Positions 1-64,000 of a DNA stretch of 64,000 nt are shown here, in pieces. The DNA lies in assembly GCA_017408025.1 (NCBI GenBank), contig JAFQVJ010000041.1, positions 26,283 to 90,282 of the forward strand. The letters are read 5' to 3'. Under the pieces are notes generated by a model. That model had not been told where the DNA came from, did no database searches, and saw only the letters and a list, made by a program, of their open reading frames with translations. The stretch comes from Lachnospiraceae bacterium. GTDB lineage: Bacteria > Bacillota > Clostridia > Lachnospirales > Lachnospiraceae. How positions within the stretch are numbered: position 1 is the stretch's first letter; each line of letters begins with the position of its first letter. The translations under genes were made by a program, and so were the position numbers.

Positions 1-143
1 GCTTCCTCTGTGAGAGATTCCACATCATCATGATACATCTGAGCATCCTCATCTATATCATATTCTATAAATTCAATCTCTTCATCTTCTACATTATCTA
101 CCAAATCATCTATTATATTTTCCTGTTGTTTCAAATCCGACAT
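1..143 (-). CDS. N-terminus of an acidic protein of unknown function (cut by window edge)
   Basis: An open frame enters from the left edge. It starts at an ATG at 141-143, directly preceded on the minus strand by a strong GGAGGACG ribosome site. The visible 47 residues begin MSDLKQQENIIDDL and are very rich in Asp and Glu, with no signal peptide or membrane segment. No family can be recognised from this fragment. It is probably the gene downstream of, and possibly cotranscribed with, the acetyltransferase, after a gap of about 135 bases. Confidence 0.6.
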   Translation of the reverse strand, partial: MSDLKQQENIIDDLVDNVEDEEIEFIEYDIDEDAQMYHDDVESLTEE

Positions 144-278
144 CTCGTCCTCCAAATGCAGTGAATACTCATATATTTTAATATTTTACCACAACGGATT
201 GTTTTATACAAGTAGACATCTTTTCCTTGATTCCTATTTTGCATATATTGTTGATATCATGTTTTCACTCTACATCTG

Positions 279-1037
279 CTATGGTAATCTCCAGTAATCT
301 ATCTTCTGCTCCTCCACAAACCCATGGTGGGAATACATTACATGTGCCACTGTATTTGCTCCGTTTACATGAAGCAATATCTTATCGGCATCATTTTCCA
401 AGATATTATTTAATATGAGTAAAAGAGTTTCTGTTCCGTAACCCTTGCCACGCTCACTCTCCTCCACCATAAAGTCATATATAACAGCCTGTGTTCTGGT
501 AAACTCCACCTTACAGCTTCCAACCTTCTGTCCATCCTTATAGGTTTCATAGTACTCAGTGTTATTATCCTTATGGTGGGTCATTTTCAGGCTGTTCTGT
601 GGTTTTGGCTTTGCACTCTTGTCATATGCCATTAGGTAATCTGTATCCTCAAGCTTGCTATTTATCTTTATAAGATATTCTTCCATGTCCTTACAGCCTG
701 GCTCGGTGACTACAAGCTTCTTCTCTATTCCGTATTCTCGGATGTGTCCTAAAGCTTCTGACAAAAGTCGTTTAAAATATCCCTTACCCCGCTCCTCCGG
801 CAATGTGCCTCCATATATTTCACACTGACTTTCGTCGGGTATGAATACAGACAGATAGCTTACAAGTCTGCTACCGTCGTACATCATATAAAAGCATGGA
901 AATTCCTCTATCTCGTTAAGCTCCTGTTCAAGGAATGATACTCCGTGTGTACCGTCTGCCTTAGCGCACTGCTCTGTCAGCTCCATTGCTTCGTGATATT
1001 GATTTGAAGTTAGTCTGTTTGTAACAAATATATTCAT
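279..1037 (-). CDS. GNAT-family N-acetyltransferase with two GNAT modules
   Basis: A 252-residue protein predicted to transfer an acetyl group from acetyl-CoA to an unknown acceptor. Two acetyl-CoA pyrophosphate-binding loops are visible: EERGKGYFKRLL near residue 80-92 and ESERGKGYGTETLL near 195-208. It is therefore a tandem GNAT, longer than a single domain of about 150 residues. The second motif is the more canonical (R/Q-x-x-G-x-G/A), so the C-terminal half may be the active one. The gene begins 6 bases after the stop of the aminopeptidase and is probably translated from the same mRNA. The substrate cannot be told from sequence. Confidence 0.8.
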   Translation of the reverse strand: MNIFVTNRLTSNQYHEAMELTEQCAKADGTHGVSFLEQELNEIEEFPCFYMMYDGSRLVSYLSVFIPDESQCEIYGGTLPEERGKGYFKRLLSEALGHIREYGIEKKLVVTEPGCKDMEEYLIKINSKLEDTDYLMAYDKSAKPKPQNSLKMTHHKDNNTEYYETYKDGQKVGSCKVEFTRTQAVIYDFMVEESERGKGYGTETLLLILNNILENDADKILLHVNGANTVAHVMYSHHGFVEEQKIDYWRLP

Positions 1038-1043
1038 ATATAT

Positions 1044-2834
1044 TTACACCTCTTTTGTGACTTCCTTAAGCCATGCTCTCTCTTCATCATTCATGTATGG
1101 AGAAATCTTCTCATATACTTCCCTGTGATAGCTGTTAAGTCTGGCTTTGTCCACATCTGTCATTGATGGCATATGGATTGCCTCAAGGTCAATTGGCACC
1201 ATCGTCAGATTCTCAAACCTCATAAACTGGCCATACTCTGTCTTCTCATCCTTTACGCAGGCAATCATATTTTCTGTACGAATGCCGTATTTACCCTCCA
1301 GATAAAAGCCTGGCTCATTAGAAGTAATCATCCCCTCTTCCAGTATGGCACTGTCATTCCTCTCAGCTACAATTTTCCATCTAAAGCCATTTGGTCCCTC
1401 ATGGACATTTAAGAAATAACCTACACCGTGACCTGTTCCGTGATTGTAATCAAGACCCATCTCCCACAGTGGACCTCTTGCAAGGTAATCAAGATTAACG
1501 CCTCTCACACCATGTATAAACTTTGCTGCAGCAAGATTAAGATGCCCTCTAAGAACTGCGGTAAAATGTACCTTTTGTTCTTCCGAGCATGGTCCTAGGG
1601 CAATAGTTCTTGTGATATCTGTTGTTCCTTCCAGATACTGTCCACCTGTGTCAAATAAAACAAATCCTTCTGGAAGAAGCTCTGTATCACTTTCAGGTGT
1701 TGCTGAATAGTGACACATAGCAGCATTTGCCCCATATGCTACGATAGGCTCGAAGCTTGGTCCCATGTAGTTCTCGCCTTCTTCTCTTAAATGTTCAAGA
1801 TATTGGGCAGCACTTATCTCTGTTATCTTCATCTTACCTACATTTTTCTTAAGCCAGTACATGAACCTTGTAACTGCCACACCGTCTTTTATGTGAGCAA
1901 TTCTCTCATTTTCCACCTCTGTAGGATTTTTAATAGCCTTTGGCAAAAGCGTAAGGTTTATCTCATTTATTACATTTACACCTGATGGTATATTTTTAAC
2001 TATAGCATAGTTAGCCTTACTTCCATCGATAAATACTCTCTTAGCTGATGATATATTTTTAACATCCTCGTATATGTCATTATAAGGCTTTAAATCAATG
2101 CCATCATTAGAGAGCTGTGCCATCACTTCATCTGAAAATGCTTCCTTTGAAGCATACAATGTAGCTTTTTGGTCCTCTATAACAGCATAAGACAAAACTA
2201 CAGGATTACAGTGTACATCATTTCCTCTAATATTAAAAAGCCATGCAATATCATCCAGAGATGTCAGCACGTATATATCTGCCTTTTTCTCCGCCATGAG
2301 CTCTCTAATCTCCCTAAGCTTTTCGCTGCGCAGCTTTCCACAGTACTTTACATCTAATATCATAACTGGCTCTTTAGATAAAGCTGGTCTCTCCTCCCAT
2401 ATCTCATCCACTAAGTCTTTCTCATAGGCAATTTTTACACCATTGTCAGATAGCAGCTCTTCAAGCTCCTTTGCATAAACATAGTCCACACATCTGCCAT
2501 CAAATCCCAATGTCTGACCACTATGAAGAGCCTTCTTCAGATATTCCTTAATAGTTGGAACGCCTTCTTCACCCATTTTCATAAGCTCTACACCTGTTCC
2601 CTCAAGCTCTGCTGCCGCCTGTATGAAATAACGTCCATCTGTCCACAGCCTGGCCTCTGTAGATGTTATAACAGCTGTACCCGCTGAACCTGTAAAACCA
2701 GTTATATACCTTCTGCATTTAAAATAATCCCCTACATACTCTGAACCATGAAAATCATTTGTAGGTATAAGATACGCATCTATATTATTTTTGCTCATAA
2801 GCTTTCGAAGCTCTTCTATTCTCTCTTTAATCAT
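1044..2834 (-). CDS. pepP: Xaa-Pro aminopeptidase (M24B)
   Basis: A 596-residue cytosolic metallopeptidase that removes an N-terminal residue preceding proline. Two creatinase-like N-terminal domains (about 1-300) are followed by a pita-bread catalytic domain. The five dimetal ligands are visible: Asp395 and Asp406 (FDTGGQYLEGTTDITRT), His469 (GTGHGVG), Glu507 (TSNEPGFY) and Glu521 (RTENM). The length fits the long form with three domains, also found in eukaryotic aminopeptidase P, rather than the shorter E. coli type. It lies in a likely two-gene unit with the acetyltransferase. The symbol reflects the family; the orthologue name could differ between genomes. Confidence 0.92.
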   Translation of the reverse strand: MIKERIEELRKLMSKNNIDAYLIPTNDFHGSEYVGDYFKCRRYITGFTGSAGTAVITSTEARLWTDGRYFIQAAAELEGTGVELMKMGEEGVPTIKEYLKKALHSGQTLGFDGRCVDYVYAKELEELLSDNGVKIAYEKDLVDEIWEERPALSKEPVMILDVKYCGKLRSEKLREIRELMAEKKADIYVLTSLDDIAWLFNIRGNDVHCNPVVLSYAVIEDQKATLYASKEAFSDEVMAQLSNDGIDLKPYNDIYEDVKNISSAKRVFIDGSKANYAIVKNIPSGVNVINEINLTLLPKAIKNPTEVENERIAHIKDGVAVTRFMYWLKKNVGKMKITEISAAQYLEHLREEGENYMGPSFEPIVAYGANAAMCHYSATPESDTELLPEGFVLFDTGGQYLEGTTDITRTIALGPCSEEQKVHFTAVLRGHLNLAAAKFIHGVRGVNLDYLARGPLWEMGLDYNHGTGHGVGYFLNVHEGPNGFRWKIVAERNDSAILEEGMITSNEPGFYLEGKYGIRTENMIACVKDEKTEYGQFMRFENLTMVPIDLEAIHMPSMTDVDKARLNSYHREVYEKISPYMNDEERAWLKEVTKEV

Positions 2835-2891
2835 CTTTTTTCCTCTCTTTAATTCTTGCTTTACTAATACTTCTAATATTTAGATAACATA

Positions 2892-3779
2892 TTATATCGT
2901 TTTCAACATTTCAAGCAATTTCTTTCCTGCTACTGACATAGGGTTTTTGTTATCTGTCACAATGCACATATCCCTGTCAGGTATATTTTTATCAAACCTA
3001 GCTATAAACAGCTCTCCCGATTCCAGATATTTTTCAGCAAAATCCTTTACCACACACCCCACACCGAGATTACGTACAGCAAATTGCACTATCATATCAC
3101 TTGTAGCCAGTTCAAATTCAGGCTCCATCATAACTCCATGATCCCCCAAGAATTCATCTATTGACCTTCTGGTGCTTGTATTCTTCTCAAGGCATATGAT
3201 TGGCAGATTTTCTATTTCAGTCAAGGGATTAACCTTATCCTTTAACCTTCTGAAATCATTTCCCGCCACAAATATTGTCTCCAGTTTTCTGACTGGAAGA
3301 ACATCTATATTATCTTTTTTTTCAAATGGCATACTGACAACCGCAAAATCGATGGTGCCAAGCTGTAGCTGATGCAATGTCTCAGGTGTTGGTGCATTGG
3401 CAACATTTACCTTTATATTGGGATATTTATCATGAAATCGTTCCAGATATGGCAATAGATAAAATTGAAGGGTCATATCACTGGCTCCAATCTTTATCTC
3501 TCCATTGTCCACATCAAGAAGCTGTCTAAACTTCTTTTCACCAAGACTTATGGTTTCATAGCCTTCTTTTACATATTTGTAGAGAACCTCACCCTCTGGT
3601 GTCAGTTTAACACCTTTTGCTGTTCTGAGGAATAACTTTCCACCGATAAGCATTTCCAACTGTTTAATAGCCTGACTGACAGCCGGCTGAGATATACACA
3701 TTATCTCTGCCGCCTGTGTCAAGCTTCCACAGCCAGCCACATGATAAAACACTTTATAATACTCAAGGTTTGCATTCAT
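2892..3779 (-). CDS. LysR-family transcriptional regulator
   Basis: About 295 residues starting MNANLEYYKVFYHVA. The N-terminal winged helix-turn-helix (residues 5-65, with GSLTQAAEIMCISQPAVSQAIKQLE) is typical of LysR, followed by a periplasmic-binding-like effector domain from about 90. A longer frame opens 33 bases upstream, but the chosen ATG has an AAAGGAGGG site 8 bases before it and aligns with LysR N-termini, so it is preferred. The gene is followed by the aminopeptidase gene and preceded by bioY, all on the same strand. Its effector and targets are unknown. Confidence 0.88.
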   Translation of the reverse strand: MNANLEYYKVFYHVAGCGSLTQAAEIMCISQPAVSQAIKQLEMLIGGKLFLRTAKGVKLTPEGEVLYKYVKEGYETISLGEKKFRQLLDVDNGEIKIGASDMTLQFYLLPYLERFHDKYPNIKVNVANAPTPETLHQLQLGTIDFAVVSMPFEKKDNIDVLPVRKLETIFVAGNDFRRLKDKVNPLTEIENLPIICLEKNTSTRRSIDEFLGDHGVMMEPEFELATSDMIVQFAVRNLGVGCVVKDFAEKYLESGELFIARFDKNIPDRDMCIVTDNKNPMSVAGKKLLEMLKTI

Positions 3780-3850
3780 ATCCCACACCCTCCTTTCATG
3801 TCTCAATATCAATCAGCTATATTATTTATGAGTGTGCAAAAAATCCACAG

Positions 3851-4372
3851 CTACATAATCTGTTTCAATCTCTTCCTCACTGGTTCAGCCACCATCCACG
3901 CCAAGGCTATCATGAGCATATCCTTCGGTAGGTATGGCAATGTAACTGCAAGTATACTTCCTACAATGTCCATTCCTGTTATCAGCGTGAACTGTAGGAC
4001 TCCAAGTCCATGACATACTAATATTCCCAATATTGCCAAGCCTGCTTTTGCCATGTAATGCTGGAATTTGACTGTCAATCCGCAAAGAAAAGCAAGGAAT
4101 ATAAACCCGAATATAAATCCACCTGTAGGACCAAACAATACTCCCGGTCCACATGTCATATTGCTGTATACAGGAAGTATCAATCCCATAACCACATAGA
4201 TGGCAGCCACCGCTGCTCCTCTCTTATATCCTAATACAAAACCTACAAATGCAATGGCAAATGTCTGAAGAGTTGCCGCTACTCCAAGGATATTTACTCC
4301 TAAGGGTATGACCGAAAGAATACATGTAAACGCCAGAAAAACACCCATTGATGTTATATTTTTCACTTTCAT
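3851..4372 (-). CDS. bioY: Biotin transporter substrate-binding subunit BioY
   Basis: A 173-residue integral membrane protein with about six hydrophobic segments. It is the S-component of an ECF-type biotin transporter. The family signatures GPTGGFIFGFIF (near residue 85-96) and YLPKDMLM (near 148) are visible. No bioM or bioN ATPase/T-component genes are adjacent, so it would work alone or with a shared ECF energising module encoded elsewhere. No biotin repressor site was recognised in the 77 bases upstream. Confidence 0.93.
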   Translation of the reverse strand: MKVKNITSMGVFLAFTCILSVIPLGVNILGVAATLQTFAIAFVGFVLGYKRGAAVAAIYVVMGLILPVYSNMTCGPGVLFGPTGGFIFGFIFLAFLCGLTVKFQHYMAKAGLAILGILVCHGLGVLQFTLITGMDIVGSILAVTLPYLPKDMLMIALAWMVAEPVRKRLKQIM

Positions 4373-4449
4373 AGCTTTCCTCCTAACGTTACGCTTACCA
4401 TTCCTTTACTTGCTCTATAACATCACCTTTCATAAAGCGACGCTCTATG

Positions 4450-5181
4450 TCAGATGAACTCTAAGGACTTAAACTGCTTATCAATATATTTTGTACGCCA
4501 TCTTCCCATGACCATGGCAAGCTCGCTCAACACTTCTTCCGTTACTGTAAAACCGTATAATTTAACTATTGGTGATGAGATGATATATTGCATTGTATAG
4601 AATGTAGACGTATTAAGTTTCACCATATCCTTAACCACACCTGCACATTCACTACATATAGCTCCGCTTTTTTCCACTGTAAAGCCTTTTAGCTCCTGAT
4701 TATTTCCACAATTAACACATCTAAACACATCTGGATATTCGCCGTTTACGGCAAACATCTTCAACTCATATATGTATCTTATCAGTTTTCTTGGTATAGC
4801 ATCACCAGCAAGAGCTTTAAGGGACAGATACAAGAGATTAACCATGTCCTTTGCCTCAACATTTTCGTGGCTGTAATATTCAGCAAGCTCAAGAAAATAG
4901 AATCCGTAGTAAACGGCATTAATATCTGTGGCTATGTCGTCAAAATAATTCTTTATATCAATATCCACCAGATTGTAAGCGTCCCTTCCCTGATACAAGG
5001 TAAATTCTCCAAATGAAAAAGGTCTGCTTCCCGCTGCAAATCGGTTTGAAGGTCTTCTTGCGCCTTTCGCAAAGGCTGTTATCTTTCCCCGCTGTCCTGT
5101 AAGTATTACAAGGCGCTTATCATATTCACCGACAGGTGCTGCCGATAGGACTATTCCTGTTAATTTAACCTGATTTACCAC
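4450..5181 (-). CDS. recO: DNA repair protein RecO
   Basis: A 243-residue recombination mediator that works with RecR and RecF to load RecA on SSB-coated gaps. The N-terminal OB fold begins VKLTGIVLSAAPVGEYDKRLVIL with the GRKITAFAKGARRP-type loop. A four-cysteine zinc site is visible near residues 153-178 (CVNCG and CSEC). It follows era with a 63-base gap. This era-recO order is common in Firmicutes and supports both calls. Confidence 0.95.
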   Translation of the reverse strand: MVNQVKLTGIVLSAAPVGEYDKRLVILTGQRGKITAFAKGARRPSNRFAAGSRPFSFGEFTLYQGRDAYNLVDIDIKNYFDDIATDINAVYYGFYFLELAEYYSHENVEAKDMVNLLYLSLKALAGDAIPRKLIRYIYELKMFAVNGEYPDVFRCVNCGNNQELKGFTVEKSGAICSECAGVVKDMVKLNTSTFYTMQYIISSPIVKLYGFTVTEEVLSELAMVMGRWRTKYIDKQFKSLEFI

Positions 5182-5244
5182 AGTATCCTCCGCTTCTTTT
5201 ACATCTCATCCATCACTTATGTAAAAAATATAACTACTTTCCTG

Positions 5245-6150
5245 TTATAACTCTTTAGCATTATAGCCAAAATTTTTCAACTGCATATCACTGTCTCGCC
5301 ATTCCTTACGAACCTTAACCCACAGTTTCAAATTCACCTTTAACTCCATCATCTTCTCTATCTCATAGCGGGCAGCACTTCCAATTTTCTTAAGCATTGC
5401 CCCCTGCTTTCCGATGATTATGCCTTTGTGGGAATCTCGCTCACATACAATAGTTGCGTCGATGTCAATGATGTCTCCCGACTTTCTCTCCTTCATCTGA
5501 TCAATATACACTGCAATTCCGTGTGGAATCTCATCATTAAGGCACTTCAAAGCCTTTTCTCTGATCAGCTCTGACACAATCTGTCTCATAGGCTGGTCTG
5601 TTACAGTGTCCTCATCATAGAACATTGGTCCATATGGCAAATACTTAAATATAGTCTCTATAAGATCATCTGTATTTGTTCCCTTCAGTGCAGATACTGG
5701 CACTATTTCCGCAAAATTATAGATTTTTCTATAGTTATCTATAAATCTTAAGATTTCTTCCTTCTTGATAGTGTCCACCTTATTTATAACAAGTATAACT
5801 GGTGTAGTCACTTTCTGAAGCTGCTCAGCTATATGTCTCTCGCCTGCGCCTATAAAGTCTGTTGGCTCAACAAGCCACATTACCACATCCACTTCCTTTA
5901 AGGTCTGTTCTGCCACATTCACCATGTATTCACCAAGCTTATTTTTAGACTTGTGAATACCAGGTGTATCCAGAAATACTATCTGTCCTTCCTCACATGT
6001 ATAAACAGTCTGTATTCTATTTCTTGTTGTCTGTGGCTTGTTTGATGTAATGGCAATTTTCTGACCTATAAGCTGGTTCATAAGAGTTGATTTTCCAACG
6101 TTTGGTCTGCCTATGAGAGTTACAAAACCTGACTTAAAATTATCTGCCAT
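5245..6150 (-). CDS. era: GTPase Era
   Basis: A 301-residue GTPase that binds 16S rRNA and takes part in 30S ribosome assembly. The G1 loop GRPNVGKS (residues 14-21), the G3 motif DTPG, the G4 motif NKVD and the C-terminal KH domain with GKQGAMLKKIG are all visible. The start ATG is 30 bases downstream of the M16C protease stop, so the protease, era and recO may form one transcript. Confidence 0.97.
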   Translation of the reverse strand: MADNFKSGFVTLIGRPNVGKSTLMNQLIGQKIAITSNKPQTTRNRIQTVYTCEEGQIVFLDTPGIHKSKNKLGEYMVNVAEQTLKEVDVVMWLVEPTDFIGAGERHIAEQLQKVTTPVILVINKVDTIKKEEILRFIDNYRKIYNFAEIVPVSALKGTNTDDLIETIFKYLPYGPMFYDEDTVTDQPMRQIVSELIREKALKCLNDEIPHGIAVYIDQMKERKSGDIIDIDATIVCERDSHKGIIIGKQGAMLKKIGSAARYEIEKMMELKVNLKLWVKVRKEWRDSDMQLKNFGYNAKEL

Positions 6151-6180
6151 ATGTTCCTTTTTATCCTTTCTCTATGTGAA

Positions 6181-9108
6181 CTATTTCAATAAATCCTTTG
6201 TCTCCATGAACAACGATTTACATTCTTCTATCTTTCCTGCATTTCCTACAACACAGATATTGTTTTGTGCAAGAACTGCTTCTACCATGTCAGCCAGCTG
6301 GTGAACCTTTTCATTTGTGAGCGTCAGTACCTCATCCCTCTCCTTCTGAACCATATCCATAGTCAGATTTGTAAGGTAGAAGCGGAGTGCTGCGTCACCT
6401 TTGCCCTTTGCTGTCTTTGGTCTATCCAGGTTACTTATTGTTCCAATGATATATTTAAGTATATCTCTGTCTGACTCATTAAAGCTTCTTAAAAACTCTG
6501 GTATGCCATTGTAAACTTCATTTGTCTTCTCAAGATTTGGATCGCGATACGAACAGAAGTAAACATTTCCACCATATGAGTAGGCACTCATGCAGCCATA
6601 TGCGCCACCCTTTACACGGATGTTCTCCCATAGATAACCATAATCCATAATATTTTCAAGTACCTTGAGAGTTCCTGTATACTCATAGCCCTCTTTCTTG
6701 AAATTACCTGTTCTTGCCACATACTGAATCTGCGCTGATGTCTTCAAGCCCTCATTTTTCTTCTCTGGCTTAAGATTTCTGTCTGCCTTAACATATTCAT
6801 CTGCATTAAGCTGCGCCACAAATCCTCCAAATGGCTTCTTCATAAGCTCATAGCCTTCCACATCTGATGTAAAGCCCAATACCAGGTTTTTTACATTGAA
6901 TACTGCCTTTATAGTCTCTTTGAGATTTGCAACTATCTCATCTGACTTTGCATCGAAATTATCTGCTAAGTCTTCAATAAACCACATAAATTCCACCCCT
7001 GACATCTTATCCGATACAAGAGATCCTTCCGAAAAATAAGATGTTGCTCTGCCTATGGCAAGGGTGTGTCCGCCGCTTGCTGCCTTGGAACCATGACTAG
7101 ATTTAATCTCATCTATTATCTCTTTAAGACGTTTCTTATCATCCACCTTGGATGTCAAAAGCACTTCCGCTAATATGTCAAATGCCTTATCAAGCTTCTC
7201 GTAGAATACCTTAATACCAGCTTCAACACGCAGTCCATAAGCCTCGGCCTGCACAGCATCTCTATAAACAGACGAATATATATCCATTCCTCCAGTATGC
7301 AGATTTATGCTGTTGTTGAGCTGAATATATGATGACTTTTCTGTATCAATATTTCCCAATACCTTTGTAAGTAATCCCACATATGGTATAAGTTCCTGCT
7401 TAACGTTCTGTGTATCAAATGTAGCGGTTATATAAGCAATATTATTGGTAAACAGCTCACTGTAAATAACCTTTGTATTAGCCACATCCTTAACCTGATA
7501 TTTAATCTCCTGAGATTTCTTATCTATATCTGACAGCTTAAGCATAGGAATTTTCGCCAAATCCTCCTGAGAGCTTGGCTCACTTTGATACTGTAAGAGT
7601 CTCTTTGTCTCATCTATTATGGTCTGAAGCTCCTCTGTAGAAAGAGAGGCTTTATAATCTGCAAGCTTTTTCGCCAGCTGCTTCTCCTGCTTGTCTGTCA
7701 TACCCTTTTCTGGTGCAAGTGTAAGTATAGTCTTATGATTGTTATTTAATATGAATTCCTCCATAAGAGATTCAAAATATCCTGTATCAACAACACTCTT
7801 AAGATATACAAAGGCATTATCTGCATCTATCAACGTGAATGGATGCATCTCATCAAACATCCATGCCTCAAGTATGTCAAGGCTATAGTACAAGCCCTTT
7901 GAATTGCCGCCAAAATCAGCCTCTCTATACTTAAACTCGTATATATTCAGTGCTGCCCTCAGTGCATCCCTGTCTATACCCTCATCTACAAGTTTCTTAA
8001 GTGTCTCCTCTATAACTTTAATAATTTTTTCCTTATCCTCTACATTTGCACCCTTGGCTATAAATGTAAAGAAATTCTGCATAGCTGTGACACATCCGCC
8101 TGTCAAATCCTTGGCTAATCCTGCCTCTACAAGTGCCTTCTTAACTGGTGAACCCGGCATTGTCACAAGGGCATATTCAAGGACATTCATGGCATAATAT
8201 ATCTTTACATCTGTACACTCCCCAAAGGTTGTTGTATATGCAATATATGTCTTATCTTTTTCATCCTCATTTTCGCCGATAGAATATGTCTTATATTCAT
8301 CATGTGGCTTCTCAAAAGGAGCCTGCTTTGTAAGCTTGGAATCAACCTTAAGATAATCATATTTTGACAAATATTCATCATGGAGGAACTCCAATCTCTC
8401 AACTGGGTCAATATCACCATAAAGGTAGATAAAGCTGTTTGATGGATGATAATACTTTCTATGAAAATCCAAAAACTGCTCATATGTCAGCTCTGGAATA
8501 CAGTCTGGATCACCGCCAGACTCGTACTGATATTCATTATCCGGGAATATGGTATGTCTGACATATCTAAATATAACGCTGTCTGGTGAAGAGAATGCGC
8601 CCTTCATCTCGTTGTATACAACACCGCTTATCTTAAGCTCATCATCCATATTGTCAAGCTTGTAGCTCCAACCCTCCTGAAGGAAGATTTCCTTGTATTT
8701 GTAGATATTTGGATGAAATACAGCGTCCAGATATACATCCATCAGATTCTTAAAGTCGGCATCATTGCAGCTTGCTATAGGATACATAGTCTTCATTGAT
8801 GATGTCATGGCATTTAAAAAAGTGTTGAGAGAGCCCTTAACAAGCTCCACAAATGGGTCTTTTACAGGGAATTTCTCTGAACCGCACAAAACGGAATGCT
8901 CCATAATGTGAGGTACACCAGTATCATCAGAACATGGTGTTCTGAAAGCTATATTAAATACCTTATTGTTATCATCATTTAGTAACAATGCCACCCTTGC
9001 CTTTGTTTTCTTGTGACTCAACAGATATCCAGTAGAATCAAGTGCTTCAATATTCTGTACATCCAGCAAATCATAATTTGCAAGATTTGATAAATCTAAA
9101 TTCTTCAT
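6181..9108 (-). CDS. M16C zinc metalloprotease (PreP/Cym1-like)
   Basis: A 975-residue cytosolic peptidase of the pitrilysin clan that degrades oligopeptides inside a closed chamber. The inverted zinc motif HxxEH is at residues 67-71 (HIMEHSVLCGS). The length and four-lobed layout match the PreP/Cym1 subfamily rather than short M16B processing peptidases. No signal peptide is seen. It lies upstream of era on the same strand, separated by 30 bases. The natural substrate is unknown; general peptide turnover is the usual view of the family. Confidence 0.92.
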   Translation of the reverse strand: MKNLDLSNLANYDLLDVQNIEALDSTGYLLSHKKTKARVALLLNDDNNKVFNIAFRTPCSDDTGVPHIMEHSVLCGSEKFPVKDPFVELVKGSLNTFLNAMTSSMKTMYPIASCNDADFKNLMDVYLDAVFHPNIYKYKEIFLQEGWSYKLDNMDDELKISGVVYNEMKGAFSSPDSVIFRYVRHTIFPDNEYQYESGGDPDCIPELTYEQFLDFHRKYYHPSNSFIYLYGDIDPVERLEFLHDEYLSKYDYLKVDSKLTKQAPFEKPHDEYKTYSIGENEDEKDKTYIAYTTTFGECTDVKIYYAMNVLEYALVTMPGSPVKKALVEAGLAKDLTGGCVTAMQNFFTFIAKGANVEDKEKIIKVIEETLKKLVDEGIDRDALRAALNIYEFKYREADFGGNSKGLYYSLDILEAWMFDEMHPFTLIDADNAFVYLKSVVDTGYFESLMEEFILNNNHKTILTLAPEKGMTDKQEKQLAKKLADYKASLSTEELQTIIDETKRLLQYQSEPSSQEDLAKIPMLKLSDIDKKSQEIKYQVKDVANTKVIYSELFTNNIAYITATFDTQNVKQELIPYVGLLTKVLGNIDTEKSSYIQLNNSINLHTGGMDIYSSVYRDAVQAEAYGLRVEAGIKVFYEKLDKAFDILAEVLLTSKVDDKKRLKEIIDEIKSSHGSKAASGGHTLAIGRATSYFSEGSLVSDKMSGVEFMWFIEDLADNFDAKSDEIVANLKETIKAVFNVKNLVLGFTSDVEGYELMKKPFGGFVAQLNADEYVKADRNLKPEKKNEGLKTSAQIQYVARTGNFKKEGYEYTGTLKVLENIMDYGYLWENIRVKGGAYGCMSAYSYGGNVYFCSYRDPNLEKTNEVYNGIPEFLRSFNESDRDILKYIIGTISNLDRPKTAKGKGDAALRFYLTNLTMDMVQKERDEVLTLTNEKVHQLADMVEAVLAQNNICVVGNAGKIEECKSLFMETKDLLK

Positions 9109-9215
9109 CTAAAAATGCCCTTTCTTACTCGTTTTTCACTATTGCATAACTAAGCATAGCAAATCTACATTACATTGTATATTAAACCAATCTAAAAAAC
9201 AAGTGAAGAAACCTC

Positions 9216-10826
9216 TTATAATTCACGTATTTTTTCTCGCAATTCCAATATAAATGCAGGCGATACAGACAACTCATCCACACCCATATCTATAAACCTT
9301 TTAGTCAGTTCAATATCCGACGCTAACTCGCCACATATTCCAACCCAGCAGTTATGAGCATGGCCATTATTTACGACCATCTCTATCATTCGAAGTACAG
9401 CTGGATGATGTGTGTCATATATGTGAGCCAATTGTTCATTTTGCCTGTCTATAGCAAGAGTGTACTGAGTTAAATCATTAGTTCCTATACTGAAGAAATC
9501 AACTTCCTTTGCCAACTCATCACTTATAAGGGCTGCTGCAGGCGTCTCTATCATAACACCGATTTCTATATCCTTATATGGTATCCCGTCTTTTTTAAGC
9601 TCATCCTTGACCTGGGCAAGTATAGCTTTTATAGTTCTTACTTCTGCCACTGAGATAATCATAGGAAACATAATTGAAATATTTCCATACATACTTGCAC
9701 GCAGTATGGCTCTAAGCTGGGTCTTAAATACCTCTGGTCTCTTAAGACATATCCTGATTGCACGAAATCCCATAGCAGGATTTTCTTCACGTTCTAAACC
9801 AAAATAATCAGCCTGCTTATCTGCACCTATATCAAGTGTTCTTATAATAACCTTCTTGCCAGCCATTGCCTCAGCTACAGACTTATATGCTCCAAATTGC
9901 TCATCCTCCGTTGGATAAGAATCACTTCCAAGATATAAAAATTCACTTCTGAATAACCCTATGCCGCCAGCATCGTTTTGAAGAGCACTTATGGCATCTG
10001 ACACTCCGCCAATATTGGCATACAGTTCTATCTTTCTTCCATCCCTTGTCACATTTTCTTTGCCTTTAAGCTCCTGCAACAGCTTTCTTCGACGCATATA
10101 TTCATCACGTTTCTTAGTATATTTCTCCAAAGCTTCCTCATCAGGCTCAACGATAAGAGCACCTTCATAACCATCTACGATTGCAGTTTTTCCGTGAATA
10201 TCCTCTGGAAACTCTACCTTTATAAGTGCTGGAATATTCATTGTTCGTGCAAGTATGGCAGTGTGGGAGTTAGACGAGCCATACCTTGTAACAAATGAAA
10301 TAACTTTTGATTTATCCATCTGAACCGTCTCAGATGGGGCAAGGTCATCAGCCACAACTATAAGGGAATTATCCCCTTCCACCACCTGCATACCTTCACC
10401 CTTTAATATATTGATAATTCTATTGGATACATCCTTCACATCTGCCGCTCTTCCGCGCATATATTCATCATCCATAGCTTGAAACATAGATGCATAATTG
10501 TCTGATGTACAGGCCACCGCGTATTCAGCATTTACCTTCTGGCTCTCTATAATATGCTCCACTGATTCAATATAATCATCATCCTCTATCATCATCTGAT
10601 GGGCTTCGAATATGGCTGCACTGGCTTCTCCCACCTCTGTCAACGCCTTATCATACAACTTACCAAGCTGTTCACAAGCCTGTTCCACAGCCCATGTGAA
10701 TCGCTCCTTTTCTGTCTCTGCATCTTCGCCGTGAATACGCTTTACCTTACTTTCATTTTTTTTATATAAGCTAACAGTTCCGATAGCTATACCGCTAAAA
10801 ACCGCTGTTCCCTTAAATATTCTCAT
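9216..10826 (-). CDS. ptsI: PTS enzyme I (phosphoenolpyruvate-protein phosphotransferase)
   Basis: About 536 residues. It takes phosphate from phosphoenolpyruvate and passes it to HPr. The phosphorylated histidine is His188 in RYGSSNSHTAILA. The C-terminal PEP-binding barrel shows GIGLFRSEFLY and FFSIGTNDLTQYT. I place the start at MRIFKGTAV, because GGAG lies 6 bases upstream and the family start aligns there; an in-frame ATG 12 bases earlier is possible. It is the last gene of the fructose operon, 33 bases after ptsH, so general PTS proteins seem to be made together with the fructose permease. Confidence 0.95.
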   Translation of the reverse strand: MRIFKGTAVFSGIAIGTVSLYKKNESKVKRIHGEDAETEKERFTWAVEQACEQLGKLYDKALTEVGEASAAIFEAHQMMIEDDDYIESVEHIIESQKVNAEYAVACTSDNYASMFQAMDDEYMRGRAADVKDVSNRIINILKGEGMQVVEGDNSLIVVADDLAPSETVQMDKSKVISFVTRYGSSNSHTAILARTMNIPALIKVEFPEDIHGKTAIVDGYEGALIVEPDEEALEKYTKKRDEYMRRRKLLQELKGKENVTRDGRKIELYANIGGVSDAISALQNDAGGIGLFRSEFLYLGSDSYPTEDEQFGAYKSVAEAMAGKKVIIRTLDIGADKQADYFGLEREENPAMGFRAIRICLKRPEVFKTQLRAILRASMYGNISIMFPMIISVAEVRTIKAILAQVKDELKKDGIPYKDIEIGVMIETPAAALISDELAKEVDFFSIGTNDLTQYTLAIDRQNEQLAHIYDTHHPAVLRMIEMVVNNGHAHNCWVGICGELASDIELTKRFIDMGVDELSVSPAFILELREKIREL

Positions 10827-10859
10827 GGCACACTCCATTCTTCCGTCTGTTGGATAAAC

Positions 10860-11117
10860 CTACAAATTCTCCTCTAAACATTTTAGCACAGCCTGTGCTG
10901 CTTCATTTTCATCCTTTCCATCCACAACAATCTGGATAGTTTCACCACATTTTACACACAGTCCCATAACTGCAAATATTTTCTTACAGTCAGCATCTTT
11001 ATCATCCTTCCTCATCTTAATAGATGCTTCAAATTCTTTTGCTACTTTTACAAGAACACCTGCCGGTCTTGCATGAATACCTTCACTATCCTTTATTGTA
11101 TAATTAATTGTTTGCAT
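10860..11117 (-). CDS. ptsH: HPr-like phosphocarrier with Lys at the Ser46 position
   Basis: An 85-residue phosphocarrier that accepts phosphate from enzyme I on His15 (GIHARPAG) and hands it to EIIA. The start at MQTINYTI is chosen because GGAGG lies 8 bases upstream and it puts the histidine at position 15. The regulatory serine normally at 46 (K-S-I-M-G in Bacillus HPr) is Lys46 here (CKKIFAVMG). This protein therefore cannot be phosphorylated at that position by HPr kinase as the classical catabolite repression route requires. The 5' end overlaps the fruA stop by 14 bases, indicating coupled translation. It may be a fructose-dedicated HPr, with a standard HPr elsewhere. Confidence 0.92.
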   Translation of the reverse strand: MQTINYTIKDSEGIHARPAGVLVKVAKEFEASIKMRKDDKDADCKKIFAVMGLCVKCGETIQIVVDGKDENEAAQAVLKCLEENL

Positions 11118-13104
11118 TTTTGCTTCCTCCAAACTGTTTTAATAATCCCAATAACACAGCTCCCAAAACTGTTCCTATAGCCAATGACAGCAGATAAAGA
11201 AGTGCATTTCCAACAACAGGAAAGACAAATATACCACCATGTGGTGCCATCAACGTACATCCAAAAGCCATTGATAAGGCTCCCGCCACAGCAGAACCTG
11301 CCACACACGCAGGCAATACTCTGAATGGATCAGACGCCGCGTAAGGAATCGCACCCTCTGTGATAAATGCCAATCCCATAATAAAATTAACTGGTCCCGA
11401 TTTTCGCTCTTCCTCATTAAATCTATTTTTAAATAATAATGTTGCAAGAGCAATCGCGCATGGTGGAACCATTCCACCTATCATAACTGCTGCCATCATA
11501 TTATAATTTCCCTGGGTAATCATAGCTGTGCCAAACACATACGCAGCTTTATTAATTGGTCCACCCATATCAGCCGCCATCATGCCACCGAGAATAATTC
11601 CCAATATAATTTTATTGGCACCGCCCATTGAATTAAGTGCGTCATTAAGCCACGTATTAAGTGCTCCAACTGGCGGTTCCACTATATACATCATCAATAA
11701 GCCTATAAATAAAATACCAAAGACCGGATAAAGTAATATAGGCTTCATGCCCTCAAGACTTTCCGGAAGCCTGTCAAATATTTTTCTCAACACAAGAATC
11801 ACATACCCTGCAAGGAAGCCTGCCATCAGCGCACCTAAAAATCCACTTTTGCCATTGGCTGATATCATTCCTCCCACAAAACCGACTGCAAGACCTGGTC
11901 TGTCAGCAATACTCATGGCAATATATCCTGCCAATACAGGAAGCATAAATCCAAACGCCACGCCTCCTATATTTTTGAATATAGCTGCTGCCTCAGTAAT
12001 TGTACCAAAGTCTGCCTTTGAATACTTTTCTCCAAGAAGTGCTGCTTCCTCAGCATTAGACGGAAGAGATTCCAAATCTACCGAAAAACCATCTATCAAA
12101 AAAGCTATGGCTATAAGGATACCGCCTCCAACTACCAACGGTAACATATGAGATACACCATTCATAAGGTGAGTGTATATCCTATGTCCAATGCTTTCCT
12201 TTCCCTCTGTGCCACCTTCATAATAGCTTTCATTTTTACTTACACTGTTATAAACCGCCACATTACCTTCTGCCGCTCTCTCAAGCAGCTCTGCCGCCTT
12301 AGATATACCGTCAGACACTTGAACCTGTATTACTCTCTTTCCATGAAATCTGTCCATTGGAACCTTCGTATCAGCTGCTACTATGATTGCATCCGCTTCC
12401 ATTATCTCAGCATCTGTCAACACATTTTTTGCCCCACCAGACCCTCTGGTTTCTACCTTTATTTTATATCCAGCTTCCTTTGCTGCCTTTTCAAGAGCCT
12501 CTGCTGCCATAAATGTATGGGCAATACCAGTCGGGCATCCAGTAACTGCCAGTATCCTTTTCACATATATTTCTTCGTAATTTCCGTCATCTCCTACAAG
12601 CTCTTCACTATGAGACTCCTTCTTTTCCTGTTCTATATCACGTTGTCTCTCTGCTTCATCTATAATTCTTAAAAACTCCTCTTTATTTTGAGCCTTTTTT
12701 AGACTATCTATAAACTGATCATCCATCAATAAAACCGACAATTTACTTAAAACCTCAAGATGAACATTATCCTTTGTATCTGGTGCTGCAATGAGAAAAA
12801 TCACATGTACTGGTTCGCCATCTAATGAGTCAAAATCCACACCATTTCTCACTATCATCGCTGCTATTCCAGGTGCCTTTACACCTTCACTCTTTGCATG
12901 AGGAATGGCGATTCCCTCACCAATACCAGTCGTACTTTCCTTCTCTCTGGCATATACGCCTGCTTTATATTTAGCCGTATCTACTATATTGCCACTTGCC
13001 ACCATTAGGTCTATCATCCTATCAAGAGCTTCTCTTTTGTCAGAGACAGAGCCATTAAGCTCTATACTTCTTTCACTGATCAGATCAGTTATTCTCATAT
13101 TCAC
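11104..13104 (-). CDS. fruA: Fructose-specific PTS permease EIIABC
   Basis: A 666-residue fused permease that imports fructose and phosphorylates it to fructose 1-phosphate. The order is EIIA (1-150, phosphohistidine His69 in AIPHAKSEG), EIIB (182-285, phosphocysteine Cys190 in AVTGCPTGIAHTF), and membrane EIIC from about 310 to the end with many hydrophobic helices. The start overlaps the fruK stop by 4 bases (ATGA), so the two are translationally coupled. The Fru family EIIB signature and the fruK neighbour make fructose the likely sugar. Confidence 0.95.
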   Translation of the reverse strand: MNMRITDLISERSIELNGSVSDKREALDRMIDLMVASGNIVDTAKYKAGVYAREKESTTGIGEGIAIPHAKSEGVKAPGIAAMIVRNGVDFDSLDGEPVHVIFLIAAPDTKDNVHLEVLSKLSVLLMDDQFIDSLKKAQNKEEFLRIIDEAERQRDIEQEKKESHSEELVGDDGNYEEIYVKRILAVTGCPTGIAHTFMAAEALEKAAKEAGYKIKVETRGSGGAKNVLTDAEIMEADAIIVAADTKVPMDRFHGKRVIQVQVSDGISKAAELLERAAEGNVAVYNSVSKNESYYEGGTEGKESIGHRIYTHLMNGVSHMLPLVVGGGILIAIAFLIDGFSVDLESLPSNAEEAALLGEKYSKADFGTITEAAAIFKNIGGVAFGFMLPVLAGYIAMSIADRPGLAVGFVGGMISANGKSGFLGALMAGFLAGYVILVLRKIFDRLPESLEGMKPILLYPVFGILFIGLLMMYIVEPPVGALNTWLNDALNSMGGANKIILGIILGGMMAADMGGPINKAAYVFGTAMITQGNYNMMAAVMIGGMVPPCAIALATLLFKNRFNEEERKSGPVNFIMGLAFITEGAIPYAASDPFRVLPACVAGSAVAGALSMAFGCTLMAPHGGIFVFPVVGNALLYLLSLAIGTVLGAVLLGLLKQFGGSKNANN

Positions 13105-14003
13105 ACCCTCCTATAGACTTCTATTACCTCATCCTTTGTGGCCAGATATCTTGAAAATGCGCTGGCACTGCCCGCTGCAATTCCCATCTTCAGTGCATGA
13201 ACATAATCCTTTTTTTCTATATAACCTGCCATAAACCCTGCTACCATAGAATCACCGGAACCTACAGTATTAATGACCTGTCCATCAGGTGCTATACATT
13301 CATGTACTTGTCCATTTTCATCGATGAGTATAGCTCCAGCACCACCCATTGATATAAGAACATTCATGGCACCATCCTGGTAAAGCTTTTTAGCATGCTT
13401 TATAATATCGTCCTTAGTCTCAATATTTACATGGAACATCTCTGCTAATTCATGGTTATTAGGTTTTATAAGAAATGGTTTATATTTTAACACATTTAAC
13501 AGCAAGTCTCCTGTGGCATCCACCACGAACTTTATTCCCTTTGCAGCCAGCCTTTCCATAATATCGCTGTATATGGAATCTGGTAATGTCTTTGGAATAC
13601 TTCCAGCAAGTACAAGCACATCACCACTTTTCAAAGCTGATAGCTTTTCATAAAGTTTATCAAGCTTTTCACGGGTGATAAGTGGGCCTGAACCATTTAT
13701 CTCTGTCTCTTTTCCAGCCTTAATCTTTATATTGATACGGGACATTCCTTCTGATATATGGACAAAATCAGTAATACAGCCACACGCCCTAACTCTATCC
13801 TCTATCTCCCTGCCTGTAAATCCTGCCACGAATCCAAGAGCAGTGTTCTCAATACCAAGATTATTTAGCACAATGGATACGTTGATTCCTTTGCCCCCCG
13901 GCAGGATCTGCTCGGTGTTTGTTCTATTTACATAACCAATATTCAGCTCATCCATGGTCACAATATAATCAAGCGCCGGATTAAAAGTTACCGTATAAAT
14001 CAT
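13101..14003 (-). CDS. fruK: 1-phosphofructokinase
   Basis: A 300-residue PfkB-family kinase that converts fructose 1-phosphate to fructose 1,6-bisphosphate. PfkB signatures are seen at GGKGINVS near residue 37 and at TVGSGDSMVAGFMAG near 245, which carries the catalytic Asp. It is the first gene of the operon fruK-fruA-ptsH-ptsI. No DeoR-type fruR gene precedes it, unlike many Firmicutes fru operons; clpX lies upstream instead. A ribosome site GGAGGTGG precedes the ATG. Confidence 0.95.
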   Translation of the reverse strand: MIYTVTFNPALDYIVTMDELNIGYVNRTNTEQILPGGKGINVSIVLNNLGIENTALGFVAGFTGREIEDRVRACGCITDFVHISEGMSRINIKIKAGKETEINGSGPLITREKLDKLYEKLSALKSGDVLVLAGSIPKTLPDSIYSDIMERLAAKGIKFVVDATGDLLLNVLKYKPFLIKPNNHELAEMFHVNIETKDDIIKHAKKLYQDGAMNVLISMGGAGAILIDENGQVHECIAPDGQVINTVGSGDSMVAGFMAGYIEKKDYVHALKMGIAAGSASAFSRYLATKDEVIEVYRRV

Positions 14004-14026
14004 TTTTCCACCTCCATATATGCTCC

Positions 14027-14054
14027 ATTATAATATAGAATGACCGTTTTTGAA
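14027..14054 (-). promoter_or_regulatory. Predicted fruK promoter
   Basis: On the minus strand TTCAAA at 14049-14054 is followed, 16 bases later, by a perfect TATAAT at 14027-14032. It lies 24 bases upstream of the fruK start codon. The -35 element is weak and lies inside the left arm of the perfect inverted repeat at 14039-14078, so a protein or RNA structure at the repeat could control it. Confidence 0.5.
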
Positions 14055-14078
14055 CTAAAAAATTCAAAAACGGTCATT
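14039..14078. repeat. Perfect 16-bp inverted repeat between clpX and fruK
   Basis: Arms AATGACCGTTTTTGAA (14039-14054) and its exact reverse complement (14063-14078) enclose 8 bases. It sits between the clpX stop and the fruK start. It could be the clpX terminator, but no clean T-run follows on the minus strand. It also overlaps the predicted fruK promoter, so an operator is equally possible. Confidence 0.7.
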
Positions 14079-14103
14079 AAAATTATAATATTATTTTTTT
14101 ACC

Positions 14104-15357
14104 TTAAGCAAGCTTCGATTTCTTGTATTTAAGCTCTGGTTCTGCCTTCTTCTCCACAGCATCCTTTGTGATAACACAACCTATCACATTGTCATCTGAT
14201 GGAATCTCATACATAACATCCATCATAACATCCTCAACCACAGCTCTTAAGCCTCTAGCTCCTGTCTTACGTTCGAATGAACGCTCTGCTATGGCCTCAA
14301 GTGCCTCATCAGTAAATGTCAGTTCTACATCATCAAGCTCTAACAATTTTTGATACTGCTTAACTATAGCATTTTTAGGCTCTTTTAATATTCTTACAAG
14401 ATCCTTCTTCTCAAGCTTATCAAGAGCTACTGTTATAGGAACTCTACCTATAAACTCTGGGATAAGTCCAAATTTCACTAAATCCTGTGGCATAGTTTTT
14501 TTGAACATCTCAGCCTCGTCCATATCGCTTCCCGAAGCAACCTCTGCACCAAAACCAATAGATTTCTTATCAAGTCTGGTCTCAACGATTTTCTCCAGTC
14601 CATCAAAAGCTCCACCACAAATAAATAAGATATTTGTAGTATCTATCTGGATAAGTTCCTGATGTGGATGCTTTCTTCCACCCTGTGGTGGCACTGATGC
14701 AACAGTTCCCTCAAGTATCTTTAGAAGTGCCTGCTGTACACCTTCACCTGACACATCTCTTGTTATAGATACATTCTCAGACTTCTTAGTAATCTTGTCT
14801 ATCTCATCAATATAGATAATACCATACTGAGCTCTCTCTATGTCATACTCTGCTGCCTGAATAACCTTAAGAAGAATATTCTCAACATCTTCTCCAACAT
14901 AACCAGCTTCTGTCAACGCTGTTGCATCTGCTATAGCAAATGGTACATTTATAAGCTTTGCAAGTGTCTGGGCAAGATATGTTTTTCCCGATCCTGTTGG
15001 TCCAAGCATAAGAATATTACTCTTCTGAAGTTCAACATCAAGATTTTTGCCCGACATTACTCTCTTGTAATGGTTATAAACAGCTACTGACAATACCTTC
15101 TTTGCTTCTTCCTGCCCTATAACATATTCATCAAGAAATTCCTTGATTTCCTTTGGCTTAAGCAGATTGATACCCAAATCCTCAGAAGCATCGCCGTAAC
15201 CCTCGAATTCTTCTTCGAGAATCTCTGCACACGTCTCGATACATTCATCACAGATATACGAACCATCATGTCCTGCTATAAGTCTTCTCGCCTGAGCATG
15301 AGACTTTCCACAGAAAGAGCATCTCATCTTTTTAGTTTCATCTACTCTGTTTGCCAT
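14104..15357 (-). CDS. clpX: ATP-dependent Clp protease ATP-binding subunit ClpX
   Basis: A 417-residue AAA+ unfoldase that feeds substrates to ClpP. The N-terminal zinc-binding domain has Cys13, Cys16, Cys36 and Cys39. Walker A is GPTGSGKT, Walker B IIYIDEID, and the sensor-2 region contains KTGARGLR. The ClpP-docking IGF loop is seen as SIGFGAE. It begins 21 bases after the clpP stop in the standard tig-clpP-clpX order. Confidence 0.98.
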
Positions 15358-15378
15358 ATAGATTCACTCCCTCTATGA

Positions 15379-15984
15379 TTACTTATCTGTCTCAGACGCA
15401 TTGACTCTATTCTCAACAATCTTGTCAATAAGACCGTATTCAAGCGCCTCTTCGGCTGTCATCCAGTTATCTCTGTCTGTAGCCTTTTCAACCTCTTCAA
15501 CACTCTTACCACAATTAGCTGCGATAATTTCATTGAGTTTCTTCTTTGTCTTCAAGATATGCTGTGCAGCTATCTCAATTTCTGTAGCCTGACCCTGTGC
15601 TCCACCAAGTGGCTGGTGAATCATAATCTCTGCATTTGGAAGGGCATATCTCTTACCCTTTGCACCACCCGACAAAAGGAATGCACCCATGCTTGCTGCC
15701 ATACCTATACATATTGTAGATACGTCACACTTAATGTAGTTCATTGTGTCATAGATAGCCATACCTGCAGTTACAGAACCACCTGGACTATTGATATATA
15801 AACTGATATCTTTTGTGCTATCCTCTGATTCAAGGAACAAAAGCTGTGCAACCACAAGACTTGCAGTTGTCTCGTTTACTTCTTCCCCGAGAAAAATAAT
15901 TCTTTCCTTTAAAAGTCTTGAATAAATATCGTATGAGCGCTCACCACGGCTTGTCTGCTCAACGACGTAAGGTACTAAACTCAT
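15379..15984 (-). CDS. clpP: ATP-dependent Clp protease proteolytic subunit ClpP
   Basis: A 201-residue serine peptidase forming the tetradecameric Clp chamber. The catalytic Ser98 (GMAASMGAF) and His123 (IMIHQPLGG) are present, with the Asp in the DRDNWM segment near 170. Length and motifs match classical ClpP1. It lies between tig and clpX on the same strand. Confidence 0.98.
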
Positions 15985-16055
15985 AAACTTCTCCTTTCCA
16001 TTCTGCCACGCTTCTTAAAAGCTTTCGCAGATCCATTTTTCCTACATTGGTCAAT

Positions 16056-16093
16056 CAACGAAATATATGTGGCCAACCACGTATATTTCGTTG
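16056..16093. terminator. Stable stem-loop between tig and clpP
   Basis: Arms of 17 bases with one G-U pair (16056-16072 and 16077-16093) enclose a CCAA loop. It lies just after the tig stop. The lack of a clear T-run means it could attenuate or stabilise mRNA rather than fully terminate it, leaving partial read-through into clpP-clpX. Confidence 0.6.
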
Positions 16094-16111
16094 TTTAACT
16101 CATTGTTTCAT

Positions 16112-17392
16112 TTAGTTCTTCTCTACTACGAACTCAGCTGCCTTAGATACAGCGATATCCTTCTTCATAGATTCCTTTTCAACATCTGTTACCATTTCCT
16201 TGAGCTTGTCAAGATCCATCTTGTACATCTCAGCCATTGTCTCAAGTTCCTTATTGATGTCTTCCTCTGTTACCTCAAAAGCTTCCTTTGCAGCAATAGC
16301 TTCAAGTACAAGTCTTACCTGAATTCTCTTGAGAGCCTGTGGCTTCATTTGCTCTTTCATCATATCCATTGTCATGCCTGTAAACTGCATGTACTGTTCA
16401 AATGAAAGACCCTGCTGTGATAATCTTCCAGCGAAATCTCTAATCATCTGCTCCTGCTGTGTAGCAATCATAGCATCTGGTATTTCCATCTTTGCATCAG
16501 CGATGATAGCATCGATAACCTTCTCTTCCTTCTCATTCTTTGCAGCTGCTTCAGCTTTCTCTGTAAGCTTCTTCTTGATATCTTCCTTATACTCTGCAAG
16601 TGTATCAAAATCAGAAACATCCTGTGCGAAATCATCATCTAATTCTGGAAGCTCCTTAACCTTGATTTCCTTAACTGTTACCTTAAACATAGCAGGCTTG
16701 CCCTTAAGCTCCTCTGCATGGTACTCTTCTGGGAATGTAACATTTACTTCTACTTCTTCACCGATGTTCTTGCCGATTAACTGCTCTTCAAATGTATCAA
16801 TAAATGAATGAGAACCAATTGTAAGTGGGTAATCTGTTCCCTTTCCACCTTCGAATGGAACACCATCAATGAATCCCTCAAAGTCGATTGTTGTCATATC
16901 TCCATCAGCTACTGCTCTATCCTCAACTGGGATTGTTCTAGCCTGCTCCTCCTGAACCTTCTTAAGCTCAGCTTCAACATCCTCATCCTTAACCTCTGGT
17001 GCAGCAACCTCTACTTCGATTCCTGTGTACTTACCAAGCTCAACCTCTGGCTTTAAAGCAACCTCTGCTGTAAAGATGAATGGCTTACCCTTCTCAATCT
17101 GTACAACATCGATTTCTGGCTGAGATACGATTTCGATATCTGTGCACTCTGAAACCTCCTTAGAGTATGCATCAGGAATAATAATGTTTGCTGCGTCCTC
17201 GTAGAATACACCAACACCATACATCTTCTCAATCATCTGACGTGGAGCCTTACCCTTTCTAAATCCTGGGATGTTAATCTTTCCTTTATTCTTCTGATAA
17301 GCCTTATCGATAGCTTTGTCAAATTCCTCTGCTGAAACTTCGATTGTAAGCTTTGCCATGTTCTTCTCTAACTTTTCTACCTGTAAACTCAT
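16112..17392 (-). CDS. tig: Trigger factor chaperone
   Basis: A 426-residue ribosome-associated chaperone and prolyl isomerase. The N-terminal ribosome-binding signature is seen as GFRKGKAPRQMI near residue 43. A PPIase FKBP-like domain is at about 150-240 (GDMTTIDFEGFIDGVPFEGG), followed by the helical C-terminal substrate-binding part. It heads the tig-clpP-clpX cluster, linking nascent chain folding with Clp proteolysis. Confidence 0.97.
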   Translation of the reverse strand: MSLQVEKLEKNMAKLTIEVSAEEFDKAIDKAYQKNKGKINIPGFRKGKAPRQMIEKMYGVGVFYEDAANIIIPDAYSKEVSECTDIEIVSQPEIDVVQIEKGKPFIFTAEVALKPEVELGKYTGIEVEVAAPEVKDEDVEAELKKVQEEQARTIPVEDRAVADGDMTTIDFEGFIDGVPFEGGKGTDYPLTIGSHSFIDTFEEQLIGKNIGEEVEVNVTFPEEYHAEELKGKPAMFKVTVKEIKVKELPELDDDFAQDVSDFDTLAEYKEDIKKKLTEKAEAAAKNEKEEKVIDAIIADAKMEIPDAMIATQQEQMIRDFAGRLSQQGLSFEQYMQFTGMTMDMMKEQMKPQALKRIQVRLVLEAIAAKEAFEVTEEDINKELETMAEMYKMDLDKLKEMVTDVEKESMKKDIAVSKAAEFVVEKN

Positions 17393-17442
17393 TTTTTAAT
17401 ATTCCTCCTTAAAATCGTCATCGCTATCTGCGACAATTCTAA

Positions 17443-17471
17443 ATTATAATGCATGACGCAATTAGCGACAA
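17443..17471 (-). promoter_or_regulatory. Predicted tig promoter
   Basis: On the minus strand TTGTCG (17466-17471) and TATAAT (17443-17448) are 17 bases apart, about 50 bases upstream of the tig start. The element GCGACAAT occurs twice here, once in the -35 region and once downstream near 17430, and could be a regulator site. Confidence 0.6.
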
Positions 17472-17543
17472 TAACATTAGATTACTATACCATAGATTTC
17501 CAAGCTTGTCATCAAATTTCTTAATTAAATATTTATTAATAAA

Positions 17544-17572
17544 GTGACAAATTTTTTAGTCTAGGTTATACT
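17544..17572 (+). promoter_or_regulatory. Predicted promoter of the DJ-1-like gene
   Basis: GTGACA (17544-17549) and TATACT (17567-17572) with 17-base spacing lie 31 bases before the start codon. AAGGAGGA at about 17588 is the ribosome site. Confidence 0.6.
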
Positions 17573-17603
17573 TGTAATGTAAATAATAAGGAGGATTAAG
17601 ACA

Positions 17604-18167
17604 ATGACAAAAACAGCATATGCGTTTCTCGCAACAGGATTTGAAGAGGTTGAGGCTCTTGCCGTTGTGGACGCTTTATACCGAGCTAAAATAAATGTAA
17701 AAACAGTTTCCATAACAGGAGAAAAACTTGTAACAAGCAGTCATGGCATAGCTATAATGGCTGACTTACTTTTTGACGATATAAAGGATGATGAAGTGGA
17801 TTTACTCTTCCTTCCAGGTGGCATGCCTGGCACTCTGAATCTGGGGGCTCATGAAGGCTTATGTCAGATGCTCGCAAAGCATTATGAAGCCGGCAGACAT
17901 GTAGCTGCCGTGTGTGCGGCTCCTAGTGTCCTTGGACAGCTTGGTTTCTTAAAGGGCAGGAAAGCAACATGTTTCCCTGGTTTCGAGGATAAGCTTGACG
18001 GTGCAACTGTACTTACAGAGGACAGAAGTGTACGCTTCGTAACAGATGGCAATGTGACAACAAGCCGTGGCATGGGTACCAGTGTGGAGTTAGGTATCGA
18101 GCTTGTAAGAATCCTAACAGATGAAAAGACTGCCCATGAATTGGCATTATCTACACAGACCATCTAG
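17604..18167 (+). CDS. DJ-1/PfpI (ThiJ) family protein
   Basis: A 187-residue flavodoxin-like protein of the DJ-1 superfamily. The conserved Glu14-Glu15 (ATGFEEVEA) and the nucleophile Cys104 (AAVCAAPSVL) are present. Members act as glyoxalases, deglycases or redox sensors, and the exact activity cannot be told. It starts the plus-strand unit with the lipoprotein and CYTH genes, 24 bases before the lipoprotein start. Confidence 0.9.
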   Translation: MTKTAYAFLATGFEEVEALAVVDALYRAKINVKTVSITGEKLVTSSHGIAIMADLLFDDIKDDEVDLLFLPGGMPGTLNLGAHEGLCQMLAKHYEAGRHVAAVCAAPSVLGQLGFLKGRKATCFPGFEDKLDGATVLTEDRSVRFVTDGNVTTSRGMGTSVELGIELVRILTDEKTAHELALSTQTI

Positions 18168-18191
18168 ATTTATTTTTGATTGGAGTATTAC

Positions 18192-19154
18192 ATGAAGAAG
18201 AATATAATAAAATACAGCTGCTATACAGCCTTAGCCACAAGCTTAATGTTAGCCACATTAGCTTCTGTAGCTTGTAGCAGGGACACAGAAGTTCCAAAAA
18301 TGTCTGTATCATACGGACCTGAAATTGGTTTTGCCGATGGCAGTGTCAACCTGTCTGGTGAAGAGCCTGTCATCAACATTTCAGATATCAAAGCTGAGGT
18401 AGGTATGAACATTGATTATCTATCTGGAGTAACTATTGAAAATGAAGCGGATTTTCCAGACCTTGAAGTCTGGGTTGACGCTTCCACTGTAGACATCTTT
18501 ACAGCTGGTAACTACACAGTTGAGTACACTTTCGTATATGATGGTAAGAGCACCACTAAAAAGATAACTGTTACATTGATAGAATCAGAAACGGAGCCGT
18601 CTGCCTCTGATACTTCGCCTACTACTTCCGAATATTCTGGAGATGCGGACGATGATTCATCAAAACAGTCTACTGCTTCAAACGATAACAAAAACACAAG
18701 TCAACTGACTACAAAAAACAGTGATAACAAGACTTCTTCTGGTGGCAACAGCAGCACAACCCAATCTGCTGCAACAACCAAACCAAATCAGACTACAAAA
18801 CAGTCACAGACCACGAAGCAGTCACAGACTACGAAACAGTCACAGACTACGAAACAATCACAGACTACGAAGGTTGCCCAAACCACACAACGCGCCACTA
18901 CAACGAGACAAATTATAACAACGTCCGGAAATAAAACCACACAGTTAAAAAATATTGGTAAGTACACTATTGAACTGTTGTCTGGAAATACTATAACTAT
19001 CCAGAATACAACTAGCCGATATATTGTTTCCACAAGAACAGATGTGGAAAATGTCGAAGAAAAAGGGTGCACATATAGAATTTCTAAGCTCATCATAACT
19101 TACAACACGGGTGCCCAGCAAATACTTGAAACTGTTAAGGACCGCATCAAATAG
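18192..19154 (+). CDS. Thr/Gln-rich surface lipoprotein with TKQSQT repeats
   Basis: A 320-residue exported protein. I choose the ATG at 18192, with GGAG 6 bases upstream, over an in-frame TTG at 18180. A signal peptide ends in LASVACSRD, a somewhat atypical lipobox, so lipid attachment to that Cys is likely. Residues 30-130 look like a bacterial Ig-type sandwich (NISDIKAEVGMNIDYLSG, then NYTVEYTFVYDGKSTTKKITV). A low-complexity Ser/Thr/Gln linker follows with four TKQSQT units, then a 65-residue C-terminal globular part. Function unknown. The linker would hold the C-terminal part away from the membrane. Confidence 0.8.
   Translation: MKKNIIKYSCYTALATSLMLATLASVACSRDTEVPKMSVSYGPEIGFADGSVNLSGEEPVINISDIKAEVGMNIDYLSGVTIENEADFPDLEVWVDASTVDIFTAGNYTVEYTFVYDGKSTTKKITVTLIESETEPSASDTSPTTSEYSGDADDDSSKQSTASNDNKNTSQLTTKNSDNKTSSGGNSSTTQSAATTKPNQTTKQSQTTKQSQTTKQSQTTKQSQTTKVAQTTQRATTTRQIITTSGNKTTQLKNIGKYTIELLSGNTITIQNTTSRYIVSTRTDVENVEEKGCTYRISKLIITYNTGAQQILETVKDRIK
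18791..18862 (+). repeat. 18-bp coding tandem repeat (TTKQSQ x4)
   Basis: Four 18-base units at 18791, 18809, 18827 and 18845, in frame in the lipoprotein linker. The units differ at few positions, so copy number could vary between strains by slippage. Confidence 0.9.
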
Positions 19155-19175
19155 TAGATTTTATGAGGATTAATT

Positions 19176-19655
19176 ATGGAAATAGAAAAGAAATACTTAA
19201 TCAACAAAGCAGAAATTCCTTTTGAAATTGAAAATTTCGAAAGTCATCTTATTGAACAAGCTTATCTCTGCACAGACCCTGTGGTACGTGTGCGAAAAGA
19301 GGACGACTCATATTATATGACCTACAAGGGCAGAGGACTTATGGCAAGAGAGGAATATAATCTTCCATTAAATGAAACAGCTTATAGTCATCTTCTAAAA
19401 AAGGCTGATGGGAATATTATAACAAAAAGGCGTTATCTCATTCCTTTCAATGAGAATTCACTGCAGAAGCCGTTGACTATTGAATTGGATATTTTTGAAG
19501 GCAATTTTAAAGGTATCTGCTTAGCTGAAATTGAATTTGAATCTGTAGAAGATGCTGAAAGCCTTCAACCACCTACATGGTTTGGCAAGGATGTAACTTA
19601 TGAAAAATCTTATCATAACTCAGAGATGAGCAAACAAATATTTCAAGTTGTATAG
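19176..19655 (+). CDS. CYTH-domain protein (class IV adenylate cyclase / triphosphatase fold)
   Basis: A 159-residue CYTH protein opening with the signature MEIEKKYLI (ExExK). Alternating charged strands (VRVRKEDDSYYMTYKGRG, EIEFES) would line the triphosphate tunnel. Bacterial members are usually inorganic triphosphatases; a cyclase is possible but less likely. It ends inside the palindromic element at 19648-19682, whose left arm provides the TAG stop. Confidence 0.88.
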   Translation: MEIEKKYLINKAEIPFEIENFESHLIEQAYLCTDPVVRVRKEDDSYYMTYKGRGLMAREEYNLPLNETAYSHLLKKADGNIITKRRYLIPFNENSLQKPLTIELDIFEGNFKGICLAEIEFESVEDAESLQPPTWFGKDVTYEKSYHNSEMSKQIFQVV

Positions 19656-19682
19656 GAAAGTTTCGAGAACTTTCCTATACAA
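19648..19682. repeat. Dispersed palindrome, copy 1
   Basis: Perfect 15-base arms (TTGTATAGGAAAGTT and its complement) around TCGAG. It overlaps the last codons of the CYTH gene. Further whole or partial copies are at 23262-23306, 55391-55412, 57820-57846 and, diverged, near 63905-63940. Confidence 0.85.
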
Positions 19683-19688
19683 TAAAGT

Positions 19689-19733
19689 AATTAAGAGGAT
19701 TAGGTTGTCAGAAACACCCCAATCCTCTTAATT
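19689..19733. terminator. Bidirectional terminator between convergent genes
   Basis: Perfect 13-base arms (AATTAAGAGGATT, 19689-19701 and 19721-19733) with a 19-base loop, placed between the convergent CYTH and HD-GYP genes. Confidence 0.75.
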
Positions 19734-19747
19734 CTATCGTCTATATA

Positions 19748-20860
19748 TTATTTTAATGCTGTTATGGTCATGTTTCCCTGATGTGCCAAGTCAACATACG
19801 CTCCACCAACTAATACTCCCGGACGTCCAAGAGCGTATTTATTAATCATAACAATCTTGCCTTCCATATCATCATTTAATATTACATCTGTATTTACATA
19901 AGAATTAGCTATCTTTTCAAGGAATACAAATAATACCTTTGGGTCATACGCATCAATATTTTCTTCAAATATTGATATAACTTCAAATGGACATATACCC
20001 TTTCTATAGATTCTATTTGATGTCATTGCATCATAAACATCTGCTATAGACACTATTCTGGAAAATGGATCTATGTCATTATATCTATATTTTGATGGAT
20101 ATCCTTTGCCATCACATCTCTCATGATGCTGTAAAGCCGCAAGCTTTATTCTCTCATCTAGCTCCATGTTCTTTAGTATATTATATCCATGAATAGTATG
20201 TGTCTGAACAAGAGCATACTCTGTCGCTGTAAGTCTGCCAGGCTTAGTTATAACTTCAACTGGAATCATTACCTTTCCTATATCATGCAACAAGCCACAT
20301 ATTGTTAAAATATCACAATCATCCTCTGGATATCCCATCCATACACCTATGATTCTGCAAATCAATGCCACATTAACCGAATGAATATATGTAAGATCAT
20401 CATATCCCTCTATACAATGCAACATATCGAAAAGACTAACATCCGGCTTAAAATCATCAGTTATTTTCTTTACACTATCAAGAAGTACTTCCACCTTTAC
20501 ATCATTGTTCTTGGTGACAACGTCATTAATGCACTCCTTTATGTTCGTAACAGACTCCCAAAATAGTTTCTCAAAAACTTCAAACTCTGCACTCTCTTTA
20601 ATCTTTTGATAATAACTTCCCGTCTCAATATGATATTCCTGAAAAATCAAACGCTCCAAATCATCTTGATTATATGATGAAATTTTCGTAGACTTATCCT
20701 CCTCAACAAAGAAGTCAAAGATAGAATAATACTTCAGTCTTTCAATGATATCCCTGTTAAGAACAGTACCCCTGGAAATAACAAGATGATTGTTGTCTGT
20801 ATACACATCACCCGCTACTACCATTCCTTCTTCAGCTTTTATAGTTAAAATTCTCTTCAT
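19748..20860 (-). CDS. HD-GYP domain protein, probable cyclic di-GMP phosphodiesterase
   Basis: About 370 residues starting MKRILTIKAEEG; GGGGA lies 7 bases before this ATG, so it is preferred over an upstream GTG. The C-terminal HD-GYP domain has LLHDIGK, then HHERCDGKGYP and the following SRIVSIADVYDAMTSNRIYR helix, so the metal ligands and GYP are intact. The N-terminal 150 residues carry a small beta-rich domain also seen in other HD-GYP proteins (GDVYTDNNHLVISRGTVLN). It is cytosolic, with no membrane segment. It probably hydrolyses c-di-GMP, the signal also sensed by the riboswitch near 49.0 kb and the PilZ protein at 60.4 kb. Confidence 0.9.
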   Translation of the reverse strand: MKRILTIKAEEGMVVAGDVYTDNNHLVISRGTVLNRDIIERLKYYSIFDFFVEEDKSTKISSYNQDDLERLIFQEYHIETGSYYQKIKESAEFEVFEKLFWESVTNIKECINDVVTKNNDVKVEVLLDSVKKITDDFKPDVSLFDMLHCIEGYDDLTYIHSVNVALICRIIGVWMGYPEDDCDILTICGLLHDIGKVMIPVEVITKPGRLTATEYALVQTHTIHGYNILKNMELDERIKLAALQHHERCDGKGYPSKYRYNDIDPFSRIVSIADVYDAMTSNRIYRKGICPFEVISIFEENIDAYDPKVLFVFLEKIANSYVNTDVILNDDMEGKIVMINKYALGRPGVLVGGAYVDLAHQGNMTITALK

Positions 20861-20888
20861 ACATCTATCCCCTAGCACAATATGTATT

Positions 20889-21836
20889 TTAGTTTACAAC
20901 GTTCTTTGGTACACCTTCCATATAACACGCAATATTATCACATACAATCTCCAATAAGCGTTGTCTAGTTTCCACTGGCGCCCATGCCACGTGAGGCGTA
21001 ATGGTTATATTCGGAGCATCCAGAAACGGATGGTTCTTCTCCATTGGTTCAATTGTAAGCGCATCTATGGCAGCAGCATTCACTATGCCCTCACGAAGTG
21101 CCCACACTAAATCCTTTTCATCTATTATACCACCTCTTGCCGTATTAATAAATAGGTTTTTTTGTTTAAATTTAGAAAAAATTTCATAATTAAACATTTT
21201 CTCTGATTCATTGTTTAATGGACAATGAACGGACACTATATCAGATGACGAAACCAAAGTTTCAAAATCAACAAACGTTACACCCTCATCCTGTTTCTCA
21301 CTTCGATTATATGCCAATACCTTCATCCCAAATACTTTAGCTATATCAGCAACCTTCTTGCCTATACTGCCATACCCAACTATACCAATAGTCTTTCCAC
21401 TGAGCTCATTCATCCTGTATATAAATGGTGAGAACACTTCTGATCTGGTCCAGCCTCCATCTTTTACGAATGCATCATATTCCTTCACTTTACTATAATG
21501 ATCAAGAATCAATGCAAAAGTATGTTGTGCCACCGCATCTGTAGAATAGCTACCAGCATTGCACACTGTTATATCCAGCTCCCTTGCATACTCTATATCA
21601 ATATTGTTATATCCAGTAGCAAATAGTCCAATATACTTAAGATTTTCACATTTTCCAAGGTTTTCTCTTCCAAGATGGGTCTTGTTACACAAAACAATAT
21701 CCGCATCAGAAATGTGTTCAACCATTTCCTCAGGCTTTGTAAGCTGGTAGAGAACTAATTCTCCCAGTTCCTTCAAGGGTTCAAAAAAGCTCACATCATC
21801 CGCAATAGTCTTAGCATCAGTAACTACTATTTTCAT
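20889..21836 (-). CDS. D-isomer-specific 2-hydroxyacid dehydrogenase
   Basis: A 315-residue NAD-dependent dehydrogenase. The nucleotide-binding Rossmann motif is GIVGYGSIGKKVADIAK near residue 150. The catalytic Arg (NTARGG), Glu and His (ITPHVAWAP near 280) are visible. It is closest in style to glycerate/hydroxypyruvate reductases, but substrate assignment within the family is unreliable. It lies 28 bases upstream of the HD-GYP gene and 2 bases after the CapA-like gene, so these three are probably one operon. Confidence 0.9.
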   Translation of the reverse strand: MKIVVTDAKTIADDVSFFEPLKELGELVLYQLTKPEEMVEHISDADIVLCNKTHLGRENLGKCENLKYIGLFATGYNNIDIEYARELDITVCNAGSYSTDAVAQHTFALILDHYSKVKEYDAFVKDGGWTRSEVFSPFIYRMNELSGKTIGIVGYGSIGKKVADIAKVFGMKVLAYNRSEKQDEGVTFVDFETLVSSSDIVSVHCPLNNESEKMFNYEIFSKFKQKNLFINTARGGIIDEKDLVWALREGIVNAAAIDALTIEPMEKNHPFLDAPNITITPHVAWAPVETRQRLLEIVCDNIACYMEGVPKNVVN

Positions 21837-21838
21837 TG

Positions 21839-23161
21839 TTATTCTCCTATATTTTCATTACCCAAGGATGGCTCAGTGTCTGCGTCAACCTCTCCTGCAT
21901 CCCACATCTCTTCTGCATTTACCATTATACACGATTCACCTTCACTATACAAATCCCCGAATACTTCCTCACTGGTATTTACGAGATAATCATATGAAAA
22001 TGTTGAATCCTTCCTCATTATCCTATTCTGTGAAGCTAATTCTGATGTATAATCGCTTAATCGGTAAGTTCCTATCTGTCCTGCTCCGCTTAACTGATGC
22101 GTAACTAATGGTTCAACACCATATTCCTTGATGAACACTTCTCCATCCTCATTATCTGCGATGACTACCTTTGCCATAGCCCCTAACATTCTAGCTGCCC
22201 TATCCTGGTTGGAAACAAAATTTCCCAACGAATAGTAAACCAGTGTGTGGCCTCCATTAGCACCATCCACCCATTTGACAGGCTCGATTACATGTGGATG
22301 TGTTCCAATTACAAGGTCAGCTCCATTATCAGCGAAAAGCTGTGCCCATTGCTTCTGATTATCAGTTTCAGTCAATGTATATTCTGTTCCCCAATGAGGA
22401 CACACTATGACAAAGTCAGCTATTTCATTAGCTTTTGCCAGATCATTGATTACTCTGTCTTCATCGAGATAATTTACAATGTACTCTCTGCCTTCTGGTG
22501 GATTTATTCCATTTGTTCCGTATGTATAATTCAGTATAGCTATCTTAATGCCGTTTTGCTCGTAAACATATATGTTTTCTGTATCAGCTTCCGTCTCATT
22601 CATGCCTAAAACAGCTACTTTTGGATGATTTGTTCTCCAATAATTTATGCAATTATCAACACCCTGTCCTCTCTTATCAAGAGTGTGATTTGTAGCATGC
22701 AATACAACGTTAAAGCCCGCATCTGCAATTGCATCGCCAACTTCATAAGCACAGTTGAAGCATGGATATCCACTCAATCCCAACTCCACTCCTCCAAGGA
22801 TAACCTCCTGGTTTACTATAGCTATGTCAGCAGCTTTAATATCCTCACTTATAAATCGAAATAGATGATCATAATTATACGTACCATCATCACATAAACC
22901 GCTGCTCTGTACGCCTTCATGCATAAGCATATCACCAATCATCATCAGATTTATTTCTGTCTGCACAAACGGTGGTTCTGTTGTTTCTGCTTCAGTCGTC
23001 TCTATAGGCTTAGTCTGCGTTTCATTTGCTGTCACATCTTCTGCTACAGCTGTTGCCATCGCCTCCGAAGCTTTTTCCTCGCATCCTGTCAAAACATTCA
23101 TAAGCATAAAAATACTTATGAGCAGAAATGATGTTATTTTTTTCCTGAATATTTCTTTCAT
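21839..23161 (-). CDS. CapA-like lipoprotein (poly-gamma-glutamate synthesis type metallophosphatase fold)
   Basis: About 440 residues. The signal peptide ends in the lipobox LTGC, giving a lipid-anchored extracellular protein. A Thr/Glu-rich spacer leads to a CapA domain with MIGDMLMHEG, HATNHTLDKRGQG and GTHPHVIEP, matching the metal-binding motifs of the family. No capB or capC is nearby, so polyglutamate synthesis itself cannot be inferred. The start at MKEIF is chosen because AAAGGA lies 9 bases upstream; an ATG 6 bases earlier would be too close to it. Confidence 0.88.
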   Translation of the reverse strand: MKEIFRKKITSFLLISIFMLMNVLTGCEEKASEAMATAVAEDVTANETQTKPIETTEAETTEPPFVQTEINLMMIGDMLMHEGVQSSGLCDDGTYNYDHLFRFISEDIKAADIAIVNQEVILGGVELGLSGYPCFNCAYEVGDAIADAGFNVVLHATNHTLDKRGQGVDNCINYWRTNHPKVAVLGMNETEADTENIYVYEQNGIKIAILNYTYGTNGINPPEGREYIVNYLDEDRVINDLAKANEIADFVIVCPHWGTEYTLTETDNQKQWAQLFADNGADLVIGTHPHVIEPVKWVDGANGGHTLVYYSLGNFVSNQDRAARMLGAMAKVVIADNEDGEVFIKEYGVEPLVTHQLSGAGQIGTYRLSDYTSELASQNRIMRKDSTFSYDYLVNTSEEVFGDLYSEGESCIMVNAEEMWDAGEVDADTEPSLGNENIGE

Positions 23162-23261
23162 ATCCATCTATCCTTTCGTTAATTCTGATTTTTCTGTATG
23201 TATTAAAACAGCTTCATTCTAATACATCTTTAAATGTTTATCAAGTCTTTAACTGCAGCTT

Positions 23262-23306
23262 TATATTTGTATAGGAAAGTTTCGAGAACTTTCCTATACA
23301 AATATA
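23262..23306. repeat. Dispersed palindrome, copy 2 (longest)
   Basis: Perfect 20-base arms (23262-23281 and 23287-23306) around TCGAG. The inner 15 bases of each arm are identical to copy 1. It lies downstream of tRNA-Leu and upstream of the CapA-like gene. Confidence 0.88.
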
Positions 23307-23309
23307 AAA

Positions 23310-23331
23310 GACCAATGAACAATCATTGGTC
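23310..23331 (-). terminator. Terminator of tRNA-Leu
   Basis: On the minus strand GACCAATGA and TCATTGGTC (arms 23323-23331 and 23310-23318) form a hairpin with a 4-base loop, followed by TTTTATAT. Confidence 0.8.
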
Positions 23332-23343
23332 TCTTGCAATTAG

Positions 23344-23424
23344 TGCGGATGACAGGAATCGAACCTGCACGTCGGGGACACTAGATCCTAAGTCTAGCGC
23401 GTCTGCCAGTTCCGCCACATCCGC
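23344..23424 (-). tRNA. tRNA-Leu (anticodon UAG)
   Basis: A class II tRNA of about 81 bases. The acceptor arm GCGGATG pairs with its 3' partner and discriminator A. The anticodon stem CTAGA/TCTAG holds the loop CTTAGGA, giving UAG for CUN leucine codons. A long variable arm and a normal T arm (GTTCGATTC) are visible. CCA is not encoded. Confidence 0.92.
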
Positions 23425-23551
23425 TCAGCATCTGTTAGTATAACAAATCATTTCAAGTTATGCAAGATGGTTTTTATATATTTATATGTATTTTTCTTGT
23501 TGACAAGTCATCTACAATATGATATAAATATATGCGTGTCAAAAATCACAT

Positions 23552-23622
23552 AGGGGCGTAGTTCATCGGTAGAATAAGAGTCTCCAAAACTCCTGAGCCG
23601 GGTTCGATTCCTGGCGCCCCTG
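23552..23622 (+). tRNA. tRNA-Trp (anticodon CCA)
   Basis: A 71-base tRNA with acceptor AGGGGCG/CGCCCCT, discriminator G, T arm GGGTTCGATTCC and anticodon loop CTCCAAA. It is divergent from tRNA-Leu and followed by a strong hairpin. Confidence 0.92.
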
Positions 23623-23625
23623 TTA

Positions 23626-23658
23626 AAAAAGCTTCAAGCGAAATGCTTGAAGCTTTTT
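23626..23658. terminator. Bidirectional terminator after tRNA-Trp
   Basis: Perfect 14-base arms AAAAAGCTTCAAGC and complement around GAAAT. The flanking A and T runs serve both tRNA-Trp (+) and the MCP-like gene (-). Confidence 0.9.
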
Positions 23659-23679
23659 GTTATTTATTTGTTCTTATAT

Positions 23680-24324
23680 TTAATCATTATAAAGATTAAT
23701 TGTTGTTCTAGCCTTATCTGTAATATCCCTCTGATATGCTATCTCATTCTCGATATTTCTCGAAACATCATTAGCTGTCTTAGCCGCCTCAAGAATCTTT
23801 CCGAGGAGATTGTTTACTGTTGTAGATATCTTGTTCTGCTGCTCAGCATTTTCGTAGATACCCTTCATAGATTCAACCATACCATCAACATACTGCTGAA
23901 CCTCACTAATCTTATTTGCAATTTCAGACGAAGAATTCTTTGACTGATTGGCAAGGTTCTGAACCTCTTTTGCAACAACTGCGAATCCACGTCCCTGCTC
24001 ACCTGCTCTTGCTGCTTCTATCGTAGCATTGAGTGAAAGAATATTTGTCTTGTTAGCAATACCTGCAATAACGCCTGCAAAATCTGCGATAACATTAGAC
24101 ACTTCCTTCATCTGCTCAATACATTTCTGTGAAGCTGCAACCGATGCATTCAAATCGTCAATCTTTCCGATAAGAACTTCAATCTCCTTTATACCATCTT
24201 TAACAAGATTAAGGGAAGTGTCTGATGAATTGATTACATCAAATGCATCCTTTTCAAGTTTTAATTGAGAAGCGTCAAGATCCTCCACAATTCTCATTAC
24301 TTCACTCGCTAATTCTCTGCTCAT
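23680..24324 (-). CDS. Soluble methyl-accepting chemotaxis protein-like signalling domain
   Basis: A 214-residue protein made almost only of an MCP signalling coiled coil. The hairpin tip is seen as [21 protein letters not shown] near residue 90-110, followed by [17 protein letters not shown]. There is no membrane segment and no recognisable sensor domain, so it is a short cytosolic form that could couple to CheA/CheW or act as a partner. It starts 18 bases after the radA stop. Confidence 0.85.
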
Positions 24325-24342
24325 AAAAACCTCCTAATAATT

Positions 24343-25704
24343 TTATCTGTGTAAATCTTTTATATTCTTTATACCTATGAGCTTTATACCCTGTGGTTTT
24401 TTAATATTCTCAAGAGATACCTGCGGCATAATGCAAGTCTTGAAGCCAAGCTTAACAGCCTCTGATACTCTCTGTTCCGGATTACTCACTGCTCTAACTT
24501 CTCCCGATAAGCCTACCTCTCCAAAACATATTGTGCCTTCATCTATAATCTGATCCCTGTAGCTGGATATAATAGCTATAACTATACCCAAATCAAGGGC
24601 TGGCTCAGATATTTTTAATCCACCTGCTATGTTGACATATGCATCATAATCTGACAATGGATATCCCAATCTTTTTTCCAATACAGCCATCAACAAATTA
24701 ACCCTGTTATAGTCAGTTCCTGCTGCCGTTCTTCTAGGCATACCAAAGTTTGTCTTGCTGACTAACGCCTGAATCTCAACAAGTATTGGTCTTGTTCCTT
24801 CCACAGAACATGCCACTACAGAACCTGACGCATTTTCAGGTCGACCATCCAGCATAAACTCAGACGGATTCTTCACCTCACACAAACCATCTTCACGCAT
24901 CTCAAATACGCCAATTTCATTGGTTGAACCAAATCGGTTTTTAACACCGCGAAGTATTCTGTATGACGCATGTCTGTCGCCCTCAAAGTAAAGTACTGTA
25001 TCTACCATATGCTCCAAAACCCTTGGTCCTGCTACAACACCTTCCTTTGTCACATGACCTACTATAAATACAGAAATAGTCAATCCTTTAGCAAGCTGCA
25101 TAAGCTTGTTTGTGGATTCTCTAACCTGAGATACACTTCCTGGTGCTGATTCAACATCTTCATTGTAAATAGTCTGTATAGAATCAACTATAACAACCTC
25201 CGGCAAAGTTTCCTTTATAGCCTCTTCCATTCTCTGAAGATTTGTCTCGCACAGCAGCAACAGATTATCCGAAAACTCTCCAAGCCTGTTGGCTCTAAGC
25301 TTTATCTGCTTAAGTGATTCCTCTCCCGATATGTACAATACCCTTCGCCCTGTTGCCGCCAGATGTCTGCACGCCTGTAAAAGCAAAGTTGACTTTCCTA
25401 TACCTGGGTCACCACCTACCAATATAAGTGATCCTTTTACCAGACCTCCACCCAGAACTCTGTCAAGCTCACCTATATCAGTCAATATTCTGTCTTCTTC
25501 GTCTATGGAAATTTCAGAAACTGGTGACGGTTTAGCCCTGCCACCAGACAATATGGTTCCTGTAATTCCCTTTGACTTAGCCTTCACGACCGGCTCTTCA
25601 ACAAATGTATTCCATTCTCTGCATCCAGGACACTGACCAAGCCACTTCACTGACTCGTATCCACATTCCTTGCAGAAAAACGCTGTTGTTTTCCCCTTTG
25701 CCAT
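24343..25704 (-). CDS. radA: DNA repair protein RadA
   Basis: A 453-residue RecA-like ATPase that helps branch migration in recombination. The N-terminal C4 zinc finger (CKECGYESVKWLGQCPGC), Walker A GGDPGIGKST, the RadA-specific KNRFGSTNEIG motif and the C-terminal Lon-type domain are all visible. It follows the small protein gene by 3 bases, downstream of clpC, the common Firmicutes order clpC-radA. Confidence 0.97.
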   Translation of the reverse strand: MAKGKTTAFFCKECGYESVKWLGQCPGCREWNTFVEEPVVKAKSKGITGTILSGGRAKPSPVSEISIDEEDRILTDIGELDRVLGGGLVKGSLILVGGDPGIGKSTLLLQACRHLAATGRRVLYISGEESLKQIKLRANRLGEFSDNLLLLCETNLQRMEEAIKETLPEVVIVDSIQTIYNEDVESAPGSVSQVRESTNKLMQLAKGLTISVFIVGHVTKEGVVAGPRVLEHMVDTVLYFEGDRHASYRILRGVKNRFGSTNEIGVFEMREDGLCEVKNPSEFMLDGRPENASGSVVACSVEGTRPILVEIQALVSKTNFGMPRRTAAGTDYNRVNLLMAVLEKRLGYPLSDYDAYVNIAGGLKISEPALDLGIVIAIISSYRDQIIDEGTICFGEVGLSGEVRAVSNPEQRVSEAVKLGFKTCIMPQVSLENIKKPQGIKLIGIKNIKDLHR

Positions 25705-25707
25705 GAA

Positions 25708-26118
25708 CTATTCCTTCACAATCTTAACTACAGTTGTTCCATTTGACGCCGGAACACTGAGAGAAAGCTTTCCAGAAAGATTTGTTGTCATGCTGCCGGC
25801 ATTTACGCCATCAAGATACATAACATACTCTGTGCTCTCCTCGAGCTCAACTGTAATCTGTGCATTCTGATCTGATTCCACCTCAAAGCTAACTCCACCA
25901 TTCTCAACCTTGAAGCTATTAACAGCTGTTCCTGGAACTGACTCATATACGAACAATCCATTCCTCTCAAGCTTTGTAATCTCCTTACATGTCTTAACCT
26001 TGTAGAGATCTCCCTTGAATTCAAAATCAGATTTCTTTGACTTCTCCTCAAGCTTGTAATTACCAAAGCTGATTGTTCCGTTTTCTTCAATACGAATTAA
26101 TTCCTCTACTACTGCCAT
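25708..26118 (-). CDS. Small conserved protein between clpC and radA (sometimes annotated endosialidase)
   Basis: A 136-residue soluble, beta-rich protein (AVVEELIRIEENGTISFGNY at the start, NLSGKLSLSVPASNGTTVVKI at the end). It has no signal peptide or membrane segment. From memory, close relatives in Lachnospiraceae are labelled 'endosialidase', but the sequence shows no glycosidase motif and the length is far too short for a sialidase. I treat that name as a propagated error. Its position 3 bases before radA suggests a shared transcript. Function unknown. Confidence 0.8.
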   Translation of the reverse strand: MAVVEELIRIEENGTISFGNYKLEEKSKKSDFEFKGDLYKVKTCKEITKLERNGLFVYESVPGTAVNSFKVENGGVSFEVESDQNAQITVELEESTEYVMYLDGVNAGSMTTNLSGKLSLSVPASNGTTVVKIVKE

Positions 26119-26209
26119 TTTTTTCTTCCTCCTATGTGATATTTATTGTTCAGTTAAATTTACAGTTCACACCTTATTTTAATTGTATCCACAATTATAC
26201 TATATTAAA

Positions 26210-28672
26210 TTAAATTTTTCCACTGTTTTTTGTAAACTTCAGTTCATTGTCAGAATATGAAAGTTTAACATTGTCACCTCTTTTTATCTTTCCGGATAAA
26301 ATCTCTTCTGCCAGTGGATCCTCCACCTTACTTACAAGTGTTCTTCTAAGTGGTCTTGCACCATACTTCTTGTCATATCCATTATCAACAAGATACTTTT
26401 TAGCTGATGCTGTCACTGTCAATGTTATACTCATCTGCTCAAATATTCTGTTCTTGATTTCCTCAAGCATGATGCCTATAATCTTACCAATATCGTCCTT
26501 TGTCAATGCATGGAATACTATAATATCATCAATTCTATTGAGAAACTCTGGCTTGAACAAATTCTTAAGTTCCTCCATCACATTGCTCTTCATGGTCTCG
26601 TAGTCAGCCTTTTCATCCTCTACAGCACCAAATCCCAATTTCTTTGGTTCCATAATTCTGGATGCACCAGCATTTGATGTCATGATGATAATTGTATTTT
26701 TGAAATCTACTGTTCTTCCTTGCGAATCTGTAATACGACCATCATCCAATACCTGCAGTAATATATTAAATACATCAGGATGAGCTTTCTCTATCTCATC
26801 GAATAATATAACAGAATATGGATTTCTACGAACCTTTTCACTGAGCTGTCCACCTTCTTCAAAGCCTACATATCCTGGAGGCGAACCTACCATTTTAGAC
26901 ACACTATGCTTCTCCATATACTCTGACATATCGACTCTTATAATAGAATTTTCATCACCAAATACAGCTTCTGCAAGAGCCTTTGAAAGCTCTGTTTTAC
27001 CTACACCTGTTGGACCTAAGAAAAGGAATGAACCTGTCGGACGCTTTGGATCTTTAAGACCTACTCTTCCTCTTCTTACAGCCTTAGCCACAGCTGAAAC
27101 AGCCTCCGTCTGTCCTATTACCCTCTTGTGAAGTATTTTTTCCAGCTTGGCTAGTCTCTGACCTTCGCCCTCTGAAAGCTTCTTAACAGGTATTTTTGTC
27201 CATCCTGATACAACGTCCGCTATATCATTTTCTGTAACCTCTACTTTCTTTGATGACTTAGCCTTATCCCATTTCTTTTTAAGGATGTCATGTCTCTCTT
27301 TAAGAGACGATTGTTTATCCATAACCTCCTTTACATCTGCCATCTTTGATGCCATTAGAAGCTTTTCCTTTTCTTCCTCAAGCTGTGCTATTTCACTTTC
27401 CAGCTGTGCCATCTCTGCTGGTTTTGCAAGACCTCTTAATCCAACCTTTGCACCAGCCTCATCTAGCAAATCTATTGCTTTATCTGGCAGGAATCTGTCA
27501 TTAATATATCTCACTGACATCTTCACAGCTGCCTTTACAGCCTCATCTGTGTATCTTAAATGATGATGTTCTTCATACTTTTCCTTCAATCCCTCAACGA
27601 TAGCTATGGCCTCTTCTTCTGTAGGTTCATCCACCGTTACAGGCTGAAATCTTCTCTCTAAGGCAGCATCTTTTTCAAAATGCTTTCTAAATTCTGCAAT
27701 AGTTGTGGCACCAATGACCTGAAGTTCTCCTCTGGCAAGAGCTGGTTTTATGATGTTTGCCGCATCTAATGCGCCTTCTGCTCCACCTGCACCGATGATG
27801 GTATGAATCTCGTCTATAAAAAGTAAGACATTTCCCTGACTATGCACTTCTCCTAAAATTCTCTTGATTCGCTCCTCAAACTCACCTCTATACTTTGAGC
27901 CTGCAACCATTGCGGACAAATCAAGCATAAGCACACGTAGATTCTTAATTGTATCAGGAACCTCTTCATTTGCGATACGCGTAGCAAGTGCTTCTACTAT
28001 AGCTGTTTTACCAACACCCGGTTCACCTATAAGACAAGGGTTATTCTTTGTTCTCCTTGAAAGTATCTGAATAACTCTCTGTATCTCGTTTTCTCTTCCT
28101 ATGACAGGGTCCAGCGCTCCCTCCTTTGCAAGTAAGGTCAAATCACGGCTAAACTGATCAAGGGCTGGTGTAGCTGATTTGCTTTTTCCTTTGATAGGCT
28201 TTCCATTTTGGAAATCTTCCTTAACTTTGTTAGGATCCTGACCCATAGCAATGAGTATTTCCACATATAATTTCTGGAAATTGACTCCGAGAGTGTTGAG
28301 CAAACGTGGGGCTGCACACTCCGTTTCTTTTAATATAGCTATAAGTATATGCTCTGTTCCTACAAGCTTAGATTTAAATCTAGCTGCTTCTCTTCCTGCT
28401 GCTTCAAGGAGTGCCTGTGCCTTTGGCGTAAATCCATCCGGCTCCGCCAAACCTATAGGACTCATAGGGTCAATATACTGCTCTATAAGGTCGACTAATT
28501 TGTCTGATGTGACCTTAAAATTGTTCAGAACAATTCCTGCAACACTATCCTCTGTCATAGCCAGACCAACAAGTAAATGCTCCGTTCCTATATAACTATG
28601 TTCTAAATTTACAGCCGTTTCATGAGCGTACTCAATAGCGGCCTTCGCTTTTTTTGTAAGTCGTTCCTGCAT
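26210..28672 (-). CDS. clpC: ATP-dependent Clp protease ATPase ClpC
   Basis: An 820-residue HSP100 unfoldase with a double Clp N-domain (1-150), a first AAA+ module (GEPGVGKT Walker A near 215), a middle coiled coil (about 410-480), and a second AAA+ module (GPTGVGKT near 555, then a C-terminal ClpP-binding segment). ClpC works with MecA/McsB-type adaptors and ClpP. No ctsR, mcsA or mcsB gene lies upstream; instead the cohesin protein gene ends 18 bases before it. No CtsR heptad repeat was recognised in that short gap. Confidence 0.97.
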   Translation of the reverse strand: MQERLTKKAKAAIEYAHETAVNLEHSYIGTEHLLVGLAMTEDSVAGIVLNNFKVTSDKLVDLIEQYIDPMSPIGLAEPDGFTPKAQALLEAAGREAARFKSKLVGTEHILIAILKETECAAPRLLNTLGVNFQKLYVEILIAMGQDPNKVKEDFQNGKPIKGKSKSATPALDQFSRDLTLLAKEGALDPVIGRENEIQRVIQILSRRTKNNPCLIGEPGVGKTAIVEALATRIANEEVPDTIKNLRVLMLDLSAMVAGSKYRGEFEERIKRILGEVHSQGNVLLFIDEIHTIIGAGGAEGALDAANIIKPALARGELQVIGATTIAEFRKHFEKDAALERRFQPVTVDEPTEEEAIAIVEGLKEKYEEHHHLRYTDEAVKAAVKMSVRYINDRFLPDKAIDLLDEAGAKVGLRGLAKPAEMAQLESEIAQLEEEKEKLLMASKMADVKEVMDKQSSLKERHDILKKKWDKAKSSKKVEVTENDIADVVSGWTKIPVKKLSEGEGQRLAKLEKILHKRVIGQTEAVSAVAKAVRRGRVGLKDPKRPTGSFLFLGPTGVGKTELSKALAEAVFGDENSIIRVDMSEYMEKHSVSKMVGSPPGYVGFEEGGQLSEKVRRNPYSVILFDEIEKAHPDVFNILLQVLDDGRITDSQGRTVDFKNTIIIMTSNAGASRIMEPKKLGFGAVEDEKADYETMKSNVMEELKNLFKPEFLNRIDDIIVFHALTKDDIGKIIGIMLEEIKNRIFEQMSITLTVTASAKKYLVDNGYDKKYGARPLRRTLVSKVEDPLAEEILSGKIKRGDNVKLSYSDNELKFTKNSGKI

Positions 28673-28690
28673 CTGTCTATACCTCTCTTA

Positions 28691-31051
28691 TTAGCCAAAT
28701 AAATCGTCAAACAACTCGTCGATAACCATATCTAAATCATCAGCATTTATTGACGAATTCTTATCATCCATAATCTCAGCAACCTTCTTCTTCTTTTCCT
28801 CTGCTGTAATTTTTGAATTTGACTCAACAGTTTCTTCCTGCTCAGCTGTTTCATCTGACTCAGATGTTTCTTCTGGCTCAGCTGCTTCTTCTGGCTTAGC
28901 AATTTCCTCTGGCTCAGCTGTTTCTTCTGGCTCAGCTGTTTCTTCTGGCTCAGCTGTTTCTTCTGGCTCAGCTGTTTCTTCTGGCTCAGTTGTTTCTTCT
29001 GGCTCAGCTGTTTCTTCTGGCTCAGCTGTTTCTTCTGGCTCAGTTGTTTTCTCAGGCTCTATCTCCTCTGCAAATTCAACATTTTCTATCTGAATTTCAC
29101 TATAACTTTCTTCCTTATCGTCCTCTATGATAGCCTCTACATCATTAGTAATAATGTCTTCAAAATCCATAAAAATGTCATCGAATTCATCTTGCTCATC
29201 ATCAATTTGGGCGAACTCTTCTGATGTCACCTGAAGGTTACCCTCCTCAACTGACAATTCTGCCTCATTCTCATCTGTTGCTTCTTCTTCAACTGCGTCT
29301 GTAGTTTCGATTTCCTCTGGCTCAGTTTCTTCTGTTTCAGTTTCTTCTGTTTCAGTTTCTTCTGTTTCGATTTCCTCTGACTCAGTTTCTTCTGTTCCAG
29401 TTTCTTCTGTTTCGATTTCTTCTGACTCAATTTCCTCTGTTTCGATTTCTTCTGTTTCAGTTTCTTCTGTTTCGGTTTCTTCTGTTTCGGTTTCTTCTGT
29501 TTCAACTTCCTCTGGCTCAGTTTCCACCAAATCTAATTCTATTTCTTCATCTTTTATTTCTTCATCTTCTGTCTCACCGTTACCTTTTTTCTTACGTACT
29601 ACAAGATAGATAATAATGCCCAAGTAGACAGCCGCCATAATACAACAGCCTAACGCAAGATATTTGTAGAACTGTATGCTACCCTTTTCCTCATTATTAT
29701 TGTCAGCTTTCAACTGATTTATATCATCTTTAAGCTTTTCATTTTGTGATAATAAGCTATTGTAGTCATCTACAGCCACACCTGCCTGCACAGCTATATC
29801 GAAATATCTTATAATCTGAGCTTCATTAACATCATAATAATACAAGCCCTTTTCACCATTCCAATTCATGGCATATATAAGATAGATACCTTCAACTTCA
29901 CTATTTACCCAACCATCAAAAGTATCCTCTCCGATAGTAACAGAGCTTTCAGTGAAACCAGCTGGTATAATAATATCTTGTGGTGGCTTAACTATGGTAT
30001 ATAACTTCTGTGTTATCTGTACATTTGACATAGGATAAAATGTATCCGTGTCTTCCTCATAAATATATAATTGTCCTGCCGAACCATCACCCTTTGTGAC
30101 GTACATAACGATAAGGTTTTTCACAAGGCCTTTAGCTGCAACTACAGTTTTATCCTTATAGTTGTATTCAAATGTCTCAAAGCCTTCTGGCAATGTAACT
30201 GCATCATTGATATCCTCAATATAACTGTCAGTACCATCTATCTGAACTACAATTGGTTCAGGTGGAGGTGTTGTTGTCTCAGGTGCCTTTGCTACAGTAG
30301 TATATATAACATACTTTCTAGTACTGCCATCCTCTGCTGTAACTGTTATGGTTGTAGTATTATCACCTGGATCCATCTTTGTTCCACTGGCCTTAATGCT
30401 AGCTTTGCTATCTTCCTGATTAGCTGATACAACCAGCTTTGTCACACCTTCAACAGCTTCTGCATAATACTTTGTCACATCCTTTGAAAATTTAGGTGAC
30501 AAATCAAGTGAATATGTGGAGCCATCAGCTTTCACCGCCTCCACTTTCAAACTCGAAAGATAATTATTTGTGGATGCTACATAAGGTGCCTTAACAGTAA
30601 CTGAACCTCCTGTTGCTGTTACACTCATGTTGTCCGCTGAATCAAAATCAATAATACCATTGTCTTCGCTTATAGATATATATTTAAGTGAAGATGTTCC
30701 CGGGCTCTTTGCCTTAAATGTAACTTTTATTGTTGCTTCCTTCGAGACATCCGTGTTCTGCGCATAAGCCATGAGCTGTATTCTACCATTACCGCCACCT
30801 TCAAAGCCTGACACCGCCTCAATAACATTTGCATCATAATCAAGATAAAAATTATATGCACCTATGTTTGCGTCAGCCTTGACAGTGATAACTACCACAA
30901 ACTCTTCTCCTTGCGTAACCGTAGATGACGATATAGATACATTGGCACTTGCACCGTATACGGTTGTTCTCAGTACCAACACTGTCATAGCCACTAGCAT
31001 TATCCCTAATATACTGTTCCATATTTTTTTATGTTTTGAATACATATTCAT
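28691..31051 (-). CDS. Membrane-anchored cohesin-domain protein with acidic repeat tail
   Basis: A 786-residue protein. The N-terminal signal segment ends near ATTVYGA. A cohesin domain spans about 33-150 (ANVSISSSTVTQGEEFVVVI ... GAYNFYLDYDANVIEAV). A cadherin-like sandwich lies at about 160-255 (YLSSLKVE ... YYAEAV ... STRKYVIYTT). A further extracellular region leads to one membrane helix near 463-487 (YKYLALGCCIMAAVYLG) with positive residues after it. The remaining 300 residues are extremely acidic, with TETEE and AEPEE repeats. The cohesin would be outside and the acidic tail inside the cell. The adjacent upstream gene carries a dockerin, the normal cohesin partner. Confidence 0.87.
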   Translation of the reverse strand: MNMYSKHKKIWNSILGIMLVAMTVLVLRTTVYGASANVSISSSTVTQGEEFVVVITVKADANIGAYNFYLDYDANVIEAVSGFEGGGNGRIQLMAYAQNTDVSKEATIKVTFKAKSPGTSSLKYISISEDNGIIDFDSADNMSVTATGGSVTVKAPYVASTNNYLSSLKVEAVKADGSTYSLDLSPKFSKDVTKYYAEAVEGVTKLVVSANQEDSKASIKASGTKMDPGDNTTTITVTAEDGSTRKYVIYTTVAKAPETTTPPPEPIVVQIDGTDSYIEDINDAVTLPEGFETFEYNYKDKTVVAAKGLVKNLIVMYVTKGDGSAGQLYIYEEDTDTFYPMSNVQITQKLYTIVKPPQDIIIPAGFTESSVTIGEDTFDGWVNSEVEGIYLIYAMNWNGEKGLYYYDVNEAQIIRYFDIAVQAGVAVDDYNSLLSQNEKLKDDINQLKADNNNEEKGSIQFYKYLALGCCIMAAVYLGIIIYLVVRKKKGNGETEDEEIKDEEIELDLVETEPEEVETEETETEETETEETETEEIETEEIESEEIETEETGTEETESEEIETEETETEETETEETEPEEIETTDAVEEEATDENEAELSVEEGNLQVTSEEFAQIDDEQDEFDDIFMDFEDIITNDVEAIIEDDKEESYSEIQIENVEFAEEIEPEKTTEPEETAEPEETAEPEETTEPEETAEPEETAEPEETAEPEETAEPEEIAKPEEAAEPEETSESDETAEQEETVESNSKITAEEKKKKVAEIMDDKNSSINADDLDMVIDELFDDLFG
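28850..29052 (-). repeat. 18-bp coding repeats (EPEETA) in the acidic tail
   Basis: About eleven near-identical 18-base units encoding EPEETA or EPEETT, in frame. They are likely prone to copy-number change. Confidence 0.88.
29311..29514 (-). repeat. 15-bp coding repeats (ETEET / EIETE) in the acidic tail
   Basis: Many 15-base units encoding ETEET, EIETE and variants, separated from the AEPEE block by about 85 non-repeated codons. Same gene, same acidic character. Confidence 0.85.
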
Positions 31052-31081
31052 ACTGTCTGTGTTCTCCTTTTTGTTCCCCTT

Positions 31082-33187
31082 CTAATTCTGTACTATAGTT
31101 GTCAGTCCCAATATCTGCTTTTGTAATATAAGCAAATCCTTAATGCTCAAATCTTTACCATCTCTATTTGTATCACCAGCATTGAGATAAATTCCTTCAA
31201 GCTTACTAACTCCCAGTAAATGCTTCTGTATAATAAGCAAGTCTTTTATATTGCTTGCTCCATCACCATTTACATCTCCATATATTACTACAGTGTAGCT
31301 ATATACTACCTTTCCATTGATATCCTTTATGGTAATCTTATCGCCGGTAACCACCTTACCATCTGTCTTAGTTTTTCCTGAAACATCAGTAATTTCAATA
31401 GTTCCTCCTGTTACAGTGAATTTACCTTTTATATCAGCTACAGTACTTCCCGGTGCAATACCATTGACAGTACCTGCTGTATCATTTTTAGGCAATGTAG
31501 TCTGGACAGACAGCTGCGTACCTGTTGTAGGGTTCTGTGTCGTTCCTCCTGTGGTTGGTCCAGTCGTAGAACTGCCACCACTTGACGAACCAGCTGACTG
31601 TCTTACAACATCTATAGTGTACACTCTGGCAGAACCATTTTCTGCTGTAGCTGTGACTGTTATAGAGTTAGAGCCCTCCTTCAGCTGATGCACACCTGTT
31701 CCTGTCACCTTTGTAGTTCCTACAATAGCTGTAGCGTTCACCTCAACTGATGCCACATTATTAGGTACTACAAGAGAGTATTCCGTAGTAAATTTACTGA
31801 ATGTAGGTGTGAGATTGTATCCATTAACCGCAAGAGTAGACAAGCAATTATTTGGATTGCCATCACCTGTCGGCAACGGACAGGCTGTAGCTGGCATATT
31901 CTTGTAAACTGGTATCTTAAATACCAGTGGTGTTCCAGATTTTACATCAGCAGTATAAGCCTTTGCTGTTTTGTTTGCTTCTGTTGCATGGGCTTTAATA
32001 TGAGTCATATACTGATGTGTATATGGCGTTCCAACATAGTCGAATTTCTTGTAGTACAAGGTATCCTGACCTATGTTTATGTAATTTTCTCCAAACATCT
32101 TTGCTCCGCCTATGAGAGCTTTATATCTTGTATTCCATGGCTGGAAATATTTTTCGTTTGTAGTTTTTGCAAATATAAGTCCATTGACAATAGCGCTATT
32201 GCCACTGTGAGCATATGCCTTCCAGTTATAATAATTATAATATCCTTCATAGCCTGACACAGTACCTGATATACTGCCACTTCCACCACTGTTTCCCATC
32301 TCTATAAGGATACTTGATGCAAGGTAAAACGGACTGACACCAGACTTTTCGGCTGCTATCATCAATATATCTGCATAGTTTGAGTTTGCACCAGTGTCAT
32401 CATTTTTCACAAGGTTTTTGCCTGCCTGCATGAATGTGCCCTTCAGTATCAGCTCCAGCTTATCTATTGTCTGAAACTGGCTCTGATATGACAATTGTTC
32501 AAACATCCATATGTACGTTTCATCAAGGAAATTTCTTGGGTCCATATAATATGCTACCAGCTCCTTTGATGCTGCACACCACGCTCCTCCATCAAAGGTA
32601 TACCACTCTCCTGTATCCCAGTTATACGACTTAGGATCAAGAGATTTCCATGAGCTCTTGGCAGTTTTTGATATAAGACTTCGTCCTATTACATCTGCCT
32701 GATTATCCAATGCCACATTCCAATCATAGGCAAGGTGATCAGCCACAAATACCCATTGCGGATACTGAGCGTGGAGCGTTCTCAAAGAATCCTTATAACT
32801 CTCCGGAAATCCCTGCCCATTGAGATACGCCTCAAAATCCGCATCCGGTGTATACTCAACAACATCCTTTATATTGGATATATAGCTTGATGAAACGTAA
32901 CCCGTTCCATCACCATAGTTAATCTGGTACCATAATGTACCATCAGAAGCGTTTCCCTCCCCCACGATTCTGACTACCTGACCTGCCGTCAGAGAACCAA
33001 TCTTAGAATATGATGTTCCTGGTCCACTTCGTACGTTAAGCGAATCGTCTACATTAACTACTCCTGTCTTTTCGGTGTATCCATATACCTCCCCGTATCT
33101 GAATACAATACCTGAAAAAGAGCACGCAATGAGCACTATACACATAACAACGCACGTTATCAATTGTCTCTTCTCCTTATTAATCAT
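31082..33187 (-). CDS. Secreted SH3 / N-acetylglucosaminidase protein with C-terminal dockerin
   Basis: A 701-residue exported cell-wall hydrolase. A signal segment is followed by a bacterial SH3 domain (about 40-105, VNVDDSLNVRSGPGTSYSKIG). A glucosaminidase domain covers about 200-410 (ILIEMGNSGGSGSISG, YYNYYNWKAYAHSG, KYFQPWNTRYKALIGGAKMFG). A cadherin-like sandwich is at about 450-530. A type I dockerin ends the protein (GDVNGDGASNIKDLLIIQKH, then GDTNRDGKDLSIKDLLILQK). The first calcium loop is canonical DxNxDGxxxxxxD-like; the second has one extra residue. It likely cleaves glycan strands of peptidoglycan and could be held on the surface by the neighbouring cohesin protein, whose gene starts 30 bases downstream. 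Confidence 0.9.
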   Translation of the reverse strand: MINKEKRQLITCVVMCIVLIACSFSGIVFRYGEVYGYTEKTGVVNVDDSLNVRSGPGTSYSKIGSLTAGQVVRIVGEGNASDGTLWYQINYGDGTGYVSSSYISNIKDVVEYTPDADFEAYLNGQGFPESYKDSLRTLHAQYPQWVFVADHLAYDWNVALDNQADVIGRSLISKTAKSSWKSLDPKSYNWDTGEWYTFDGGAWCAASKELVAYYMDPRNFLDETYIWMFEQLSYQSQFQTIDKLELILKGTFMQAGKNLVKNDDTGANSNYADILMIAAEKSGVSPFYLASSILIEMGNSGGSGSISGTVSGYEGYYNYYNWKAYAHSGNSAIVNGLIFAKTTNEKYFQPWNTRYKALIGGAKMFGENYINIGQDTLYYKKFDYVGTPYTHQYMTHIKAHATEANKTAKAYTADVKSGTPLVFKIPVYKNMPATACPLPTGDGNPNNCLSTLAVNGYNLTPTFSKFTTEYSLVVPNNVASVEVNATAIVGTTKVTGTGVHQLKEGSNSITVTATAENGSARVYTIDVVRQSAGSSSGGSSTTGPTTGGTTQNPTTGTQLSVQTTLPKNDTAGTVNGIAPGSTVADIKGKFTVTGGTIEITDVSGKTKTDGKVVTGDKITIKDINGKVVYSYTVVIYGDVNGDGASNIKDLLIIQKHLLGVSKLEGIYLNAGDTNRDGKDLSIKDLLILQKQILGLTTIVQN

Positions 33188-33249
33188 TTGTTTTCCCTTC
33201 TTATCTTATTATTATGTATTTACAATATTTACCATTATTTTCTCGAAGA

Positions 33250-33276
33250 GGCAGTGTAAATCACCTTCACACTGCC
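33250..33276 (-). terminator. Probable purD terminator
   Basis: Arms GGCAGTGT (33250-33257) and ACACTGCC (33269-33276) around an 11-base loop, 14 bases after the purD stop. The T-run is weak, so this is tentative. Confidence 0.5.
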
Positions 33277-33289
33277 CCCTAGCTTAAAA

Positions 33290-34570
33290 TTACTTTACCG
33301 CATTATCTATAGCTTTACCTATATCATTTCTCATGTACTTATTATCAAAGTCAATAAGCTTTGTGGCTTCATATGCATTAGCTCTGGCTGTCAGTAAATC
33401 ATTTCCTGTCGCTACAACGCCGAGAACACGTCCACCATTGGTCACTACCTTGTCACCATCAAGCTTCGTGCCTGCATGGAATACAAAATAGTCATCCTTG
33501 TCCTTGAAGATGTAAAGAACCTTTATCTCAAAGCCCTTTTCATAGTGCTCTGGATATCCGTCTGAAGCAAGAACAACGCAAACAGCAGCATTATCTTCAA
33601 ACTGAAGATCAATCTGATCTAATGTGCCATCAATACATGCCTCAAATACTTCTACAATATCATTCTTCATACGTGGAAGTACTACCTGTGTCTCTGGATC
33701 ACCAAATCTTGCATTGTATTCAAGTACTCTAGGACCATCCTGTGTAAGCATCAGTCCAAAGAAAATAATTCCTTTGAATTCTCTGCCCTCTGCCTTCATA
33801 GCGTCAACTGTAGCCTGATAGATATACTTCTTACAGAACTCATCTACCTCTGTTGTATAGAATGGACTTGGCGAGAATGTTCCCATACCACCTGTGTTTA
33901 AGCCCTCGTCGTTGTCCTTAGCACGTTTATGATCCTGTGCAGAGGTCATAAGCTTGATAGTCTTACCGTCTACAAACGAAAGAACAGAAACCTCACGTCC
34001 TGTCATAAACTGCTCAATAACGATAGTATTTCCTGCTGAACCAAACTGCTTATCAAGCATAAGAGTCTTTACGCCAGCCTTCGCCTCTTCAAGAGTATTG
34101 CAGATAAGAACACCCTTACCAAGAGCAAGACCATCAGCCTTCAATACTGTTGGGAATGTCGCCTTTGTCTCAAGATACTCTATTGCAGCTTCTGGAGATG
34201 AGAAGTTTTCGTATGTAGCTGTTGGAATATTGTACTTCTTCATCAAATCCTTTGAGAATGCCTTTGAGCCTTCAAGAATAGCTGCATTCTTTCTAGGTCC
34301 AAATACACGAAGTCCCTCTGCCTCGAAAGCATCAACAATACCACCAACAAGTGGATCATCCATACCTACTACAGTAAGGTCAATCTCTTTTTCCTTTGCA
34401 AATGCAACGAGCTTATCAAATTCCATTGCACCGATTGGCACACACTCTGCAACCTCTGCAATACCTGCGTTACCAGGTGCACAATATATTTTTTCAACCT
34501 TTGGGCTCTTTGCGACCTTCCATGCTATAGCATGTTCTCTACCGCCGCCACCTACGATTAATACTTTCAT
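33290..34570 (-). CDS. purD: Phosphoribosylamine-glycine ligase
   Basis: A 426-residue ATP-grasp enzyme forming GAR from phosphoribosylamine, glycine and ATP. The N-terminal motif MKVLIVGGGGREHAIAWK, the ATP-grasp core (LKADGLALGKGVLI) and the GARS signature RFGDPETQVVLPR are visible. Last gene of purE-purM-purN-purD. Confidence 0.97.
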   Translation of the reverse strand: MKVLIVGGGGREHAIAWKVAKSPKVEKIYCAPGNAGIAEVAECVPIGAMEFDKLVAFAKEKEIDLTVVGMDDPLVGGIVDAFEAEGLRVFGPRKNAAILEGSKAFSKDLMKKYNIPTATYENFSSPEAAIEYLETKATFPTVLKADGLALGKGVLICNTLEEAKAGVKTLMLDKQFGSAGNTIVIEQFMTGREVSVLSFVDGKTIKLMTSAQDHKRAKDNDEGLNTGGMGTFSPSPFYTTEVDEFCKKYIYQATVDAMKAEGREFKGIIFFGLMLTQDGPRVLEYNARFGDPETQVVLPRMKNDIVEVFEACIDGTLDQIDLQFEDNAAVCVVLASDGYPEHYEKGFEIKVLYIFKDKDDYFVFHAGTKLDGDKVVTNGGRVLGVVATGNDLLTARANAYEATKLIDFDNKYMRNDIGKAIDNAVK

Positions 34571-34610
34571 CTGTATCTCCTTACAAATCTGTTATTATAT
34601 AATCTTTGAT

Positions 34611-35240
34611 TTACTTAGTCACAACTACGTGATTATTAGCATCAATGGTTATTCTACCATTAGCGATATCATCTATAGCCTTTGGCATGATAATCCACTC
34701 AGCCTGCTCCATTACTCTCTGCTGAAGAGACTTTGGAGTATCATCTGGTAACACTTCCACTGTCTTCTGATAGATAATAGGACCTGTATCTGTTCCTGCA
34801 TCTACAAAATGACATGTTGCACCTGTCACCTTTACGCCTCTCTCAAGGGCCGCCTCATGAACCTTAAGACCATAATATCCTGTACCACAGAATGCTGGTA
34901 TAAGTGAAGGATGGATGTTGATAATCTTTCCTTCATACTTGCCTATAAGCTTTTCCGGAAGCACAACAAGACATCCCGCAAGAACTATCAAATCCACATG
35001 ATACTCATCAATCTTAGCTATAAGCGCATCATTGAAAAGCTCCCTGCTCTCATAATCCTTTGGTGACACACATACACCATCTATCCCCGCTAATTTAGCT
35101 CTATCAAGAGCATATGCGTTCTTGTTGTTACTGATAACAACCGCTATCTCTGTATTTGTAATCTTTCCATTACCGATAGCATCTATAATAGCCTGGAGGT
35201 TTGTTCCACCTCCAGACACAAGTACCGCTATTCTTAGCAT
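34611..35240 (-). CDS. purN: Phosphoribosylglycinamide formyltransferase
   Basis: A 209-residue folate-dependent transferase making FGAR. The catalytic Asn and His are in [12 protein letters not shown] and the Asp in [13 protein letters not shown]. It overlaps the purM stop by 7 bases, indicating translational coupling. Confidence 0.97.
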
Positions 35241-36265
35241 AATGTAACTCCCTTTTCACCTGCTTCAACGTGACCTACTACAAAAGCTTTATCGCCTGCA
35301 GACTGAATAGCCTTGATTACAGTATCTACGTCCTCTTTATTTACCGCTATCACCATACCAAGTCCCATATTGAATGTGTTATACATCATTTCTTCTGCGA
35401 TGTCGCCCTTCTTCTGCATCATCTTAAAGATAGCAGGCACTTCGTAGGAATCCTTCTTAACAACAGCTCTTGCACCTTCCGGAAGCATTCTTGGTATATT
35501 CTCATAGAATCCACCACCTGTGATATGACTACATCCGTTAATCTTCACACCAGCTTCCTTAATAGCCTTAAGCGCTTTAACGTAGATTCTTGTTGGCTCG
35601 ATTAATGCCTCTCCGAGAGTCTTTCCTAACTCGTCGTAATATGTATTTAATCCTTCTTTTGTAAGTTCCTTTTCAAACACCTTTCTAACAAGTGAGAAAC
35701 CGTTGCTATGAACACCTGAAGAGGCAATACCTACAAGTGTATCTCCTGCCTTAATATTTTCGCCTGTGATAATATCCTTCTTGTCTGCAACACCTACAGC
35801 AAAACCTGCTAAATCATAGTCATCCTCTGGCATAAGTCCTGGATGCTCTGCTGTCTCGCCACCGATTAAAGCGCACTCAGACTGTCTGCAGCCCTCTGCC
35901 ACACCACTTACAATAGTTGCAATCTTCTCTGGAATATTCTTGCCACATGCAATATAATCAAGGAAGAACAATGGTTCGCCACCTGCACATGCAACATCAT
36001 TTACACACATAGCCACGGCATCAATGCCGATTGTATCATGCTTGTCCATGATAAATGCAAGCTTCACCTTTGTGCCACATCCATCTGTTCCAGATAATAA
36101 TACCGGCTCTTCCATCTCTTTAATCTTAGCCAATGAAAATGCTCCTGAAAATCCACCAAGACCACCTAACACTTCAGGTCTCATAGTCTTCTTAACATGC
36201 TCCTTCATAAGCTCCACTGACTTGTAACCAGCCTCAATATCTACTCCGGCTTTCTTGTAATCCAT
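35234..36265 (-). CDS. purM: Phosphoribosylformylglycinamidine cyclo-ligase
   Basis: A 343-residue AIR synthetase. The signatures [13 protein letters not shown] and [25 protein letters not shown] are present, followed by the C-terminal [16 protein letters not shown]. It lies between purE (63-base gap) and purN (overlap). Confidence 0.97.
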
Positions 36266-36328
36266 TTTGTTCTCCTCCGTAATCTTACTCTTTTATTCAA
36301 TTCAGGTTAATTTCTGTTCCCCTGAACA

Positions 36329-36835
36329 TTAATTCATATAATTTTTATATCCAACTTTTTCAAGCTTTTCAGCCTTAGCCACAACCTTTTCCTTCATGCC
36401 TTCCTTGTATACCTTAAGCTTCTCCAAAAGCTCTGGGTCATTCATAGCAAGCATTTTTGCTGCCAGAATTCCAGCATTCTGTCCACCGTTAATTGCAACT
36501 GTTGCCACTGGGATACCTGAAGGCATCTGAACGATAGAGTAAAGAGAATCAACTCCACCAAGTGACTTTGTATAGATAGGAACTCCTATAACTGGTAATG
36601 GGAATATAGCTGCTGCCATTCCTGGAAGATGAGCGGCACCACCTGCACCAGCAATAATAACCTTAATACCCTTGCTCTCTGCTGATGTAGCATAATCATA
36701 GAAAATATCTGGCATTCTATGCGCTGAGATAATAGTCATCTCGTAATCAATACCAAACTCCTCAAGGACCTCTGCAGCCTTGCTCATAACATCAAGATCT
36801 GAATCACTGCCCATTATAATACCTACTTTTGCCAT
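36329..36835 (-). CDS. purE: N5-carboxyaminoimidazole ribonucleotide mutase
   Basis: A 168-residue class I PurE starting MAKVGIIMGSDSDLDVM. GGAGG lies 5 bases before this ATG, so the longer upstream frame is rejected. The catalytic SDSD and SAHRMPD motifs and GGAAHLPGM are visible. It is the first gene of the four-gene pur operon. No purK gene is present in the window. Confidence 0.96.
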   Translation of the reverse strand: MAKVGIIMGSDSDLDVMSKAAEVLEEFGIDYEMTIISAHRMPDIFYDYATSAESKGIKVIIAGAGGAAHLPGMAAAIFPLPVIGVPIYTKSLGGVDSLYSIVQMPSGIPVATVAINGGQNAGILAAKMLAMNDPELLEKLKVYKEGMKEKVVAKAEKLEKVGYKNYMN

Positions 36836-36880
36836 AGTGACCTCCATTTTTTTGTATAATTTGTTTATGTAAATCATCTT

Positions 36881-36906
36881 AGGGTGTGAAAAAATCGCAC
36901 CCTAAA
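36881..36906. repeat. Stem-loop in the purE leader
   Basis: AGGGTGTGA and TCGCACCCT arms with one G-U pair. It lies downstream of the predicted purE promoter, so it is in the 5' leader or serves as a terminator for the upstream aminopeptidase gene. No purine riboswitch core was seen. Confidence 0.5.
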
Positions 36907-36909
36907 ATA

Positions 36910-36938
36910 AATATACCCTATATGACTTGTCAAGTCAA
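36910..36938 (-). promoter_or_regulatory. Predicted purE operon promoter
   Basis: On the minus strand TTGACT (36933-36938) and TATATT (36910-36915) are 17 bases apart, about 75 bases upstream of purE. Confidence 0.65.
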
Positions 36939-37040
36939 TCAATTCCTTTAGTTGTTTAACCAGTTGCTTTGTTTATTTGGAGCTATTTCACCCACTTATA
37001 TACAAGCACATGTGAATGGTGACCTTTTGACACTTCAATC

Positions 37041-39065
37041 TTAACTGTTAAACGCCTCATTAAGCTTCTCTGTGCCTGGAAGAACAAATCGTCCATCTTC
37101 AATGATTGTAATCTTCTCACCACTCTTTGTGTAGGCTGATATATCCAGCAATTCTTCATATGGAATGGTAATATCTGTATGACATCCAAAATATGCCTTT
37201 TCTATGTCTGTGTGACGAAGAGCAGAACACTCATTTTCTCTTGCTATAATCGCCTTGCCATCAGGATTGTATGTCATGGAATCCTCTTCAAATGAATAGC
37301 ATGTATCACCAACAGCGAAGTGTGGTCCCATCTTCTCTACAATAAGAATTGGAAGCTTGTATACAATATCATACTTCTTGCCGATAACATATGCTGTTGT
37401 ATTTGTACCAATAGCAAATTCACCGATTGGAAGAGTCTCGTGGTTGTGAAGGAGATTATCTTTGATAAATCTCTTGTTCTCTTCTTCATTTTCAAAATTC
37501 TTACATGTATACTCTGCTACCTTACCATCCTTAAATGTAATATATAAATCAGTATACTTCAATCCGTTTAAGTACACCTCACTGACATTGAGAACACCTT
37601 CTGTTCCTGTAAGCCTTGGAGATGTGAATACTTCTCCCACAGGTACATTTACATCTGCGAGACAGTTTTCAAAAAGAGTCTCTTTCTCTGGATTATTAAG
37701 AGTCTGCATCATTACCTTTATGTCGGTCTTATTGTCGCCCTTGCCTTGTACGCGAACATACTCAGCCTGGTCGAGAACTGCTATAATATCTGTCTGAATC
37801 TGTCTGTAGAGGTCCTGGTCAAGAGTATTTATCTTTATTGTATCCGCAAATATATCTTCAAAATTGTCACCAATCTCTGGGATAGGATATGCAATAATAG
37901 TAAAGCTTGTCTCATCACCCTTAATATACTCATGGTAAACCTGGGACCATCCGTTTCCAAATAACACTTCCAGCTTCTGCTGCTTCTCATTAAGCTTAAC
38001 TGCTTCCTTCTTCACTACCGGTTCAAACGGCTTCTCTCCGAATGTCTCAATAGCTATAGGGCCTGCCATAACTGCCGCAAGCTCCTTATATTTCTCAAAT
38101 GACACCTTTAATACAGAAAGTCTTCTGTCAACATATGCCTTATCGTAGAAAAGACCGTGTTCAAACTTACTGTCAAACTCATGTTGCTTATTAGCCGATG
38201 TAGTAGATACACCCGCTGTTCGTATAATTCCACTAAAGCCAAGCTTTGCAAGCTGTTCAACGACTTTTCTCACCATTCGCTCAAAGCCAACTGCATAGTA
38301 GATATTTACTGTCTTCTTCTTTGAGATATCTTTTTTACCAAGTTCAAAACCACGTACAAACGCCTCTGTACATGTAGATGCCATATCCTCTATCTCTTTT
38401 TCTGTCCTTGTATTTAAAAACTTAGCTATGCCTATCTCATTATCTGTAACATTAAGGCCATATGCATAAAGGTAACGTAAATCCGCCAAATCACTGTTCA
38501 TAACAATGTCCTTATAAAATGACATGCCATCGTCAACCATTGATCTAATCTGATAATCGAGGAATAAATCCTGATAATCACTGCTGAACCAGTAAATTGC
38601 ATCCTTTACTGCCTCAACCGTCAATTCTTCTGACTCGAATATATTGTATACCTCCACAAAGAGTTCGTATACTACAGTCACCTCTTCTATTCTTGACTGC
38701 ATTGCATATCCCAACGCATCTCTTACCTTTCCAAGTAATAGACAGAGATAATTACCATAAGCCTCACCAAGAGTTTTTACTGCGTAAGTAGGGTTGGCGT
38801 ATGAAGTTTCATAATTTTCAGGTCTAATGTCACTATAAGCTCTATCATTTATCTTTTTAAGCTCATCCATAGACAAATTCTTGTACTCATCTCCATCGAC
38901 CAACTTCAACACACTATTGATGAAGCAAATGTAATCTGCTGTCTTAACAAAATAATCTCTATATGGCTCTGCCACTGTTGTCTCAGCCTTGATAACCTCT
39001 ACTCGCTCAGTAACAAGCTGAAATCTCTCTTTGATTTCTTCATTTACATCTCTCTTTAATTCCAT
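37041..39065 (-). CDS. M29-family aminopeptidase with a long N-terminal extension
   Basis: A 674-residue protein. The C-terminal 370 residues carry M29 (AmpS/PepS) features: GEVFTSPRLTGTEG, LPIGEFAIGTNT, KMGPHFAVGDTCYSF and a final HTDITIPYE segment, supplying the Glu, His, Tyr and Asp ligands of the cobalt/zinc site. The first 300 residues are mostly helical and are not part of standard M29 enzymes of about 410 residues; I recognise no domain in them. It is predicted to be a cytosolic peptidase. It is the gene before the purE promoter, on the same strand. Confidence 0.8.
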   Translation of the reverse strand: MELKRDVNEEIKERFQLVTERVEVIKAETTVAEPYRDYFVKTADYICFINSVLKLVDGDEYKNLSMDELKKINDRAYSDIRPENYETSYANPTYAVKTLGEAYGNYLCLLLGKVRDALGYAMQSRIEEVTVVYELFVEVYNIFESEELTVEAVKDAIYWFSSDYQDLFLDYQIRSMVDDGMSFYKDIVMNSDLADLRYLYAYGLNVTDNEIGIAKFLNTRTEKEIEDMASTCTEAFVRGFELGKKDISKKKTVNIYYAVGFERMVRKVVEQLAKLGFSGIIRTAGVSTTSANKQHEFDSKFEHGLFYDKAYVDRRLSVLKVSFEKYKELAAVMAGPIAIETFGEKPFEPVVKKEAVKLNEKQQKLEVLFGNGWSQVYHEYIKGDETSFTIIAYPIPEIGDNFEDIFADTIKINTLDQDLYRQIQTDIIAVLDQAEYVRVQGKGDNKTDIKVMMQTLNNPEKETLFENCLADVNVPVGEVFTSPRLTGTEGVLNVSEVYLNGLKYTDLYITFKDGKVAEYTCKNFENEEENKRFIKDNLLHNHETLPIGEFAIGTNTTAYVIGKKYDIVYKLPILIVEKMGPHFAVGDTCYSFEEDSMTYNPDGKAIIARENECSALRHTDIEKAYFGCHTDITIPYEELLDISAYTKSGEKITIIEDGRFVLPGTEKLNEAFNS

Positions 39066-39092
39066 AAATTTTACTTCCTTTCATTTTATCCC

Positions 39093-39410
39093 TTATAGAC
39101 CGACTAATATAACGCCCGCCATAAATATCCATATAATTGCATTCCCAACGACTCCAAACCATGGAAACCCCAAAAAAACATCATCCTTCTTGAAGCTCCT
39201 GATTCCAATTATAAATCCGATGATTGACGATAAAAATGCTCCTGCACCTAACATGCCCACATTAGTTCCGCCATTGCCATCTGCCTTATACGAAATATAA
39301 ACACCCGCATACAAAAGCCCCGCTGCAATTAACACAAACAAGGACGACAGTATGCCGCCCCGCGATAATTTCTTATCAGTAAATTTGTACCTTTTATTAA
39401 ATATACCCAT
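39093..39410 (-). CDS. Small membrane protein (DUF6142-like)
   Basis: 105 residues starting MGIFNKRYKFTDKKLS, with three or four hydrophobic segments and a Lys/Arg-rich N-terminus. The start at 39410 is chosen because GCGGAAAAAG lies about 8 bases upstream; a TTG 15 bases earlier overlaps it. The resemblance to DUF6142 is from memory. Function unknown. It lies 27 bases upstream of the M29 gene. Confidence 0.7.
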   Translation of the reverse strand: MGIFNKRYKFTDKKLSRGGILSSLFVLIAAGLLYAGVYISYKADGNGGTNVGMLGAGAFLSSIIGFIIGIRSFKKDDVFLGFPWFGVVGNAIIWIFMAGVILVGL

Positions 39411-39492
39411 AATCTTTTTCCGCAATATTTCAAATGTTAAAATTGCGTTCTGACCTCTCTCAACTCACTCTATATCTACATAATTTATCAAA

Positions 39493-39645
39493 CTAGAAGG
39501 TAAGGTCAGACTTTCTTCTAAGAAGTCTTGCACCATTCAATATGGTTAATACACCTACAGCTACACCAATCACAATTGAAATAATACCAAGGGCAATCGA
39601 AACGCCGCCAGTACTTCTCATAACCTTATATGTCTTCTCGTTCAT
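39493..39645 (-). CDS. 50-residue single-pass membrane protein
   Basis: A small ORF starting MNEKTYKVMRSTGG. It has one hydrophobic helix (SIALGIISIVIGVAVGVLTIL) and an Arg-rich end LLRRKSDLTF. AAAGGA lies 9 bases before the chosen ATG; an upstream ATG at 39654 has no space for a ribosome site. It lies between pyrE and the DUF6142-like gene, so two membrane miniproteins sit side by side. Function unknown. Confidence 0.7.
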   Translation of the reverse strand: MNEKTYKVMRSTGGVSIALGIISIVIGVAVGVLTILNGARLLRRKSDLTF

Positions 39646-39723
39646 ATTGTTCATTCCTTTCATATTTTCCGAAATTTCTCCAGAAATTTCAGGTTGGCTA
39701 CGCTATTTTCTATAAAATTTCTA

Positions 39724-40413
39724 TTATAGATTCTGGTTTGCACCGTATAACTTGTAGTACTCATCTATAGCATTCTTCATATCATCATTGATATATATTT
39801 CACCCTTGTAAGGCTTATTATACAAATGCTCTGTTACATCTGCCATTGACACGATGGCATTTGTAGGGAAGCCATACTTCTCTGTAATCTCTTCAAGTGC
39901 ACTCTTCTGTCCGCCAAGACCTACCTCCATGCGGTTAAGAGAAACCATCAAGCCAACGATTTCTACATTAGCTGCTCCTCTTACCTTAGGAACTGTCTCC
40001 TCCATAGACTTACCTGATGTAGTGACATCCTCAATCATGATAACACGGTCGCCGTCCTGAAGCTTACTTCCAAGGAAGCTTCCCTTATCAGCACCATGGT
40101 CCTTCTCTTCCTTACGGTCTGAGCAATAGCGAACCTCCTTGCCATATAACTGACTATATGCAACAGCTGTCACAACACTTATAGGAATACCTTTATATGC
40201 CGGTCCAAATAACACATCAAAATCGTCACCATAGGTATCATGTATAGCCTTTGCATAACACTCACCAAGCTTCATAAGCTGTGAGCCTGTAACGTATGCA
40301 CCTGCATTCATAAAGAAAGGAGACTTTCTTCCACTCTTCAGGGTAAAATCGCCAAACTTCAACGCCTTACAGTCTACCATAAATTCAATAAATTCCTGCT
40401 TGTATGCTTCCAT
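39724..40413 (-). CDS. pyrE: Orotate phosphoribosyltransferase
   Basis: A 229-residue enzyme joining orotate and PRPP to OMP. The PRPP loop is VIMIEDVTTSGKSMEETV and the substrate region KSGRKSPFFMNAG. The variant is the longer Clostridia type. AGGAGG precedes the ATG. Its usual neighbours pyrK and pyrD are 10.5 kb away beyond the integrase island, so the gene probably needs a promoter from the island end. Confidence 0.96.
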   Translation of the reverse strand: MEAYKQEFIEFMVDCKALKFGDFTLKSGRKSPFFMNAGAYVTGSQLMKLGECYAKAIHDTYGDDFDVLFGPAYKGIPISVVTAVAYSQLYGKEVRYCSDRKEEKDHGADKGSFLGSKLQDGDRVIMIEDVTTSGKSMEETVPKVRGAANVEIVGLMVSLNRMEVGLGGQKSALEEITEKYGFPTNAIVSMADVTEHLYNKPYKGEIYINDDMKNAIDEYYKLYGANQNL

Positions 40414-40641
40414 TGTCTCTTGACCTCCTGTATTTACGGGCTTTTCGCCGTTTTCTCTTTTCCTAAAAATGTGCTACTACACCATTTTTACACCATCCAC
40501 GCTAGCTACGAGCCATGCTCGGATAAGCTTGAATTGTCTGTTGGGTGCTCGCACACATAAAGACAATTTCAAGATTAGACGAATACGGCGACAGCCGTGA
40601 CCGAGAGAGCTCTGCTCTCGAGGTGCATGCTCGTACTGCCA
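40414..40641. other. Island end / probable attachment region upstream of pyrE
   Basis: A 228-base stretch without a gene between the integrase stop and pyrE. It holds two GGTGTA hexamers 12 bases apart (near 40485), two CATGCTCG copies (near 40513 and 40627), and a GAGAG/CTCTC hairpin near 40605. Such short repeats are common near tyrosine-recombinase attachment sites. The exact crossover is not identified. Confidence 0.45.
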
Positions 40642-41913
40642 TCACATTGCCTTTTCCATCAACCTCATCGCCTCGAACAAAGTATCATCTGTCACATGAC
40701 AATACAAATCCATTGTCATCTGCAACGAACCATGTCCTAAAATCTTTTGCAAGGTTTTTGGCTGCATTCCGTTTTCGATTGCTCTCGTGGCAAAAGTGTG
40801 GCGAAAACAATGTGGTGAGAACTTCTCAAATTCCGGATATTTCTTTTGTATATTGCGGACACAGGCTCTTATGCCTTCCTGTACGATAAACTGTTGTGTC
40901 GGTCTGTTGTTCTTGGTTACAAACACCAAATCCTCGTATCCTTCAGGGGCCTTTCTGCCTTTCCATTCGATTTCTAGTTTCTGAACCTTCTGTTTCCTCA
41001 AAGCCTCATAGGCTTTCTGAGTGAGCGGAATCGTTCTTCTACCGTTCTTCGTCTTAGTGTCGTGCATCTCAAAGGTGTATTTTCCATCCTTACGAAAATA
41101 GCACAATGTATGCCGCACATACAACACTTTCTTTTTCAAGTCTATATCCGACCAAGTTAATGCCATCAATTCTCCGATACGAAGTCCTGTCTCTAACGCC
41201 ACGACAAAGAGATTATAATAAATACTCGTTTCTGCCTGTTTTAGAAAAAGTTCCGTTTCCTGAACAGTAAGTACCCGACGCTCCTTTTTGTCCTCTTTAC
41301 TGACCTTGGTATTGATTTGCTTCGCCGCATTCTTGATTAACAATTCTGCATCAATGGCTTTCTCAAGCATATCCACTAAAATCTTTTTGGAGTTCTTACG
41401 CTCATTGTCACTTCGAAGGTCATTAAACACCTGTTGTAATACGATGAGATTTAGGTTGGTCAGCTTTATCCAACCAAGTTCCTTTTGAATCCTTCTGTAA
41501 TGACCTGCATATGTCTCCTTCGTGGAGTTTCTGCAATTCTTCTTACAGGTATTCATCCAGACCTCATACCACTCATCCAGAGTCATTTCCTTGCTTATAA
41601 CATTGAGCATCTTTTCATCTTCGTACTGCTCTGTTCTTAATTGATGTCGGATCTCATTCAGCGTTTTCGCATAAATCGTCTCTCTTTTACCGAAGCGATT
41701 TACAAAACGCGCCTGATACAGACCATCCTTCCTCTGTGAAATTCCTTTTCCTAATTCTTTACCATTAAGGGATTTCCCCATTTGTGCCTCCTTTCTAGGC
41801 TGTAGCATAGAAAAGGAAACATCAAATATCCCATCTATACTACCATAAAACCTTGAATTTTTCAACCATTTCAGCGTGTCGTTTGGTATATATCGCAAAT
41901 GCATTAACGACAC
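40642..41913 (-). CDS. int: Tyrosine recombinase / integrase of an integrative element
   Basis: A 423-residue site-specific recombinase of the Tn916/phage type. An N-terminal AP2-like arm-binding part (LGKGISQRKDGLYQARFVN, near residue 50) and a SAM-like core-binding domain precede the catalytic domain. Catalytic residues are in LETGLRIGELMAL (Arg), HCFRHTFATRAI (His-x-x-Arg) and DLYCHVT (Tyr). It is the outermost gene of the island and faces pyrE, the usual arrangement next to attL/attR. The true start may be MGKSLNGKELGKG, about 44 codons downstream of the first ATG. Confidence 0.92.
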   Translation of the reverse strand: MSLMHLRYIPNDTLKWLKNSRFYGSIDGIFDVSFSMLQPRKEAQMGKSLNGKELGKGISQRKDGLYQARFVNRFGKRETIYAKTLNEIRHQLRTEQYEDEKMLNVISKEMTLDEWYEVWMNTCKKNCRNSTKETYAGHYRRIQKELGWIKLTNLNLIVLQQVFNDLRSDNERKNSKKILVDMLEKAIDAELLIKNAAKQINTKVSKEDKKERRVLTVQETELFLKQAETSIYYNLFVVALETGLRIGELMALTWSDIDLKKKVLYVRHTLCYFRKDGKYTFEMHDTKTKNGRRTIPLTQKAYEALRKQKVQKLEIEWKGRKAPEGYEDLVFVTKNNRPTQQFIVQEGIRACVRNIQKKYPEFEKFSPHCFRHTFATRAIENGMQPKTLQKILGHGSLQMTMDLYCHVTDDTLFEAMRLMEKAM

Positions 41914-41922
41914 GTTTTTTAC

Positions 41923-42114
41923 CTACAAAATTTGATTTAACAGCCATGTATCTAACTTTCCTTTGTGTGCATATAGTCTGTTCCCAATGCGAATAGTAAA
42001 GTTGTTCTTTGGATCAGAAAGGAGTTCTCTTGCCTTGGTCTGACCGATACCCAAATACTCACACATCTCTTTCACATTGAGTAATGCTTTTTTATCCATC
42101 TTATCCATCATCAA
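41923..42114 (-). CDS. xis: Excisionase (Tn916 Xis-like, MerR-type helix-turn-helix)
   Basis: 63 residues with LNVKEMCEYLGIGQTKARELL (helix-turn-helix) and NRLYAHKGKLDTWL. These small proteins bend DNA at the element ends and steer the integrase toward excision. It overlaps the upstream gene by 4 bases (ATGA) and precedes int by 9 bases, so int is likely made with it. Confidence 0.88.
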   Translation of the reverse strand: MMMDKMDKKALLNVKEMCEYLGIGQTKARELLSDPKNNFTIRIGNRLYAHKGKLDTWLLNQIL

Positions 42115-42650
42115 TCCACTTTCACTCCTCTCTCCTCAAGTTGCTGCTTTAACTCAATTGCCTGTCCCAAAGTTGCATCCATCTTATCAAAATACCTACA
42201 TGATTCTGTTCCATTGCCCTGCGTCTCTGCCAAATCCGATTTTGCATCATAATACCACGCCAATGTTTCTAAATAACGATAACGGAGTAAATCATATTCC
42301 AGTTCAAGAGACTTATACTTTCGTTTCAGTTCCATCAATCCATCCCTTGCTTCTGTCTCCTCCTTGGGCGGATATGGATAAGGTTTTAGCCTGATAGGAT
42401 AGATGGAACGCAAATCTTCAATAACTGCTTTGAACTTCTCTTCGTCCAAATAAAACTTCCAATGAAAACTCTTAACAATTCCATTCTCATCCTCTAACGC
42501 TCTCTGCATCTGATATCGTGCAGTCGCCTCCGGTAATCCCAACTCTTGCATCAAATACTCTTTGATTTCCTCTTTCTCTCTGCCTTCATTGCCTAGGAAC
42601 TCACAAATATGTCTGTACTTACAAAAATGTTCTAACCACTTCCTCTGCAT
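42111..42650 (-). CDS. Island protein of unknown function, 179 residues
   Basis: The N-terminal half (MQRKWLEHFCKYRHICEFLGN ... LPEATARYQMQRAL) looks like a winged-helix or helix-turn-helix fold. The C-terminal half is a predicted coiled coil (RDGLMELKRKYKSLELEYDLL). It is first in the 179aa-xis-int unit, and a 72-bp tandem repeat tract begins 24 bases upstream of it. A DNA-binding role in excision or replication control is plausible but unproven. Confidence 0.7.
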   Translation of the reverse strand: MQRKWLEHFCKYRHICEFLGNEGREKEEIKEYLMQELGLPEATARYQMQRALEDENGIVKSFHWKFYLDEEKFKAVIEDLRSIYPIRLKPYPYPPKEETEARDGLMELKRKYKSLELEYDLLRYRYLETLAWYYDAKSDLAETQGNGTESCRYFDKMDATLGQAIELKQQLEERGVKVD

Positions 42651-42673
42651 TTTCTTTCCCTCCTTCTAATTAG

Positions 42674-42870
42674 TACTTAGGGTCAAAAAAAGCTGATTAC
42701 AAAAATTTCCCGAAATTTTCTTCAACTTTTTCTACTGTCACTTATTACTTGGAGTCAAAAAATACTGATTGCAAAAATTCCGTGAAATTTTCTCCAACTT
42801 TTTCTACTATCACTTATTACTTGGAGTCAAAAATAGCTGACGGAAAAAATCCAGCAAAAAAGTCATCAAC
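42674..42870. repeat. 72-bp tandem repeat, about 2.7 copies
   Basis: Units start at 42674, 42746 and 42818, an exact 72-base period. The third copy is partial and diverged. Each contains TACTTGGAGTCAAAAA and TTTTTCTACT blocks. They lie just upstream of the 179-residue gene in the int operon. Confidence 0.85.
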
Positions 42871-43489
42871 ATTTCTGCTAATGACTCTTAAACAAAACAT
42901 ATTCTCTTATATTCCCTTGTTGCAAGTGTACTTTCTATGATTTCAGAGCCTCCGGAAAATGAGTCTCAAAAAGTGAGACTGCCTTGGTCAGCGTCTCCGA
43001 CCGGAATCCAGTGCCACTTTACTCTCGTCAGTCTATCCGACCGAAGAAATCCAGCAAAATCAAGGGTTTCAGCCAGGCTGTCTACAGTCTCGAACTAGAG
43101 ACTTTGTCCAGCGTAATTGGACTGCGAAATAAACAGGATACGCCTAAAATTGCATACACTTTACACGACAGTACCGCTGACCAACCAGGCTGTTCACTTT
43201 AGGGTGCCCCTAAAACCCAAATATTGGTCAAGAGAAAGAAAAAGACACTTCTTGTCACGATAACCAGAAGTGTCCCATAGACTTAGCTTCAACTTTTGGT
43301 CATCGTGACCAAAAGTTATATTCTGCACTTATATGTTGACAGCATGAACCCGCTGATGCGCTCATAGGCAAATAAGAAAGGCTCTGATTCCTACCTATCT
43401 CAATAGAAACCAGCGCCTATCGCTCTTGTAACAGCCTAGCACATCAGCCCCTGCTGTAAACATATGAATTTTTACATAACTCACATACA
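42871..43489. other. Non-coding region with hairpins in the island
   Basis: No convincing gene. It contains a GACACTTCT/AGAAGTGTC hairpin (43244-43274), a perfect 12-base palindrome arm pair around TCG (43291-43317, AACTTTTGGTCA), and several TTGGTCA words (near 42984, 43225 and 43296). Base composition here is higher in GC than in the flanks. It could hold an origin of transfer or an element end, but no nick site is recognisable. Confidence 0.5.
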
Positions 43490-44005
43490 CTAAAGTAATA
43501 TCTCATATTTGTAATCCTTCATGATAATATCCGTTCCTTTTTTCTTATATGTGCTTTCACTTACGATTTTTCCTCCGCATTTCTGCGCAACACGATTTGA
43601 TGCAACATTCTCCTGTCCCACAAAAATAGTAACTTTCTCTGCACCTTGCTTGCGCGCATACTTAATCATGCCTTGTGCAATTTCCGTCGCATATCCTTGG
43701 CACCAGAAGTTTTTGTGCACACAGTAGGCGATATCATATACCTTCTTATCTTCACTCACCATAAAACTGCATGTCCCCACTCTTTCCATAGAACCTTTGA
43801 AAACAGGAATCAAATAACAGCACTCTTCATCCTCACCCAAACCTTCTAACATTTTTAGGTATTCATCATCTATATCTTCCTTTGCTTCATCCGGCAAGTA
43901 TTGTCCCATCTCCGGATTATTCCAAATACTATATGCCCATAAAGCATCTTCTGTTGTAAAACCTCTCAAGATAAGCCTTGATGTTTCAATGTTTTCTATT
44001 TTCAT
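43490..44005 (-). CDS. RimJ/RimL-type GNAT acetyltransferase
   Basis: 171 residues opening IETSRLILRGFTTEDA, the usual RimJ-type start. HKNFWCQGYATEIAQ forms the acetyl-CoA loop and NVASNRVAQKCG the C-terminal helix. It is preceded by GGAGG and lies 15 bases after the stop of the HNH gene. Acceptor unknown; it is cargo of the island. Confidence 0.85.
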   Translation of the reverse strand: MKIENIETSRLILRGFTTEDALWAYSIWNNPEMGQYLPDEAKEDIDDEYLKMLEGLGEDEECCYLIPVFKGSMERVGTCSFMVSEDKKVYDIAYCVHKNFWCQGYATEIAQGMIKYARKQGAEKVTIFVGQENVASNRVAQKCGGKIVSESTYKKKGTDIIMKDYKYEILL

Positions 44006-44020
44006 AAAATCCTCCGTACA

Positions 44021-44521
44021 TCAAAGATAGGCTCTATGTCCTTGTTTAATGTTCCAATTTGCGACATGTTGTACATATGTACTCTTCCTAGATTCTGTGT
44101 ATCCTGCAATTAGAACAAGTGTACCCGGAAGTAGCGGACACAGTTTATCTTGTTCCACATACCCCCAAGCAACTGCTATATCAGACTTCTTTGATGTAAA
44201 TATCGTTTCATCAGTTTCGTCAACGTCCATCTTCGTCATATTATCTGAGAATCCATATTTTTTATAGCATTTATCTCTATGCCCCTTTAACTCTGCTGGG
44301 GTATACATTCTTCCTTTAGGATGTCTGGGATTGTATGATTTCACCTCCGCATGGCAGTTAAAGCACAACGGAATACAGTTATCCACACTATTATCTCCTC
44401 CATCTGCAACTTGTATTATATGATGAAGTTCTATCTTTGATCCTACAAATTCCCCACATATACAACAATGTCTTCCACAGCGAACTAATACCTCATCAGC
44501 AACACTTGTTGGAAACCCCAT
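44021..44521 (-). CDS. HNH endonuclease-type protein with truncated P-loop tail
   Basis: 166 residues. The N-terminal HNH/zinc module (about 14-65) shows CCICG, IELHHIIQVADGG, NCIPLCFNCH, with paired cysteines and the His/Asn core. After about residue 130 the chain resembles the beginning of a RecA/DnaB-like ATPase (PGTLVLIAGYTESRKSTYVQHV), then stops at RAYL. The Walker A Gly before Lys is Arg here, and the rest of the ATPase is missing, so the tail is probably inactive. It may be a remnant of a larger HNH-ATPase fusion cut by insertion of the acetyltransferase gene. Confidence 0.75.
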   Translation of the reverse strand: MGFPTSVADEVLVRCGRHCCICGEFVGSKIELHHIIQVADGGDNSVDNCIPLCFNCHAEVKSYNPRHPKGRMYTPAELKGHRDKCYKKYGFSDNMTKMDVDETDETIFTSKKSDIAVAWGYVEQDKLCPLLPGTLVLIAGYTESRKSTYVQHVANWNIKQGHRAYL

Positions 44522-44571
44522 AATGCATACCTCCTTAACTTGCGTATTATCTTGCGTACTTTCTCCATCAG

Positions 44572-45912
44572 TTACTGCAAGTCTTTTAGCAAAAACAAAA
44601 TCATATATATCGGTTTCAATTTCAATGTACCGATTTTTCCTACATCCTTTTGAGACAAAAGGAAACGTTCTCCCACCTGCTTTGAATATTTGACTTCAAA
44701 GTTATCAATTGATTTATGATTATTAATTGCCGCAGATTTTACTTCTATCGGAACCACCTTATTCTTGGAAGTAACAAGGAAGTCTATTTCAAATGAATGC
44801 GTGCTTCCCTCTTTTCTCCATGTGTGATAATACAAATCTCTTCCACTAGCCTTTATCGCTTGCGCCACTACATTTTCGTATAAATAACCCAAATCTGCCG
44901 TTAATGTATCACTCAACAATTTCTTATAAATGTCTTCTATGCCATTTTGCGCGTCATTAAAAAGCATAGTAGTAAAAAGTCCTATATCTGACAAATACAA
45001 CTTAAAACAGTTCATATCCTTTGTCTGTGCCAGTGAAACACTTGGATTTAACACATTATAGCAAGGCAATACCAAACCAGACTCAATTAACTCAAAAAGA
45101 CGTTCCTCATCCTTTCTTGTTTTTTGTTTTCCGGTAGCTGCTGTAATCGCATAATGTTTCTTCTTTGCCGCAAGTTGGCAAGGAACAGATTTATACATAT
45201 CTGTTATCCTGCCTGATGCATCAATCTTTTTTAAATCATCATAATACAGTTCCAGTATTTCACGTTTCACTTTATCCACAGACTCAAAACTATTCGTAGA
45301 AATATAACATTCTACCGCCTGTGGCATTCCTCCTACAGCCATATAGATGCGGAAATCTCTCATGGCATTACGATTCACAGTATTACCAAGTTCCATGTTG
45401 CTCTTATACGCCATATCAAGAACATTTGGATTTCCCCCTACAGCCCACAAAAATTCTTCATAATCCATTGGATATACATGAATTTTATGTTCCTCAGACG
45501 GAATCAATATATTCTTCACATTTTTCTTTATGGATATCAAAGAACCGGTTTCAATGTAATCATATCTACCATCCTTCACAAGATGCTTGATTGCCTGTCT
45601 TGCCTTTGGAAATAACTGAATCTCATCAAATATGATTACTGATTTTCTTTCATAAAGTTCTACTCCGGCTTCCATCTGCAATCTCAAAAAGAAACGGTCA
45701 AGTTTAGAAATGTCTTCAAATATATCCAGCATTTCCTTACTAGTATTTGAAAAATCAATCAGTATATAGGAATCATATTCCTTTCGAGCAAATTCCTCTG
45801 CAATTGTCGTCTTTCCTACACGTCTTGCACCTTCAAGCAAACATGCATATTTCCCATCCCATTCCTTCTTCCATGCCAGTAATTCTTCATATACTTTTCT
45901 TTTAAACATCAT
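44572..45912 (-). CDS. AAA+ ATPase with DUF4143 / nuclease-fold C-terminus (copy A)
   Basis: About 446 residues starting MMFKRKVYEELLAWKK; GGAAGG lies 5 bases upstream, so the longer frame is rejected. AAA_14 motifs: Walker A LEGARRVGKTT (near 30), Walker B SVIIFDEIQLFP (near 93), ETGSLISI sensor. The C-terminal DUF4143 part carries a PD-(D/E)xK-like set, FEIDFLV then VPIEVKSA. Function of the family is unknown. Three 33-bp-spaced repeats overlap its predicted promoter. A second, diverged member is at 49330-50688. Confidence 0.85.
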   Translation of the reverse strand: MMFKRKVYEELLAWKKEWDGKYACLLEGARRVGKTTIAEEFARKEYDSYILIDFSNTSKEMLDIFEDISKLDRFFLRLQMEAGVELYERKSVIIFDEIQLFPKARQAIKHLVKDGRYDYIETGSLISIKKNVKNILIPSEEHKIHVYPMDYEEFLWAVGGNPNVLDMAYKSNMELGNTVNRNAMRDFRIYMAVGGMPQAVECYISTNSFESVDKVKREILELYYDDLKKIDASGRITDMYKSVPCQLAAKKKHYAITAATGKQKTRKDEERLFELIESGLVLPCYNVLNPSVSLAQTKDMNCFKLYLSDIGLFTTMLFNDAQNGIEDIYKKLLSDTLTADLGYLYENVVAQAIKASGRDLYYHTWRKEGSTHSFEIDFLVTSKNKVVPIEVKSAAINNHKSIDNFEVKYSKQVGERFLLSQKDVGKIGTLKLKPIYMILFLLKDLQ

Positions 45913-45961
45913 CTTCACCTTCCGTTTATTGATATTCTGATGATAATACTTCTTTTTATTC

Positions 45962-45989
45962 ATTTTATCAAAAATTATATTTTTTTCAA
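45962..45989 (-). promoter_or_regulatory. Predicted promoter of ATPase copy A, inside the repeats
   Basis: On the minus strand TTGAAA (45984-45989) and TAAAAT (45962-45967) are 16 bases apart, about 50 bases before the start. The -35 hexamer is part of the first repeat unit. Confidence 0.55.
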
Positions 45990-46060
45990 CATTTCAGGTG
46001 GAGAAAAATATAATTTTTTCAACACTTTGCAATACAAATAATATATTTTTTTCAACACAA
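45970..46060. repeat. Three direct repeats at exact 33-bp period upstream of ATPase copy A
   Basis: Each unit is AAAATATAATTTTTTCAACA-like on the plus strand. The CAACA word starts at 45987, 46020 and 46053, an exact 33-base period (about three helical turns). The tract covers the predicted promoter. Confidence 0.88.
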
Positions 46061-46098
46061 GCATAGAATTTCAGCTTCCAGATTCATCCACTCCGTTT

Positions 46099-46145
46099 AA
46101 AAAATGCACAATGTATTAGAAAAACCAATGCTTTGTGCATTTTTT
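46099..46145. terminator. Hairpin with 13-base perfect arms
   Basis: AAAAAATGCACAA and its exact complement around a 21-base loop, with A and T runs suitable for termination on either strand. It separates the ATPase promoter region from the next gene. Confidence 0.65.
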
Positions 46146-46165
46146 AAATTATTAGACAGCAAAAC

Positions 46166-46199
46166 GGCGGTGAACTACTAAAAATTTCTTTTCACCGCC
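46166..46199. repeat. Hairpin GGCGGTGAA / TTCACCGCC
   Basis: Perfect 9-base arms with a 16-base loop and no T-run. It lies in a gene-free stretch of about 430 bases before the membrane protein gene. Nothing else is seen there apart from the terminators. Confidence 0.55.
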
Positions 46200-46365
46200 A
46201 CTTTCGAAACGCTAAAATTTATCTTCTTTCGCAATTCCATGACTCTGTATACACACGGGTTTCTCCGCACTTTCTCTTGTGGCTTCATGATACTCCCTTT
46301 AAAATAGCTATTTATTTACATCATATCGATGTATAAGTTCATTTTTGATATGTGAACTAAGATTA

Positions 46366-46393
46366 AAAAAGAGCCACCGAAGTGACTCTTTTT
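46366..46393 (-). terminator. Terminator of the island membrane protein gene
   Basis: Minus strand AAAAAGAGTCAC hairpin with one mismatch, followed by six T, immediately after the stop at 46395. Confidence 0.85.
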
Positions 46394-46394
46394 C

Positions 46395-46835
46395 TTAGTT
46401 ATTATCAGCCCATACTTTTATTCCCAATATCAATAATCCAACCGCAATCAACAAAATCCAAAAATCAGATATAATATTGGTTTGAATGATCCCCACTACA
46501 ATTGCCAAGATAACATTAAGTATGTAGTATATCACCATTTTCCACTCAATTGTTTCATACTCTGTTTTGTATTCATATATCGACTTAATTATCAAAATAA
46601 GCGACACTGTAGCTACTACAAACATTGCTGCAAAACTCGCTTTTGCTAAGCCGCCACACAACAGACACAACATGTACTCTTTAGGCGATGTAAACATAAA
46701 CTTAAACGCTTCCACCAACCCAGCGGGTTTTGCCAAACCCACAATTGCATCAAAATATACTATTGCACAGATTGCAAATACCGCGCAAATTGTAACGGTA
46801 ACATACCATTTGGTAATTTTTCTCATAATGTCCAT
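46395..46835 (-). CDS. Island membrane protein with four predicted helices
   Basis: 146 residues with hydrophobic segments near 10-30, 55-85 (CLLCGGLAKASFAAMFVVATVSLILII), 100-120 and 122-140. AGGAG lies 8 bases before the ATG. No family recognised. It is followed by a clear terminator and preceded by the broken small gene at 46855. Confidence 0.7.
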   Translation of the reverse strand: MDIMRKITKWYVTVTICAVFAICAIVYFDAIVGLAKPAGLVEAFKFMFTSPKEYMLCLLCGGLAKASFAAMFVVATVSLILIIKSIYEYKTEYETIEWKMVIYYILNVILAIVVGIIQTNIISDFWILLIAVGLLILGIKVWADNN

Positions 46836-46854
46836 TATCTATTCTCCTCTTTTC

Positions 46855-46974
46855 CTAATTTGGAGTAGAACGCCTGTGACCAGCAACCTTTGTTCCATCC
46901 TTTTTAACATAAGATTTTACTGGAACTATTTTCTTGTTTTAAGTGCCTCTAACACTTGATTTAGTTTTTGCCAT
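46855..46974 (-). pseudogene. 39-codon basic miniprotein with an in-frame stop
   Basis: GGAGG then ATG opens MAKTKSSVRGT, a TAA follows at codon 12, and the same frame continues NKKIVPVKSYVKKDGTKVAGHRRSTPN. The tail KSYVKKDGTKVAGHRR resembles small basic proteins that recur in mobile DNA (from memory). The conserved-looking tail after the stop suggests a recent nonsense mutation. Confidence 0.6.
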
Positions 46975-47038
46975 TTCTCTTTCCTCCATGACATGAGAAA
47001 CAGCAGCATTCCAGCTGGTTAAAACGCTGCCCTGTTAA

Positions 47039-47161
47039 CTAGTTACTCTTAACCGGCTCCGGACCTGGACCTATCCAGATACGAAATGCACGCTTACCAT
47101 AGTCTTTGGCGTATATTTTACCGCCATCCTTTGTGGTAATGCTTGTACGAAAAATGTACAT
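47039..47161 (-). CDS. 40-residue miniprotein MYIFRTSITTKDGGK...
   Basis: The start is the ATG at 47161 with AGGAGG 7 bases upstream; the longer upstream frame lacks a ribosome site. The sequence is YIFRTSITTKDGGKIYAKDY then GKRAFRIWIG, with no signal or membrane segment. Unrecognised function. A divergent plus-strand promoter and terminator overlap its 5' leader (see 47224-47303). Confidence 0.6.
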   Translation of the reverse strand: MYIFRTSITTKDGGKIYAKDYGKRAFRIWIGPGPEPVKSN

Positions 47162-47188
47162 AAACATTCCTCCTTTCACAAAAAACTC

Positions 47189-47217
47189 TTGCGAAAGTAC
47201 ACCCACAGTGGTACAAT
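47189..47217 (+). promoter_or_regulatory. Predicted promoter of a small RNA
   Basis: TTGCGA (47189-47194) and TACAAT (47212-47217) with 17-base spacing on the plus strand. It lies in the leader of the minus-strand miniprotein gene. A GTAC...GTAC near-palindrome spans 47197-47215. Confidence 0.45.
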
Positions 47218-47223
47218 TTGTTT

Positions 47224-47303
47224 TGCGAAGACAATTTGTAACCAGCTGAACTGTACGTGTACTTTTCAGCACGAGCCAAGCATCTTAGGTGCTTGGTTTT
47301 TTT
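47224..47303 (+). ncRNA. Candidate ~80-nt small RNA
   Basis: Between a plus-strand promoter and a strong rho-independent terminator (CCAAGCA/TGCTTGG arms 47276-47282 and 47290-47296, then seven T) there is no ORF. The predicted RNA is divergent from the 40-residue gene and complementary to its upstream leader, if that leader extends this far. Confidence 0.4.
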
Positions 47304-47337
47304 ATGCATAAACCCTAGGGTAATACATCATATATTA

Positions 47338-47886
47338 TTATGCTATTAAAACTTGGTCCAACATTCTTATTTCATAACTTGTATAATCACGTTCACCAAA
47401 TTTCAACCAATTGAGATAATATCCGTATGCATACTCTGCAGCCTGATAACTTATATCAAATTTTTCCATAATTAACTCAATTGTAACATTCTGTCCAAGA
47501 TTATGTATGAGCGCTGGTGGAGCCAATGCATATTTAGCAAAGAATTTAGCTTCTGCTTCCTCAACCTCGCCATCTTCTGTATGCCCTAATGCATAATGAC
47601 CTATTTCGTGCATAATAGTTTGGTTTATTCTTCCATAATTTGAACATGAATCATTATAAAAAATTGTCCAATTGTAGCCATTATCCTCCGTCGAAAATCC
47701 ATCTAAACTTACACTCATGGCAGCTTCTTGTTTTTTCTGACTTAAGGCAGAATATGGCACAACACCGATTCCCATCTTTATAGCAATTTCAAATGCACTG
47801 ATGGGAATGCTCTTCACACCATATTCTACAAATGTATCTGCTACTACCTTTTTAATTTCCTCATACTGTTCATCGCTTAATCGCAT
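47338..47886 (-). CDS. ImmA/IrrE-family metallopeptidase
   Basis: 182 residues with the zinc motif HEIGHYALGH (near residue 91-100) and a following Glu-rich helix EVEEAEAKFFAKYAL typical of the family. In ICEBs1-like elements ImmA cleaves the partner repressor to induce excision. The XRE gene starts 8 bases upstream in the same direction, so this is a repressor/antirepressor pair of the island. A toxin-antitoxin role is an alternative. Confidence 0.88.
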   Translation of the reverse strand: MRLSDEQYEEIKKVVADTFVEYGVKSIPISAFEIAIKMGIGVVPYSALSQKKQEAAMSVSLDGFSTEDNGYNWTIFYNDSCSNYGRINQTIMHEIGHYALGHTEDGEVEEAEAKFFAKYALAPPALIHNLGQNVTIELIMEKFDISYQAAEYAYGYYLNWLKFGERDYTSYEIRMLDQVLIA

Positions 47887-47894
47887 TGGCCCTC

Positions 47895-48215
47895 CTACTC
47901 ATCCCCAATAAGAATGCTCATTAACTCCACTTTTTCTTCTTTAGTCATATGAGCCGCATTTCTAGCAATTAACGTTTTAACAACTTTAAAATCACTCTTT
48001 TTGTTGCTCTCTCCATTTTGGTCTAAAAGATAATCCGTAGTCACATCTAAGGCATTAGCGATTTTAATCAGATTAACTCCTCTTGGAATACGATCCCCTT
48101 TTACATAATGTGAAACCGCAGACTCGGTTATTTCTGCCTTGTGTGCCAACTCCTTCTGCGTCATTTTCTTAATAAAAAGTTGCTCAGTAATACGACTTGC
48201 CACACTTCCTGCCAT
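47895..48215 (-). CDS. XRE-family repressor
   Basis: About 106 residues starting MAGSVASRITEQLF. GGAGGG lies 7 bases upstream, so the ATG at 48230 is rejected. The helix-turn-helix is MTQKELAHKAEITESAVSHYVKGDRIPR (residues 15-42). It is the likely DNA-binding partner of the ImmA-like peptidase. Confidence 0.88.
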   Translation of the reverse strand: MAGSVASRITEQLFIKKMTQKELAHKAEITESAVSHYVKGDRIPRGVNLIKIANALDVTTDYLLDQNGESNKKSDFKVVKTLIARNAAHMTKEEKVELMSILIGDE

Positions 48216-48370
48216 CTTTTTTCCCTCCATATATGTGTCTATTGTTACACTTTACATTTTATAAAAGAATTATCACTTTGTCAACTTTTTAATTCTAAAA
48301 TATTTATAAACTGTTTCCCATCAGTATATACTTCTTTTGCCAAGATATATGACCTATATTATCAAATCGG

Positions 48371-48922
48371 GTAGGAGGTAGATAATTATTTTATCTACCG
48401 ACCTCCCACACCACCGTACGTACCGTTCGGTATACGGCGGTTCTTTAGTTTTCACATATTTTCAAATAGAACTCTGTGAATGTTGGATATCCCCATTCTC
48501 GGAGTTTTGCATTATTCAGAGCAAACTGTACCATTCTGTTACTACTACAGTTCCAAATCCCTTGTCGCATATTTGCGTGCCATTGAATATATTTTTCGTC
48601 CATTCCGAGTTCTTTCAGTTTTCTGTATTTCGTTTTGCTTTTCTTCCACTGTTTCCAATAGATTGCTCTTATTCTGTGGCGTAGCCACTCTGCCACATTT
48701 ACCACAGTTAATTCCGAGTAGTTATTGGACTTCGATTTGAAATGCAACCTTATCCTTAACTGTAGCCTGATGTGATTTCTGTTCGTCAGACCAGAGATTT
48801 GCCTACACCTTCCTTCAGATTCCACCTCACGATGGACACCCTTGGTGTTCGGCTATATCCTTCCCACTACTAGGGCGGATTCGGGACTTTCACCCGTTAG
48901 AAACGTGCGCCGCTAGGCGCAC
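48371..48922 (-). mobile_element. Decayed group II intron
   Basis: On the minus strand the 5' end GTGCGCC at 48922 fits the GUGYG consensus. A domain V-like hairpin with a GAAC loop is at 48410-48441, and a domain VI-like hairpin with end CCTCCTAC lies at 48371-48404. Only about 550 bases remain, so most of the catalytic RNA domains and the reverse transcriptase are gone. It is inserted directly behind the T-run of the riboswitch terminator, a target preference known for group IIC introns. Confidence 0.8.
48445..48825 (-). pseudogene. Remnant of the intron-encoded maturase C-terminus
   Basis: The last 80 residues (WLRHRIRAIYWKQWKKSKTK, then YIQWHANMRQGIWN and GYPTFTEFYLKI) match the maturase/X domain of group II intron proteins. 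The preceding residues are translated intron RNA. The reverse transcriptase domain is missing, so this is not functional. Confidence 0.85.
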
Positions 48923-48924
48923 AT

Positions 48925-48959
48925 AAAAAAAGGTTGCAAAAGATTTCTCTCTTGCAACC
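48925..48959 (-). terminator. Riboswitch expression-platform terminator
   Basis: Arms GGTTGCAA (48952-48959) and TTGCAACC (48932-48939), inner AAGA/TCTT pairing, then seven T. The first arm overlaps the 3' end of the aptamer, so ligand binding could decide its formation. Confidence 0.85.
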
Positions 48960-49040
48960 GAACTACCATGTATAACCTTACGGCTTCTACTTTGCGTCCC
49001 TACGTTTCCATAGGTTTGCCCCCCTGATTATTTTATCCCA
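48950..49040 (-). promoter_or_regulatory. Cyclic di-GMP-I (GEMM) riboswitch aptamer
   Basis: On the minus strand the conserved GGCAAACC, the P2 stem with a GAAA tetraloop (CCTATGGAAACGTAGG), GGACGCAAAG and a P3 region with CCGTAAGG...GGTAG are present in the right order. This matches the GEMM-I consensus that binds c-di-GMP. It is followed by a terminator, but the next genes are the intron remnant and XRE/ImmA, which has its own leader. Its original target gene appears lost. Confidence 0.88.
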
Positions 49041-49226
49041 ACTCTACACTAAATATTTTATCATAAATTATAATATTGTCAATATTTGTTTACCTTATTC
49101 TTATCCCAATCTCTCTTCTTGAGATTTTTTTCATTTCCATGGAATGAGATATCTGCTAGAAAATATAATATATTTTTCGGCAATGTCCGGTGGAAGCACC
49201 CTAAAAACAACAAATAAAGCATACCT

Positions 49227-49316
49227 TTGCGAGGAAAGTCTGGTTCATTGGGAGAGTATTGTGCCAAATATCTTTTGCGTTGCCATAAGAAATACCTTGT
49301 GAATTTAAATGTCATA
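49227..49316 (+). pseudogene. Fragment of a LytTR DNA-binding domain
   Basis: A 30-codon plus-strand stretch reads SLGEYCAKYLLRCHKKYLVN then LNVI, resembling the LytTR motif (F-x-R-C-H-K-S-Y-x-V-N-L). There is an upstream stop, no start codon context and no continuation. It is probably debris of a response regulator. Confidence 0.4.
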
Positions 49317-49329
49317 CTTGAGTCTCATG

Positions 49330-50688
49330 TTATTCATTCTCATTGGTACTCACCCACTTTAAATAGTCCTTCAATAAAAATGAGCAAAAATAAGGAAATG
49401 TGTATATGTTATCACTAAATCCTATATTTCCTGCTGTAAGTTTTATCCCCCACTCTATGTCAGGATAAGCATCACTCCCTATTAAGGTTCTTAAGCTTTT
49501 TGCTGTTCCTCTTGTGGCTTTCACCTCCACGGGAACTAATGTATTGTGAGTACGAACAAAAAAATCCTCCTCTAATGTGGAATCATCTTTCTTATAATAG
49601 TACAATCCATATCCACATTTTGTCAGTGCCTCACCTACAATATTTTCATATAACGCTCCCTTATATACTCCAAGATTTTTATTTGCACGTAAATCATCCT
49701 GTGCCTCATTATCAAGCATAGCTACAAATAGTCCTGAATCAAAAAAGTATAATTTATACTTTTCTTCATTATAGTTACCTTTAAGAGGTAGTTCAGGACT
49801 ATTCATGCAATAGCATATATTTACAATTCCGGCATCCTTCATCCATTCAATACAGCCTCTGTAATCTTTAAATCGTGCACCTTTTGCAACCTTAGATACT
49901 TGAAATTTCTTATTATCCTTTCCTAACTGTACAGGTATCTGTTCAAATACATTAAGAATTCTCGTCTGGTCTAAGCCCTCTGCATATTTGCGTACATCCT
50001 CTCTATAATCCTCAAGGAGCTGACGTTGAAGGTCTAACGTTCCTTCAAATGTGCCATTTTTAATATATTCACGCACCACCGAAGGCATCCCGCCCAATAT
50101 ACAAAAGTCAAGAAACAAGCTGCTATACCGGGTCATTTCTATGTCATTGAAAGGCTTTTGCTCTTTCATGTGATTAAGAATTTCTTCAACCACAGTATTA
50201 TCATATCCTTTTGCCCACAAAAATTCTTCAAAATCCATGGAATGCATGTCGTAATCAACTTTATATCCTACACTATTGCTTTCTATTCTCTTATAATGTA
50301 TCCCCAGCAACGAGCCACTGCATATTATATCAAAACGCCCATCTACCTTAAAAAACTTTAAAGCGGTTGCAATCTCCGGATATTCCTGCAATTCGTCGAA
50401 TACAATAAGTGTTTCCTTTGGAATAAATCTCTTTGAAGGGTCCATTCGGGAAATATTACGTATAATATCATCCGTCTTATATCCATCCTCGGTAATAGAT
50501 TTATACTTAGCTTCCTCTACGAAATTTATATATATTACACTTTTGTAATTGTCCTTTGCAAATCTCTGTATGGATTCTGTTTTGCCTACTTGCCTAGGTC
50601 CTCTGACAATCAGTGGCTTTCTGTCGTCACTATTTTTCCATTGCAGTAAATATGAATCAATTTTTCTCTTCAGGTAAATACTTTCCAT
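49330..50688 (-). CDS. AAA+ ATPase with DUF4143 / nuclease-fold C-terminus (copy B)
   Basis: About 452 residues starting MESIYLKRKIDSYLLQWK; GGGAG lies 8 bases upstream, which favours this ATG over a GTG 9 bases earlier. Walker A VRGPRQVGKTE (near 28), Walker B LIVFDELQEYP (near 95), CSGSLLGI sensor. The C-terminal part has TLEEDFFV and VPVEVKA, a PD-(D/E)xK-like pattern. It shares architecture but only moderate sequence with copy A. Three 32-bp-spaced repeats overlap its promoter. Confidence 0.85.
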   Translation of the reverse strand: MESIYLKRKIDSYLLQWKNSDDRKPLIVRGPRQVGKTESIQRFAKDNYKSVIYINFVEEAKYKSITEDGYKTDDIIRNISRMDPSKRFIPKETLIVFDELQEYPEIATALKFFKVDGRFDIICSGSLLGIHYKRIESNSVGYKVDYDMHSMDFEEFLWAKGYDNTVVEEILNHMKEQKPFNDIEMTRYSSLFLDFCILGGMPSVVREYIKNGTFEGTLDLQRQLLEDYREDVRKYAEGLDQTRILNVFEQIPVQLGKDNKKFQVSKVAKGARFKDYRGCIEWMKDAGIVNICYCMNSPELPLKGNYNEEKYKLYFFDSGLFVAMLDNEAQDDLRANKNLGVYKGALYENIVGEALTKCGYGLYYYKKDDSTLEEDFFVRTHNTLVPVEVKATRGTAKSLRTLIGSDAYPDIEWGIKLTAGNIGFSDNIYTFPYFCSFLLKDYLKWVSTNENE

Positions 50689-50773
50689 AGTGCTCACTCC
50701 CTTATACCATCTTCCATTAACTATTCAGAGCCAATCCGCAAAAGGATTGACTCCAAATAGTTACTTTTATATT

Positions 50774-50803
50774 ATTATACAAAAAAATGAGGGACTTATG
50801 CAA
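50774..50803 (-). promoter_or_regulatory. Predicted promoter of ATPase copy B, spanned by a repeat
   Basis: On the minus strand TTGCAT (50798-50803) and TATAAT (50774-50779) are 18 bases apart. The whole spacer is the first repeat unit. Confidence 0.6.
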
Positions 50804-50862
50804 GCAATTAGCAAAAAAATGAGGGACTTTTTTTATTATCTCACAAAAAAATGAGGGACTTT
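50779..50862. repeat. Three direct repeats at exact 32-bp period upstream of ATPase copy B
   Basis: The 14-base core AAAAAAATGAGGGACT-type word occurs three times, with its T at 50788, 50820 and 50852, exactly 32 bases apart. Between the cores the sequence is not conserved. Confidence 0.92.
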
Positions 50863-50943
50863 CATACTGTGCATTATTCTTTAGTATATTTTCTACCATT
50901 CCTTCATAAAACATTGTCAGCTAAAACAGACATATCAGACAGA

Positions 50944-51852
50944 CTAAAAGCTCTTAGCCAGGCCAACAAGGCTGTTGATATCTTCAATACCATACTGCTT
51001 CATATAAGCCTCAATACCTGCAATTGTATCTATAGTAGCTGTTGGATTCATAAAGTTTGCAGTACCTACAGACACTGCTGTAGCACCAGCCATAATCATC
51101 TCAATTGCATCCTCACCATTACAGATACCACCCATGCCGATAATAGGAAGGTTCACTGCATTTGCCACCTGGTATACCATGCGAACTGCAATAGGCTTAA
51201 CAGCTGGACCTGACATACCACCAGTCTTATTTGCGATAGCAAACTTCTGTCTGTGAATGTCTATCTTCATGCCTGTAAGTGTATTTATAAGTGAAAGTGC
51301 ATCTGCTCCACCTGCCTCTGCTGCCTTTGCCATAACTGTTATGTCCGTAACATTTGGACTAAGCTTCATGATTACAGGCTGCTTTGCGTACTTCTTAACC
51401 TCTCTTGTGATTGCCTCTACTGCCTTTGGGTCCTGACCGAAAGCAATACCACCTTCCTTGACATTAGGACATGAGATGTTAATCTCCATCATGTCGATAG
51501 GCTCATCGGCAAGTCGTTCCACAACTGCACAGTAATCCTCAGTAGTCTTTCCACATACGTTTACGATAATCTTTGTATCATATTTCTTCAAGAAAGGAAT
51601 ATCTCTCTCACAGAATACATCAATACCTGGATTCTGAAGACCGATGGCATTGAGCATTCCTCCATATACTTCTGCAATACGTGGAGTTGGATTGCCCGGC
51701 CAAGGCACATTTGCCACACCCTTTGTCACTACTGCACCAAGCTTGCTTAAGTCAACAAATTCACTATATTCCATACCTGAGCCGAAGGTTCCTGAAGCCT
51801 CCATAACAGGATTCTTAAATTCAACACCAGCTATATTTACTCTTGTATTCAT
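50944..51852 (-). CDS. pyrD: Dihydroorotate dehydrogenase, catalytic subunit (class 1B)
   Basis: A 302-residue FMN protein that oxidises dihydroorotate and passes electrons to PyrK. EASGTFGSG, EINISCPNVKEGG, the catalytic Cys in NISCPN, and GMGGICNGEDAIEMIMAGA are present. The start overlaps the pyrK stop (TAATG). The next gene in the ancestral order, pyrE, is displaced by the island. Confidence 0.97.
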   Translation of the reverse strand: MNTRVNIAGVEFKNPVMEASGTFGSGMEYSEFVDLSKLGAVVTKGVANVPWPGNPTPRIAEVYGGMLNAIGLQNPGIDVFCERDIPFLKKYDTKIIVNVCGKTTEDYCAVVERLADEPIDMMEINISCPNVKEGGIAFGQDPKAVEAITREVKKYAKQPVIMKLSPNVTDITVMAKAAEAGGADALSLINTLTGMKIDIHRQKFAIANKTGGMSGPAVKPIAVRMVYQVANAVNLPIIGMGGICNGEDAIEMIMAGATAVSVGTANFMNPTATIDTIAGIEAYMKQYGIEDINSLVGLAKSF

Positions 51853-52631
51853 TACAGCTCCACCTCCATTGCATTAAATACAGGACCATCCTTGCAGATA
51901 CGCTTGTTATTTACATGTGTGTGGTGGTCAATATCCTTACTCTTGCATACACATGCGAGACATGCGCCAATTCCGCAAGCCATCTTCTCTTCCATAGATA
52001 TCCAGGCTTCCGTGCCTGTCTCTATAGCGTATGACTTTATAGCCCTGAGCATTGGAGTAGGACCGCAGGCATATATAACATCAGCCTGTAAACCGTTAGC
52101 CTTGATAGCGTCCATTACATTTCCTTTTGTTCCCACTGAGCCATCCTCTGTAGCTATAAACACCTTACCATACTTCTGTAATTCCTCTACAAGGAAATTC
52201 TCTGCATTTCTGTATCCGATAACAATATTGATATCCTTACAGCCTTCTGCTTTAAGCTGCTTTGCAGTCTGTACCATAGGCGGAATACCGATACCACCAG
52301 CCATAAGCATAGCAGACTTCTCTGGCTGTAATGTAAAACCATTGCCAAGAGGTCCTAATATCTCTATTTTCTCTCCTTCACCGTATGCAGAAAATTCGTC
52401 AGTTCCCTTTCCTGCCACTCTGTATACTATACGAAGAGAACCATTCTCCTTATCTATCTCACATATACTGATAGGTCTTGGAAGTATTCTTGAGCCGTCA
52501 TGACAATACAATGATATAAATTGTCCTTCCTTTGCCTCAGCTGCCACAAGTGGACATTTAAGCCACATACTGTAGATATCAGTGGCAATATTTTCCTGAC
52601 TCAATACTTCTGCTATTTCCTTGTGCTTCAT
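51852..52631 (-). CDS. pyrK: Dihydroorotate dehydrogenase, electron transfer subunit
   Basis: About 259 residues starting MKHKEIAEVL; an in-frame TTG 12 bases earlier is possible. It has an FAD domain (RILPRPISI, GPLGNGF), an NAD domain (MLMAGGIGIPPMV), and a C-terminal 2Fe-2S cluster (MEEKMACGIGACLACVC). It lets the B-type enzyme use NAD. Confidence 0.96.
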   Translation of the reverse strand: MKHKEIAEVLSQENIATDIYSMWLKCPLVAAEAKEGQFISLYCHDGSRILPRPISICEIDKENGSLRIVYRVAGKGTDEFSAYGEGEKIEILGPLGNGFTLQPEKSAMLMAGGIGIPPMVQTAKQLKAEGCKDINIVIGYRNAENFLVEELQKYGKVFIATEDGSVGTKGNVMDAIKANGLQADVIYACGPTPMLRAIKSYAIETGTEAWISMEEKMACGIGACLACVCKSKDIDHHTHVNNKRICKDGPVFNAMEVEL

Positions 52632-52660
52632 CTCTTTTACCAAGCCTTTCTCTTTATCTA

Positions 52661-52726
52661 TTCCTTCTGTAAATCTATCTTTAAATTCACATATTCTGCA
52701 TGCAAATCTACCTGTAAATCCACATA
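52661..52726. repeat. 33-bp imperfect tandem repeat upstream of pyrK
   Basis: Two adjacent 33-base units (52661-52693 and 52694-52726) sharing GTAAATC and CACATA words, in the 127-base gap between pyrC and pyrK. On the minus strand the repeat is open as 11-codon units, but no start precedes it. Confidence 0.55.
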
Positions 52727-52770
52727 TTTTATCCGTTAAATCACAATCCCCGTTTTTATCAAGTCATAAT

Positions 52771-54048
52771 TTACAGCTTATACACAGTCTTACCTGCCAC
52801 AATCGTTCTAACAACAACTCCCTTTGACTTGTATCCCTCAAATGGCGTATTCTTGCCCTTTGACACAAATTCTTCTGCCTTTATGACATGTTCTCTTTCA
52901 GGGTCTATAATTGTAATGTCTGCAACCTTTCCAACTTCAAGAGAACCCTTATCTATACCAAGGATTCTAGCTGGATTGTAGCTCATCTTCTCAGCCATCT
53001 GATAAGGCGTAATAACCCCCTTATGAACAAGCTCCGTCATAGTAAGTTCAACAGCTGTCTCACTTCCAACTATACCAAATGGGGCTGTAGCCATTCCCTT
53101 TGCCTTCTCATCTACATGATGTGGCGCATGATCTGTAGATATAGCGTCAAATGTATTATCATGAAGCCCCTCTATAAGAGCCTCCAGATCTTCCCTACCT
53201 CTGACTGGTGGATTCATCTTGTAATTTGAATCATCCTCTTTTATATCTTCTTCACAAAGTGTAAAGTGGTGTGGGCAAACCTCTCCTGTAACCTTAATAC
53301 CCTCTGCTTTTGCTTCCCTAATCATGCGTACACTGTCCTTGGTTGAGCAATGGCACAGATGAAGAGTAGCACCAGTTTCTTTAGCTATCATAATATCTCT
53401 GGCTGTGATAATATCCTCAACAGCATTTGAGATACCCTTCATGCCAAGTTCCTCGGCTCTCTTACCTGCATTCATAGCACCGCCCTGAACGAGATTTATA
53501 TCCTCACAATGAGCTAGAACCGGTATTCCAAGTCTAGCCGCCTCTCTCATAGCTTCTCTGTATATGCCGGAGTTCATAACTGACTTGCCATCCTCTGATA
53601 TGGCATAAATTCCGGCCTCCTTCATCGCTGCAATATCCGTCATCTCCTTACCAGCCTGTCCCAATGTGACAGCGCCTACTGGAAGAACATTAATAGGTGA
53701 AACTTCTTTCGCCTTGTCCACAATATATTTAACAACCTCTACGCAATCCGTGGCTGGCTTAGTATTAGGCATAGGACATACAGATGTAAATCCACCCTTT
53801 GCCATAGCCTTTGTTCCAGTTTCTATAGTTTCCTTATGTTCAAATCCCGGCTCTCTGAGATGTACATGTAGATCTATCAGACCCGGCATAACATAACATC
53901 CAGTAACTTCCACAATCTCATCTGCCCCGTCTGCTGCCAGATTCTCACCTCTCTCTGCTACAATACCATCTTTTACTATGATATCCATAATCACATCCGT
54001 CTTTGTAGCAGGATCTATAAGTCTTCCACCTTTTATAAGAGTTGTCAT
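52771..54048 (-). CDS. pyrC: Dihydroorotase
   Basis: A 425-residue amidohydrolase of the class I type. Metal ligands HVHLREPG (near 60), HCEDINL, HLCHCST and the catalytic Asp in STDHAPHH are present. It closes carbamoyl aspartate to dihydroorotate. It lies downstream of the Nudix-like gene by 53 bases and upstream of pyrK. Confidence 0.97.
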   Translation of the reverse strand: MTTLIKGGRLIDPATKTDVIMDIIVKDGIVAERGENLAADGADEIVEVTGCYVMPGLIDLHVHLREPGFEHKETIETGTKAMAKGGFTSVCPMPNTKPATDCVEVVKYIVDKAKEVSPINVLPVGAVTLGQAGKEMTDIAAMKEAGIYAISEDGKSVMNSGIYREAMREAARLGIPVLAHCEDINLVQGGAMNAGKRAEELGMKGISNAVEDIITARDIMIAKETGATLHLCHCSTKDSVRMIREAKAEGIKVTGEVCPHHFTLCEEDIKEDDSNYKMNPPVRGREDLEALIEGLHDNTFDAISTDHAPHHVDEKAKGMATAPFGIVGSETAVELTMTELVHKGVITPYQMAEKMSYNPARILGIDKGSLEVGKVADITIIDPEREHVIKAEEFVSKGKNTPFEGYKSKGVVVRTIVAGKTVYKL

Positions 54049-54101
54049 ATTTTTTTCCTTTCTGCTTTAAATATATAGTCACAAACGCATAACCTTATCA
54101 G

Positions 54102-54545
54102 CTATACATTTAACTCTAAATCATCATCATCTGATTTTATGTGAAGATTAATTCCAAGATGTTTATTCAAATCCTTGAGCATCTCTGTATCTTCTATATA
54201 CTGATTTACTTTATCTGCTTCCACCCAAATACTATTGGAATATTCATCAGACAATATAACTATATCTTCATCTGCCTTACATAGGAATGCAATACCTACA
54301 TACGCTGTGTCTCCAACAGTATATGTCCACGTATACGGTATACTTATTATCTTTGTTGTAAGGCCCGTCTGAACCTCTATATTTTCTATAACAGCCTCCT
54401 CAGGTCTCTCGCCCGGTGTCAGTATACTGTCAACAAATTCCCATTTATAAGGATTGACAATATTATCATCATACCATTTCTGCACCAACAGATACTTTCC
54501 CTGATATTCAACGATTCCCTTAATTTTAACCGCCATTCTGCTCAT
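54102..54545 (-). CDS. Nudix-fold protein with a degenerate Nudix box
   Basis: 147 residues (MSRMAVKIKGIVEYQGKYLL at the start). The GE of the Nudix box is present (LTPGERPEEA), but the REUxEExGU part reads ENIEVQTGL, so the catalytic Arg and acidic residues are replaced. Hydrolase activity is therefore unlikely. A ligand-sensing or regulatory role, as in NrtR-type proteins, is possible, though no DNA-binding domain is visible. It heads the pyr genes. Confidence 0.75.
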   Translation of the reverse strand: MSRMAVKIKGIVEYQGKYLLVQKWYDDNIVNPYKWEFVDSILTPGERPEEAVIENIEVQTGLTTKIISIPYTWTYTVGDTAYVGIAFLCKADEDIVILSDEYSNSIWVEADKVNQYIEDTEMLKDLNKHLGINLHIKSDDDDLELNV

Positions 54546-54616
54546 ACTGTTTCCTCCAGTCGTGTATAAATTTATGGTGTAATCTTAAACAAAACCCACA
54601 TTCCCATATTATCGAT

Positions 54617-54645
54617 AGTATACCTTTTTTTTATTGTTTTTTCAA
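54617..54645 (-). promoter_or_regulatory. Predicted promoter of the Nudix-pyrC-pyrK-pyrD unit
   Basis: On the minus strand TTGAAA (54640-54645) and TATACT (54617-54622) with 17-base spacing, about 70 bases upstream of the Nudix gene. No PyrR binding loop or attenuator was recognised between it and the gene. Confidence 0.6.
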
Positions 54646-54710
54646 CCATATACTTACTCGTTATTCATATACCGTTGTTCATATACTTACTATTCATATT
54701 TACTTGCAAT

Positions 54711-54814
54711 TTACCTACTACACTTGATAAATATGGCTTCTAGTTGGTAATCTTACTTCTCGCTTCCTTGATGGTTACCTACTGCACGCTTAAAGCATAG
54801 CTTCCAGCAGGTAA
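54711..54814. repeat. Two 40-bp hairpin repeats with a compensatory change
   Basis: Copies at 54711-54750 and 54775-54814 are each exactly 40 bases. Both have TTACC...GGTAA ends. The inner pair CTA/TAG in copy 1 is CTG/CAG in copy 2, so pairing is kept. They lie in a 320-base gene-free gap, which otherwise contains only CATATACTTA-type short repeats. Confidence 0.6.
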
Positions 54815-54865
54815 TCATATCGATATATTCGTCTTTGATTGCTATCAATTAATATACAAAAGCTC

Positions 54866-55236
54866 TTAATTTATTACAGTATCAGGGATAGTTACATCTA
54901 CCAAATTTCCACACTCAGCAAAAGTCTCTTCTGCTATATATGTAACACCATCATTTATGACAACTTCTTTTATTTCGTTCTCGTCACTTATACTTTCCTT
55001 AAAAGTTGCCATACCATTATCTGTGCCAATGATAAGCAAACCATTTACAAAATAGAAAATCTCCAACTTCTACTGTAGTTTTCTCTGCAGTTAATTCTTC
55101 TGTAGTTTTCTCTGTAGTTAATTCTTCTGTAGTTTTCTCCGCAGTTGTTGCTTCTTCAGTTTCCTTCTGAGTATTTTTGCCACTTGCGTTGCCCTCATTG
55201 GATGTTGTACTGTTCTTTCTTGTTTCCTGAGAGCGC
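54866..55236 (-). pseudogene. Broken leucine-rich-repeat (BspA-like) surface protein
   Basis: The minus-strand frame opens in a Thr/Glu-rich linker with TTEELTTEKTTEELTAEK repeats. A one-base shift in the T-run at about 55056-55059 then leads into YFVNGLLIIGTDNG and the LRR_5 unit EVVINDGVTYIAEETFAECG. The 5' half with signal peptide is missing at about 55236, and the chain ends after one repeat unit. It is a remnant of an exported repeat protein. Confidence 0.65.
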
Positions 55237-55390
55237 GAGATGGGGTGCTGCTCTCCAGTGGAGAGCGTTTAGCACCGACCGAGCCGGCAGGCAGACCTCG
55301 AACCTTCGAGTCCAGGATTGGACTCGTGCGCCCAAGGGGGTATTGCGAAGCAATTATCTACTCTTCCGCAAGGTATGCATTTTTTAGCTT
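55237..55390. other. GC-rich segment of unclear origin
   Basis: About 110 bases are much richer in G+C than the surroundings. They hold short hairpins (CTCTCCAGTGGAGAG near 55253; GAGTCCAGGATTGGACTC near 55308). No gene or RNA family recognised. It starts exactly where the broken surface gene loses its frame, so it marks a rearrangement junction. Confidence 0.5.
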
Positions 55391-55412
55391 ATTCGAGAAC
55401 TTTCCTATACAA
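55391..55412. repeat. Dispersed palindrome, half copy
   Basis: The centre TCGAG and the right arm AACTTTCCTATACAA are intact and the left arm is missing. It lies at the far end of the GC-rich segment. Confidence 0.75.
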
Positions 55413-55457
55413 CAAAAAAAGATGATACCATACGGTACCACCTTTCTGTTTTTAAGA

Positions 55458-55529
55458 AGCGCGAGACGGGACTCGAACCCGCGACCCTCTCCTTGGCAAG
55501 GAGATGCTCCACCACTGAGCCACTCGCGC
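55458..55529 (-). tRNA. tRNA-Gly (anticodon GCC)
   Basis: 72 bases with acceptor GCGCGAG/CTCGCGC, anticodon stem CTCCT/AGGAG-like around TTGCCAA, and T arm GGGTTCGAGTCCC. CCA not encoded. Confidence 0.92.
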
Positions 55530-55686
55530 ATTTATCATTTCTGAGGTATCTCCTCAAGACATGATGAAGTATAGCATATAGATTTTGGGATGTCAACATT
55601 TTTTTAAAAAAATTTTTATTTTTTCAAAAAATATATTCAACATCCACAAAACCTCAAAATATGATTCTTATTAAACAAGATTCTTA

Positions 55687-57711
55687 TTAAACAAGATTCT
55701 TCAATATACCTTCCGCCTCTTCATATTCAAAATCATCAATATTATCCAAGGCTGTATACAACTTCTGTACCATGTCCACCCTGTCCTTTTGACCCAACAA
55801 TGTTTTTATCTTGGCACATGCCTCATCAGTCTCAAAGTCACTCAGTGCTTCCAATGCTTCACCAATTACAGTTTTTATTTCTTCATCAGACATTGGTTCA
55901 TCTTCCGTAGCAACGTCCACACCTTCGTCATCAGACTGCTTCTTATCCATTTCCATTTGAACATTTTTCTCTTCTTCCAGAATTGTTCCTACCGATTCAA
56001 TAAACCGTCTATATGCCACTATAAAATCATTACCATTCTCAGTTACAAACTGTTCATCCTTTGCTTTAGCCTTAAGCTCCATCTCTTTTGCCCACTCTGA
56101 GAATTTTGTTGCACCTATAGATGCAGCCACACTCTTTACACTGTGAGCTTCTATGGCATATTTCTCCAAATTCTTATCCTTAAGATATTTCTCCATCAGC
56201 GCTACCTTCTTGCTACAATCCTTGTAGATATCAGCCACAGTAGCCTTATAAGCCTCAATATTTCCTCCAAAATATACAAGACCTTTGTTCAAATCTATAT
56301 CTTCCTCTGCCAACCGAACTACTGTAAACGCTGTATTCATATCATCCAGTTCATGTTCTTCGCTATTTTCATACGCCTCGCTGACATCACCGAATATAAT
56401 TTTATCCTTTGGAAGCCATTTGACAAGAATATCTCTCAAGATAGACAGCACGATAGGTTTCGCAAGAAAATCCTGCATTCCCTCCATCTTAAACATAGCT
56501 CGTGCCTCATCCGTTACATTTGCAGTTAAGGCTACAATCGGCACTTTTTCACACCAACCGCCCTTTTCGCGGATTCGCTTCATAGTCTCTATACCATCGA
56601 TATCCGGCATCATATGATCCATAAAAATAAGATCATATTTCTTCTTTTCAACCTTCTTAAGAGCATCATAGCCGCCTTCCGCCAAGTCTGTTTCTATATC
56701 GTATTCTTTAAGCATTCCCTTTGCAACGTTTAGATTGACCAAAGAATCATCTACTACCAAAATAGACACTCCGGTTGCCTTGAACACTATATTTTTATGT
56801 ACATTAGGTCCTATTGCATCCTTTGCAGAAATAGGTGATTCATCTACTATTTCCTGCATAACTGTGCATGAAAATGTTGAACCTTCTCCATACTTACTCT
56901 CAAATGTTATATCGCCATGCATCTGGTTTGAATAATACTTGGCAATCACAAGTCCGATGCCCACACCCTGATTAGCATAAGGATTCTTGCTATTAAACTG
57001 TGCAAATGATATAAAAAGCTTATCCTGGTCCTTCTTTCTTATGCCGATACCAGTGTCCTTTATATGAAATGTAATCTGAAGTGATTTTCTACCATCTTCA
57101 TTGATCTCATCACCTTTTTTGGCTTCTACCTCCAATGAAACATAACCTTTTTGAGTATATTTTACAGCATTGTCTAATATATTGCAGATAACGTGTCTCA
57201 AATGGTAAAAATCTCCGTATAGCCTGCTGGGAATATCTTCCTGAACATTTACCTTAAGCAACAATCCCTTTTCAGCCACAACATCATAGACTCCATCCAA
57301 TATAGAATTGCATAAAACCGCTGTTGAATATTCCTCCTTATCGTTCACCGTTACTCCCGACTCAATTCTGCTCACCTCAATAAGATCATTGATCAGGTTA
57401 AGTAGACGATTAGTTGCGCTCTTTATTCCTGATGTGTACTTATTTGTCTCTTCGTCGTTCTCCCTGCTCTCCAATATATCTGAATATCCCATCAGAGCAT
57501 TCATAGGTGTTCTAAACTCGTGGCTTAGTTTAGAAATAAACTCGCACTTTGCCTTATCTGCCATCTTTGCTTCCTGCTTTGCCTCATCATAAAGAGACAA
57601 CGCATTTGCTATCTGATTTTTTGCGAATTTAAGTTCCTTTTTTAGTTTTGTTATAGTAGCTTCCTGCTCGGCTATTTTAGCTTTCATTTCCTTTTCAGTT
57701 GCCAGTGTCAT
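55687..57711 (-). CDS. Cytosolic hybrid histidine kinase (HisKA-HATPase-REC-HPt)
   Basis: About 674 residues; the ATG at 57711 has GGAG 6 bases upstream, and an ATG 12 bases earlier lacks one. Order: N-terminal coiled coil (1-50), HisKA with phospho-His in KLSHEFRTPMN (near 62), HATPase (NILDNAVKY, DTGIGI, GVGIGLVIAK), REC with phospho-Asp in LIFMDHMMPDIDG (near 370), then an HPt-like domain with AHSVKSVAASIGA (near 545). No membrane or known sensor domain is present, so the input is cytosolic and the coiled coil may take it up. The output regulator is not in the window. Confidence 0.92.
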   Translation of the reverse strand: MTLATEKEMKAKIAEQEATITKLKKELKFAKNQIANALSLYDEAKQEAKMADKAKCEFISKLSHEFRTPMNALMGYSDILESRENDEETNKYTSGIKSATNRLLNLINDLIEVSRIESGVTVNDKEEYSTAVLCNSILDGVYDVVAEKGLLLKVNVQEDIPSRLYGDFYHLRHVICNILDNAVKYTQKGYVSLEVEAKKGDEINEDGRKSLQITFHIKDTGIGIRKKDQDKLFISFAQFNSKNPYANQGVGIGLVIAKYYSNQMHGDITFESKYGEGSTFSCTVMQEIVDESPISAKDAIGPNVHKNIVFKATGVSILVVDDSLVNLNVAKGMLKEYDIETDLAEGGYDALKKVEKKKYDLIFMDHMMPDIDGIETMKRIREKGGWCEKVPIVALTANVTDEARAMFKMEGMQDFLAKPIVLSILRDILVKWLPKDKIIFGDVSEAYENSEEHELDDMNTAFTVVRLAEEDIDLNKGLVYFGGNIEAYKATVADIYKDCSKKVALMEKYLKDKNLEKYAIEAHSVKSVAASIGATKFSEWAKEMELKAKAKDEQFVTENGNDFIVAYRRFIESVGTILEEEKNVQMEMDKKQSDDEGVDVATEDEPMSDEEIKTVIGEALEALSDFETDEACAKIKTLLGQKDRVDMVQKLYTALDNIDDFEYEEAEGILKNLV

Positions 57712-57819
57712 AAAACTCTCCATTCTATCTGATAACCTATTGTATATTTATCTGCACACATCATCTTATAATAAATAAGTATATTTCATTCTGAAAAAAA
57801 TATCAATACGCAATATGCG

Positions 57820-57846
57820 TTAGAAAGTTTCGAGAACTTTCCTATA
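57820..57846. repeat. Dispersed palindrome, short copy
   Basis: TTAGAAAGTT / AACTTTCCTA arms around TCGAG, with one base lost in the left arm. It lies downstream of purB and upstream of the kinase gene. Confidence 0.75.
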
Positions 57847-57855
57847 TATCAAAAA

Positions 57856-57882
57856 TAGCCCTACGCACATGGCGTAGGGCTA
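57856..57882 (-). terminator. purB terminator
   Basis: Perfect 11-base stem TAGCCCTACGC around a five-base loop, followed by TTTTT on the minus strand, 26 bases after the purB stop. Confidence 0.9.
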
Positions 57883-57907
57883 AGCTGTTTCACTTTACAG
57901 TATATTA

Positions 57908-59338
57908 TTATACGTTTATCTCCGCTGTCATACCAAGTATATCTTTATTCTCCTCAAGTACAGGATTGATAACCTCTGTAAGGAATTCATTAACCTGCTC
58001 AACCGAACGTCCAACATAATTGATTGGGTTCATGCACTCCTCGAGTTCTTCAATTGACATACCAAACGATTCATCTGCTGCGATAAGGTCAAGAAGATTA
58101 TTGTCCAGACCCTTCTCCTTAACATTCTTACCAGCCTCCATAGAGAGTGTTCTAATCTTCTCATGAAGCTCCTGTCTGTCTCCACCGGCCTTAACAGCGT
58201 CCATCATAATGTTCTCTGTAGCCATAAATGGAAGCTCACTCATAAGTCTCTTCTCTATAACCTTTGGATATACGACAAGACCGTCAACTACATTTAAGTA
58301 AAGGTCAAGGATTCCGTCAACAGCCAGGAATGCCTCTGGTATAGAAAGTCTCTTGTTAGCCGAATCATCAAGTGTTCTCTCGAACCACTGTGTAGCAGAT
58401 GTGATAGCCGGATTAAGAGCGTCTATCATCACATATCTTGCAAGAGAAGCAATTCTCTCACTTCTCATAGGATTTCTCTTATAAGCCATAGCTGATGAAC
58501 CAATCTGATTCTTCTCAAATGGCTCCTCAATTTCCTTCAAATGCTGTAAAAGTCTGATATCATTTGAGAACTTGTGAGCACTTGCAGCAATACCTGCAAG
58601 GACATTTGCAACCTTTGTATCAAGCTTTCTTGAATATGTCTGACCAGACACTGGGAAACACTTCTTGAATCCCATCTTTTCAGCTATCATAGGGTCGATT
58701 TTTCTAATCTTCTCTGTATCATTCTCAAATAATTCCTTGAAGCTGGCCTGTGTTCCTGTTGTTCCCTTTGAACCGAGAAGCATCATGCCATCAATAATGT
58801 AATCAATATCTTCAAGGTCCATCTTAAGCTCCATAAGCCAGAGAGTAGCTCTCTTACCTACTGTTGTTGGCTGAGCTGGCTGGAAATGTGTAAATGCAAG
58901 TGTAGGCTGAGCCTTATATGTATCTGCAAATTTGGCAAGCTCTGCCATAACATTTACAAGCTTCTTTCTCACAAGCTTAAGAGCCTCTGTCATGACGATA
59001 ACATCTGTGTTATCTCCTACATAACAGCTAGTAGCACCAAGGTGGATAATTCCCTTTGCCTTTGGACACTGAACACCATAAGCATATACATGAGACATAA
59101 CATCATGACGAACAAGCTTTTCTCTCTCCTTAGCCACATCATAATTGATGTCGTCCTGGTGACTTTTCAGTTCCTCTATCTGCTCATCTGTAATATTCAA
59201 TCCAAGTTCCTTCTCAGTTTCAGCGAGAGCAATCCATAACTTTCTCCATGTTCTGAACTTCATGTCAGGCGAGAAAATATACTGCATTTCCTTGCTTGCA
59301 TAACGCTCTGAGAGTGGGCTCTGATATCTATCGTACAT
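57908..59338 (-). CDS. purB: Adenylosuccinate lyase
   Basis: A 476-residue fumarase-superfamily enzyme acting twice in purine synthesis. The superfamily signature SSAMAYKRNPMRSE (near 290) contains the flexible catalytic loop. HLGATSCYVGDN and THFQPAQPTT supply the substrate-binding residues. It starts 47 bases after the purC stop. Confidence 0.97.
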   Translation of the reverse strand: MYDRYQSPLSERYASKEMQYIFSPDMKFRTWRKLWIALAETEKELGLNITDEQIEELKSHQDDINYDVAKEREKLVRHDVMSHVYAYGVQCPKAKGIIHLGATSCYVGDNTDVIVMTEALKLVRKKLVNVMAELAKFADTYKAQPTLAFTHFQPAQPTTVGKRATLWLMELKMDLEDIDYIIDGMMLLGSKGTTGTQASFKELFENDTEKIRKIDPMIAEKMGFKKCFPVSGQTYSRKLDTKVANVLAGIAASAHKFSNDIRLLQHLKEIEEPFEKNQIGSSAMAYKRNPMRSERIASLARYVMIDALNPAITSATQWFERTLDDSANKRLSIPEAFLAVDGILDLYLNVVDGLVVYPKVIEKRLMSELPFMATENIMMDAVKAGGDRQELHEKIRTLSMEAGKNVKEKGLDNNLLDLIAADESFGMSIEELEECMNPINYVGRSVEQVNEFLTEVINPVLEENKDILGMTAEINV

Positions 59339-59385
59339 ATTTAATCTCCTTTATTTTAATCAGGTACGCTAAAGAGAAACTATCC

Positions 59386-60096
59386 CTATGCCAATCCTAA
59401 TCTCTTAAATACTTCATTGTAAGCTTCCTCTACATTACCAAGGTCTCTTCTGAAACGGTCCTTGTCAAGCTTCTCATGTGTATTTACATCCCAAAGTCTG
59501 CATGTATCAGGTGAAATCTCATCTGCAAGAATAATTGTTCCATCTGCAAGACGTCCAAACTCAATCTTAAAATCTATAAGCTCCATACCTGCATTTAAGA
59601 AATATGCCTTGATAACTTCATTTACCTTGAAAGCATACTTTGTAATTATCTCTATTTCCTCGCGTGTTGCAAGACCAAGAGCAATAGCAAAATAATCATT
59701 GATAAGTGGATCACCGAGATCATCATTCTTGTAGCTGAACTCGATTGTAGGGCAAAGGAGCTTTGTACCCTCCTCGACACCAAGTCTCTTTGAGAAGCTT
59801 CCTGCTGCAACATTTCTAATAATAACCTCAAGAGGAACGATTGTTACCTTCTTTACAGCTGTCTCTCTGTCACTTAACTCTTCAACGAGATGTGTAGGTA
59901 CGCCTTCCTTCTCAAGTAACTTAAATACGTGGTTTGTCATTCTGTTGTTGATAACACCCTTACCAACGATTGTTCCCTTCTTCTCGCCGTTAAATGCTGT
60001 TGCATCATCCTTGTAATCAACGATTAAAACGTTCTCATCGTCAGTCTTATAAACCTTCTTTGCTTTTCCTTCATAGAGCATGTCTAACTTCTGCAT
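59386..60096 (-). CDS. purC: SAICAR synthetase
   Basis: About 236 residues starting [24 protein letters not shown] precedes this ATG, and a GTG 9 bases earlier is possible. [20 protein letters not shown] and [20 protein letters not shown] are the family signatures. It uses CAIR, Asp and ATP. It leads the purC-purB unit, separate from purE-M-N-D. Confidence 0.97.
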
Positions 60097-60184
60097 ACTA
60101 GCCACCTATCCTTCTTTAATATTCTTTATGTATTTTCGTTTCACGATGGTTTACGCATTTTACATAATCCTAGAAACGTTTTTG

Positions 60185-60213
60185 ATTATAATACAATGAT
60201 GTACAAATTTCAA
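60185..60213 (-). promoter_or_regulatory. Predicted purC-purB promoter
   Basis: On the minus strand TTGAAA (60208-60213), 17 bases, TATAAT (60185-60190), about 90 bases upstream of purC. The leader shows no purine riboswitch. Confidence 0.65.
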
Positions 60214-60258
60214 TTAAAACTTTTGTCAATACAAAGTGTTGATTTTTTCAGATAATTA

Positions 60259-60287
60259 TTGAAATATTAGTGAATTTCTATTATAAT
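60259..60287 (+). promoter_or_regulatory. Predicted promoter of the PilZ operon
   Basis: TTGAAA (60259-60264) and TATAAT (60282-60287) with exact 17-base spacing, 62 bases upstream of the PilZ start and divergent from the purC promoter. Confidence 0.7.
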
Positions 60288-60349
60288 ATGTGTATTATTG
60301 TTTACTTGTATAACAAATGCCAAAATGGGGCGGTTAGGAGAAAGATTAT

Positions 60350-60694
60350 ATGGAAAAAAGACGAAGCAGACGACTAGATGTGAACATGAAGCTTAAGATT
60401 TCAAATATTTTTAAGCAGGATAACGTAATGATTGAGAATATAGATGCTCCTATCACTGTGACAAATATCTCTAAGTGTGGTATTGGTTTCGAGACAGACG
60501 CAACACTTCCTATCGGTTATTACTTCAATGCAAAAATTAATCTTGGCAACAGTGAATCAAGTCTTTATACAGTCGTACAAATCGTTCGTTCTGAGAAGCT
60601 TGAAACATGTATGTATTATGGTTGCGAGTTTATAGGACTTGCTCCTATTCTTGATTTAATATTTGAAGATTACCATCCTGGTTGGGATGAATAA
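60350..60694 (+). CDS. PilZ-domain protein (c-di-GMP binding)
   Basis: 114 residues, a lone PilZ domain. The RxxxR motif is R4RSRR8 at the N-terminus and the second motif is NISKCGIGF (near residue 39-47, N/D-x-S-x-x-G). Both loops needed for c-di-GMP binding are present. AGGAG precedes the ATG. It is the first gene of a plus-strand operon, with the next gene 6 bases on, so a c-di-GMP-sensing role for the whole unit is suggested. Confidence 0.87.
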   Translation: MEKRRSRRLDVNMKLKISNIFKQDNVMIENIDAPITVTNISKCGIGFETDATLPIGYYFNAKINLGNSESSLYTVVQIVRSEKLETCMYYGCEFIGLAPILDLIFEDYHPGWDE

Positions 60695-60700
60695 TAAGTT

Positions 60701-61294
60701 ATGAAATCAGCCTTAAAATTAAAAGATGCTGATATGCGCGAGATTATTTTCAGCCATTACGAAGATAGCACTGAAAAGCTTCGGATAATGGAAGAATTTT
60801 GTATTGGGAAAACACGAACTGATGCCTTTATGATTACTGAGAACGAACTGATTGGCATAGAGTTCAAAAGCGATAAGGATACACTTGACAGACTTAGTCG
60901 TCAGATTAAAGATTACAACCGTTTCTGTGACAGAAATTACCTTGTCATAGGACAACATTTTTTAGAAAAGCAGGATGCTCTTCACGAAATTCTCCCCGAA
61001 TACTGGGGAATCTATTCAGTTACCCTGGACGAGGATGGAACAAAACGAATGGAACTGGTACGTGAGGCGTCAGTCAATCCAAAATGCCGCATAAAGAATC
61101 AATTAAAGATATTGTGGCGCAATGAGCTGATTCACCTTGTAAAATCAAATAATCTTGGTGGAGTCAGTGCTTATAATAAGAAAGAACTGGGTGATAAGCT
61201 TTTTAAGAATATTGATCGCGACAGACTCAAGCAACTTATATGCTCTGAGCTCCTTGAACGCGATTATAGTATATATAACGGAAACGAATCGTAA
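60701..61294 (+). CDS. Predicted PD-(D/E)xK-fold protein (sce7726/MmcB-like)
   Basis: 197 residues. The segment TRTDAFMITENELIGIEFKS (residues 39-58) gives the D...ExK pattern of restriction-like nucleases, and DRLSRQIKDYNRFCDRNYLV follows as in sce7726-type proteins. The C-terminal part is helical (NQLKILWRNELIHLVKSNN). It is encoded between PilZ and the large cyclic-nucleotide-binding-like protein. Nuclease activity is an inference from these residues only. Confidence 0.65.
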   Translation: MKSALKLKDADMREIIFSHYEDSTEKLRIMEEFCIGKTRTDAFMITENELIGIEFKSDKDTLDRLSRQIKDYNRFCDRNYLVIGQHFLEKQDALHEILPEYWGIYSVTLDEDGTKRMELVREASVNPKCRIKNQLKILWRNELIHLVKSNNLGGVSAYNKKELGDKLFKNIDRDRLKQLICSELLERDYSIYNGNES

Positions 61295-61372
61295 GGTTGA
61301 ACTAAGATTTCAACCTTGTGTTTATGCTTTAAATGTGTAGACACTTCCGATTGACGCATTAGGAGGCAGATT

Positions 61373-63748
61373 ATGGTATTATTAGCCGGACAAATTTTTA
61401 CAGCAGACTCTCGTACTCTCATATACGAATCAGGAGACGAGGTCGAAACAATTTCATACGTTGCCAAGGGTTCTGTTACTATTGACAGACCATCTGGCAG
61501 TCAGACAGTAGCAGCTGGTAATTTTGTTGCATTTGAAGATATTTATAGTGGATTCTACTCTGGGAATTATACAGCTGAAGCTGGTACACAGCTTCTTCCA
61601 ATCATTGCAGAGTCACCCGATTCACTGGTTCAATTTTTAAACTCTAATCAAGCTCTTCATGACAAAATCGCTATAGCTGTATGCAAACTTATTGTACAGA
61701 TACACGATATATATCAGAATCTTTACAACTATACAGCAGATTTTTACTCAACTATGGAATCTATACATGACAGATACCGTGAATGTTGTCGTGAATTCTC
61801 AGTAAAGCCTGAAAACTTCATAATGCCAAATGGCTCAGAAGACTATAGCTTTGAAACTCAGGACTTTGCGAAAAACTACAATATTATAGCCAGTCTTGCT
61901 ACTGCACCTGCTAAAGCAGAGGCAGTCTACAAGGCAAATGGTGTAAAGTTTCTCCGCATACAGACAATGCTCATTAAGAATATTTATACAGCATTTGATG
62001 ACTTGGCATTCTACATGCGCTCATTGGTGTCTATGCTTGTTGGCAAGGGAGACAATTGCCTGTTTGCCATTGTTGCAAAGCTCTGCAAAAGAACAAAAAA
62101 AGCCAACTCCATCATGTTCCTTCTCGAAGATATGAAGATAACTGTAAGCAATCTTGATTCTTCTATACAGCAGCATACAGGTATTGCGCTTGATATTGAT
62201 TACAATAGAGTAGATTTATTCTTCAACATGGCATCTGATACTGACGAAGACGATATGTATGCCAACGCTATGGATGACGAATTGGATTTGGATTTAGATT
62301 TCGACCTTGACTACTCACCATATGACAATGATGCAGCCGAATCTACGGAAGCTTCTGAAGAAGATGATGACTATTATAGTGAAATGCCAGATCTCTCAAA
62401 CACCTTGAAGCAGTTATGTATGTTTGCTGAACTGAATAACCGTTACGATGAATATAACCAGTACATTGAACGTTTTATAGCTCTTCCTGACAAGGAATCC
62501 CGTGATGACAACGTCCGTATGTTCCGCAAGCAATTTACTGCTGCCTACTACGAATTATATGAGGAAGTCTTTGTACATTATGCACGTTCTGGTGAACGCA
62601 ACCGAATAGTTGAAATCTTCCTTGATTTCGGTTTACTGGACGAGCGTCTTTTAACAGATGCACAGCTAGAATTCATCTGCACCATTCCTCCATTGAATCA
62701 TACAAAGCCTTGTAAGGTTTACCGCATGAAGGATTGGCTCATGAGAATATATAAGGGTGAGGAGATTCCTTCAAAGAACGAATTCGATATGGAATATGTT
62801 GATTATGTTCGTGATAGAAAGAAAAATGAGGCCCTTTCGCCTGAAAAGGAAAGACAGCTGCTGTCTGATAATGAGCTTAAGGTTCGCTACGAGATACAGA
62901 ACATGCTCAAATACAATTGTCGTCTGTTGAACGGTAATTTACTTTCATTCTTCCCTATGCTTCACATGGGCAACTTTGAAAGAGGAATTGAAGACATGTT
63001 GTTAACCTCTGAACTGGTAAATGAGCAGGTTACAGCATTGACATCACTTGATTACAGTATATTCTATAGAGAAATGCTCTACGCTGACATAGAAAAGAAG
63101 ATAGAAAAGGAATCTATACAGAAGGAAATCTACCCTATCTTCGTCCTCTTCCCTGTAGCTGGTGTTAACAGCATCATGTGGCAGGAGATTTCCGGAAAGC
63201 GAAGCAACTCTGAAGGTCGTATATTCCTCCCATCATTCTTTGAAGGTAAGATGGAAGACACATTCCTGAACTTGTTTGCAAAATATCACTGGGAGCTTTG
63301 CAAATCTATTCAGGGTGGTGCATGGAACAATATTGCTGTGCCTTCACTCACTTCTGAATACAGCGATTACATACAGTTCTACAGAAAGAACAAGGAGCTT
63401 TCTCCTGAGAAGAAGGAAGCTCTCAAAAACCAGATGTCAAGATGTCGAAACAATATGCGTGAGATATTCGCCTTCGACTTTGTTATATGGATGAAATACG
63501 AATCAGCTGGTTCTATACGTCTGAATAAGGTTGCAAGACGTATTCTTGCCACTTATTGTCCATTCAGCAAAGCTGTTCGTGACAGATTGTCATCACAGCC
63601 GATATTCGACGAAGCTATGAACAAATATAACCGAGAGAAGCAAAAGAAGGTTAAAGAGCTGGGACTCCGTTACAAGGCACTGGAGAAGAAAGGTGCTGAG
63701 TTTACACAGGAGCTTCTTGACACCCAACGTTTCTACGAGGAACTTTAG
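61373..63748 (+). CDS. Large protein with N-terminal cyclic-nucleotide-binding-like domain
   Basis: 791 residues. Residues 1-85 look like a Crp-type jelly roll (YESGDEVETISYVAKGSVTI, then TVAAGNFVAFED), without the usual Arg phosphate-binding cassette. Helical regions follow, then a strongly acidic linker (residues about 285-345 with DDELDLDLDFDLDY), and 440 more residues of no recognised fold. No signal or membrane segment. AGGAGG lies before the ATG. It is the last gene of the PilZ unit, 78 bases after the nuclease-fold gene. Confidence 0.7.
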   Translation: MVLLAGQIFTADSRTLIYESGDEVETISYVAKGSVTIDRPSGSQTVAAGNFVAFEDIYSGFYSGNYTAEAGTQLLPIIAESPDSLVQFLNSNQALHDKIAIAVCKLIVQIHDIYQNLYNYTADFYSTMESIHDRYRECCREFSVKPENFIMPNGSEDYSFETQDFAKNYNIIASLATAPAKAEAVYKANGVKFLRIQTMLIKNIYTAFDDLAFYMRSLVSMLVGKGDNCLFAIVAKLCKRTKKANSIMFLLEDMKITVSNLDSSIQQHTGIALDIDYNRVDLFFNMASDTDEDDMYANAMDDELDLDLDFDLDYSPYDNDAAESTEASEEDDDYYSEMPDLSNTLKQLCMFAELNNRYDEYNQYIERFIALPDKESRDDNVRMFRKQFTAAYYELYEEVFVHYARSGERNRIVEIFLDFGLLDERLLTDAQLEFICTIPPLNHTKPCKVYRMKDWLMRIYKGEEIPSKNEFDMEYVDYVRDRKKNEALSPEKERQLLSDNELKVRYEIQNMLKYNCRLLNGNLLSFFPMLHMGNFERGIEDMLLTSELVNEQVTALTSLDYSIFYREMLYADIEKKIEKESIQKEIYPIFVLFPVAGVNSIMWQEISGKRSNSEGRIFLPSFFEGKMEDTFLNLFAKYHWELCKSIQGGAWNNIAVPSLTSEYSDYIQFYRKNKELSPEKKEALKNQMSRCRNNMREIFAFDFVIWMKYESAGSIRLNKVARRILATYCPFSKAVRDRLSSQPIFDEAMNKYNREKQKKVKELGLRYKALEKKGAEFTQELLDTQRFYEEL

Positions 63749-63786
63749 AAAGGGCTGTTACACAATTACAATATAGTTCACATTAC

Positions 63787-63834
63787 AAGGAAGATTGTAT
63801 ATTCTCGTCATCACAGGCGACTGCAATCTTCCTT
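63787..63834 (+). terminator. Terminator of the PilZ operon
   Basis: AAGGAAGATTG and CAATCTTCCTT arms (63787-63797 and 63824-63834) followed by TTCT, 38 bases after the stop. Confidence 0.75.
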
Positions 63835-63904
63835 TTCTATGCCCGTCAATACTTTTATTACCCTCTACACCGATTATCTGTATATATTTTAAACGCGCTT
63901 TTTT

Positions 63905-63940
63905 CGAGAACTCGGAACTTTCTAAACGCCCTTTTTCGAA
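63905..63940. repeat. Diverged relative of the dispersed palindrome
   Basis: TTCGAGAACTCGGAACTTTCTAA resembles the TCGAGAACTTTCCTA half with a 4-base insertion. Assignment is tentative. Confidence 0.35.
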
Positions 63941-63961
63941 GAGTTTATTACAGTTCGTCTT

Positions 63962-64000
63962 TTATATGTCAGACAATATTGCTACAGGCGGTGTGCCATA
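63962..64000 (-). CDS. Possible C-terminus of a gene entering from the right
   Basis: On the minus strand 12 open codons (YGTPPVAILSDI) end at a TAA. The window edge prevents any identification. It could be chance. Confidence 0.3.
   Translation of the reverse strand, partial: YGTPPVAILSDI

Follow-up and report, generated by a model that had tools for sequence, protein, structure and literature searches.

Phased repeat arrays upstream of PDC-S01 ATPase-nuclease genes co-vary with the proteins encoded behind them

Two genes of a Lachnospiraceae bacterium (GCA_017408025.1, contig JAFQVJ010000041.1) encode related ATPase-nucleases, and each is preceded by three copies of a repeat word that differs between the two. 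The question raised by this locus is which protein reads these words and what such reading could achieve. Below, "the window" denotes the whole analysed stretch of 64,000 nucleotides (positions 26,283 to 90,282 of the contig); its features are collected in Table 1.

Arrays and domains of the two window genes

Gene 2 is preceded by three coding-strand copies of AAGTCCCTCATTTTTTTG with spacings of 32 and 32 bp, and gene 1 by three copies of TGTTGAAAAAA(A/T)TATA.. with spacings of 33 and 33 bp, which confirmed the phased triplets that the first-pass annotation had described upstream of each DUF4143 gene. The array scores were 18.0 for gene 2 and 16.2 for gene 1, whereas 40 shuffles of each reached no more than 5.4 and 7.4. 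As the copies begin at -173/-141/-109 (gene 2) and -145/-112/-79 (gene 1) relative to the chosen start codons, the suggested near-identity of the array-to-start distances holds to about 30 bp and not more closely. The promoter-like site of gene 1 is TTGAAA-16-TAAAAT at 45989-45962, in a stretch that holds four such sites (shuffle average 2.0). On the strand of gene 2, the promoter scan listed zero sites; a candidate -35 element, TTGCAT, with an 18-nt spacer to TATAAT, is weak and was identified by eye only.

Table 1. Positions of the repeat words, genes and protein segments in the window
Feature	Positions	Strand	Description	Basis
Gene 2 array, word 1	50844..50861	-	AAGTCCCTCATTTTTTTG	direct-repeat search
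Gene 2 array, word 2	50812..50829	-		direct-repeat search
Gene 2 array, word 3	50780..50797	-	immediately 5' of perfect TATAAT (50774-50779)	direct-repeat search
Gene 2	49330..50688	-	AAA_14-DUF4143 ATPase-nuclease, 452 aa from chosen ATG, PDC-S01	Pfam, PADLOC, Walker and nuclease residues
Gene 2 putative helix-turn-helix segment (residues 242-289)	49822..49965	-	variation on the whole the best predictor of the word	co-variation; Thermus alignment
Gene 2 PD-(D/E)xK-type motif (residues 348-390)	49519..49647	-	E348, D375, E388, K390	alignment, 28 proteins
Gene 1 array, word 1	46035..46057	-	TGTTGAAAAAAATATATTATT	direct-repeat search
Gene 1 array, word 2	46002..46024	-		direct-repeat search
Gene 1 array, word 3	45969..45991	-	holds -35 of promoter-like site	direct-repeat search, promoter scan
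Gene 1	44572..45912	-	AAA_14-DUF4143(-NERD) ATPase-nuclease, 446 aa from chosen start, PDC-S01	Pfam, PADLOC
10.5-kb stretch, pyrE-pyrD interval	40414..50943	.	holds both ATPase genes; flanking genes named from sequence	sequence reading

Pfam assigned AAA_14 and DUF4143 to both proteins and a NERD nuclease domain to gene 1 in addition, and the PADLOC models of PDC-S01 matched both over their full length (gene 2, 5.6e-157, residues 8-445; gene 1, 7.2e-97, residues 18-458 of the ORFs as listed). E348, E388, and K390 are invariant in the 28 aligned proteins and D375 is nearly so, and the Walker A and B residues are likewise invariant or nearly invariant, in agreement with the architecture proposed earlier, an AAA+ domain followed by a PD-(D/E)xK-like C-terminus. 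The nuclease-motif segment of gene 2 also had weak matches to UPF0102, NERD, and SfsA. The genes flanking the 10.5-kb stretch are read as pyrE and pyrD. They are adjacent in one of four same-genus genomes (L232), and pyrD has other neighbors in the other three; the adjacency in L232 suggests that the stretch was inserted between them.

Arrays across the family

The analysis of relatives used 282 family genes, gathered mainly via protein similarity. Among the 275 testable ones, which include two obtained by an array pattern (L177 and L186, as judged from index order), arrays with a score of at least 8 preceded 126 genes at spacings of 31-34 bp and four at 22-24 bp, and such scores occurred in 3/2750 shuffles; 142/275 genes scored below 8. 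The spacing of the GPKWCGK clade is 23 bp, and a lag of 33 was the top autocorrelation in 55 genes with no detected triplet. Upstream regions of other ORFs, taken as controls, reached a score of at least 9 in 8/333 cases, five of which are, by our own reading of the loci, family genes that the first gene finder had missed or that had been de-duplicated (this finder left 14 loci without a gene and five with a short upstream region, and was later replaced by a profile finder). The arrays are a real observation and a family trait. Their place relative to the promoter, located by eye, varies with the clade, from upstream through overlapping to downstream; the words overlap promoter elements (partly by eye), and repeats are conserved relative to spacers. 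Among the matches listed in our literature search, titles and the beginnings of abstracts, excluding subscription papers and preprints, did not describe promoter repeats in these genes.

An exact scan of 40 whole genomes with the ATGTGA pattern found 26 arrays, 25 of them directly upstream of a family gene (for the array G086:C27, the gene was identified through L130). The reversed-pattern control also gave 26 matches, in 17 genomes. This number resembles a high chance rate, but on inspection 10/17 places directly precede family genes, with words of type GAAAAGTGTA. At the remaining places, about 1.2 kb of what looks like an inserted element separates the array from its gene (L412), the array is followed by an apparently decayed gene start (L408) or by a second array with that array's gene (L401), or the matches are plain tandem repeats (L404, L411). 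L406 has no family gene after its array, and that of L413 follows directly on a split family gene but precedes none; together with L216, these are the few orphan arrays.

The sequence that relatives share often ends close to the array in one direction and close to the stop codon in the other. The edge is not at one fixed base (for example -169, -193, and -198 in one group); a reading as mobile-element ends was rejected, and we use the name portable cassette and not transposon. Such cassettes were found on chromosomes and plasmids.

Co-variation of word and protein

Between orthologues at 80-97% identity, words are conserved and spacers are near random: with the same matching and 489 comparisons each, similarity was 0.833 for words, 0.536 for spacers, and 0.507 for random sequence. 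These values replace an earlier figure of 0.842 versus 0.378, in which the word was favored by construction. Word similarity also tracks protein identity, with a rho of 0.507 over 84 arrays and a maximum of 0.176 in 300 permutations, so that the correlation between protein clade and repeat word that self-recognition predicts is present. In the range of 20-55% identity, 25 within-genome pairs had a word similarity of 4.35 and 1138 between-genome pairs one of 4.43 (P 0.92). The word follows the protein and not the host, and a host-wide regulator was rejected on this ground; related words with related proteins recur across phyla. The sequence attached to the L063 or L002 protein is ACGGACAAAAA, and that attached to the L066 protein is GAAAAACGTCGCA. 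The words, described as private to each gene, look like variations on a common theme, in which an A-tract adjoins a short specificity word, rather than independent inventions.

For pairs of 30-80% identity, the protein windows that best predicted the word were residues 265-284 or 257-276, depending on which of two word measures was used (0.319 and 0.322), against 0.251 and 0.289 for the best windows outside the putative helix-turn-helix (HTH) region. This region holds 11 of the 103 windows, and one of these ranked first in 92 and in 56 out of 100 bootstraps. The margin of the HTH segment over other segments is modest. With a 5-mer measure and 78 arrays (the 84 without L136_158, L152_155, L031_125, L152_114, L094_135, and L121_30), segment 208-231 led with 0.320 versus 0.286 for the HTH; within the Bacteroidales clade alone (36 arrays), where words barely vary, the HTH was not the top segment. 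Of the 126 arrays, 110 were retained on the criteria of score 9, spacing, position, and clade, and were divided into identity bands. Both measures put other segments first in the 20-35% and 75-100% bands; one measure did so at 55-75%, and the other did so at 35-55%. The Pfam search of both window proteins found no HTH. The family profile aligns the HTH segment with the winged HTH of a Thermus relative, which has no array and in which HTH_IclR and HTH_5 exceed the cut-off. On the whole, the word co-varies best with a helix predicted to belong to a winged-helix fold, although the lead of this helix is modest. Of the suggested self-recognition, this co-variation stands, and binding itself is what we infer from it.

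Autoregulation and its alternatives

As the word changes together with the predicted DNA-binding helix, each protein in all likelihood recognizes and regulates the gene that encodes it. We consider it probable that each ATPase binds its private array of phased operators and represses its own promoter as part of a portable cassette. In such a cassette of about 1.5 kb, three to six phased operator words would lie over or next to the promoter. A single ORF would follow, encoding an ATPase that combines a DNA-binding winged-helix segment with a PD-(D/E)xK domain of predicted nuclease activity. Through the winged helix the ATPase would bind its own array, probably as an oligomer whose units are placed every 32-33 bp (about three helical turns), or every 23 bp in proteins of the GPKWCGK clade, and occupancy would repress the promoter; lineage-specific words would allow several paralogues per cell to control themselves without cross-talk. 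Autoregulation, also suggested in the first-pass annotation, is the natural reading of arrays over promoters, with repression as its putative mode.

A role of the array itself in defence is a tentative extension, which we consider possible rather than probable: the ATPase-nuclease would be parked on its private array as a phased oligomer, and lost occupancy, for example through titration or displacement by invading DNA, would raise expression and free the nuclease, while the words would keep up to a dozen paralogues orthogonal. If so, the family would be a large set of immune nucleases, each self-addressed and autoregulated. The available part of one study reports that TT_P0211, a Thermus gene with AAA 14, DUF4143, and HTH motifs, was 6.6-fold changed in plasmid-bearing cells (PMC4406477). 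We set plasmid induction aside as evidence, as no array was found upstream of the ATP-binding gene of pTT27, which we take for TT_P0211 by its domains and neighborhood and not by locus tag.

Alternatively, the array could be an address, with the ATPase-nuclease recognizing the same word on plasmids, phages, or rival cassettes and then attacking or excluding them. The conserved nuclease residues, the horizontal spread of single-gene cassettes, and the orphan arrays would fit, but we regard this as unlikely. The own genome holds three exact copies of the gene 2 word, at its own promoter, and three copies of the gene 1 word; L002, a third family gene of this genome, has a third, different 32-bp array, again with three copies of its word. 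At 0-1 mismatch, none of these words was found in this genome outside its own promoter, and further places numbered three at two mismatches for gene 2 (reversed-pattern control 2), four at 2-3 mismatches for gene 1 (control 2), and four at two mismatches for L002 (control 6). The gene 2 word occurred in viral contigs as two lone exact copies only, and its array had only weak partial matches in plasmids and phages (1 and 9 records). AATGTGA triplets were present in 12 viral contigs, in two of them before a family gene; in the other ten, the fetched DNA contained no family gene and the triplets were, as read, mostly coding or satellite repeats. Recognition of the same repeat elsewhere, and with it competition between mobile elements or copy control, found no support, as searches of the own genome, plasmids, phages, and viral contigs yielded no further array of the window words, and nothing in viruses or plasmids was convincing as a decoy array. 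Within-genome pairs of at least 55% identity were rarer than under label shuffling (4 versus 11.0), but one of the four pairs is the same gene, cut twice, and orthologues make the null too high, so the rarity of close paralogues within a genome is only suggestive of their exclusion.

That a host or neighboring regulator binds the arrays instead of the ATPase is still less probable. It would account for the lack of a Pfam HTH in the window proteins, and a gene for an HTH_3 regulator (Pfam) lies between the two window genes (47895-48230). There is also a precedent in RptR, described in the available part of its report as a separate 9-kDa repressor acting on three direct repeats over a promoter in a defence island (PMC12255303). 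The likeness to the window genes extends to the defence locus and the three promoter repeats, but RptR repeats are 9 bp long with a TAGCTA palindrome, whereas the window arrays have other words, which lie 32-33 bp apart and change from gene to gene; here it is the ATPase itself to which the evidence points. Against a separate regulator, paralogues that share a genome do not have more similar words than genes of different genomes, related words accompany related proteins across phyla, and in most of the 70 listed of 2240 pairs, homology gives out in the vicinity of array and stop codon, which leaves relatives without a shared neighbor. Very improbable, finally, is that the words act at the RNA level, in the 5' leader, either as an operator of translation or as RNA to which a protein binds. 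By eye, some Bacteroidales have the array between the promoter and the start codon, but the words of gene 2 and L038, likewise placed by eye, are found 5' of the -10 or within the promoter spacer and so would not be transcribed from that promoter, and the spacing of about three turns fits DNA.

Autoregulation by the ATPase has parallels in known systems. Iteron/Rep and Orc1/ORB likewise place a direct-repeat array beside the gene of the array-binding protein; the window proteins differ in having no replication domain (Pfam, E 0.001), and the family cassettes occur on chromosomes as well as plasmids. Type Ia ParA of plasmid F, according to the available part of PMC8465637, is a winged-HTH ATPase that represses its own promoter with three dimers over about 85 bp. 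It has a deviant Walker A, a ParB partner, and partly inverted CTTTGC hexamers, whereas in the window genes a nuclease-type domain is fused to AAA_14, the repeats are direct, and no partner is known; ParA was absent among the Pfam matches listed for the window proteins (AAA_14 and DUF4143 instead).

PDC-S01, a PADLOC phage-defence candidate to which both window proteins belong by HMM, is described in the available parts of two accounts as an ATPase fused to the PD-(D/E)-X-K superfamily that ranks fourth in frequency among the defences of all prokaryotes, with most PDCs lacking experimental validation (PMC12988326), and as the most frequent individual locus of a rumen set (PMC13356809). In these parts, neither account mentions a promoter array or self-recognition, whereas the window genes carry arrays. 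For many members of this very common but unvalidated candidate (PMC12988326), the arrays offer the likely DNA ligand together with a fixed operator geometry. The co-variation of word and helix amounts to a specificity table that is open to simple binding and reporter assays, and the clade-dependent spacing (32-33 versus 23 bp) should report the geometry of the oligomer.

Promoter arrays in the window and in the family

Both DUF4143 genes of the window are preceded by a repeated DNA word in three copies, spaced by 33/33 bp at gene 1 and 32/32 bp at gene 2, which bears out the view of the first-pass annotation that each gene has a repeat triplet of its own. Protein searches placed the closest relatives in Lachnospiraceae and other gut Clostridia, so the host is probably of this kind as well. 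The source genome (2.35 Mb, 71 contigs) contains six DUF4143 genes, another of which (L002) has its own 32-bp array with a word that is different again; L003 and L005 had no array at threshold, and L004 is interrupted by a contig end. The stretch between the two ATPase genes also contains a short group II intron, with a c-di-GMP-I riboswitch aptamer about 110 nt 5' of it, and an HTH_3 gene beside an ImmA/IrrE-type peptidase gene, a pair typical of mobile elements.

Features of the island and the basis of their assignment
Feature	Position	Strand	Basis
Gene 1, AAA_14-DUF4143 protein matching PADLOC family PDC-S01	44572-45912	-	Pfam, PADLOC models
Peptidase_M78 (ImmA/IrrE-type) and HTH_3 genes	47338-48230	-	Pfam
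HTH_3 regulator gene alone	47895-48230	-	Pfam
Group II intron, 3' part	48371-48442	-	
Group II intron, domain match	48660-48836	-	
c-di-GMP-I riboswitch aptamer	48950-49030	-	
Gene 2, AAA_14-DUF4143 protein matching PADLOC family PDC-S01	49330-50688	-	Pfam, PADLOC models

Relatives were gathered chiefly through protein or family searches. Searched with a profile from 122 of the first proteins, the whole set yielded 321 full-length frames, of which 282 were non-redundant, and the 275 genes with at least 150 nt of N-free upstream sequence were tested. The triplet score was at least 8 in 133 of these, with a spacing of 31-34 bp in 126, 22-24 bp in 4, and another spacing in 3, and below 8 in 142; dinucleotide shuffles scored at least 8 in 3/2750 cases and at least 9 in 0/2750. 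The 31-34-bp arrays comprised three (82 genes), four (37), five (6), or six (1) copies. They were found with 125/259 genes of the P-loop type GxRQxGK and 1/11 of the type GIRRCGKS, and we read this single case (L136) as the reverse array of the neighboring gene. All nine GPKWCGK members examined had a 23-bp spacing, with scores of at least 9 in L038, L053, L062, L069, L368, L369, L370, and the 5'-truncated frame L372, and 6.0, under the threshold, in L371. As lag 33 gave the top autocorrelation in 55 main-type genes without a called triplet, the array trait is wider than the triplet count. Among control regions upstream of other ORFs, 8/333 scored at least 9, and five of these eight belonged to family genes that the first gene finder had missed or de-duplicated (L094, L038, L089, L088, and L160).

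We also scanned 40 whole genomes already known to hold a family gene for exact ATGTGA in three copies at 32-33 bp. The 38 matches represented 26 arrays in 25 genomes; the other 15 genomes, in which the words deviate, gave no match. Of the fetched arrays, 24/25 were directly 5' of a family gene, whose profile start lay about 0, 33, or 66 nt past the matched triplet, and the 26th array (G086:C27) is that of the family locus L130. The sole exception, L216 (G086:C9), is near-identical to the L130 array of the same genome and is followed by an unrelated gene, by appearance encoding a membrane protein; this orphan array may be a relic, a decoy, or a second regulated target. The reversed pattern used as a control also gave 26 matches. 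AGTGTA, which another subclade has as its word, explains this in large part: 10 of 17 reversed-pattern places were directly before family genes. Two cassettes (array plus ORF) stand in tandem at L400 (G080:C19), and at L401 (G077:C72) a first array is kept ahead of a second array and gene, with the first array's own gene not seen between them.

The array position relative to the promoter, as read by eye, differs between groups: words lie before and inside the promoter spacer in window gene 2, the L112 group, and L038, the array runs across the promoter in the L138 group, and it lies between promoter and start codon in the L132 group. A promoter scan placed a promoter-like site beginning within the third word of gene 1 and found no site on the gene 2 strand, where by eye a perfect TATAAT immediately follows word 3, with a poor -35 element.

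Correspondence between word and protein

The first-pass annotation had proposed comparing protein relatedness with the upstream word, and this correlation was found: over 84 arrays, word likeness followed protein identity with a rho of 0.507 (maximum of 300 permutations, 0.176). It was 0.310 with the Bacteroidales clade left out (46 arrays; maximum of 500 permutations, 0.203) and 0.372 in a larger set of 110 arrays. Word likeness within genomes (4.35, 25 pairs) did not exceed that between genomes (4.43, 1138 pairs; P 0.92). The word therefore goes with protein identity and not with the host. The HTH_3 regulator of the same island may, less probably, bind the arrays, but the words show no sign of being set by the host.

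We next looked for the segment of the protein that predicts the word over and above the remaining sequence, scoring word likeness by an ungapped word measure and a 5-mer measure. With 78 arrays, the ungapped measure peaked at residues 254-277 of gene 2 (0.297; best outside 225-300, 0.21; maximum of 40 permutations, 0.145), in the predicted winged-helix segment (residues 242-289, HTH region); by the 5-mer measure, segment 208-231 was first (0.320) and the HTH region second (0.286). With all pairs of 110 arrays, the HTH region was top by both measures (0.274 vs 0.238 and 0.275 vs 0.262 elsewhere). By identity band, it was first at 35-55% (ungapped) and 55-75% (5-mer), and other segments were first in the remaining six band/measure combinations. 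For pairs of 30-80% identity, it was first by both (0.319 vs 0.251 and 0.322 vs 0.289), and top in 92/100 and 56/100 bootstraps, with 11 of 103 windows located there. When the analysis was restricted to the 36 arrays of the Bacteroidales clade, whose words are nearly invariant, other segments were on top. The correspondence is directly displayed by the helices and words themselves.

Helices of the HTH region and the words of the same loci
Helix	Word	Loci
NFKFSRYENSF	ACGGACAAAAA	L063, L002
SARMERYENSF	GAAAAACGTCGCA	L066
NARYNRYESGF	GAAAAACGTTACA	L280
NAKYHRYESGF	GAAAAAGGTTACA	L253
NARSREYTGC	CTCATNAAATGTGA	L032, L267

Pfam called no HTH at the word-predicting segment of the window proteins. In a Thermus relative, however, it places HTH_IclR (225-261) and HTH_5 (229-261) above cut-off, and by the family profile the segment corresponds to residues 239-260 of that protein.

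Conservation, linkage, and distribution of the cassette

Between orthologues of 80-97% identity, 9-mer agreement was 0.833 for words, 0.536 for spacers, and 0.507 far upstream, all by the same best-of-13-shifts procedure with 489 comparisons each. Among the best 70 of 2240 pairs, homology in many close pairs was limited to array and ORF (for example, -169 to +9 in L112/L122 and -125 to -25 in L132/L133), and it reached further in L088/L089, L118/L119, L121/L124, and L141/L142. In the window, 10.5 kb containing both ATPase genes separates putative pyrD and pyrE, and 82 nt lie between the gene 2 array and the putative pyrD stop. Of four genomes of the same genus examined, one (L232) has the two putative pyr genes adjacent, and the other three have other neighbors beside putative pyrD. 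By recorded taxonomy, with many records being metagenome bins, a cassette with array occurs in at least one record each of Bacillota, Bacteroidota, Pseudomonadota, Spirochaetota, Kiritimatiellota, and Actinomycetota; two Fusobacterium records and one Acinetobacter record had no array at threshold.

A candidate autoregulated nuclease

The Walker residues are invariant in 28 proteins, as are E348, E388, and K390 (gene 2 numbering), with D375 nearly invariant, which is the PD-(D/E)xK signature. Nuclease-type models matched weakly (UPF0102 in 15/28, best 0.00096; NERD in 6/28, best 3.6e-5; SfsA in 1/28). As these residues are kept and such models match, the nuclease domain is probably active. PMC12988326 ranks PDC-S01, an ATPase with PD-(D/E)-X-K domain, fourth in abundance among the defences of all prokaryotes and describes such candidates as largely unvalidated; in the rumen survey of PMC13356809, no other individual locus was more frequent. 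The PADLOC assignment is the one basis for a possible role against mobile DNA.

Our literature search found no description of promoter arrays at these genes. Two described mechanisms come closest: at a defence island, the separate repressor RptR acts on three promoter repeats (PMC12255303), and type Ia ParA is a winged-HTH ATPase that autorepresses (PMC8465637). We propose, as the most probable mechanism, that the AAA+ ATPase would bind, with its winged-helix segment, at least three sites near one DNA face and would thereby close its own promoter. The spacing of 32-33 bp corresponds to 3.05-3.14 turns and that of 23 bp to 2.19, so not all arrays are strictly phased. Through autorepression, the level of a dangerous nuclease would stay low, and diversification of the word would keep paralogues independent. 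Eight genomes (G012, G036, G130, G167, G175, G202, G225, and G262) have 9-13 family matches each, fragments and other subtypes counted, and are a natural set for studying cross-talk between words.
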